This document shows, in pieces, positions 1 to 32,545 of a DNA stretch of 32,545 nucleotides. The notes below the pieces were generated by a model. It saw only the letters and a program-made list of their open reading frames with translations. It made no database searches and was not told the origin of the DNA. Positions within the stretch are counted from its first letter, which is position 1. The number at the start of each line of letters is the position of its first letter. Position numbers and translations under genes: made by a program. Where the stretch lies: contig JAKCCV010000028.1 in assembly GCA_021838785.1 (NCBI GenBank), positions 1 to 32,545 on the forward strand, given 5' to 3'. The stretch is from Acidobacteriota bacterium. Lineage in GTDB: Bacteria; Acidobacteriota; Terriglobia; UBA7540.

Positions 1-2
1 TC

Positions 3-158
3 CAGATCTTTGCCTACGTTTTCTCTGCTCTTGTCGCCCTGGTTATTGCTATCCTCTGGCGCTTCAACCGCAGCATATTCCCCCGCCGACGCGAGATCTG
101 GAACCGCTCCTTCATGTGCCGACGCTGTGGCGCAATTTTCCAAGCCTCCGCTTTTTAA
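3..158 (+). CDS. Partial membrane protein with C-terminal zinc-ribbon knuckle
   Basis: Only the last 51 residues are in the window; the gene begins upstream. The frame opens with a hydrophobic segment (IFAYVFSALVALVIAIL) that looks like a transmembrane helix. It is followed by a basic stretch (RRREIWNR) and a single CxxC knuckle (MCRRCGAIF), then a stop. It lies 26 bases before the excisionase-like gene on the same strand and may belong to the same integrated element. The function is not recognised. The frame choice rests on the helix plus basic cytoplasmic tail pattern; the two other forward frames give nothing protein-like. Confidence 0.5.
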   Translation, partial: QIFAYVFSALVALVIAILWRFNRSIFPRRREIWNRSFMCRRCGAIFQASAF

Positions 159-184
159 CCGCAATCAGAGGGGGTCATAACGCA

Positions 185-451
185 ATGCCAGTCCAACTAA
201 AGCTCGACGATTTGATAGACTTGCTTGCGGAGCGATTGGCCGAAAGAGTTGAAGCTAAGCTCGGCGATTCCAAAGCGAGCGCCGGTTCTCGTTTGCTCCC
301 GGTCGAGCAGGCCGCATCGTATTTAGGAAGGTCGGAAGACGCAATCCGCCATTTGATCGCTTGCGGCAAGTTGCCGGTGGTCAGGGCAGACAAAAGAATT
401 TTCCTGGGTATTCAGGACCTGGACAGGTGGATCAGTGAGAACAAGCAATAA
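185..451 (+). CDS. Excisionase-like helix-turn-helix DNA-binding protein
   Basis: The protein is 88 residues. The N-terminal part is charged and probably helical (LDDLIDLLAERLAERVEAKL). The C-terminal half (LLPVEQAASYLGRSEDAIRHLI through IFLGIQDLDRWISEN) has the shape of the MerR-like HTH_17/excisionase family: an HTH with AASYLGRSEDAIRHLI, a short wing, and a final DLDRWI helix. The start at 185 is preferred over an upstream in-frame ATG at 116 because it has an AGAGGGGG ribosome site about 11 bases ahead and begins where family similarity begins. Such genes commonly sit directly upstream of a tyrosine integrase and control excision of an element. Here the downstream gene is the disrupted integrase, which fits. 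Confidence 0.75.
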   Translation: MPVQLKLDDLIDLLAERLAERVEAKLGDSKASAGSRLLPVEQAASYLGRSEDAIRHLIACGKLPVVRADKRIFLGIQDLDRWISENKQ

Positions 452-520
452 CCCACGTGGCACAGATCTGGGGAAGCGCTGTTCCCTCATTGCGATTCCC
501 GTAGACCGGAGATATGGCTT

Positions 521-563
521 TGTCAATCTGATTTGGCCCCTTTTGATCATCTGATCTGGCCCC
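521..563. repeat. IS21-type terminal repeats (one element end)
   Basis: Starting at TGTCAATCTG, the motif ATCTGAT(T/C)TGGCCCC occurs twice, at 526-540 and 549-563, 23 bases apart. Multiple short direct repeats inside a terminus beginning TGT are characteristic of IS21-family ends. The istB remnant pointing toward this end supports the assignment. The matching opposite end is not visible, so the element is incomplete. Confidence 0.6.
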
Positions 564-629
564 ACCTAACTTATTGATCTTTCGTGGTGCCTTTCCTTTC
601 TTAATTCCGGGTCTTTGGTGTTGCCTTGT

Positions 630-706
630 TTCCGCTGGGGCTGGAGCGAAGCCCTGCGGAGCCCGAAGGGCGGAGCGTCTAGGGCGAAGCGACAGGCCCA
701 GCGGAA
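630..706. repeat. 77-base imperfect GC-rich inverted repeat
   Basis: The outer arms TTCCGCTGGG (630-639) and CCCAGCGGAA (697-706) are perfect reverse complements. The interior holds a small hairpin core GCCC-GAA-GGGC (661-671) and imperfect GCGAAGCCC/GGGCGAAGC arms. It lies just beyond the istB stop codon, between the gene and the IS end. It could be a transcription-termination structure of the IS or an independent REP-like element. Confidence 0.6.
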
Positions 707-725
707 AAGCGCCGCCGCGGATCCG

Positions 726-1022
726 TCACGTCGTCCTCTTCTGCCGCTTCTCCACCGTCCGCCGGAAGCGGTACGAGTCGTTGCCGGTCTCAATGATATG
801 CGCCCGGTCGGTAACCCGATCCAGAAGGGCCTTGCACAGCCGGGCATTCGGAATCACTTGCGTCCACTCCGAAAAGGGCAGATTGGTGGTCATGACCACC
901 GCCGCCTTTTCGGCCCGTTCAGCAATCACTTGGAACAAGAACTCTGCGCCTACATCGGCCAGCGGCACGTACCCCACCTCATCGATGGCAATCAACTCAT
1001 ACCGGGCCCAGCGGGCCAGCAC
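726..1022 (-). pseudogene. istB: IS21-family istB ATPase, C-terminal remnant
   Basis: The translated remnant contains [16 protein letters not shown], matching the Walker B region of IstB (ARYDLLxIDExGYxP). It continues with [26 protein letters not shown] (the sensor-1 TTNLPFxEW motif) and [25 protein letters not shown], the typical IstB C-terminus. IstB is the AAA+ helper that activates the IstA transposase and is normally about 250 residues. Only the last about 98 remain, and the Walker A part is missing. In-frame sequence stays open only slightly further upstream before merging with the integrase remnant on the other strand. It is therefore non-functional, left by a deletion that also removed istA. 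Confidence 0.8.
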
Positions 1023-1025
1023 GCG

Positions 1026-1808
1026 GAATACGTGGCGTTATGCCAGGCATTACCTGATGAGGTGAAACCCATTCTCACTTTCGCCTACTACACTGGCTGC
1101 CGACGGGGAGAAATCCTGTCCTTGCAATGGACCGAAGTCGATTTAGCGAGGAGAATCGTCCGGCTTGAACCGGGGACTACGAAAAACGACCAACCGCGCA
1201 ATCTCCCGCTGGTTGCCGAGCTCTATGAAATGCTCGCAATACAAAAAGACATTCGCGATACAAAGTATCCCGACTGCCCTTGGGTTTTCTTCCGAGGAGG
1301 CAGACCGATCCGTGACTTCAGGGGCGCGTGGGAAGCGGCATGCAATGCTGCCGGCCTCGCCGATGCCGAGGGAAAGCCCACGCGAATTTTCCACGACCTC
1401 AGGCGGACCGGCGTTCGCAATCTCGTGCGCGCAGGAGTGTCGGAACGAGTGGCTATGCTGATTTCGGGTCACAAGACTCGATCGGTGTTCGAGCGTTACA
1501 ACGTCGTCAGCGAGCGCGATTTGCAAGAGGCCGCACGTCGGCTCGAAAACTACATCGAAGAGCTAAAAGCGATCGATGGTCAGCCCGCTTTGGGCACACC
1601 TAAGGGCACACCTGCACCATTTCTGGGTAATCGGAGGCATTTCGAAAATTGCAAGTCGTTGAATGCTAGAATACTTAGACGTTATGCGAAAGTGGCGGAA
1701 TTGGCAGACGCGCCAGACTTAGGATCTGGTCCCGCAAGGGGTGGGGGTTCGAGTCCCCCCTTTCGCACCAGAATATCCACCCAGCCAAGCCCAAACCCGC
1801 GCCGCTAG
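1026..1808 (+). pseudogene. Tyrosine recombinase (phage/island integrase), N-terminally truncated
   Basis: The catalytic domain is intact in sequence: TGCRRGEIL (first catalytic Arg), FHDLRRTGVRNL (HxxR), SGHKTRSVFERY (second His and the Tyr nucleophile). The N-terminal arm- and core-binding domains are absent. They are replaced at about 1022-1032 by the istB remnant on the opposite strand, although the frame happens to stay open upstream. An ATG at 514 with GGAG four bases before the codon, seven bases before the IS21 end, is probably the original integrase start. At the 3' end the frame stays open through the whole tRNA-Leu gene to a stop at 1806-1808, so the natural C-terminus is unclear and the boundaries given are approximate. 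Probably inactive, unless a shortened product is made. Confidence 0.75.
1686..1770 (+). tRNA. tRNA-Leu (anticodon UAG)
   Basis: The acceptor stem GCGAAAG (1686-1692) pairs with CTTTCGC (1760-1766), followed by discriminator A and an encoded CCA. The anticodon arm is CCAGA-CTTAGGA-TCTGG, giving anticodon TAG, which reads CUA/CUG leucine codons. The variable arm is long (CCCGCAAGGG), as expected for a class II tRNA. The T arm is GGGGG-TTCGAGT-CCCCC. All bases of a complete gene are present. It abuts the integrase remnant, and tRNA-Leu genes are frequent attachment sites. Confidence 0.96.
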
Positions 1809-1866
1809 GCCAGATTCTCGCGCTCCCACCAAACCGCTGGAAATCCGCCCACCAGAAAGGAAAACC

Positions 1867-1968
1867 ATGTTCCGCAGCACGGAAGAATTCCTACGCCTAA
1901 CCCAGAACGACGCCAAACTGAAGTTCGCCGGGCTCACCGAGGAGATACTCAACCCCACCAACCCCTAA
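1867..1968 (+). CDS. Possible 33-residue small protein
   Basis: An ATG at 1867 is preceded by AGAAAGGAAAACC, an acceptable ribosome site. It encodes a short amphipathic, charged peptide (MFRSTEEFLRLTQNDAK...ILNPTNP). A stem-loop follows the stop within a few bases. No family is recognised. It could equally be a remnant of element DNA downstream of the tRNA. Confidence 0.25.
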   Translation: MFRSTEEFLRLTQNDAKLKFAGLTEEILNPTNP

Positions 1969-1971
1969 CTT

Positions 1972-1989
1972 GTGGGTAAATCTACCCAC
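1972..1989 (+). terminator. Stem-loop GTGGGTA-AATC-TACCCAC
   Basis: A perfect 7-bp stem with a 4-base loop sits four bases after the stop of the possible small protein. There is no T-run, so intrinsic termination is uncertain. The stem could also be a recombination or protein-binding palindrome near the tRNA. Confidence 0.35.
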
Positions 1990-2004
1990 CGGAAAAGAGC
2001 GGAA

Positions 2005-2127
2005 ATGAAGAAAGCCATCCTCGCAGTGTCCACCACGCTCCCCGGCTTGCCGCCTCCCGCTCGGGCGCAGAACCGTCACCCGTCGAGTTCCTTGGTCGGC
2101 TTCGAGGGTTACCTTATCGGGATTTAA
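2005..2127 (+). CDS. Possible short exported peptide or gene remnant
   Basis: This is a 40-residue frame starting MKKAILAVSTTLPGLPPPARAQ, which resembles a signal peptide with an ARA-Q cleavage site. Only about 18 residues follow before the stop. A purine-rich GGAAAAGAGCGG precedes the ATG. The very short mature part suggests either the degraded 5' end of a secreted-protein gene or a chance frame. Confidence 0.25.
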   Translation: MKKAILAVSTTLPGLPPPARAQNRHPSSSLVGFEGYLIGI

Positions 2128-2415
2128 GACCTCGCTTCGCAGCTGTCACAAAATCTTGCGATGGCCCCGTTCGGCAGAATGTCCTTCGATGGAGTTGGCA
2201 GTCGAGCCGTAAAGAATTCCTACTGCGCTTCGGGGCAGCCTGTCTCACAACACCCGATTTTGGCGCTCGGCTTGGTGAGTTATCAAGGAACGGCCATGGG
2301 CTGGCGTGCAGCTGGCCTGATGTGCTATGGTGGCAGTACCGGGGTAGCTTTAGGACGCATCGAGGCAAACAAGTGTCCGCGGCGGCGAAGTCCATTTTCG
2401 AAGGAGGAAATTCCC

Positions 2416-2775
2416 ATGAATAAGATGATGGTTTCACTTGCGGTGCTGGTGGTGTCGGCCGGGATTTTGTTACCGGCAAACGCGCGGGCGGCAGGAGCAT
2501 CCGCGGCCCGGCACGTCTATTATGGAAACATCAGCGACTCGATGTGCGGAGCGAAGCACATGATGGGCAACGCGCACCAATGCACGCTTTCGTGCGTCAA
2601 AGGCGGGGCGAAATATGTTTTCGTGACTGGCGGCCGAGTGGTTAAAATCGCCAATCAGAATTTTGCGAGCCTCCCGCGTTTTGCCGGCGAGCACGTGAAG
2701 GTCATGGGCACGCGCCATGGCGGCAGCATCACCATTTCTCAAATCGCACCGGTTGCCTCGCGTCAGCGGAAATAG
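2416..2775 (+). CDS. Small secreted Cys-containing protein (DUF5818-like)
   Basis: The 119-residue product begins with a clear signal peptide (MNKMMVSLAVLVVSAGILLPANARAAG; cleavage near residue 24-27). The mature part has YYGNISDSMCGAKHMMGNAHQCTLSCVKGGAKYVFVTGGRVVKIANQ, then FAGEHVKVMGTRHGGSITISQI. The SDSMCG...HxxCTxxCVKxGAxYVxV pattern with three cysteines and a small beta-barrel-like tail resembles a family I associate with Acidobacteriota (DUF5818-like); its role is unknown. The start at 2416 is fixed by a strong AAGGAGG at 2401-2407. An ATG at 2161 in the same frame has no ribosome site and would hide the signal peptide. An extended -10-like TGCTATGGT lies near 2325. Confidence 0.8.
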   Translation: MNKMMVSLAVLVVSAGILLPANARAAGASAARHVYYGNISDSMCGAKHMMGNAHQCTLSCVKGGAKYVFVTGGRVVKIANQNFASLPRFAGEHVKVMGTRHGGSITISQIAPVASRQRK

Positions 2776-2851
2776 CGGGTCGTGGGGGCGCGGCGGTGGA
2801 CGGCGCAAGTCGGGGGCACCGTTGGAGTCCTCTCGCTGTGACCACTGAAGG

Positions 2852-3835
2852 CTAAAATTGGGCGTTGCTCACCTCGACAACCGCCTTGAAGCATTTGGCG
2901 TCCGATGCAAGTCGGGCAAATTGCTCAGGAACTTCCGCCAGAGGGATGCGGTGCGTAATCCAAGCAGAGACGTCGAGCGCCCCTTGCTCCATCAGGTCAA
3001 TGAGCCGCGGAAACTGGTGAACGCTGTTGCGGGAGGCCAAAAGCGTCACTTCGCGGCGATGGAAGAGCGAATCGTCGAGGGCCACCGAGTCTTGCGTTAA
3101 ACCGACAAATACGAGACGCCCTCCGTGCGCCACGCGAAGCAGGCTCTGCGCCATGGCGCCTGCGTTTCCGGTGGCATCGAACACCACGTCAGCGAGCGTG
3201 GAAGGTGCTTTCTCAAGGGTGGCAAAGCCGAACTGTGCCGCCAAGGCCCGACGCGCGGGGTTGACATCAAGCAGCTCAACCTCCGCACCCGCCAGCCGCG
3301 CCGACAGTGCCACCGCCATGCCAATCGGCCCGGCACCCACTACCAACGCTGTTTCTCCGCGGCTGAGGCCGCTGCGGGCCACGGCGTGCGCGCCCACCCC
3401 GAGCGGCTCGACCAAGGCCAGTCGGTCCCAGTTGAGCGTATTTGACTTGTGGAGGGACGCCAGCGGCAGGGCCATCCACTCCTGCATCCCGCCGTCCGTG
3501 TGAACGCCCAGCACCTCAAGCTTCTCGCAACAATTCGTTTTGCCCCGCCGGCAGGCCCGGCATTGCCCGCACGACCGATAGGGCTCGACGGCGCAACGGT
3601 CGCCCGGCGCGAGACCCCGATCGTTCGGCGGGCACTCCACAATTTCTACACTGAACTCGTGGCCTAGAATTCTTGGAAAGTTAAAGAACGGCTGATGCCC
3701 AGCGAAGGCATGGAGGTCGGTGCCGCAAATGCCGACGCGGTGAACCCGTACCAGGGCTGCTCCGGCGGCCGGCTCCGGCGGTGGAACCTCGCGCATCCGC
3801 CAGCGTCCGGGCTGTTCCAGCACCAATTGCTTCAC
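2852..3835 (-). CDS. Zinc-dependent medium-chain alcohol/polyol dehydrogenase
   Basis: This is a 327-residue MDR-family oxidoreductase. The GroES-like N-domain carries the catalytic zinc ligands in VGICGTD (C37) and GHE (H59, E60). A structural-zinc lobe has the C-x2-C-x2-C-x7-C set (C89, C92, C95, C103). The Rossmann domain has VVGAGPIGM at about 165-173, then an acidic residue after the second strand (LLDVN), which suggests NAD(H). Overall similarity is to sorbitol/threonine/L-galactonate-type dehydrogenases. The exact substrate cannot be read from sequence. The start is a GTG with AAAGGA upstream. It is transcribed alone or after the zinc-ribbon gene lying 28 bases upstream, so the two may form an operon. 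Confidence 0.85.
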   Translation of the reverse strand: MKQLVLEQPGRWRMREVPPPEPAAGAALVRVHRVGICGTDLHAFAGHQPFFNFPRILGHEFSVEIVECPPNDRGLAPGDRCAVEPYRSCGQCRACRRGKTNCCEKLEVLGVHTDGGMQEWMALPLASLHKSNTLNWDRLALVEPLGVGAHAVARSGLSRGETALVVGAGPIGMAVALSARLAGAEVELLDVNPARRALAAQFGFATLEKAPSTLADVVFDATGNAGAMAQSLLRVAHGGRLVFVGLTQDSVALDDSLFHRREVTLLASRNSVHQFPRLIDLMEQGALDVSAWITHRIPLAEVPEQFARLASDAKCFKAVVEVSNAQF

Positions 3836-3862
3836 GGTGTCAAATCCTTTCTCTCATTTCTT

Positions 3863-4033
3863 TTACGAGCTGCAGCAGGTATCCTCACCAGGTGATGCAG
3901 CGGCCACCGTTTTGCTCAGCGCCGCGCCGCATCGCGGGCAGGGCGGCAATAATTGCCTTTTTTTCACGGCGAGCGTGTGACCACATTGGGAGCAACGATA
4001 AAGCCCATCTTCCGTCACCAGGCACAGCGCCAT
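3863..4033 (-). CDS. Small zinc-ribbon protein
   Basis: The 56-residue product is MALCLVTEDGLYRCSQCGHTL... with a second knuckle CPRCG about 20 residues later and a C-terminal tail ending in DTCCSS. Two CxxC pairs separated by a basic/hydrophobic spacer make a rubredoxin/zinc-ribbon fold likely. The start at 4033 is chosen over one 26 codons upstream because GGGGAGG (4041-4047) sits seven bases ahead of it. It is co-directional with, and 27 bases from, the alcohol dehydrogenase, possibly in one transcript. Function unknown; nucleic acid or metal binding are both possible. Confidence 0.6.
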   Translation of the reverse strand: MALCLVTEDGLYRCSQCGHTLAVKKRQLLPPCPRCGAALSKTVAAASPGEDTCCSS

Positions 4034-4221
4034 GGCCGAACCTCCCCATCTTCCGTTTTGCCTCATTGTATCCTCAATGTCTTCATCGAGTGCCAAGAAT
4101 CGAGGTTGCATGGAGAGGAACCTCTGGCTGTCAAGAGGCCCAGCAGCCTCTAATGAGCTCTCAACCCCAGAGTTGACTTTGGGTTGTCAAGGTTCTTCGG
4201 CTCAGTGTAAGTTCTCAAGGC

Positions 4222-4998
4222 ATGGGACAAGCTCAACGCAACCTTCGACTGCTGGTGGCGTATGACGGCACCGACTTTTTTGGCTGGCAACGGCAGCCCA
4301 ATCGGCCCACTATTCAAGGGCTGCTCGAGCAGAGCCTGAAAGTGATCTTGGATGAAGAGGTTGTTCTTCACGGTTCGGGTCGCACCGACGCCGGCGCGCA
4401 TGCCGCCGGACAAGTGGCCAATTTTCTGACATCCCGCCGTATTCCTTGCAGCAACCTGCAAGAAGCGTTGAACAATGCCTTGCCTTTTTCGGTGCGCATT
4501 CGCCGAGTGGACGAAATGGCGGCGGACTTTCATGCCCGCTATTCCGCTCGCTCCAAAACCTATCGGTATCGCATTAGCCAGCAAGCGGTGTGCTCGCCGT
4601 TTGTTGCGCGATATGCTCATCATTATCCGTACCCGCTCGACGTTGAGAGGATGGATCGGGCGGCACGGCTCCTCGAAGGCACGCATGATTTTACCTCGTT
4701 TGCGGCTGCTGGGGATATGGATGAAGATGAGGCGCCAAAGCAGGGCAGTGCCGTTCGGCAGATTTCCCAGTCGCGAGTGACGCTGAAGGAGAGGCTTCAA
4801 CTGGTTGTTTATAGCGTCCAAGGGAGCGGCTTCCTCCGCCACATGGTGCGGAACATCGTTGGCACGCTAATCGAAGTAGGCCGCGGGAATCTCGCTCCAG
4901 AGGAGATGGCTCGAATCCTTTCGGCGCGCAACCGCTCGCTCGCCGGCCCTACCGCACCGGCTCGCGGACTCTGCCTCATGAAGGTCGTATATGACTGA
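4222..4998 (+). CDS. truA: tRNA pseudouridine(38-40) synthase TruA
   Basis: The 258-residue product has normal family length. The N-terminal RLLVAYDGTDFFGWQRQPN is the classical TruA opening. GSGRTDAGAHAAGQVANF carries the catalytic Asp (D56). KTYRYRI, DFTSFAA and GSGFLRHMVRNIVGTLIEVGRG are all diagnostic. The enzyme isomerises U38, U39 and U40 in the anticodon arm of tRNAs. A close AAGG precedes the ATG. It is divergent from the zinc-ribbon gene and convergent with the metalloprotease gene, hence probably monocistronic. The leader holds two overlapping hairpins (see findings). Confidence 0.97.
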   Translation: MGQAQRNLRLLVAYDGTDFFGWQRQPNRPTIQGLLEQSLKVILDEEVVLHGSGRTDAGAHAAGQVANFLTSRRIPCSNLQEALNNALPFSVRIRRVDEMAADFHARYSARSKTYRYRISQQAVCSPFVARYAHHYPYPLDVERMDRAARLLEGTHDFTSFAAAGDMDEDEAPKQGSAVRQISQSRVTLKERLQLVVYSVQGSGFLRHMVRNIVGTLIEVGRGNLAPEEMARILSARNRSLAGPTAPARGLCLMKVVYD

Positions 4999-5079
4999 AG
5001 TTGGGGGACGCGCGGCTTGTTGAGAACACATGACCTTTCGTCTGAATCCGGCGGCGAGCCGTGCTCAGCGTTTGGCCGC

Positions 5080-6150
5080 TTAGTAGAATTTGCCCGTGTA
5101 GTTGGTGGGGTTCGCAAGTTTACCGGAGCAGAGCCGATCTATAGTAGGGTCGCAACAGGGCTCCGAGTTTTCTCCATAGCCGCACGACCAGCCGGAAAAA
5201 TCGCCGAGCGTATAAAGGCCGACGCTTTCGTTCGGCGCCAGCGGCAGAACCAGCAGATTGTAATTGCCGGGAGGAACACCCAATATGTTAAACGTTCCAT
5301 CCGAATTCGTCAGGCGATCCATGATGACGTTGCCGGTGGAGACATCCACGACGAGCACCTGGGCGGCAAAGGCTCCCGTGCCGGCCAACTCTACCGTCCC
5401 CGAGAGGTCGCCGGTCGAAGCCGCAAAGTTTGGCGAAGGATAAAGAAAGGCAATGCCCAAAAGATCGTCCAAGGATAAGGAGGTGCGATTGCCGGCAGCC
5501 GTGGTGTCGCCGAAAGGGAACATCACGGCGTCCGCCAAGCCGCTATGATCCAAGCCCAGCAAATGACCAATTTCGTGCAAGGCAACGGATTCCAAGACAA
5601 ACTGATTGGGGCCCGGGGAGAGTGAGGTCGTGAACTGGATTTGAGGATTAAACTCGATGTCGGCGTCAACCAACTGCGATGGAAGCACGCTGGTTTCTTG
5701 CTGGCCATTGCACGAATAGGTGGTTCCGGCCGGTGAAACCGTCGAGATTTCGGTAAAGGCGATCGTGCCGGTGGGGAAGTCCGCGGTGTTCGTATCGGTA
5801 AATCCGATGACGTTCTGGCAATCGTTAGCGTTGGGAGCGGTGAGGTTGCTTGTTCCGGCATCGGTTGCCTTCAAATCCGTCAATACGAGGTTGTTGAACG
5901 GCGCCGGCGTGTTTTCCCACATGGAGAACGCATTGTCAATGACCTGTTGGACCGTATCACCGCCCGTGGTCGAGATGTTGGTGCCGGTCGTCGGGTTGAC
6001 GTAGTAGGTAACGCTGTCATTGGGCCATCGGCTCGGCTGAGGCGTTCCACTCACGTCATCCTGAAACGGATTATAAGCCAGGGCCATGCAGGAGACGGAG
6101 AACAGGGCAACCGCTAACAACCATCGCCTGGCTACCGATGGGCAATTCAT
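5080..6150 (-). CDS. Secreted matrixin-like zinc metalloprotease with CarboxypepD_reg domain
   Basis: This is a 356-residue exported protein. The signal peptide spans residues 1-25 (ends CMALA). A metzincin active site, HEIGHLLGLDH, lies at 192-202 with zinc-binding His192, His196 and His202 and catalytic Glu193. It is followed by a Met-turn (AVMFP, 208-212) and the SLSLDDLLGIAFLYP helix typical of M10-like peptidases. Residues about 246-320 form a carboxypeptidase-regulatory-like beta domain (GDLSGTVELAG...NSDGTFNILGVPPGNYNLLVLP). The tail is cysteine-rich (SWSCGYG, PCCD, RLCSG). GAGGAACG lies before the ATG. It is the last gene of a tight three-gene operon, six bases after the previous stop. 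The substrate is unknown; extracellular protein degradation or processing of its operon partners is possible. Confidence 0.8.
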   Translation of the reverse strand: MNCPSVARRWLLAVALFSVSCMALAYNPFQDDVSGTPQPSRWPNDSVTYYVNPTTGTNISTTGGDTVQQVIDNAFSMWENTPAPFNNLVLTDLKATDAGTSNLTAPNANDCQNVIGFTDTNTADFPTGTIAFTEISTVSPAGTTYSCNGQQETSVLPSQLVDADIEFNPQIQFTTSLSPGPNQFVLESVALHEIGHLLGLDHSGLADAVMFPFGDTTAAGNRTSLSLDDLLGIAFLYPSPNFAASTGDLSGTVELAGTGAFAAQVLVVDVSTGNVIMDRLTNSDGTFNILGVPPGNYNLLVLPLAPNESVGLYTLGDFSGWSCGYGENSEPCCDPTIDRLCSGKLANPTNYTGKFY

Positions 6151-6156
6151 CGTTCC

Positions 6157-7053
6157 TCACCTCACCTGAGCAATCATGGAGCGGCCGAGAAGCTGGGTGT
6201 TGGCCGCCTGCTCGCTCGTGGCCTGGATCCTGACGCTCTCGCCGCGGATCGTGACTTCATTCCAGAAAATCTGCCACTGCGGACCGACCCGTTGCGCCAA
6301 TCCCTCGATGCGGCTGCCGGCAGGAATTACGACGCCATGGCTCGGGAATAAATCCAATAGCGTATGTCCTTCGATCCCGAAGCGTCCCACACCACGAAAT
6401 GATGTCCGGTCAATGACCACGGGAATCATCGTGCCGGGGGGGATCGAAATCGGCTGGGAGAGCACGCGGGTAATGGCGGCGTCGAATTCGCCCAAGGTGG
6501 GCGTCGGGCCAATCTGTTGGCTTTTTTCTCCGAGGGGCAGAGTCCCAAAGGGCAGGCCGAGGCGCGCCACTCCTGTTTTCCCGCTAAAGACGCGGTAGGC
6601 CCCTTGCGCCATGCCGACAGGAAGATAGCGTCCCTTGGGACCCGGCTCCAAAAACAGGACATACTGGCCGGTAGGACGAAAGTGGACGGTGCCCGGAACC
6701 AGAACGTGAAAATGACCGATCGTGCCACCAGGTTGCTGAATCACCACCGTTGAAGAAGGATGGCCCTTCAGCGTTTCCTCAACGGAGACCGTCGTGAAAG
6801 TGAAGATTCGTGTGTGTTGGGCATTCCAACGGGTCACCTGCGAAGTGACCCTGCCCCGAACAATCACCGTGGCCGCCTGCGCAAGCTGCGCCAGGCTCAT
6901 GTGGACCAAGGTCGTGGCATCACCCGCCGAACTGAGAAGAAAAGCCGCGCACAACGTCAGCGTCGCTACGCGGACGCGCCGCGAGGTGAACCGCATCGGG
7001 AAAGAACGTCGAAGCAGCCGAGCTTCCCGCAGGACGAGTTTGCGCAATTTCAT
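6157..7053 (-). CDS. Secreted protein of unknown function, partner of the metalloprotease
   Basis: This is an about 298-residue exported protein. After a basic N-terminus there is a hydrophobic stretch (VATLTLCAAFLLSSAGDA) that looks like a signal peptide or anchor. The mature region contains AATVIVRGRVTSQVTRWN, IFTFTTVSVEETLKG and VIQQPGGTIGHFHVLVPG. This is a pattern I have met in secreted proteins encoded next to matrixin-like proteases, but no biochemical role is known to me. The second half (about 200-300) is a beta-rich region (GTMIPVVIDRTSFRGVG...). Starts at 7068 (GTG), 7059 (GTG), 7053 (ATG) and 6996 (ATG) are possible. The first three overlap the upstream stop region or lie right after it, implying translational coupling. 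Confidence 0.6.
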   Translation of the reverse strand: MKLRKLVLREARLLRRSFPMRFTSRRVRVATLTLCAAFLLSSAGDATTLVHMSLAQLAQAATVIVRGRVTSQVTRWNAQHTRIFTFTTVSVEETLKGHPSSTVVIQQPGGTIGHFHVLVPGTVHFRPTGQYVLFLEPGPKGRYLPVGMAQGAYRVFSGKTGVARLGLPFGTLPLGEKSQQIGPTPTLGEFDAAITRVLSQPISIPPGTMIPVVIDRTSFRGVGRFGIEGHTLLDLFPSHGVVIPAGSRIEGLAQRVGPQWQIFWNEVTIRGESVRIQATSEQAANTQLLGRSMIAQVR

Positions 7054-7055
7054 CC

Positions 7056-7988
7056 TCACTGAGTACACCCTGTCGCCGGACAGATCCGGATCCCTCCGGG
7101 GAAAGCCGCCAGCTCGCCCGCAGCATCCGTCACCATGAGGTTACGCGGACCTACCGCCGCGTCCGGCAGGACAACAATCTGGAATGTGGCGCAAGGGTAG
7201 GCTGGCGTTCCTTGGGTTGTGCAGTACTGAACACTGGTTGGGACAACGTTCACATCCGTAACATTCGAGGGATGGCTGACGGTAAACGTTGTGCCGGAGA
7301 CGATTCCCTCGCCCACAACAAAGAGGATGGGCGATGAGCCGGCGGTCACTTCCACACCCGTGCTTCCAGCCGTGCACGTGCTGCCCGGGGCTGTGGAAGG
7401 GCAGGTCCCTATCGCGAAAAGAGACAAGGACGCGATGGCCACCGTGGCCGAGGCGGATTTGGTGGAGTCTGCCTGGCTCGTCGCCGTTACGGTGACCGTG
7501 GTGCTGGGAATCTGCGGGGCGAGGTTGAGCGTGCCAACAGAAACGATCGAACCCCCGGCGCAGGAGCTTGGCTGTGAAAAATTGCAGTTGGTTCCTCCCG
7601 CAGCCACGGAAAAGGAAGTTGGCGCGGTTGCGAGCGGGTTGGGAAGAGGGGTTGGGCTTGGCGCCGTGTAAACGCCGTTGGAGGTGATTGTGCCCAGTTG
7701 TGCGTTGCCGCCTACCACGGGGCTGATGCCCGGAGCACTGACGCTCCAGGTGACGGCGGTGTTGCTGGTTCCCGTCACGGTGGCGGTGAATTGCGCGACT
7801 CCCTGAAACGGCACATTTGCCGAGGACGGAGAGACACTGACGGTGACAGGCGGAGGCGGGGTGCTGCCGCCACCACTACTACTGCTACCGCCGCCACCAC
7901 CACAGCCGACTGCAAGCGTTGTCAACACCAACGTGACGGATGCCAAAGGAACCGTCGGTCGCCGAAATTTTTTCGTCTCTCGATTCAC
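7056..7988 (-). CDS. Ig-like surface lipoprotein
   Basis: The 310-residue protein starts from a GTG. The N-terminal region MNRETKKFRRPTVPLASVTLVLTTLAVGC ends in a lipobox (LAVG-C), followed by a flexible Gly/Ser/Pro linker (GGGGGSSSSGGGSTPPPP). Then comes VTVSVSPSSANVPFQGVAQFTATVTG, the opening of a bacterial Ig-like (Big_2-type) domain. The second half includes another possible beta-sandwich (VEVTAGSSPILFVVGEGIVSGTTFTVS, IPT/TIG-like). It ends with a short Cys pair (IRICPATGCTQ). It is probably anchored to a membrane and displayed at the cell surface or in the periplasm. It is the first gene of the metalloprotease operon; the ribosome site is weak. Confidence 0.65.
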   Translation of the reverse strand: MNRETKKFRRPTVPLASVTLVLTTLAVGCGGGGGSSSSGGGSTPPPPVTVSVSPSSANVPFQGVAQFTATVTGTSNTAVTWSVSAPGISPVVGGNAQLGTITSNGVYTAPSPTPLPNPLATAPTSFSVAAGGTNCNFSQPSSCAGGSIVSVGTLNLAPQIPSTTVTVTATSQADSTKSASATVAIASLSLFAIGTCPSTAPGSTCTAGSTGVEVTAGSSPILFVVGEGIVSGTTFTVSHPSNVTDVNVVPTSVQYCTTQGTPAYPCATFQIVVLPDAAVGPRNLMVTDAAGELAAFPGGIRICPATGCTQ

Positions 7989-8076
7989 GCCCAGCGCCTA
8001 CCTGGTTGCCGGGAAAAGCATCGCCCAGAAGCACTCACCCTGCCGCGTACCCCTCCCGTACCCGTTCATGGGGATA

Positions 8077-8105
8077 ATGCTACATTGATGATGACCGTCG
8101 CGCAA
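8077..8105 (-). promoter_or_regulatory. Candidate sigma70 promoter of the lipoprotein-metalloprotease operon
   Basis: On the minus strand TTGCGC and TAGCAT are separated by exactly 17 bases. The predicted start of transcription is near 8070, about 80 bases before the GTG of the lipoprotein gene. The -35 match is weak (3 of 6) and the -10 match is 4 of 6. Confidence 0.35.
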
Positions 8106-8169
8106 GCCCTACGGCTTAGGGCACCGGCGCCTTCCGCGATAGCGTCCAGACAACCGATTGCCGTTTTGG

Positions 8170-8652
8170 TTAGGTCGAAGGTGGAAGTCCACCGCTATTC
8201 ACAGCATCGGGTTGCACGGCGGGTAGTTGGTGGGAAAAAGCGTCAAAAAACTGTTGGACCATTTGCTGTGCGGCTGCTTGCATCATGCGCTGACCCACGG
8301 AGGCAATCATACCGCCGATTTGGACCTCACCCGAATAGCTTATGAGGGTTCCGCCGTTTTGCACGGTCAAGGAAATGGTTCCCTCACCCTTCAAAAAACC
8401 GCCCGCGCCTTTCCCCTCAATCTTCATCCGGAAACTCTCCGGCGGCAACGCATCCAGAATTTGCACGCGACCCTGATAAGTTCCTTTAATGGAGGCAATG
8501 CCAATTTTGAGCGTCGCCTGGTAGCTCCCGTCGGGTTGTGGGTCGAGCTTTTCGCAGCCGGGCAGCGCCTGAGCAAGCGACAGCGGATCCATGAGGCAGC
8601 GGTAAACCACCTCGCGCGGCGCAGCGAGTTGACGAGACCCTTCGACTTTCAT
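8170..8652 (-). CDS. coxG: CoxG-family SRPBCC protein
   Basis: The 160-residue product opens MKVEGSRQLAAPREVVYRCLMDPLSLAQALPGCEKL, the hallmark of CoxG (carbon monoxide dehydrogenase subunit G). The rest has YQATLKIGIASIKGTYQGRV and GEGTISLTVQNGGTLISYSGEVQIGGMIASVGQRMM. These proteins adopt the START/SRPBCC fold. In Oligotropha CoxG is implicated in membrane anchoring of CO dehydrogenase. The gene is last in the coxSLMG operon, 24 bases after coxM. The C-terminal helix (QAAAQQMVQQFFDAFSHQL) is amphipathic, consistent with peripheral membrane attachment. The substrate of the partner enzyme is uncertain. Confidence 0.88.
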   Translation of the reverse strand: MKVEGSRQLAAPREVVYRCLMDPLSLAQALPGCEKLDPQPDGSYQATLKIGIASIKGTYQGRVQILDALPPESFRMKIEGKGAGGFLKGEGTISLTVQNGGTLISYSGEVQIGGMIASVGQRMMQAAAQQMVQQFFDAFSHQLPAVQPDAVNSGGLPPST

Positions 8653-8676
8653 GGCAAGGAATCGCGGCCGGCGCGC

Positions 8677-9546
8677 TCAGGGGTTGGCTCTTTCGAGGGC
8701 CAGTTCCAAAGCCCGCCGCACATAGACCGAGGCCAGATGTTTCCGGTATTCGGCGGAGGCAAACAAATCCGAATTCGTTTGCACTCCGTCGGCGGCTCGA
8801 GCTGCGGCTTCGGCGAGGCGTCGCGCCGTGGGCGGCTTTCCCAGGAGTTCGCGTTCGACCGCAGCGGCCCGATAAGCCTTCGGTCCAATCCCGGTCACTC
8901 CAATGGCCACGCGCTCTATGTGCGCGGCCTCATTCAACGCCAGGCGGACGCCGACGCCCACCACGGCAAAGCCGGAAGCCGGTTGGCGAAGCTTAAGGTA
9001 GGTGTCTCCGGCCCGCCGAGGGAGCGGGGGCAACCGGACCGCCGTCAAAATCTCTCCCGGCGCGAGCGCCGTGGTCATCAGGCCCACAAAGAAATCTTGC
9101 GCGGCGATCCAGCGTTCGCCGCCCGCGCTGTTCGCCCTTATCTCCGCATCGAGAGCCAGAATGGCCGCCGGCCAGTCCGCAGCCGGGTCGGCGTGAGCCA
9201 GACTTCCTCCCAGCGTGCCAAGATTGCGAACTTGCGCGTCGCCGATTTCGCGCGCCGTTTCGGGCAGCAACGGACATTTTTCCCGGAGCAAAGAGGAGGA
9301 TTCGATTTGAAAGTGGGTGGTCAGCGCGCCGATTTCAATCCAGCCGTCCGATTCGCGAATGTACCGCAGTTCGCTGAGCCGCCCGAGGTCAATCACATGG
9401 CGAGGCGAGGCCAGCCGCAGTTTCATCATGGGAAGCAGGCTGTGGCCGCCTGCCATCATTTTTCCCTCCTCGCCGAACTCGGTGACCAGCCGCAGCGCTT
9501 CTTCCAGCGACTGCGGCGAGTGATATTCAAACGGCTCGGGAATCAT
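8677..9546 (-). CDS. coxM: Molybdenum hydroxylase FAD-binding medium subunit (CoxM-like)
   Basis: The 289-residue product has the typical CoxM length. FAD contacts are present: AGGHSLLPMMKLRLASP at 32-48 (the AGGHS pyrophosphate loop) and TLGGSLAHADPAAD at 111-124 (TIGG-like loop). The C-terminal CO-dehydrogenase flavoprotein domain follows (TYLKLRQPASGFAVVGVGVRLAL, GIGPKAYRAAAVE). It passes electrons from the iron-sulfur subunit via FAD to an acceptor. AGGAG lies seven bases before the ATG. It sits 49 bases after coxL in the same transcript. Confidence 0.92.
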   Translation of the reverse strand: MIPEPFEYHSPQSLEEALRLVTEFGEEGKMMAGGHSLLPMMKLRLASPRHVIDLGRLSELRYIRESDGWIEIGALTTHFQIESSSLLREKCPLLPETAREIGDAQVRNLGTLGGSLAHADPAADWPAAILALDAEIRANSAGGERWIAAQDFFVGLMTTALAPGEILTAVRLPPLPRRAGDTYLKLRQPASGFAVVGVGVRLALNEAAHIERVAIGVTGIGPKAYRAAAVERELLGKPPTARRLAEAAARAADGVQTNSDLFASAEYRKHLASVYVRRALELALERANP

Positions 9547-9595
9547 GGTGAACTCCTGGCGTAGGTTGTTTCCAGTGTGTCAAACGCGGTTCACC

Positions 9596-11926
9596 TCACA
9601 CCACCTGGGGCGAGCCGCCCCTCAAGACTTGCCAAATTTTTTCCGGTTTGAGCGGCATATCTATATGCCGAACGCCCAATGGCCTGAGCGCATCCATCAC
9701 GGCGTTGACAATGGCAGGCGTGGAGCCGATGGTTCCCGCCTCGCCCACTCCCTTCACGCCCAGCGGATTGACCGGAGTCCGGGTCTCGGTGTTCGCCGTT
9801 TCAAACCAGCAGAACTGATGCGCCCTCGGCGCCGCGCAATCCATCAGGGTCCCCGTCAGAAGCTGGCCGTTTTCGTCATAGACGTGCTCTTCCCAGAGTG
9901 CTTGGCCGATGCCCTGAGCCAGCCCGCCGTGGATTTGGCCGTCCACCAGCATAGGGTTTAGGATGCGACCGCAATCGTCCACCGCAAAGTAGTTTCGCAG
10001 GTTTACCTCGCCGGTTTCGTTGTCAATCTCTACGACCGCCACGTGGGCGCCGAAAGGATAAGTGTAATTTGGCGGCTCAAAGACATAGTTTTCAACCAAC
10101 CCCGGTGCAAGTCCGGGCGGGAGTTGCTTGGCGAAATAGGCTTCTCCCACCACCTCGCCAAACTTGACGGACTTGGAACCGTCTTCCGTTTCGATTTTGC
10201 CGTCGCGGAAGACCAGTTCGCTCGGCTTCGCTCCCAGCTTGACAGCGGCAAGGCGAGCCATTTTTTTCTTAATGCGCTGCGCGGCGTGATAGATCGCCGT
10301 GCCGCCGACGGCCGTGGTGCGGCTGCCAAAGGTGCCAATGCCCATCGGGACTTGGTTTGTGTCGCCGTGATAAACCGTCACATCGTCGTACGGCACGCCC
10401 AACTCCTCGGCCACAATCTGCGCGAAGCTGGTTTCTTCTCCTTGACCGTGGGGCGAGGTTCCACTGAGCACCGTGACTTTCCCCGTGGGTTCAACGCGCA
10501 CCGTGCCGCTCTCCCAGCCGCCCGCCGGCATGCGACTGGAGGGGCCCATGGCGCAAATCTCCACATAGGTTGAAAGGCCAATGCCAAGATACTTCCCCTT
10601 TTTGCGAAGACGCGCTTGCTCGCGCCGCAGTTTCTTGTAGCCGGAAAGAGTCAAAACTTTTTTGAGGGTCTTTTGGTAATTGGCCGTGTCGTAGCTGACG
10701 CCGGTCGCGAGCACAATATCTTTGCCCGGCGGCGGAAAATTTTTCAGACGCACCTCCACCGGGTCGAGGTTCAGTTCGCGCGCCACCATATCCATCACGC
10801 GCTCGATGATATAGGTGGCTTCCGGCCGGCCGGCCCCGCGGTAAGCGTCGGTGGACATTGTGTTGGTAAAAACGCCCTTCGTTTCCACGAACACGGCTGG
10901 AATGTTGTAGCAGCCGAGAATCATCAGCGCGGTGAGCGTCGGAATGGCCGGCGTCAAGAGCTGATGATAGGCGCCGAGATTCGCGAGGATGTGGCATTTC
11001 AAGCCCATCACCTTGCCGTCCGGCCGGAAGTAGATCTCCAAATCATCAATCTGATCCCGACCGTGAATCGTCGCCATCAGGTTTTCTCGGCGGCTTTCAA
11101 TCCACTTCACCGGCTTGCCGAATTGGCGCGAAACAAAACAGGCGACCCCTTCCTCGGCGTAAACGTTCAGCTTGCTGCCAAAGGCGCCGCCCACCTCGGG
11201 CGCAATCACCCGCACGCGCGCTTCGTCCATGCCGGTCATGACGGCGAGTTGGGTTTTGAGCAGATGCGGAATCTGCGTGGAGGACCAAACCGTCAACGTG
11301 TCCTCGCCCGGCGAGTAACTTGCCACCACGCCCCGCGTCTCCATCGAAAGCGGGGCCAGGCGTTGGTTAACCAGCCGCTGCCGGATGACCTTGAGGCTGG
11401 CATCCGATTCGACAGCTTTCCAGTCGCCGCCTTCGAGCTTGGCAACAAAGGCAATATTGTCGCCCAATGATTCGTGAATGACCGGCGAATCCGAGGAAAC
11501 CGCCTTGTCGAGGTCGGTGATGGCGGGCAAAGGCTCGTAGTCCACCTCCACTTGGGCTGCGGCGTCAACGGCCTGGTAGCGGCCGCTCGCCACCACCACG
11601 GCGACGGGTTCGCCGACATATCGTACTCGGCGAAGCGCCAAGCAGGGATGCGGCGGCACCTTCAGACCTTCCATGCCCGCCGCGCAAGGAATCAAGCCCA
11701 GCCGTCCTTCGAGGTCGGCTCCGGTGTAAACGGCCAGGACGCCCGGCATCTTCTGCGCGGCCTCCGAGTGGATGGCTTTGATTTCCGCGTGGGCGTGCGG
11801 GCTGCGCACAAAGGCCAAGTAAAGCATCCCGCACAACTGAATGTCATCCACGTAGTGGGAGCGACCTTGAATCAGCCGAGGGTCTTCCTTGCGTTTAATG
11901 CGTTCACCGAGCAGTTTAGACGACAT
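9596..11926 (-). CDS. coxL: Form II CoxL-type molybdopterin hydroxylase large subunit
   Basis: The 776-residue product fits the aldehyde oxidase/xanthine dehydrogenase large-subunit family. Motifs include GERIKRKEDPRLIQGRSHYVDDI at the N-terminus, GGAFGSK at 246-252 (molybdopterin cytosine dinucleotide contact), AYRGAGRPEA at 361-370, and GVGEAG at 726-731 with the putative catalytic base Glu729. The active-site loop AYRGAGR defines form II CoxL. True CO dehydrogenases (form I) have AYRCSFR with the Cu-binding Cys, which is absent here. CO oxidation is therefore unproven, and a purine, aldehyde or N-heterocycle substrate is equally possible. GGGAGGTGA precedes the ATG. No CoxD/E/F maturation genes are visible nearby. 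Confidence 0.92.
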   Translation of the reverse strand: MSSKLLGERIKRKEDPRLIQGRSHYVDDIQLCGMLYLAFVRSPHAHAEIKAIHSEAAQKMPGVLAVYTGADLEGRLGLIPCAAGMEGLKVPPHPCLALRRVRYVGEPVAVVVASGRYQAVDAAAQVEVDYEPLPAITDLDKAVSSDSPVIHESLGDNIAFVAKLEGGDWKAVESDASLKVIRQRLVNQRLAPLSMETRGVVASYSPGEDTLTVWSSTQIPHLLKTQLAVMTGMDEARVRVIAPEVGGAFGSKLNVYAEEGVACFVSRQFGKPVKWIESRRENLMATIHGRDQIDDLEIYFRPDGKVMGLKCHILANLGAYHQLLTPAIPTLTALMILGCYNIPAVFVETKGVFTNTMSTDAYRGAGRPEATYIIERVMDMVARELNLDPVEVRLKNFPPPGKDIVLATGVSYDTANYQKTLKKVLTLSGYKKLRREQARLRKKGKYLGIGLSTYVEICAMGPSSRMPAGGWESGTVRVEPTGKVTVLSGTSPHGQGEETSFAQIVAEELGVPYDDVTVYHGDTNQVPMGIGTFGSRTTAVGGTAIYHAAQRIKKKMARLAAVKLGAKPSELVFRDGKIETEDGSKSVKFGEVVGEAYFAKQLPPGLAPGLVENYVFEPPNYTYPFGAHVAVVEIDNETGEVNLRNYFAVDDCGRILNPMLVDGQIHGGLAQGIGQALWEEHVYDENGQLLTGTLMDCAAPRAHQFCWFETANTETRTPVNPLGVKGVGEAGTIGSTPAIVNAVMDALRPLGVRHIDMPLKPEKIWQVLRGGSPQVV

Positions 11927-12030
11927 GAATCACCTCCCGACAGCAAGGCAACACGGTTGTCCGCCAATAAAAACCGTGGCACAGCCCAAGCTGCTTCTGA
12001 TGGGTCATCACTTTCGCGCCCCGCATGGAT

Positions 12031-12513
12031 TCATGCGTGCTCCGCCTGGGCCCGAACCTTTTCGGCCGCCCACTCGACGGCCTTCACAATGTGTTGGTAG
12101 CCGGTGCACCGGCAGAGATTGCCTTCGAGGGCTTTGCGAATCTCCGCTCGGGACGGATGCGGATTGCGGCTGAGCAGTTGATGCGCCGCCAGAATCATGC
12201 CCGGCGTGCAATAACCGCATTGCAAACCGTGCTCTTCCCAAAAGCCCTGTTGCAAGGGATGGAGTTGCCCGTTCCGGCCACTCAATCCCTCGATGGTCGT
12301 GATCTCCGATCCGTCGGCCTGCACCGCGAGCACCGTGCAACTTTTAACGGCTGCGCCGTTCATGAGAACCGTGCAAGCGCCGCAAATGGACGTTTCACAA
12401 CCAATATGCGTGCCGGTCAGCCCAGCCAGCTCGCGAAGGTAATGAACCAGCAATAGCCTCGGCTCGACGTCATCTTCGCGCGTGACGCCGTTGATTTTGA
12501 CTCGGATTTTCAT
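12031..12513 (-). CDS. coxS: Molybdenum hydroxylase [2Fe-2S] small subunit (CoxS-like)
   Basis: The 160-residue product has both iron-sulfur clusters of the family. The plant-ferredoxin-type cluster ligands are C39, C44, C47 and C59 ([17 protein letters not shown]). The second cluster uses C99, C102, C134 and C136 ([20 protein letters not shown]). It relays electrons from the Mo centre in CoxL to FAD in CoxM. The gene is first in the S-L-M-G order, which is the order usual for form II clusters; form I clusters run M-S-L. GAGGAG lies about seven bases before the ATG. Confidence 0.95.
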
Positions 12514-12616
12514 GGGAGGCTCCTCTCACCCCACTGGCGGCCTTTCGGCAGGCGTCATCGCGTGGTTGCCGCGTCGCCTCTTTTTGCCCGCTCCAAACTG
12601 CCAAGGCAAGAGCCTA

Positions 12617-12645
12617 GATATACGGCCCGCCAGCAAGAAAGTCAA
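12617..12645 (-). promoter_or_regulatory. Sigma70 promoter of the coxSLMG operon
   Basis: On the minus strand TTGACT (5 of 6) and TATATC (4 of 6) are separated by exactly 17 bases. Transcription would start near 12610, leaving a leader of about 97 bases before coxS. Confidence 0.6.
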
Positions 12646-12767
12646 CTCCATGTGCTGAAGATAGCCGGCACTCCTCTTCCGGCGTCACGGCCGCCGCGGG
12701 AACGCGAGCGAGTCCGACCGTCGGCCTGCACCGCCTAATTTTGCCTCTATCTAAGTGCCTCGGTTTG

Positions 12768-12776
12768 TGATATATT
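12768..12776 (+). promoter_or_regulatory. Extended -10 element (TGATATATT)
   Basis: TG-A-TATATT matches the extended -10 consensus with 5 of 6 core bases. No good -35 lies 17 bases upstream. It would produce a leader of about 165 bases before the small Tudor-like gene at 12947. Confidence 0.4.
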
Positions 12777-12946
12777 AATGTGTTGTGAGTCATTATCACG
12801 CCTTCCGGCTGAGATTCCCCATCCGGGGTATCGAAGTCGGAAAGGCGCTTCGCCTATACGGGTCAACCGAGAAACCGTTTCCACCCACCTCAACACCGTT
12901 TTCGGCGGCCCGACTTTTCAAAGGCGATACGAAGCGAAGGAGTCTT

Positions 12947-13165
12947 ATGTCACTCAAAGCAGGGCAGTACATCCGTCATGCTAAATACGGTTTGGGAACG
13001 ATTGTCACCCGAGACGAAGAGCGAACGACAGTGGACTTTGATACTGCCGGCGTGAAGATCTTTGTCACGACACTCGCCACCTTTGAGCCTGCCGAGGGCC
13101 AATCGCCTCGGAAAAAGCGAACGAACGGTCGCAGTCGCAAGAGCGCCGCAGCCGCCGCGCATTAG
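12947..13165 (+). CDS. Small Tudor/CarD-like protein with basic tail
   Basis: The 72-residue product MSLKAGQYIRHAKYGLGTIVTRDEERTTVDFDTAGVKIFV... matches the small beta-barrel at the end of PcrA/UvrD helicases (Tudor: VxHxxFGxGxVxxxxxxxVxVDFxxxGxKxL). That barrel binds RNA polymerase in PcrA, and CarD-type proteins are related. Here it stands alone. It is followed by a lysine/arginine-rich tail (RKKRTNGRSRKSAAAAAH), so nucleic acid or polymerase contact is a plausible inference. The start at 12947 is fixed by GAAGGAG six to eight bases ahead. Upstream in-frame codons look non-coding. Confidence 0.7.
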   Translation: MSLKAGQYIRHAKYGLGTIVTRDEERTTVDFDTAGVKIFVTTLATFEPAEGQSPRKKRTNGRSRKSAAAAAH

Positions 13166-13364
13166 TCTGAAATCACGATGGCCATGAGCCGTTGCGCGTC
13201 GGTCGGCTTTTAGGGTGGAGCGGCACGGCGGCGTCCGCAACGGAGTTGTCTCGGGGGCTTCGGCAGGCTGGAACCCACGGATACGGCCAAAACCCGCTCG
13301 ACGACAAAACCGGCCACCCAAGTTCACGACGGATGGCAGACCATTCCGCTTTCCGGGGGTTACG

Positions 13365-14825
13365 ATGCGGCCAACATCCCAGCATCGGTGGCTGACGCTC
13401 GCATTTCTGTTAATGACCCTCGCCGTCTTGGTGACGCTAAGCCGGCCGGCGCGGTTGTCAGCTCAGGCTGGTCGCCCGGCGACGGCCGCGGTCAGGGTTC
13501 GGCTGCAAGGGGCAGGGCGTCAAATCCCAAACGATTTCCTCGGCTTCAGCTATGAAGCACCGGTACTGACACGCAACGTTTTTAATCCTCAAAACCGCGA
13601 ACTCATTCGTTTGCTCCATCAGTTGGGTGGCGGAACGCTGCGGTTCGGTGGAAACTCGGTGGAATTCACCGGCTGGTCGCGAAGTGGAGAAGCTCGAATG
13701 GCCGGGGAACGGGCTGTGGTGACGCCAGCCGACCTCAACCGGCTATTTGCATTTTCCGCCGAGGCTGGGTGGCCGGTGATCTTGGGCCTCAACCTGGGTC
13801 AAGACAACCCAACGCTTTTCGCCGACGAAGCCGCTTACGCGGTGCGGCGCGGCGGCCAGCACTTACTCGCACTGGAAATTGGCAACGAACCCGACTTGTT
13901 TATGCACAACGGTCTTCGGCCCAGGAATTGGGGTTACGCCGATTTTCGGCGCGAGTGGGAGGCTTACGCTCGGGCCATTCGCGCCCGCGCGCCGCAGGCT
14001 CCGATCTCCGGCCCTGCCACCTGCTGCGCAGCCGGCTGGAGATGGTTCCCGCGGTTTGTGGCCGATGAGCGCTCAAAGGTTGTTTTCGCAACCTATCACA
14101 TCTACCCCATGTCGGCGGCGCCGAACGTCCCCGAGAGTTCGCCACACTACGCGAGCATTGCCAACATGCTGAGCCCCGAACTCATGAGGCGGGTGGCGCA
14201 AAAGGTCCAAAAATTGGTCGGCGTGGCCAAGTCGCAGGGACTCTTGCTGCGCATAGCGGAAACAAATTCTGCTTCGCACGGAGGCAAAAACGGCGTCAGC
14301 AACGTCTTCGCCGCGGCGCTGTGGGGCGCCGATTATTCCTTTACGCTGGCCGAGCAGGGTGCGGCCGGCTTGAATTTCCACGGCGGGTTCGCTTGCCGAG
14401 GTTACACAGCCATTTGCCGTTCAGGGGGGCACTATGTTGCCCAACCGCTCTATTACGGCATGTTGCTGTTTCACGCGGCGATGCCGGGGCGAATGGTACC
14501 GGTTCGCGTTCGCGCTTCCGGCAACTTCGCCGCGCACGCCGTGCTCAACGATAACGGCAACCTGAGTTTGGTGCTGATCAACAAGGACGCCCACCAGCCC
14601 ATTGTGGCGCGGATTTCAGGCTTAGGCTCCTATGCACGGGCCGCGGTGCTGCGCCTTGTAGCTCCGTCGCTCAGGGCTCGAACCGGCATCACGTTCGCCG
14701 GACATGCGATGAACGCTGCCGGAAACTGGAAGCCGGGCGCGGGCCAAATGATCTACCGCCACGGCCGCACTTTCCAAGTTAGTCTGCCGGCGGCTAGCGC
14801 CCTGCTGGCACGATTCGAGAAATGA
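13365..14825 (+). CDS. Secreted glycoside hydrolase, GH79-like
   Basis: This is a 486-residue exported protein with an N-terminal signal/anchor (LTLAFLLMTLAVLVTLS...LSAQA). The (beta/alpha)8-barrel shows FLGFSYEAPVL at about 58-68, TLRFGGNSVEFTGW, and then ALEIGNEPDLFM with the acid/base Glu175. RIAETNSASHGGKNGVSNVFAAALWGADY contains the putative nucleophile Glu299. The C-terminal beta domain includes LVLINKDAHQPIVARIS. The LRxGGNS/EIGNEPD/AETNS set points to family GH79 (heparanase/beta-glucuronidase clan GH-A). The likely activity is release of glucuronic acid or 4-O-methyl-glucuronic acid from plant or microbial glycans; the substrate is inferred. The start at 13365 is preferred because the signal peptide begins there and GGGGG precedes it. 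Confidence 0.75.
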   Translation: MRPTSQHRWLTLAFLLMTLAVLVTLSRPARLSAQAGRPATAAVRVRLQGAGRQIPNDFLGFSYEAPVLTRNVFNPQNRELIRLLHQLGGGTLRFGGNSVEFTGWSRSGEARMAGERAVVTPADLNRLFAFSAEAGWPVILGLNLGQDNPTLFADEAAYAVRRGGQHLLALEIGNEPDLFMHNGLRPRNWGYADFRREWEAYARAIRARAPQAPISGPATCCAAGWRWFPRFVADERSKVVFATYHIYPMSAAPNVPESSPHYASIANMLSPELMRRVAQKVQKLVGVAKSQGLLLRIAETNSASHGGKNGVSNVFAAALWGADYSFTLAEQGAAGLNFHGGFACRGYTAICRSGGHYVAQPLYYGMLLFHAAMPGRMVPVRVRASGNFAAHAVLNDNGNLSLVLINKDAHQPIVARISGLGSYARAAVLRLVAPSLRARTGITFAGHAMNAAGNWKPGAGQMIYRHGRTFQVSLPAASALLARFEK

Positions 14826-14961
14826 GTCCGCCGCGCTCCTGGCTCGAGCAGCGTCACCACCCACCTTAGCCGTCGTCTGGGGGACAACAGAAAATTCCTC
14901 GGTTCAATTCCCGGACCTATGAGGCGGCGACGCGCGAGCAGCAATAGCTCCGGCTCTGGAA

Positions 14962-17046
14962 CTACATCTTCCGCCGAGGCTCGATTTTGACCTGGCCGTG
15001 AAGCAGCATGTCGCGTGAAGACGATCCCACCATGATTTTGTAAACGCCCGGCAAAATCGCCCAGCGGTGATGCTGCGTATCCCAGTATGAAAAGTCGCGC
15101 GCATTGAGTTCGAGGCGCGCTTGTCCCGTCTCGCCCGGCTTCAGTTCCAACTTGGTAAAGCCTTTTAGCTGCTTGGGCGGCTCGGGAACGGCGCGGGTTT
15201 GCGGGAAACCCACGTAGAGTTCGGCAACCTCCGCTCCGGCCCGATGGCCGGTGTTGGTCACATCGAAGCTCACGCTGACCGTTTGGTGGGAATGCTCGAC
15301 GGGGGCGAGAGCTTGGGGAGCGACCGTTAGGTGCTGATAGGCGAATGTCGTGTAAGAAAGGCCGTAACCGAATGGGAAAAGCGGCCGGATATGGTCGGCA
15401 TCGTAATGACGATAACCGACAAACACCCCTTCGGAATAGTGAACAACGCCGTTGACACCGGGGTATTGCTCGGGCGTGTTGGCGGGGAGATCCTGGAGTC
15501 GTCGGGGAAAAGTAATGGGCAGCTTGCCGGAAGGGTCAACGTCGCCAAAAAGGACCGCGGCAACGGCGTTGCCGTCTTCTTCGCCGGGATACCAGGCTTC
15601 TAAGATTGCCGGCACTTGATGGACCCAGGGCATGAGAATGGCCGAGCCGCTCTTGAGCACCACGATGGTGCGGGGGTTGGCGCGAGCGACGGCTTCGACG
15701 AGTTGATCCTGATCGCCCTGTAAGGAAATGGGGTGGTCGCGTCCTTCTGTCTCGTAATCGCCCACCATCACGATGGCGATGTCGGAAGATTTGGCGAGGG
15801 CGGCTGCTTGCGCCACGTCGCTGCCGTCATTGAAACGGACCTTGACGCCACTGCCCGCACGATGGGCGATACCTTTAACCGGGTCCACGGTATAGAGCGG
15901 CACTACGTGCGAGCTGCCCCCGCCGCCGGTGATGGCGCGGGCAGCGTAAGGGCCGATGACAGCTATCGAGTGCAGGCGCGCGGCGTCGAGAGGAAGTAGC
16001 TTCCCTTTATTTTTCAACAACACCATGCCTTGCTCGGCAATCTCGCGCGCCAAACGGCCATCCTCCTTGACCGGAATCCGGTGGAGGGTGGGGGGATGGT
16101 CATAGACACCCAATGCCATCATAGTGCGGAATCGGCGAACGAGCTTGTCATCAATGACCGACATGGGAACGCGACCGGATTGGACGTCGGCCTTGAGAGG
16201 GGTCGAGAAGTAGCGGCCCGTGGGCATTTCCAAATCCAAGCCTGCCATCGCGGAGCGAACCGTGCTGTGCGTTGCTCCAAAGTCGGAGGTTACAAACCCC
16301 TTGAATCCCCAATCCTTCTTTAGAATTTGGTGCAAGAGCATATCGTTTTGGCAACTGTAAACCCCATTGACCTTATTGTAGGCACACATTACCGCGCCCA
16401 CGTGCGCCTGCTTGACAGAGGCTTCAAAGGCCGGGAGATAGATTTCATGCAGAGCCCGTTCACCAATAATTTCGTTGATTCTGAAGCGGTCGGTTTCTTG
16501 GTTGTTGGCGTCGTAGTGTTTGACGTCGGCAATCACGTGCTGACTCTGGATGCCTTCGATGACGTTGACGGCCATCTGGCTGACAAGATAAGGGTCTTCG
16601 CCGAACGCCTCGAAGGTTCGCCCATTTTGCGGAACGCGCATGATATTTACGTCCGGCCCCTCGAGCAATCCGTCGGCAAGGTCACGCGACTCCTTGCCAA
16701 TAATGACGCCATAAAGGTGCGCCAGCCTGACATCCCAGGAGGCGGCGAGCGAAATGGGAGCGGGCAGGGCCGTCGCCGGCTGCTGGGGACGCGTGCCGTC
16801 AGGGCCTACACCCGCCGGCCCGTTGGTGATGCGAAGCGCCGGAATGCCAAGCCGGTGGATGGGCGGAACATAACGGAAATGCGTGGCATCTCGAATGCCG
16901 TGCAACTCTTCAATCTTCTCATCCAGGGTCATTTTCCGAACAACCGATCGGGCGCGCACCTCCGCGCTCTGAGCCTTCACCGTGCAGGGCGCGAGGGTCA
17001 ACGCCGCCCCCAGCCACCAAAGTAACCAACTTGGAAAACTTCTCAT
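14962..17046 (-). CDS. Secreted GH3 beta-glycosidase
   Basis: This is a 694-residue protein with signal peptide MRSFPSWLLWWLGAALTLAPCTVKAQS. The GH3 N-domain contains LRITNGPAGVG, EAFGEDPYLVSQMAV, VKHYDANNQETDR (KH substrate-binding motif, 176-177), CAYNKVNG and GFVTSDFGATH with nucleophile Asp255. The GH3 C-domain follows (VLLKNKGKLLPLD...VGDYETEGRDH...AWYPGEEDGNAVAAVLFGDVDPSGKLPITFP). A fibronectin III-like domain closes the protein (VSFDVTNTGHRAGAEVAELYVG...LKGFTKLELKPGETGQARLEL). This is the full beta-glucosidase architecture. The start at 17046 is fixed by AGGAGG six bases ahead. It is convergent with the GH79-like gene, so the two may act on the same polysaccharide. Confidence 0.94.
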   Translation of the reverse strand: MRSFPSWLLWWLGAALTLAPCTVKAQSAEVRARSVVRKMTLDEKIEELHGIRDATHFRYVPPIHRLGIPALRITNGPAGVGPDGTRPQQPATALPAPISLAASWDVRLAHLYGVIIGKESRDLADGLLEGPDVNIMRVPQNGRTFEAFGEDPYLVSQMAVNVIEGIQSQHVIADVKHYDANNQETDRFRINEIIGERALHEIYLPAFEASVKQAHVGAVMCAYNKVNGVYSCQNDMLLHQILKKDWGFKGFVTSDFGATHSTVRSAMAGLDLEMPTGRYFSTPLKADVQSGRVPMSVIDDKLVRRFRTMMALGVYDHPPTLHRIPVKEDGRLAREIAEQGMVLLKNKGKLLPLDAARLHSIAVIGPYAARAITGGGGSSHVVPLYTVDPVKGIAHRAGSGVKVRFNDGSDVAQAAALAKSSDIAIVMVGDYETEGRDHPISLQGDQDQLVEAVARANPRTIVVLKSGSAILMPWVHQVPAILEAWYPGEEDGNAVAAVLFGDVDPSGKLPITFPRRLQDLPANTPEQYPGVNGVVHYSEGVFVGYRHYDADHIRPLFPFGYGLSYTTFAYQHLTVAPQALAPVEHSHQTVSVSFDVTNTGHRAGAEVAELYVGFPQTRAVPEPPKQLKGFTKLELKPGETGQARLELNARDFSYWDTQHHRWAILPGVYKIMVGSSSRDMLLHGQVKIEPRRKM

Positions 17047-17286
17047 AAAGTTCCTCCTGGAATGGCGATTGAGCCCCATAGAATAACAGGATTGCCCTAC
17101 GGGACGAACCGATTAAATCCGTCGAGGAAAACGGTAAATCTCCCTTCCAGCCGTGTTGCAATCAAGGGGCAGGATAGGCTAACTGGCCGCCGAGTCCGTC
17201 GCGGGTTTGTCGAGCGAAGGCGGCTTCGCGCAGTCTCTCCCACCAAAACTTCCGAAACGGTTGTGACCTCTTCCGGCCGCTGGACA

Positions 17287-17316
17287 TTGACAACCGAAAT
17301 CGCTAGACTTTGAAAT
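17287..17316 (+). promoter_or_regulatory. Candidate promoter of the LysW-like operon
   Basis: A perfect TTGACA (17287-17292) is followed after 18 bases by TGAAAT (4 of 6). Transcription would start near 17323, just ahead of the GGAGGAGG ribosome site of the LysW-like gene. Confidence 0.45.
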
Positions 17317-17345
17317 TGAAAAGAGCACTGACGGAGGAGGAAAGC

Positions 17346-17519
17346 ATGGCCGTGTGCCCGGAATGTGAGGCATCGCTGGATATCGAAGCCGAGGACGTTG
17401 AAGAAGGGCAGGTCTTAGATTGTCCGGAATGCGGCGCGGAACTTGAAGTTGTAAGCACCCATCCGTTGGAGCTGAATCTCCTTGAAGAGCGGGATGACGA
17501 GGAGGAAGAGGAAATTTGA
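17346..17519 (+). CDS. LysW-like acidic zinc-ribbon protein
   Basis: The 57-residue product MAVCPECEASLDIEAEDVEEGQVLDCPECGAELEVVSTHPLELNLLEERDDEEEEEI matches the amino-group carrier protein LysW along its length: two CPxC knuckles, EGEx(V/L)xCPxCGAELEVVS, then PLxLxL. LysW carries lysine/arginine precursors on its C-terminal glutamate in the motif EDWGE. Here the tail is DDEEEEEI, so the canonical acceptor is replaced by a polyglutamate run ending in isoleucine. No lysX/argX, lysZ or lysY homologues are in view, so a carrier role is uncertain. The start is set by GGAGGAGGAAAGC. It is 15 bases upstream of the next gene and probably co-transcribed. Confidence 0.75.
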   Translation: MAVCPECEASLDIEAEDVEEGQVLDCPECGAELEVVSTHPLELNLLEERDDEEEEEI

Positions 17520-17534
17520 AGGAGGGGGCGGGAC

Positions 17535-17960
17535 GTGCGTGATGTCAAGCTTTCGGATTGGGTCATAAAAACCAATCTTCGTGCAAGGCGACAGGGTGTT
17601 CGAGCGGCCCTGCTGGCCGCGGCGCTGCTCTGTTGCGGCGCAACCGCGGCCGTGGCCAAGAAAAAACCCACGCCCACGAAGACGGTCATGGGCCAAGTCT
17701 TTGACGCTTCGAATCACGCCGTGGCGGGAGCCGACGTAGAGCTGACGGACCTGGCCACCAAAAAGAAGCTCGACATGTACACGCAGCAGGACGGGCGTTA
17801 TGAATTTGGCGGTCTCAGCTTTAATGACAATTATCAGGTGCAGGCTCACTACCGAGGGCAAGTTTCCGAGGCTCGCATCGTGAGCGCGTGGGATCCGCGA
17901 GCCGAGCTGGTTCTGAATCTCTACCTGCGGTCGCCCAAGCAACGGGCGGCCAACCGATAA
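17535..17960 (+). CDS. Small exported protein with CarboxypepD_reg-like domain
   Basis: The 141-residue protein starts from GTG with AAGGAGGGGG eight bases ahead. A basic N-terminus is followed by a hydrophobic signal segment (AALLAAALLCCGATAAVAKKK). The mature part is a single carboxypeptidase-regulatory-like beta-sandwich: VMGQVFDASNHAVAGADVELTDLATKKKLDMYTQQDGRYEFGGLSFNDNYQVQAHYRG. This fold is abundant in acidobacterial secreted and TonB-dependent proteins. Here it stands alone, so it may be an adhesion or envelope accessory protein. It is transcribed with the LysW-like gene, which gives no obvious common function. Confidence 0.75.
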   Translation: MRDVKLSDWVIKTNLRARRQGVRAALLAAALLCCGATAAVAKKKPTPTKTVMGQVFDASNHAVAGADVELTDLATKKKLDMYTQQDGRYEFGGLSFNDNYQVQAHYRGQVSEARIVSAWDPRAELVLNLYLRSPKQRAANR

Positions 17961-17999
17961 CGCGCCCGCGACGCTGGTGAGGGCTAGTGGGCTGAGGGC

Positions 18000-19244
18000 T
18001 CACGGCAGGAAACTTACCTTCATCAGCCGCCGGCCCGAGCGAAGGACAATCTCACGCCCCCCGTAGGTTGCAGGGTCCAGCTCCATGGTCGGGTCGGTGA
18101 GCTTTTCCCAATGCACCTCGCTCGAGCCGCCGCGAGCCATGGCTACCGCTCCTTCCTTAATTTTCCGTTGTGCTTCGGTGTTCGATGGATAGAGGCGAAG
18201 TTGAACTAACAGCCGCGAGAGCCGGATCGCTTTAGGGAGGGAGCACGTGACGGAAGGAAGGTCGGCAGGAACGCTGTCTTCTTGAAATTGCGCTTCAAAG
18301 CTGCGCCGCGCTTGAGCCGCAGCCTCTGTGCCGCAAAAATCGGCCACCAACCGGTAGGCCAGCATCTTTTTGACTTCGAGAGGATGTTGTCGGGCCGCGG
18401 CGACGGCGGCGCGGAGATCCTCGACTTCCCGCGGCGAGAGATCGGTCAGCAAGAGGAAATAACGCCACATCAGTTCGTCCGAGATGGACATCACTTTGCC
18501 AAAAATCTCGCTGGGCGGCTCGTTGATGCCGATGTAGTTGCCGAGCGATTTGGACATTTTCTGCACGCCGTCGAGACCCTCCAAAAGCGGCAGCGTCATG
18601 ATGACCTGCGGTTCCTGCCCGTACTCCTGTTGGAGCGTCCGGCCCACTAAGAGATTGAATTTCTGATCGGTGCCCCCCAGTTCGACATCCGCCCGAAGCG
18701 CGACGGAATCATAGCCTTGCACCAAAGGATAGAGGAGCTCGTGAAGGGCAATCGGGCGCTGCTCCTTCATGCGCTTGGCAAAGTCGTCCCGCTCCAACAT
18801 GCGGGCCACGGTGTACTTGGAACATAAATTCACCCACTCGCGGCTTGAAAGCCGGCTGAACCAACGGCTATTAAAATCCACAACAGTTTTTTCAGGGTGG
18901 AGAATCTTGAAGACCTGAGCTTTGTACGTTTCTGCGTTGGCGGAAATCTCTTCGGGCGTCATGGGCTTGCGCGTCACATTTTGGCCGGAAGGGTCCCCAA
19001 TGAGGCCGGTAAAGTCGCCGATTAAAAAGATGACGCGGTGCCCGAGGTCCTGAAAGTGCTTAAGTTTGCGAAGAAGAACGGTGTGGCCGAGGTGAATGTC
19101 GGGGGCCGTGGGGTCAAACCCGGCTTTGACGTTGAGCGGTTGACCGGTTTGAGCGGAGCGCTCAAGCTTGGCTCGCAACTCTTCCAGGCGAATCGTCTCC
19201 TCCGCCCCTTTCGTGAGATAAGCAAGTTGTTCGTCAATCGTCAT
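18000..19244 (-). CDS. tyrS: Tyrosyl-tRNA synthetase
   Basis: The 414-residue class Ic synthetase charges tRNA-Tyr. The HIGH-type signature is HLGH at 51-54 ([14 protein letters not shown]). The KMSKS loop is exact at 229-233 ([14 protein letters not shown]). Typical TyrRS segments include [45 protein letters not shown] and a C-terminal S4-like RNA-binding domain ([27 protein letters not shown]). It sits six bases after purN, at the end of the purine cluster. No T-box or other regulatory leader is visible. Confidence 0.97.
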
Positions 19245-19250
19245 AGTTGA

Positions 19251-19889
19251 TTACGGCTCAGGATGGAAGCTTCGTCCTCCGGACGGAGGCTGGACCAAAA
19301 CCGCGCGACGCCCTTCGATTCGAATGCAGTCTTCCAGCATCAGGCAGATGGCGTCGGAATAAATTCGGTGCTCCTCTTTCAGGATGCGGTCGGAAAGTGT
19401 TTCGACCGTGTCGTCATCGAGCACCGGAACCACGGCTTGGCAAACAATGGGGCCTGTGTCCACACCTTCGTCCACCAGATGGACGGTGCATCCTGTGAAC
19501 TTGACGCCATATTCCAGCGCTTGCTTTTGCGCGTTCAAACCGGGAAAGGCCGGCAGCAGGGCGGGATGAATGTTCAAGATTCGCTGGGGAAAGGCCCGAA
19601 CGAAGTAAGGACTCAGAACGCGCATAAAACCCGCCAAACAAACCAAATCCACCTGGTGGGCCCGAAGCACGGCCACCACTTCACTGTCATAGGTCTCGCG
19701 TTCCTTGCCCTTGGAAGAGAGATACACGGCCTTCAGGCCCATCTCCTTGGCCCGAGCAAGGCCGGGAGCGTCCTCGCGATTGCTGATGACAATCGCAATG
19801 CGAGCCGGGATTTTTCCCGCTTCGACGTTCCGAGCGATGGCCTCAAAATTCGAGCCACGACCCGAAAGAAGGATCCCAAGTTGCTTCAT
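19251..19889 (-). CDS. purN: Phosphoribosylglycinamide formyltransferase PurN
   Basis: The 212-residue enzyme transfers formyl from 10-formyl-THF to GAR, the third step of purine synthesis. Family motifs: LGILLSGRGSNFEAIARN (phosphate loop), VCLAGFMRVLSPYF, ILNIHPALLPAFPG (the catalytic Asn-His pair) and CTVHLVDEGVDTGPI (catalytic Asp). The start at 19889 has CGGAG five bases ahead and aligns with family N-termini. A longer reading to 19943 adds a non-conserved Pro-rich stretch. It lies 147 bases downstream of purM and directly before tyrS. Confidence 0.97.
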   Translation of the reverse strand: MKQLGILLSGRGSNFEAIARNVEAGKIPARIAIVISNREDAPGLARAKEMGLKAVYLSSKGKERETYDSEVVAVLRAHQVDLVCLAGFMRVLSPYFVRAFPQRILNIHPALLPAFPGLNAQKQALEYGVKFTGCTVHLVDEGVDTGPIVCQAVVPVLDDDTVETLSDRILKEEHRIYSDAICLMLEDCIRIEGRRAVLVQPPSGGRSFHPEP

Positions 19890-20036
19890 AACACTCCGAG
19901 GCCCAGGAGGGGGCGTGAGCGCTGCGATGGATGGATCGCCCATCGTTGAGCCTGATTGGAAGTTTGGCCCATCGCACCGCGCCCCGAAGTTTCTGCCAGA
20001 ACTTCTCGTCCCACGGCCGGTGCTCTTAGAGCGCTC

Positions 20037-21059
20037 TCAAGTGACATACCTCACCTTGGAGGGACCCCGAACAATCCGGCCGACAATGAAAAATCGCTCT
20101 TTCCGCCTCTTGAGAAACTCGGCGACCTGATTGGCTCGCCGCTCCGGGACAATCAAAAGCATCCCAAGCCCCATATTGAAGGTGCGAAGCATGTCATCAT
20201 GCGGAACCCTTCCGCAGCGCTCGATCAGCCGGAAGATGGGCAACGGCTCCCAGGAGCCCAGGCGAATTTCCGCTCCGCAGCCCCGCGGCAGAACTCGCGG
20301 CGTGTTCTCTGTGAGTCCTCCTCCCGTAACGTGAACGAGGGCTGCGAGCCAACCTTTCTCTAGCAGCGGCTCGGTCACGGGCCAATAGCATCGGTGAGGC
20401 TGAAGAAGCTCCTCGCCCAAACGACGGCCGAGTTCCGGCAGATAGCGGCTGAGGGGGATGCCTTCCTTCTCCAGAAGAATTCTTCGCACCAGGGTATAGC
20501 CATTGGTGTGCAGGCCTGCCGACGGCAACCCGAAAATCATGTCGCCCGGCTGAACGTGGCTGCCATCGAGGAGGCGGGCGCGGCGAACCCAGCCCACCAT
20601 GCAGCCAGCCAGGTCATATTCGTCTTCAGGATAAAAGCCGGGCATCTCTGCCGTTTCGCCGCCAATAAGGGCACATCTCACGGCGCGGCAGGCTTCAGCC
20701 ACGCCACCCACAACTTCTGCGACCACGCGGGGCCGGAGCTTGCCAGCGGCCAGATAATCGAGAAAGAAAAGCGGTCGGGCTCCGTGAACGGAAATATCGT
20801 TCACCGAATGATTGACAAGGTCTCGGCCAACGCCCGAATGGAGCCCTAGCACGCAAGCGATTTTGAGCTTGGTTCCCACGCCGTCCATGCTTGAAACCAG
20901 CACGGCATCCTCGGGCAGTCCGGCGAGGGAGAAAAAGCCTCCAAAGGCTCCCACGTTCCCAATCACGCGGGAGGTAAAGGTTTTGCGAGCGAGTTGCCGA
21001 ATTTGAACCTTGGCACGGTCGGCGGCGGCAATGTCCACCCCTGCATCACGGTAACGCAT
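20037..21059 (-). CDS. purM: Phosphoribosylformylglycinamidine cyclo-ligase PurM
   Basis: The 340-residue AIR synthetase is full length. Motifs: YRDAGVDI at the N-terminus, VSSMDGVGTKLKIA (ATP/Mg loop), NDISVHGARPLFFLDYLA, LIGGETAEMPGFY and HVTGGGLTENTPRVLP. It converts FGAM to AIR with ATP. It is placed between lepB and purN on the same strand. The C-terminal half (RMLLIVPERRANQVAEFLKR-type segment) matches the AIRS_C fold. Confidence 0.97.
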   Translation of the reverse strand: MRYRDAGVDIAAADRAKVQIRQLARKTFTSRVIGNVGAFGGFFSLAGLPEDAVLVSSMDGVGTKLKIACVLGLHSGVGRDLVNHSVNDISVHGARPLFFLDYLAAGKLRPRVVAEVVGGVAEACRAVRCALIGGETAEMPGFYPEDEYDLAGCMVGWVRRARLLDGSHVQPGDMIFGLPSAGLHTNGYTLVRRILLEKEGIPLSRYLPELGRRLGEELLQPHRCYWPVTEPLLEKGWLAALVHVTGGGLTENTPRVLPRGCGAEIRLGSWEPLPIFRLIERCGRVPHDDMLRTFNMGLGMLLIVPERRANQVAEFLKRRKERFFIVGRIVRGPSKVRYVT

Positions 21060-21178
21060 CGGAGACAGCCATTATCGAGGATTCGGCCCCAGAGTGACAA
21101 GCTCTTCTATCGGCGGACAAAGCCTCAACGGCCCGGGCGCTTGCAGATGCTCGTGGTAGAACCCGCCCGTGAGCGTGA

Positions 21179-22006
21179 TTAAAAGACCTTGCCGATTCTT
21201 GACCAGCGGGTATTTTGAAAGAAGTTCTTGACAATCGAGGCGTCAAAGCGGAGGCGGTCACTCCAGCGGTCGTCGAGCCACTCATGGCTCGGCGCACGGT
21301 AGGACCAATAGATGAACCATGGTTCACCGACGACGTTCTTGAGGGGGACAAAACCCCAAAAGCGACTGTCATAGGAATCATCCCGATTGTCGCCCAGGAC
21401 AAACAAGTATCCTTTCGGGACGTGAAGGCCGTCGCGGTGAATAAATTTGGGCATTTCGCGCGCCCAAGTCGGATCAACGCCCCAGTCGGCGGGCAAGGCG
21501 TCAATCAAGTTCACCGGCGGAGGGAAGTTGTCCCGCAGGGGAAGAATGCGTGACGAGTCGAAGTACGCGTAAGGCTGTGGCAGCAACTTGCCGTTCACAT
21601 AAACCTGCTTGTTGACGATCTTCACGACATCTCCCCCCACTCCAATGACTCGCTTGACGAACATCTGCGCAGGGTCCAGCGGGTAACGAAACGCGACGAT
21701 GTCCTGCCGGTGAATCCGACGGAGGGGAGGAAGTCGCCAGTTGGTATAAGGCACCTGCGGACCGTAGAGCAGCTTATCGAGAAAGACGTGGTCGCCGATA
21801 AGGATGGTTCGCTCCATGGAGCCGGTCGGGATCATCGTCGCCTCGCCGACGAAAGTTCGGATACAGAAAACCCCGATTAAAACAATGCCGAGGGAACGGA
21901 GCGTATCCCAAATACTCTCTCGCTGAGGAGGCTTCGGCTTGGCTTTTGTCTCCGGCGGAGCCTCGGCGGTAACGGGCGAGGCGGATGAAGGGTCTGAGCT
22001 TGGCAT
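21179..22006 (-). CDS. lepB: Signal peptidase I
   Basis: The 275-residue protein has a proline/lysine-rich cytoplasmic N-terminus, a single TM segment (SLGIVLIGVFCIRTFV, about 38-53), then the S26 catalytic box MIPTGSMERTI with nucleophile Ser63. FVKRVIGVGGDVV carries the general-base Lys118. The GDNRDDSYDSRFWGFV box closes the catalytic core. It removes signal peptides from exported proteins, many of which are encoded in this window. The ATG at 22006 is preferred over a TTG at 22033 because the longer form would overlap purF. It begins four bases after the purF stop, implying coupled translation. Confidence 0.94.
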   Translation of the reverse strand: MPSSDPSSASPVTAEAPPETKAKPKPPQRESIWDTLRSLGIVLIGVFCIRTFVGEATMIPTGSMERTILIGDHVFLDKLLYGPQVPYTNWRLPPLRRIHRQDIVAFRYPLDPAQMFVKRVIGVGGDVVKIVNKQVYVNGKLLPQPYAYFDSSRILPLRDNFPPPVNLIDALPADWGVDPTWAREMPKFIHRDGLHVPKGYLFVLGDNRDDSYDSRFWGFVPLKNVVGEPWFIYWSYRAPSHEWLDDRWSDRLRFDASIVKNFFQNTRWSRIGKVF

Positions 22007-22010
22007 GAAT

Positions 22011-23441
22011 TTACTCGCGATGACGAAGGGCAAGGAGCGGTTCCTGCACGGTGGTGGGGTAGTTGGCCGTGTAACAGGCCAGACAATAACTGCCCCGCGG
22101 TCCGCCCACGGCGTCCTGCAAGGCTTTCAGTGAGAGGTAGCCTAGGCTATCTGCTCCGACATACTGTCGAATTTCCTCTACGCTGTGGTTGGCCGCAATC
22201 AGCTCCTTCCGGTTGGGTGTGTCAATGCCGTAATAGCAAGGTGAAATCGTGGGTGGACAACTGATCCGCAAATGAACCTCTCGCGCTCCGGCCTCTCTTA
22301 CGATGCCCACAATTTTCCGGCTGGTTGTCCCGCGGATAATCGAATCATCCACCAGCACCACACGTCTGCCCTCCAAGAGCTGACGGACAGGATTCAACTT
22401 CAGTCGCACCCCAAAGTCACGGATGGCTTGGGTCGGTTCGATAAACGTTCTTCCCACGTAGTGATTGCGGATAAGCCCGAAGCGCAACGGCACGCCGGAT
22501 TCCTCCGCGTAGCCGAGCGCCGCCGCCACTCCTGAGTCTGGAACGGGCACGACCAGATCCGCCTCGACCGGATGCTCGCGGGCCAACAGGCGTCCCAGCA
22601 TCTCTCGACTTTCCTGAACGGAGCGGCCAAAGATGAGGCTATCCGGTCTTGAGAAATAGACATGCTCAAAGATGCAGCGAGCGGGCGGAGCCGGAGGAGC
22701 GTAACGCAGCGAGGTCAAGCCCCGTTGGTCAAAAATCACCATTTCGCCCGGCTCAACTTCGCGCTCATACTTGGCCCCAATCAGATCGAAGGCGCAAGTT
22801 TCCGAGGCCGCCATCCAGGCTCCGTTCAACCGCCCAAGGTTCAGGGGCCGAAACCCGCGCGGATCGCGGATGGCGTAAACGCTGTCCTTGAACAACATCA
22901 CCAAGGAATAGGCGCCCGTTACCTTGTCGAGCGCATCCGCAATGGATTCGGGGATTCCGCTCTGCTTGGAGCGCGCGAAAAAGTGGAGAATGACTTCGGT
23001 GTCGCTGGTGGTCTGAAAAATATCGCCGCGACCTTCAAGTTCCCGACGAATGGAGGCGGCGTTCACCAGGTTACCGTTATGCGCCAGAGCGACTTGGCCT
23101 TTTTGGCAGCTTACGGTCAACGGTTGAGCGTTCTTGAGGTCGGTGTCCCCTGCGGTCGAATAGCGCGTATGGCCGATGGCCGCCTGTCCACGAAGGCTTT
23201 GAAGGGTTTCGTGGTTGAATACCTCCGCCACGTGCCCCATCGCTTTATGGTTGAGCAGTTGATGGCCGTCGGAGGCGGCAATGCCGGCGCTCTCCTGGCC
23301 GCGATGCTGCAACGCATAGAGTCCGAGGTAGGTCAGTTTGGCGGCCTCGGGATGTCCATAAACCGCAAAAACGCCGCAATGATCGTGGAACTTGTCCTCC
23401 GGAACGGACAGCGTGGGAAATAGTTCAACTCCCAGATTCAA
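22011..23441 (-). CDS. purF: Amidophosphoribosyltransferase PurF
   Basis: The 476-residue enzyme makes phosphoribosylamine from PRPP and glutamine, the first step of purine synthesis. A short propeptide precedes the catalytic Cys22 (DHCGVFAVYGH), as in the Bacillus-type enzyme. HNGNLVNA, DTEVILHFFAR and TGAYSLVML mark the Ntn glutaminase domain. VVLVDDSIIRGTTSRKIV at 361-378 is the PRPP loop. C256, C402, C453 and C456 align with the [4Fe-4S] ligands of that type. The start codon is TTG with GAGAGG six bases ahead. It is the first gene of purF-lepB-purM-purN-tyrS. Confidence 0.96.
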   Translation of the reverse strand: MNLGVELFPTLSVPEDKFHDHCGVFAVYGHPEAAKLTYLGLYALQHRGQESAGIAASDGHQLLNHKAMGHVAEVFNHETLQSLRGQAAIGHTRYSTAGDTDLKNAQPLTVSCQKGQVALAHNGNLVNAASIRRELEGRGDIFQTTSDTEVILHFFARSKQSGIPESIADALDKVTGAYSLVMLFKDSVYAIRDPRGFRPLNLGRLNGAWMAASETCAFDLIGAKYEREVEPGEMVIFDQRGLTSLRYAPPAPPARCIFEHVYFSRPDSLIFGRSVQESREMLGRLLAREHPVEADLVVPVPDSGVAAALGYAEESGVPLRFGLIRNHYVGRTFIEPTQAIRDFGVRLKLNPVRQLLEGRRVVLVDDSIIRGTTSRKIVGIVREAGAREVHLRISCPPTISPCYYGIDTPNRKELIAANHSVEEIRQYVGADSLGYLSLKALQDAVGGPRGSYCLACYTANYPTTVQEPLLALRHRE

Positions 23442-23524
23442 ATGGAACCTCTCCCTCGGCAGGCTGCGGATTCAATCTCTCTCTGACGACAAGCCTTGTG
23501 TTCCCCTGGCACGGCCCCTCGTTC

Positions 23525-23539
23525 ATTTAGATGCTAAAT
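23525..23539. repeat. Palindrome ATTTAG-ATG-CTAAAT upstream of purF
   Basis: Perfect 6-bp arms around three bases, in the only AT-rich spot of this intergenic region. It lies about 85 bases upstream of the purF start and could be an operator. Confidence 0.35.
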
Positions 23540-23702
23540 CTTGAGCGAATAGCTCACCTTGGTCGTCATCCCTGCGCTCGCGGCCGGGTTGTTCGCTTGC
23601 TGAGCGGTGACGCGCAATTCTCATCTCGCGAGGAAATCCAATCCTTATTTTGCTCCCGTGCAACGCTCGGCGCAACTACTTTCCAAAGCCGGCAAACCCA
23701 GC

Positions 23703-23731
23703 TTGACATTCGCTTTCGCGTGCGCCAGAAT
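23703..23731 (+). promoter_or_regulatory. Sigma70 promoter upstream of the secreted protein gene
   Basis: TTGACA (6 of 6) and CAGAAT (4 of 6) are separated by 17 bases. The predicted transcription start is near 23738, about 155 bases before the ATG at 23894. Confidence 0.5.
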
Positions 23732-23893
23732 GCGGGCCGGTTTCTTGATGCAGGGGTTTGCCGAGGTGACTGGTTGCCCAATGCGACCCTGCTGGAGTTT
23801 GATAAGCCGACGGCAGGCGGCTCGATAACCTGCCGACCCTCGAGCGTGCCAGCGGGTCACAGACTCCGGGAGACTCAAAAATAAGGAGCTGTT

Positions 23894-24523
23894 ATGCGCC
23901 CACGAACTGCTATCGGAATCCTTGCCGGCCTGCTGCTTTGGGCTTTCCCCCTGGGCGCCCAAAGCCCATTTCCCCACATTCCGACTGCTTACACCGCAAC
24001 CATGGTCTTGCGTAATTCAAAAAGCCAGGCGACGGTCGTCCAGAAGATCTGCCGCAATGGCGACCAATTTCGCATTCAAATGCTGATGAACGGCAAGCCT
24101 TCGCCGAGCTACAACATTATTTTGATGGACCAGCATCAGGCCTACATGGTGATCCCCCAGGCTCACATGTGCATGAGCATTCCGCTTTCGCCGCAACTGA
24201 ATATGGCGACCCTCATGCGGGTGGGTGAGAGCTCATCGTCCGTGACCGATGTGGGAACGGGTATCGCCGAGGGTCATCCGTGCGACATCAAACAGGTGAT
24301 TTACCATCCTAAGCAAGGCATGCCCTCCAGCGCCAAGATTTGGTTGGCCAAAGACCTCCAGAACTTCCCGGTTAAGCAAGTCGTCGCGGGGCCGCACGGC
24401 GAGACCACCACCATTGTCTATAAGGACATCCAACTGGTCGCACCCGATCCGACGCTCTTCGCGAAGCCCGCAAATTGCCGCGCCATGCCGAACTTTGGCG
24501 GCATGCAGGTTCCACACCCTTGA
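23894..24523 (+). CDS. Secreted LolA/DUF4412-like protein
   Basis: The 209-residue exported protein has signal peptide MRPRTAIGILAGLLLWAFPLGAQS. The mature part alternates short strands (YTATMVLRNSKSQATVVQKICRNGDQFRIQMLMNGKPSPSYNIILMDQHQAYMVIPQAHMCMSI...), as in the half-barrel LolA/DUF4412 family. GTGIAEGHPCDIKQVIY and KIWLAKDLQNFPVKQVV are typical of that group. The function is not established; lipid or lipoprotein handling is inferred from the fold. Cys residues at MCM and HPC may pair. AAGGAG precedes the ATG by about seven bases. Confidence 0.7.
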   Translation: MRPRTAIGILAGLLLWAFPLGAQSPFPHIPTAYTATMVLRNSKSQATVVQKICRNGDQFRIQMLMNGKPSPSYNIILMDQHQAYMVIPQAHMCMSIPLSPQLNMATLMRVGESSSSVTDVGTGIAEGHPCDIKQVIYHPKQGMPSSAKIWLAKDLQNFPVKQVVAGPHGETTTIVYKDIQLVAPDPTLFAKPANCRAMPNFGGMQVPHP

Positions 24524-25020
24524 TCGGATGCCAAACGTCTCGCAACGCCGCCGGGAACGGCTCGGCGCCCCGGGCCGCCAGCGGCCGCAACGCGACGCGC
24601 AAGGATTTCCCGGCGCGATTCAAGGCGTCGGTCCCGAAGTAGCGAGCGATGCTCCGCCAACTACCCGCCTTACATCCATAAAATATCGGTCAGGCCGATT
24701 CCATGCAGGATGGCCGCGTCGCCGGATGGTATAATTTGTCCGAATGTGCGACGGTGCCCGTGAAAGCGATGATCTCGGGGGCGCCTAGGCTTATTGACCT
24801 AACCCCCGCCCGAACGAGACTCTCACCGCCCCGCAGAAGCGATCGCTCCAATCCATTTCGATTCTTGCGTGCATGACGGGGAATGGACAGCGGGTCCTCG
24901 ACCGGCGGAGAACGCCAAGGCGCACATTCACCGGACACGGATGGCTGTCCGGCAAGTTTGGCTGTCACGTGTTGAATTGCGGGCGCAGTGGCCAAGCGTC
25001 ACGATGGAGGAAGACCGAAC
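24524..25020. other. Long leader/intergenic region upstream of hemH
   Basis: No gene with family features is present in these 497 bases. They contain an extended -10 (24727-24735) and a stem-loop at 24777-24807. Open frames here are short, overlap each other on both strands and lack ribosome sites. A leader or a small RNA is possible. Confidence 0.45.
24727..24735 (+). promoter_or_regulatory. Extended -10 promoter element TGGTATAAT
   Basis: An exact TG-N-TATAAT extended -10. No -35 match lies 17 bases upstream, which extended -10 promoters tolerate. Transcription would start near 24742, about 280 bases before hemH. Confidence 0.55.
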
Positions 25021-26037
25021 ATGAAATACGACGCCATTTTGGTAGTGTCGTTTGGAGGACCCGAGAAGCGCGAAGACGTGATGCCGTTTCTTGAGAATGT
25101 CCTACGCGGCAAAAACGTTCCCCGAGAACGGATGATGACCGTCGCCGAGCATTACGACCACTTTGGCGGCGCAAGCCCTATCAACGAAGAAAATCGCGCC
25201 ATGATTGCGGCGCTCAAGGTAGAGCTGGCGCAACACGGCCTTCCGCTGCCGATTTATTGGGGCAATCGGAATTGGCATCCCTTGTTGGCCGACACGCTGC
25301 GGCAAATGCACGCCGACGGCATTGCGCGCGCGTTCGCCTTCGTCACCTCAGCGTATGGCTCCTATTCGGGATGCCGTCAATATTTGGAAGATATCGCTCG
25401 CGCCCGTGATGAGGTGGGTGAGCATGCTCCCCTGGTGGACAAACTTCGTCCGTTTTTCAATCATCCAGGCTTTATCGAGGCAATCATTGCCCAAGTGCAG
25501 CAGGCGAAGGCACAATTTGCGGCTGAGCCGGGAGCGCCGTTAGAGCTCGTCTTCACCGCGCACAGCATCCCGCTCGCGATGGCCAAAAACTCTTCCTACG
25601 TGGAGCAGCTTCAGGAAGTCTGCCGGTTGGTTGCGCAGGGGCTGGGGCGGCCGCATTATCGGCTGGCGTATCAGAGCCGCAGTGGCCCGCCCTCGCAGCC
25701 CTGGCTTGAACCGGACATCCTGGAGGTTCTGCGAGAACTGAAGTCGGACGGCGCGACACCCAATGTCCTGGTGGTACCCATTGGATTCGTCTTTGACCAC
25801 ATGGAGGTTCTGTATGACCTTGATGTGGAGGCTCGGCAGTTGGCCTCCGAGCTTGGCCTCCACATGGCGCGCGCCCGTACCGTGGGCCGTCATCCACGGT
25901 TTATTGCCATGATTCGCGAACTGATTCAAGAACGTATCGAGGGACGGGAGAAACTCGCTATGGGGACAATGGGACCAAGCCCCGATGTTTGTCCGCCCGA
26001 TTGCTGCGGACTGGTTGGCGTGCCCTCCGGTCGGTAA
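25021..26037 (+). CDS. hemH: Ferrochelatase with C-terminal [2Fe-2S] ligand motif (CpfC-like)
   Basis: The 338-residue enzyme inserts Fe2+ into a porphyrin. Motifs: DAILVVSFGGPEKREDVMPFL, YDHFGGASPINEENRAMI, YWGNRNWHPLL, TSAYGSYSGCRQYLEDIARA, FTAHSIP (metal-binding His181) and GFVFDHMEVLYDLDVEA. C118 in SYSGCRQY plus a C-x3-C-C tail (C324, C328, C329) reproduce the cysteine set of [2Fe-2S] ferrochelatases in actinobacteria. The GNRNWxPxL and TAHSIP forms also resemble the coproporphyrin-type (CpfC) enzymes. Which porphyrin is used cannot be settled here. GGAGGAAG precedes the ATG. The pseudouridine synthase gene follows about 90 bases later on the same strand. Confidence 0.93.
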   Translation: MKYDAILVVSFGGPEKREDVMPFLENVLRGKNVPRERMMTVAEHYDHFGGASPINEENRAMIAALKVELAQHGLPLPIYWGNRNWHPLLADTLRQMHADGIARAFAFVTSAYGSYSGCRQYLEDIARARDEVGEHAPLVDKLRPFFNHPGFIEAIIAQVQQAKAQFAAEPGAPLELVFTAHSIPLAMAKNSSYVEQLQEVCRLVAQGLGRPHYRLAYQSRSGPPSQPWLEPDILEVLRELKSDGATPNVLVVPIGFVFDHMEVLYDLDVEARQLASELGLHMARARTVGRHPRFIAMIRELIQERIEGREKLAMGTMGPSPDVCPPDCCGLVGVPSGR

Positions 26038-26125
26038 GCCGACCTGCAGCAAGGTTCCCATACCAATCTCGCAAGCCTCCTATGACTTGTGGGCGCGACG
26101 ACGGCTTAAGTTGGTTGCTCAAGCC

Positions 26126-26863
26126 ATGAAGAACAAAGAGGTGATGACGCTTGACCGCGTGCTGTCCCGCCAGGGGTGGGGCTCGCGGACGATGGCGCGT
26201 CAAGCCATTCGTGCCGGGCGGATTCGAATCAACGGTCGAGTGATCCGCGACCCGAATTGCTGGGTGCGGCCGGCGCGCGATCGAATTGAGTGGGAGGGCC
26301 GGCGCCTCAAGCCCGCACGTAAAATCTATCTCTTGATGTATAAACCGAAGGGCGTCATCACCAGCCACGGCGATCCGGCAGGCCGAAAAACGATCTATGA
26401 CCTCCTCGGCGACCTGGGGCGATGGGTCGCCCCCGTGGGTCGCTTGGATAAAGACACTTCTGGCTTGCTGCTGCTCACAAACGATACCGAATTCGCCGAT
26501 TTTGTGACCCGGCCGGATTCCGGCGTGTCAAAAACCTATTGGGTCAAGGTGAATGACCTGCTGAGTGACGCAACGCTGGCTCGGCTGGCGCAAGGTGTCC
26601 GAATGAACCGCGGCGATTTTGCGCGCCCGCAAGCGCTGCGTCGGCTGGAAGACCGCGGCAAATACACTTGGCTCGAAGTGGTGTTGACGGAGGGGAAAAA
26701 CCGAGAGGTTCGGCGCATGATGGAGGCGGTAGGCTACAAAGCTCTTAAGCTGGTGCGTACCCGTATTGGTCCCCTCACGCTCGAAGGCTTGCAAGTCGGC
26801 CAGTGGCGGGAACTCCACCCTAAAGAAATAGCTCTGCTCCGACGCCACCCTCGAGTCGGCTAG
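26126..26863 (+). CDS. RsuA/RluB-family pseudouridine synthase
   Basis: The 245-residue protein has an N-terminal S4 RNA-binding domain (TLDRVLSRQGWGSRTMARQAIRAGRIRINGRVI) followed by the catalytic domain: YLLMYKPKGVITSHGDPAGRKTIYDLL, then VGRLDKDTSGLLLLTNDTEF with catalytic Asp108, and EGKNREVRRMMEAVGYKALKLVRTRIGPLTLEGL. This is the RsuA/RluB/E/F architecture. RluB-like modification of 23S rRNA is most likely, but the exact target is not readable. A start at 26144 (AAGAGGTG directly ahead) is an alternative that would shorten it by six residues. Its stop overlaps that of the convergent HAD gene within the bases CTAG. Confidence 0.9.
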   Translation: MKNKEVMTLDRVLSRQGWGSRTMARQAIRAGRIRINGRVIRDPNCWVRPARDRIEWEGRRLKPARKIYLLMYKPKGVITSHGDPAGRKTIYDLLGDLGRWVAPVGRLDKDTSGLLLLTNDTEFADFVTRPDSGVSKTYWVKVNDLLSDATLARLAQGVRMNRGDFARPQALRRLEDRGKYTWLEVVLTEGKNREVRRMMEAVGYKALKLVRTRIGPLTLEGLQVGQWRELHPKEIALLRRHPRVG

Positions 26864-27498
26864 GAAGCCGCGAGCTGCAGGGTGGGTAGGTGGAAGGGCG
26901 CCAGCGCGGCCGCGAGTTGGGTGGGCGATTCAAACTGCACGGCGTACATGCCGAGGGCCCGCGCGCCCTCCACGTTTTCAGCGTGGTCGTCAATAAACAA
27001 AGCCTCTTCAGCCCTCACCTGAAGCTTGTCCAGGCATATTTGGTAGATTTTCGGTTCCGGCTTCAACGAGCCGAAGTCGGAGGAGAGCACGACGCAATCA
27101 AATCCTTCCAGCCAGCTTGGCGCTCGACGGAGGCTATTCGCCACCTCACGTGGCATGTTGGAGAGCACAGCGGTCTTCAGCCCATTAGTCCGCAGGGTTT
27201 CCACCCAGCGCCACATGACCGGATCCCGTTCCTGCCACAGCTCGACGTCGGCGCCGATCAGTTGTGCAATCTGCTCGTCCGTCAGGATGACGCTGGCATC
27301 CTCCGCCACCTTGCGCCAATAGGCCGGACCCTCCAGCGTGCCACGATCGTAATCCCGCCGATAGCGCCAAAAGCACTCCTGGAAGCGCTGCGGCGCAATG
27401 CCCGACAACCGGTAGAGCGTTTCAAACTCATCGGGCTTGGGCCGACGGCAGAGGACATTCCCGTAATCGAGTACAACGGCGCGAATCGGGTTCAACAC
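26860..27498 (-). CDS. HAD-superfamily phosphatase (YihX-like)
   Basis: This is a 212-residue HAD-IA protein. Motif I is VVLDYGNVL, where Asp11 is the nucleophile but the usual second Asp is Gly13, as in YihX-type proteins. Motif II is AVLSNMP, motif III the Lys in GSLKPEPKIYQICL, and motif IV EALFIDDHAENVEGARALGM. The helical cap (about 20-85) has an FWRYRRDYDRGTLEGPAYW pattern. Activity on a sugar phosphate is possible, but the substrate is unknown. A GTG start at 27498 follows CAGGAGAAC; a TTG one codon later is also possible. It lies downstream of ftsY on the same strand (42 bases apart) and may be co-transcribed. Confidence 0.85.
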   Translation of the reverse strand: MLNPIRAVVLDYGNVLCRRPKPDEFETLYRLSGIAPQRFQECFWRYRRDYDRGTLEGPAYWRKVAEDASVILTDEQIAQLIGADVELWQERDPVMWRWVETLRTNGLKTAVLSNMPREVANSLRRAPSWLEGFDCVVLSSDFGSLKPEPKIYQICLDKLQVRAEEALFIDDHAENVEGARALGMYAVQFESPTQLAAALAPFHLPTLQLAAS

Positions 27499-27540
27499 AG
27501 TTCTCCTGTGGGCAGGGTAGCCCGGCTAAGCCGGTCCGTC

Positions 27541-28494
27541 TTAAGCCTTAAAAAGTGAGGCCACAAATTCTTGCGGATGGAAAGGTACCAGGTCTTCCGC
27601 TTTTTCACCGATGCCAACAAACTGGATGGGCAGCGCGAGTTCGCGTGCGATGGCTACCACCACGCCGCCCTTCGCCGTGCCATCCAGCTTGGTCAGCACG
27701 ATGCCGGTGGCGCCGGCCTGTTGGGTGAATTGCCGGGCTTGCGCCAAACCGTTTTGACCGGTGGTGGCGTCAATGACCAACAGAACCTGGTGCGGGGCAC
27801 CGGCCACCTCGCGTCCCGCGATGCGGCACATCTTGGCGAGTTCCGCCATCAGGTTGTGCTTAGTGTGGAGTCGCCCGGCGGTATCCACAATCACCGGGTC
27901 GAAGTGCTGCGACTTGGCGCGCGCGAGCACGTCAAACACCACCGAGGCCGGGTCGGCGCCGGCTTTCTGCTTGACCAGTTCGACGCCCAGTCGCGTGGCC
28001 CAGACCTCCAGTTGCTCGATGGCGGCGGCGCGGAAGGTGTCCGCCGCGGCCAGGATGGGTCGTCGGTTCTGTTGCAGATAATACCGAGCCAGCTTGGCGA
28101 TGGTGGTGGTTTTACCCACCCCGTTCACACCCACCATAAAGATCACTTCCGGCTGGCCGGCGGGCGGAAGTTTGGGTGTCGGACGGCCCTCGGCGGGGTG
28201 TTCCAAAATTCTTTCGATTTCTTCCGCCACGGCGACGCGAAGCTGGCCAGCCTCACGCAGCTTGCCTCGGCTATTGTCGGAGCGAATGCGCTCCAGAATG
28301 GCGCGCGTGGTTGGCACCCCCAGGTCGGCCGTGATGAGCGCGGCCTCCAGCTCATCGAGCATTGCAGGGTCAATACTCGCCTTGCCCTCCACGACCTGCT
28401 CGATGCGACCCACCAACTGCGCTTTGGTTGAACTCACTGCCTCGCGCAGACGTTGAAAGAGGCTCGGCTTTTCCTTTTGGAACAGACTCACCAT
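27541..28494 (-). CDS. ftsY: Signal recognition particle receptor FtsY
   Basis: The 317-residue protein is the NG core with a short N-terminus. The N-domain (about 10-100) contains MLDELEAALITADLGVPTTRAIL. The G domain has P-loop GVNGVGKTTTIAKLA (122-136), AADTFRAAAIEQLEVWATRLG (insertion box, DTFRAAA), DTAGRLHTKHNLMAEL and TKLDGTAKGGVV. It docks SRP-ribosome complexes to the membrane for co-translational insertion. It lacks a long acidic A domain, as do many non-proteobacterial FtsY. Start ATG at 28494; the ribosome site is weak. It fits the export theme together with lepB. Confidence 0.97.
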   Translation of the reverse strand: MVSLFQKEKPSLFQRLREAVSSTKAQLVGRIEQVVEGKASIDPAMLDELEAALITADLGVPTTRAILERIRSDNSRGKLREAGQLRVAVAEEIERILEHPAEGRPTPKLPPAGQPEVIFMVGVNGVGKTTTIAKLARYYLQQNRRPILAAADTFRAAAIEQLEVWATRLGVELVKQKAGADPASVVFDVLARAKSQHFDPVIVDTAGRLHTKHNLMAELAKMCRIAGREVAGAPHQVLLVIDATTGQNGLAQARQFTQQAGATGIVLTKLDGTAKGGVVVAIARELALPIQFVGIGEKAEDLVPFHPQEFVASLFKA

Positions 28495-28727
28495 TGGATC
28501 CGTCTTCCCTTCCGCTTCAGCGGTCGGGAGGAATCAGAGAGTTCTCCCTTCGGTTGTTTCGGCCCGCTTCCTGTGGCAAGCCCCATTCACTCCACCCTGG
28601 CTCCGAAGGAAGCCAATAGACTTAGTTTAGGTCAAAACTTACGACGGACTGAAACACCTATTTTCTATGCCCGTGCAAAGACAAAGACTTGGCTGCGGAC
28701 GGTCATTTCCGGCCTGACGGCCTTCGG

Positions 28728-30515
28728 CTAGGTTTTAGCTTCCTGAACGGAAATGAAACTGGAGCGCCGGACTTCATGCTTGCGCAGAGCCCCTTTCTCA
28801 TAGGCGGCGCACAGAGCATCCACTGCAATTGGGTCGTACTTGGTTCCCGCGTGCTTGCGAAGAATAGCCAGCGCGGAAGGGAAATCGCGGCCGGCCTGAT
28901 AAGGGCGGTCGGTGGTGATGGCGTCGAAGGTATCCGCCACCGCGATAATCCGAACCATCAGCGGAATCTCATCGCCCTTGATGCCGTCCGGGTAGCCTTC
29001 ACCGTTAAGCGCCTCGTGGTGCCACCGGATGCCGGGCAACATTTCGGCCAGTTGTTTAACTTGGCGGACGATTTCAAATCCCATCACGGTGTGCCGCTTC
29101 ATCAACTCAAATTCTTCATTGGTCAACACGCCGGGTTTTTTCAACACGCGGTCATCCACGCCAATTTTGCCCACATCGTGCAGCGTGGCGGCAATGCGGA
29201 CCTTTTCCACTTCCGACTCTTCAAGGCCTAGCTCCCGCGCTATGATGACCGAATATTGCGCCACCCGCCCGGAGTGGCCTTTGGTGTAAGGGTCCTTGGC
29301 GTCCACGGCGGCCGCGATCATCTCAATCGAATCTATAAAGAGCTGGCGATTCTGCTCGGAAGCGGTCTGAAGGTCGGCGATGTATTGTTGCAAATCTCCG
29401 GCCATGCTATTAAAGCCCTCCGCCAACTCGCCGATCTCCGTTCGATTGCGCACGTCCGCTCGCACGGAGAAATCCCGCCGCGCGATGGCGCGAGCGGATT
29501 CGGTCAGCTTATCGAGCGGCCGGGTAATGGATTTGGCGGAATAGAAAGCGACCACCAGACTAATCAGAATAAGAATCACCGCCAACTCGACGGTCGTTTT
29601 CCGCATGGCGTTGACGGCGGCAAAGGCGTCGCTTTGCTTGGTTTGAACAATCACTCCCCAACGGCCCCCGTAAGTGGGGGAATAAGTGCCGAGCATCGGG
29701 ACCAGCCGCTTATTGCGCACCAGATCGAAATTGGAGGTTTCCGTCAGCCGCGCCCGCCCGTGCCAGGCCAAAAACTCCTGCACGATGGGCACGTGGGTCA
29801 TATCCACGCCGGCCACGTTTTGGTTGGGGTTGTTGGAAGCGACGATGCGCCCCGCATCGTCCACGACGTAAGCTTCCAGTCCCAGCCGGCCCGTGCCGTT
29901 CAATTGGTCCACAATCGGTTGAAGCGTCGCCACGGCGGCCATCATGCCCCGGAAGGTGCGCCCTTGAAAAAGCGGTTGCGCTCTCACGATGACGGGCTGG
30001 CTGGACCGCGTTCCCAACAAGGTGATCGGATTGCTTTCGTAAAGCTGCCTTTGCTCGGCAGCCAGAAACGCGGCCTCGAGCGCCCGGCGCACAAAGGCAT
30101 CGGTGGCCACGCTCACGTTCCCCGCCAGAGAGGTCTGAACGCCCCGACCTCGCGCCTCGCGGTTGAGCACCGTCACGTAAATGATGCCCGTGCGGTCGGC
30201 CATCAGGTTCTCCAGCGTTGCCTGCAACTGGGCACTGGTGGCGAATTGCGCGTCCGGCGTGGCCAAAGCCACCGGCCGCACCGCGTCAAACAACTCCTTG
30301 ACCTGTTGTTGCATGTTGGCCACATAAAGCGAAATCTGCTGCGCCAGCGACTGCGAGATCGTCGTCTGCAGCAGCCGTTCTTGCGTTTCCAACCGCTCCC
30401 GGTTCAAAGCAATCATCTGCGTCCCAAAGAACCAGACCGGAAAGACACTAACGGCAATAAGAATGACAAGGAGAATATGAAGGATTCGCAGCCGCCGGGG
30501 ACGGAGAGGTTTCAC
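28728..30515 (-). CDS. Cache-HAMP-HD-GYP signalling protein (c-di-GMP phosphodiesterase)
   Basis: This is a 595-residue membrane protein. TM1 spans about 10-32. An extracellular dCache-like sensor runs to about 305 (with GVQTSLAGNVSVATDAFVRRAL and GLEAYVVDDAGRIVAS segments). TM2 is at about 309-327 and HAMP at about 328-380 (SITRPLDKLTESARAIARRDF). A linker helix leads to the HD-GYP domain from about 395: HSGRVAQYSVIIARELGL, HDVGKIGV (H446, D447), H475, HHE (499-501), GEGYPDGIKGDEIPLMVRIIAVADTFDAIT. All metal-binding residues and the GYP motif are kept, so hydrolysis of cyclic di-GMP is expected. The ligand of the sensor is unknown. The GTG start has almost no leader or ribosome site (see promoter). 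Confidence 0.93.
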   Translation of the reverse strand: MKPLRPRRLRILHILLVILIAVSVFPVWFFGTQMIALNRERLETQERLLQTTISQSLAQQISLYVANMQQQVKELFDAVRPVALATPDAQFATSAQLQATLENLMADRTGIIYVTVLNREARGRGVQTSLAGNVSVATDAFVRRALEAAFLAAEQRQLYESNPITLLGTRSSQPVIVRAQPLFQGRTFRGMMAAVATLQPIVDQLNGTGRLGLEAYVVDDAGRIVASNNPNQNVAGVDMTHVPIVQEFLAWHGRARLTETSNFDLVRNKRLVPMLGTYSPTYGGRWGVIVQTKQSDAFAAVNAMRKTTVELAVILILISLVVAFYSAKSITRPLDKLTESARAIARRDFSVRADVRNRTEIGELAEGFNSMAGDLQQYIADLQTASEQNRQLFIDSIEMIAAAVDAKDPYTKGHSGRVAQYSVIIARELGLEESEVEKVRIAATLHDVGKIGVDDRVLKKPGVLTNEEFELMKRHTVMGFEIVRQVKQLAEMLPGIRWHHEALNGEGYPDGIKGDEIPLMVRIIAVADTFDAITTDRPYQAGRDFPSALAILRKHAGTKYDPIAVDALCAAYEKGALRKHEVRRSSFISVQEAKT

Positions 30516-30524
30516 AATGCTCGT

Positions 30525-30553
30525 ATCTTATGTAAGTACACCCCTAAAATCAA
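30525..30553 (-). promoter_or_regulatory. Sigma70 promoter of the HD-GYP gene
   Basis: TTGATT and TAAGAT with exactly 17 bases between them on the minus strand. The predicted transcription start is around 30518, three to four bases before the GTG, so the mRNA would be essentially leaderless. That agrees with the absence of a Shine-Dalgarno site. Confidence 0.55.
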
Positions 30554-30666
30554 CTCGCTCGAGATGAATCGTCAGCCCTCAGAGTGGCGTTCACCTGGCG
30601 AATAATCATTTCGGAGAGCATTCTAGCCAACTCTGTGTACCAACAGAGCAACAGCTCGGAACGAGC

Positions 30667-30695
30667 TTGACATCATTAAGGATTTCTAATACAAA
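30667..30695 (+). promoter_or_regulatory. Sigma70 promoter upstream of the interrupted secreted-protein gene
   Basis: TTGACA (6 of 6) and TACAAA (4 of 6) are exactly 17 bases apart. Transcription would start near 30702, leaving a leader of about 335 bases. Confidence 0.55.
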
Positions 30696-31036
30696 GGGAA
30701 GGTCAAAGCAAGCTCTACAGCGCAACGGCAATGGAGAGGCAAGATAGCCGGCGCGGGAAAGCTGTTCGCCGCTCAGTCGGTGCGAGATGGGCGGATGACA
30801 TGTGTCCGACTGTCCGGGCGCAACCAAGCAGCGGTCATGGGCGCAGTCCTGCCTCGCGCTTCAAGCGAATTCACGGCTCTACAAGCTTCATGCATCGGGT
30901 TTTGGAGGGCAGACCGGGGAATGCCCGCCAAGGCTCAGGCTCAATCCACAAGCAACACCGTGCCAGAACACCCGGAGCGGCACAGGGCCCTGCACGAAAA
31001 TCGCAAGAACGGAAAAATTCAAGGAGGAAAACGAAC

Positions 31037-31309
31037 ATGAAGAAATTCGGAGTATCCATGCTTTTCGCTGCGTGTTGCTTCTGGCTGATGGCAGGCATGG
31101 CTTGGGCGCAGAGCAGCGGCAACTTCACCTATGGAGACACAGGAACCACGCATTGCGTTCTTAGCAAGAGCAACGGCTCGATCACCGGCGGGGCCACCTG
31201 CTCGTCCGGGACCGACTGCACGGCTAACGGTTGCACCCCTATCCCCTCTAGCGCAGGTAACGTCTGCGCCGGTGAGCTGCCCCCCTTTTCTGTACCAATC
31301 ATAATGTGA
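31037..31309 (+). pseudogene. Small secreted protein gene interrupted by an IS3 element
   Basis: A strong AAGGAGG (31021-31027) precedes the ATG. The product begins with a clear signal peptide (MKKFGVSMLFAACCFWLMAGMAWAQS). The mature part is short and rich in Ser/Thr/Gly and cysteine (THCVLSKSNGSITGGATCSSGTDCTANGCTPIPSSAGNVCAG), suggesting disulfides. After Gly at about residue 78-79 (31272) the frame enters the left inverted repeat of the IS, which supplies the last twelve codons. The native 3' end must lie beyond the right edge of the window. Function unknown. Confidence 0.7.
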
Positions 31310-31313
31310 GTTC
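31273..31313. repeat. Left inverted repeat of the IS3 element
   Basis: Matches the right repeat in the blocks TGA-CTGCCCCCC, CTGTACCA and AATGTGAGTTC, with a one-base indel in the spacer. Confidence 0.85.
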
Positions 31314-32177
31314 CGGGGTAGTTTTTGGTTTTTGTACTTCTCTCCGAGGCGGCTCGAAGGGAGCCGTAGGCGACCGGAGAGCCGCCTCGCCGCCTGTGAA
31401 TTCCTCCGGGGTGCGATTCCCCAACGCGCTATGCGGCCGGACCTCGTTGTAGTCCCTCCTCCACGCTTCGATTTTCTCCCGCGCGTCCTGCAAGCTGACG
31501 AACCAATGCTCATTCAGGCATTCATCCCGGAACTTCCCGTTAAAGCTCTCGATGAAAGCGTTCTGGATGGGTTTGCCCGGCTCGATGAAGCGCAGCTTGA
31601 CACCGCGCCGGTAAGCCCAGGCATCCAGCGCCTGGCCTGCGAACTCCGGCCCGTTGTCCATCACCATCACCTCCGGCAGTCCTTCCGACTCGCCCAGGCG
31701 TTCCAGCACGCGCACCACCCGCCCTCCCGGAAGCGACGTGTCCACTTCGGTTGCCAGACACCGGCGATTGAAATCGTCCACGATATTCAAGCTCCTGAAC
31801 CTCCGCCCATCGTTCAGCGCGTCGGTGACGAAATCCATCGACCAACGCTGGTTCGGGCTCGTCGGCAGGACCAGCGGCTGACGCTCTGCAGCTCTGGTCC
31901 GTTTGCGCTTTCTCCGCCGTACCGCGAGGCCTTCCTGCCGGTAGAGCCGATACACCCGCTTATGATTCACGTGCCAGCCTTCCCGCCCGAGGAAGATCAG
32001 CAGGCGGCGATACCCGAACCGACGCCGTTCCGCCGCCAACTCCCGCAGCCGTTCGCGAAGCTCTACCTCGCGCTGTTGGCGCTCCGGACGGACAGCGTAC
32101 CGGACACTCGATCGCGCCGCCCCCGCCAGCTCACAAGCCCGCCGCTCGCTCAACGCCGGGTGCGCTTGCCTCATCAC
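31299..32177 (-). CDS. IS3-family transposase OrfB (DDE integrase core)
   Basis: The 292-residue protein has the HTH_21 region ([47 protein letters not shown]) followed by the rve integrase core. Catalytic residues are Asp in [11 protein letters not shown], Asp in [13 protein letters not shown] and Glu in [21 protein letters not shown]. It ends [18 protein letters not shown], as usual for the IS3 family. It is normally made as an OrfAB fusion by a -1 frameshift; the frame is open upstream of the GTG at 32177 back to the slippery site. All catalytic residues are present, so it may be active. Confidence 0.93.
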
Positions 32178-32209
32178 GCCTACCGCTCCGCGCCGGGCCG
32201 CAGGCGTTG

Positions 32210-32473
32210 CTACTTTTTTGCCAGCACCGTCCTTAAGGCCTGAAGGTCCAGCGCTTGGTCAGCCACCATCTGCTTTAGCCGGCGGTTCTCGTCTTCCAAT
32301 TGCCGCAGCCGCCGCGCTTCGCTCACCTCTAGCCCGCCAAACTTCGACTTCCACCGGTAGTAGGTCTGATCGCAGATCCCGTGCTTGCGACAGATCTCCT
32401 TCACCGTCATCCCGGCTTCCGCTTCCTTCAGGACTCCAATGATCTGCTCCTCCGTAAATCGGCTCGACTTCAT
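32210..32473 (-). CDS. IS3-family OrfA (helix-turn-helix)
   Basis: The 87-residue product [72 protein letters not shown]... is the classical transposase_8 HTH with a leucine-zipper coiled coil (about 50-75). It binds the inverted repeats. The stop TAG lies directly behind the A6G motif. The ATG is preceded by a purine-rich AGGAGGACAGA. Confidence 0.93.
32213..32219 (-). other. A6G slippery site for -1 frameshifting
   Basis: On the minus strand AAAAAAG is followed at once by the orfA stop TAG. A -1 slip moves ribosomes into the orfB frame, which has no stop between here and the orfB start codon at 32177. Confidence 0.8.
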
Positions 32474-32503
32474 TCTGTCCTCCTTGGGCTTTTATACCCT
32501 GGA

Positions 32504-32545
32504 GAACTCACATTTCAACTGGTACAGTTTTCGGGGGGCAGGTCA
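32504..32545. repeat. Right inverted repeat of the IS3 element
   Basis: Reverse complement of the left repeat in three conserved blocks. It ends in CA at the last base of the window. Confidence 0.8.

What the first reader, a model, noticed from the sequence alone, without database searches (positions are those of the whole stretch)
5080..7988. Three-gene exported module: Ig-like lipoprotein, unknown secreted protein, metzincin protease
Three consecutive, nearly overlapping genes all encode exported proteins. The last is a matrixin-like protease with a CarboxypepD_reg domain and a Cys-rich tail. The middle protein has no known role. The tight coupling suggests a surface-anchored proteolytic unit, possibly with an inhibitor, chaperone or anchor partner. 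This is the best candidate for an undescribed system in the window.
Basis: partly seen in the sequence, partly recalled or inferred. Interest (0 to 1): 0.55.

Follow-up and report, generated by a model that had tools for sequence, protein, structure and literature searches.

The report
Bacterial matrixin with TIMP-like partner
A soil bacterium carries, side by side, a relative of our tissue-remodelling proteases and a protein folded like the natural inhibitors (TIMPs) that hold those proteases in check in animals, and the same pairing recurs, sometimes fused into one protein, in two bacterial phyla.

Summary
The three genes are real, exported and conserved together. The last is an intact matrixin (PF00413, HEIGHLLGLDH, Met-turn). 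The 'unknown' middle protein is the interesting part: its AlphaFold model (pLDDT 91.5) is a TIMP-type domain plus a VirB10-CTD-like domain. The best solved match of the first is N-TIMP-3 (Z 11.0), aligned from mature residue 1 to TIMP residue 1, and its mature N-terminus (Thr-Thr-Leu right after the signal-peptidase site) is strongly conserved.

The TIMP-like domain occurs in 105 of 247 Acidobacteriota genomes and 86 of 111 genomes of a second phylum; 29 of 150 listed matches are fused to an M10 domain; some partners are dead matrixins.

Best reading: a dedicated TIMP-like inhibitor/zymogen partner of a bacterial matrixin, comparable to Listeria Mtz-Tim and Tannerella potempin-karilysin. Fold, linkage and fusion are shown; inhibition is inferred. 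The co-fold was inconclusive, and no sequence profile links it to Pfam TIMP.

The parts
7056..7988 (-). Ig/TIG-like lipoprotein, 310 aa (GTG start, lipobox LAVGC); C-terminal 'GPRN..V.D..GE..AFPGG' domain
   Evidence: upstream ORF with the same C-terminal domain in 19 of 19 family-level loci with upstream sequence; that domain has one real copy in the own genome
6157..7068 (-). middle protein gene (GTG start at 7068 or ATG at 6996; start uncertain)
6448..6915 (-). TIMP/NTR-type OB-fold domain, mature residues 1-156; mature N-terminus TTLVHMSL begins at 6915
   Evidence: AF2 model; N-TIMP-3 Z 11.0, 117 aligned; N-terminal conservation
6160..6447 (-). VirB10/TrwE/CagY CTD-like beta domain, mature residues 157-252
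   Evidence: Z about 11, 95 aligned
6148..6159 (-). junction TGA GGA ACG ATG: middle stop and protease start in the same frame
   Evidence: sequence; translation under table 4
5080..6150 (-). matrixin (M10) protease, 356 aa: signal peptide, then short pro-segment YNPFQDDVSG, catalytic domain, tail
   Evidence: PF00413 E 2.2e-17; MMP-3 E 6e-9, karilysin E 3e-7; fold Z 14 with matrilysin
5545..5577 (-). zinc-binding motif HEIGHLLGLDH; Met of the Met-turn at 5521-5523
   Evidence: sequence
5248..5406 (-). CarboxypepD_reg-like domain (below curated cut-off)
5128..5184 (-). Cys-rich tail
   Evidence: sequence

Best explanation
The module is a secreted matrixin protease with its own dedicated TIMP-like partner, plus an Ig-like lipoprotein that probably holds the unit at the cell surface. 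Steps shown: the protease is an intact matrixin by sequence; the middle protein is predicted to have a TIMP-type domain whose mature residue 1 falls where residue 1 of TIMPs lies; the two travel together or fused in two phyla. Steps inferred: after signal-peptidase cleavage the N-terminal Thr-Thr-Leu enters the active-site cleft, the free amino group of residue 1 binds the zinc, and Thr2 points into the S1' pocket (TIMP mechanism, recalled). This keeps the protease silent in the periplasm or at the surface until it is released. In relatives where the domain is fused in front of the catalytic domain it would act in cis, in place of a pro-domain.
For: Linkage: 40 of 45 matches have an M10 match downstream on the same strand. 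Of the other 5, three run off a contig end (G035:C79, G021:C147, G046:C17) and two match only the C-terminal domain. Fold: N-TIMP-3 from its TACE complex Z 11.0, 2.8 A, 117 aligned; N-TIMP-1 from its MT1-MMP complex Z 10.7; generic OB folds only Z 5.5-6. In the read-through model the protease half matches MMPs (Z 14) and the middle half TIMPs, in two cases chains of the same PDB entry (3ma2, 6mav). Fusion: 29 of 150 listed TIMP-like matches lie in one frame with an M10 match, in 18 genomes; further ones lie in one ORF with a HExxHxxGxxH motif. N-terminus: Thr/Ser at position 1 in 71 of 97 predicted mature ends and at position 2 in 66 of 97; position 2 is Thr/Ser in 18 of 21 fused proteins listed by hand. 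Precedents: Listeria Mtz-Tim (PMC8235301) and KLIKK proteases directly preceded by potempin inhibitors (PMC7296668).
Against: The co-fold of the read-through chain gave no confident docking: pTM 0.48, residues 1-10 at mean pLDDT 71 against 73 alone. No sequence-level tie to TIMP: PF00965 finds nothing at these loci in 25 genomes, and the A3 profile finds no TIMP among PDB sequences. Foldseek's own E-values are weak (best row 1.8e-3, TIMP rows about 0.01-0.02). The TIMP cysteines are absent. At least five partners are matrixin-like proteins without the normal active-site motif (L102, L105, L134, L135, L155), so the pairing does not always serve to block catalysis. A small subclade has no protease neighbour seen (L125, L129, L131, L132), and 7 of 29 assessable loci of the second phylum have no metzincin motif next door. 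NTR-type folds also serve other roles (agrin, complement C3). In the 21 fused proteins position 1 is Thr/Ser in only 10.
Confidence: 0.6

Rival explanations
1. The TIMP-like domain is a folding or secretion chaperone (a pro-domain working in cis or in trans) and not a lasting inhibitor: it escorts the matrixin across the envelope and is then removed.
For: Encoded upstream, often fused at the pro-domain position; retained next to inactive matrixins, which need folding but no inhibition.
Against: Most copies are separate proteins with their own signal peptide; the conserved mature N-terminus fits an active-site ligand better than a chaperone surface.
Confidence: 0.2
2. As reported for Listeria Mtz-Tim, the TIMP-like protein is the substrate: the protease cuts and releases it, and the released piece is the effector.
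For: The closest experimentally studied pair behaves so (PMC8235301, section 22).
Against: Here the domain begins at the signal-peptidase site with no N-terminal extension to cut off; a fifth of listed copies are fused to the protease.
Confidence: 0.1
3. The NTR/OB domain is a generic ligand-binding or targeting module that brings the protease to a polymer or to the envelope, and the VirB10-like domain docks it.
For: NTR folds in agrin and complement have other roles; one relative sits beside a trypsin-like protease instead (L187); a subclade has no protease neighbour seen.
Against: Strong bias for metzincin partners; TIMPs top the fold list.
Confidence: 0.1

Closest known systems
Animal TIMPs (N-TIMP) with matrix metalloproteinases
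   Same: OB/NTR fold by prediction, N-terminus placed alike, partner is a matrixin
   Different: no detectable sequence similarity; no TIMP cysteines; Thr1 where TIMPs have Cys1; extra VirB10-like domain; encoded beside or fused to the protease
Listeria Mtz-Tim (PMC8235301)
   Same: adjacent genes for a secreted metzincin and a TIMP-like protein
   Different: there the TIMP-like gene is downstream, phage-linked, Tim is a lipoprotein and is cleaved; here it is upstream and not a lipoprotein, and the window protein has no match in 50,697 phage records
Tannerella potempin A-karilysin (PMC7296668 and PMC4404884 passages; OB-fold structures recalled, that paper not held)
   Same: inhibitor gene directly upstream of a matrixin with a short pro-segment
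   Different: potempins are small lipoproteins; here a two-domain, non-lipidated protein with a TIMP-like free N-terminus; wide distribution and fusions
NCBIfam NF041905 MXAN_2677/MXAN_2678 metalloproteases
   Same: best named relative of the protease (E 8.8e-15 window; 1.3e-28 L090)
   Different: far below that family's cut-off (54.5 of 250 bits for the window protein); the model does not cover the partner

Membership tests
Matrixin (Pfam Peptidase_M10; MEROPS M10A is a recalled label) | PF00413 match above cut-off | tested here: met
   63.8 bits against 24
Matrixin (Pfam Peptidase_M10) | HExxHxxGxxH and Met-turn | tested here: met
   HEIGHLLGLDH, then VMFPF
Matrixin (Pfam Peptidase_M10) | proteolytic activity | not testable with these tools
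   none
TIMP family (PF00965) | sequence match to the family model | tested here: not met
   no match at these loci; 0 of 25 genomes over the cut-off
TIMP family (PF00965) | N-terminal Cys1 and conserved disulphides (recalled) | tested here: not met
   mature N-terminus is Thr/Ser; no conserved Cys in the alignments
TIMP family (PF00965) | TIMP/NTR OB fold | tested here: met
   Z 11.0 with N-TIMP-3 on a pLDDT 91.5 model
TIMP family (PF00965) | inhibits matrixins | not testable with these tools
   co-fold inconclusive
Potempins | inhibitor gene directly upstream of its protease | tested here: met
   position only; inhibition not tested
Potempins | small lipoprotein | tested here: not met
   signal ends AxA|TT, no lipobox, 252 aa mature
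VirB10 (T4SS) | CTD beta fold | tested here: met
   Z about 11 over residues 157-252
VirB10 (T4SS) | antenna helices in the CTD (recalled) | tested here: not met
   no helix in residues 157-252 of the model

The most novel reading that the evidence does not exclude
Pairing of a matrixin with a TIMP-fold inhibitor is an old bacterial invention, widespread in Acidobacteriota and in the phylum around the Myxococcales locus L091, in which the TIMP-like domain works either in trans or, when fused, as a built-in zymogen domain; the animal MMP-TIMP pair is either descended from it or a second evolution of the same zinc-capping N-terminus on the same fold.
Probability: 0.3. Interest if true: 0.85.

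Novelty: new variant of a known kind. Interest (0 to 1): 0.6.

Why it matters
TIMP control of matrix metalloproteinases is usually taught as animal biology. A bacterial family that couples the same two folds, as neighbours, as natural fusions and with dead-enzyme versions, would show how such control can arise. It would supply cysteine-free metzincin inhibitors, and it would give a function to a large unannotated secreted family: no Pfam or NCBIfam model matched the TIMP-like domain in the proteins scanned. It also makes a question testable: is the MMP-TIMP pair older than animals, or did the same solution evolve more than once?

Tried and rejected
Middle protein as TIMP by sequence: no PDB-sequence hit for profile A3, no PF00965 hit at these loci. 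Co-fold of both proteins as a read-through chain: no confident interface; I could not see PAE or coordinates, so this neither supports nor refutes. Mobile-element origin of the window protein: no tblastn match in plasmids or phages. Potempin structures did not appear among the 50 rows shown; that list does not exclude them. My first fusion count had a frame error and gave 1; one search corrects it to 29. In the fold alignment A5 I dropped L090, L091 and the truncated L083 protease and trimmed the N-termini of four proteases (L079, L080, L085, L089), because they misaligned in A4. The HMM of the Ig C-terminal domain was built from the same 19 upstream ORFs that it scores, so only their position and the copy number in the own genome are independent evidence. 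The signal-peptidase sites come from a simple AxA rule that misplaces some sites (for example L008, L019, L030). Literature: searches listed no report of this pair in Acidobacteriota or Myxococcota; the library holds only open-licence PMC papers.

Full report
What is there. The three genes at 7988-5080 on the minus strand are real and under purifying selection against the near relative L071 (dN/dS 0.23, 0.09 and 0.10 for Ig protein, middle and protease). The own genome is a 3.42-Mb assembly in 38 contigs; the nearest named loci are Acidobacteria/Terriglobia MAGs. The flanks look unrelated: a tRNA pseudouridine synthase gene, convergent, downstream, and a CoxG-family gene upstream.

The protease. 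PF00413 E 2.2e-17, zinc motif HEIGHLLGLDH and a Met-turn. Nearest solved sequences are MMP-3 (E 6e-9) and other MMPs, and karilysin (E 3e-7). In the read-through model it matches matrilysin and MT1-MMP at Z 14.1 over about 155 residues. After the signal peptide only about 15 residues (YNPFQDDVSG...) precede the catalytic domain; karilysin too has a short propeptide (PMC4404884, passages seen). An Asp switch there is my recall, not tested.

The middle protein. No Pfam or NCBIfam family. The AlphaFold model from 22 sequences has pLDDT 91.5 and pTM 0.83. Second-look alignment: residues 1-157 match N-TIMP-3 (3cki_B, TACE complex; Z 11.0, 2.8 A, 117 aligned, chain 1-121), N-TIMP-1 (3ma2_C, Z 10.7), agrin NtA and complement C3 NTR; generic OB folds fall to Z 5.5-6. 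Residues 157-252 match VirB10-type CTDs (Z about 11), and the model has no helix there. Foldseek alone is weak (TIMP rows E 0.01-0.02, probability 1.00). Sequence profiles do not reach TIMPs. So it is built like a TIMP but is not a member of the TIMP sequence family.

The N-terminus. In the aligned family the residues right after the AxA signal-peptidase site are almost always Thr/Ser-Thr/Ser-Leu/Val. In 97 distinct matches, with a site chosen by a rule that ignores the following residues, position 1 is Thr/Ser in 71 and position 2 in 66 (one further match was truncated and dropped). Of 21 fused proteins listed by hand from that call, position 2 is Thr/Ser in 18 and position 1 in 10. In TIMPs the N-terminal residue contacts the catalytic zinc: PMC9620172 (passage seen) says that an extra N-terminal alanine disturbs the Cys1-zinc interaction. 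That Thr2/Ser2 of TIMPs enters S1', and that serralysin inhibitors start Ser-Ser-Leu, is recall.

Linkage. In 61 genomes (own and relatives) the middle protein gives 45 matches in 39 genomes and PF00413 gives 95 matches in 50 genomes. Forty of the 45 have an M10 match on the same strand directly downstream, under 900 bases away. Conversely 55 of 95 M10 matches have no such neighbour, so the protease family is wider than the pair.

Across the phylum. With an alignment of the TIMP-like domain (A6), 105 of 247 genomes of the phylum match and 154 of 247 have PF00413. The outputs listed 150 matches of each; more exist. Of the 150 listed TIMP-like matches, 29 share one frame with an M10 match (18 genomes), 50 have one downstream (42 genomes), 71 have no listed M10 partner. 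I examined 32 of those 71 at DNA level: 10 have a HExxHxxG/NxxH/D/E motif in the same ORF, 13 in the next ORF, 2 have only HExxH, 7 none. Of the 7, L134, L135 and L155 precede matrixin-like proteins whose active-site histidines are gone (sequences; L135 passes PF00413's cut-off, L155 is below it, L134 matches only the related NCBIfam model). L125, L129, L131 and L132 form a subclade with a C-terminal hydrophobic stretch and no protease seen. In the 30 best loci, 26 have the motif fused or next; L102 and L105 precede PF00413 proteins with a broken motif, L097's neighbour is an M10 match, and L114 has none.

Beyond the phylum. One scan of genome contigs also returned a 'delta proteobacterium' (L090) and a Myxococcales MAG (L091); L090 has the pair, with a protease tail that looks like MYXO-CTERM. 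In the phylum around L091, 86 of 111 genomes match. Of the 30 loci fetched, one is cut, 22 of the other 29 have a metzincin motif in the next ORF and 7 have none; one of the seven (L187) precedes a trypsin-like protease.

Fusions. ORFs such as L123, L146 and L149 run signal peptide, TIMP-like domain, linker, matrixin and Ig-like, TIG or similar domains in one chain; L143 and L147 look alike by eye. L142 looks like two genes joined end to end with an internal hydrophobic segment. In the smooth fusions the domain occupies the pro-domain slot of an MMP zymogen.

Third gene. In 19 of 19 family-level loci with upstream sequence (L031, L034-L050, L085; L032, L033 and L051 are truncated) the ORF just upstream of the middle gene is an Ig/TIG-like exported protein with the same C-terminal domain; in the own genome that domain has one real copy. 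Outside the family it was found upstream clearly only in L055, and some protease ORFs carry their own C-terminal domains (L053 Soli_cterm, L054 TIG). I take the lipoprotein as surface anchor or scaffold; this is inference.

Co-fold. The middle and protease frames join through one TGA, so a read-through chain could be folded as the window's own. Result: pLDDT 77.7, pTM 0.48, residues 1-10 at 71 against 73 alone. No interface can be claimed.

Mechanism. Most likely an inhibitor/zymogen partner that caps the active site with its free N-terminus, in trans here and in cis in the fusions. Shown: predicted fold, linkage, fusion, N-terminal conservation. Inferred: binding, inhibition, zinc contact, release. 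The inactive-matrixin pairs warn that the complex may also have a non-catalytic role.

Known parallels. Listeria Mtz-Tim (PMC8235301; abstract and sections 20, 22 and 27 read): a metzincin and a TIMP-like lipoprotein, phage-linked, Tim cleaved by Mtz; [quoted passage not shown] Tannerella potempins (PMC7296668 passages): inhibitors directly upstream of KLIKK proteases, karilysin among them. The present family differs in free N-terminus, VirB10-like domain, breadth and fusions, and seven literature searches of an open-licence library listed no report of it.

Noticed in passing
L134:1062-2087, L135:1801-2919, L155:912-2216, L102:1945-3333, L105:540-1481: Matrixin-like proteins that lost active-site histidines (KEIGKFLGLAN, HNVGHFIGLGES, QEIGHFSGLGH) still sit directly behind a TIMP-like gene: pseudo-protease pairs.
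   Followed up: partly
L187:3-1304: TIMP-like gene followed by a trypsin-like serine protease instead of a metzincin.
   Followed up: no
L057 (G012:C13:18957-19298), L060 (G025:C3:97387-97737): The VirB10-CTD-like half of the middle protein occurs without the TIMP-like half and without an M10 match on the contig.
   Followed up: no
G217:C38:112722-129272: One genome carries three TIMP-like/M10 fusions and further M10 matches within about 17 kb of one contig.
   Followed up: no
L125, L129, L131, L132: A subclade of TIMP-like proteins ends in a hydrophobic stretch plus basic tail (e.g. WRLLRR) and has no protease neighbour seen; possibly membrane-anchored.
   Followed up: partly
window 8170-11926: A CoxG-family gene and two ORFs that by eye look like CO-dehydrogenase/xanthine-dehydrogenase-type medium and large subunits form a separate cluster upstream.
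   Followed up: no
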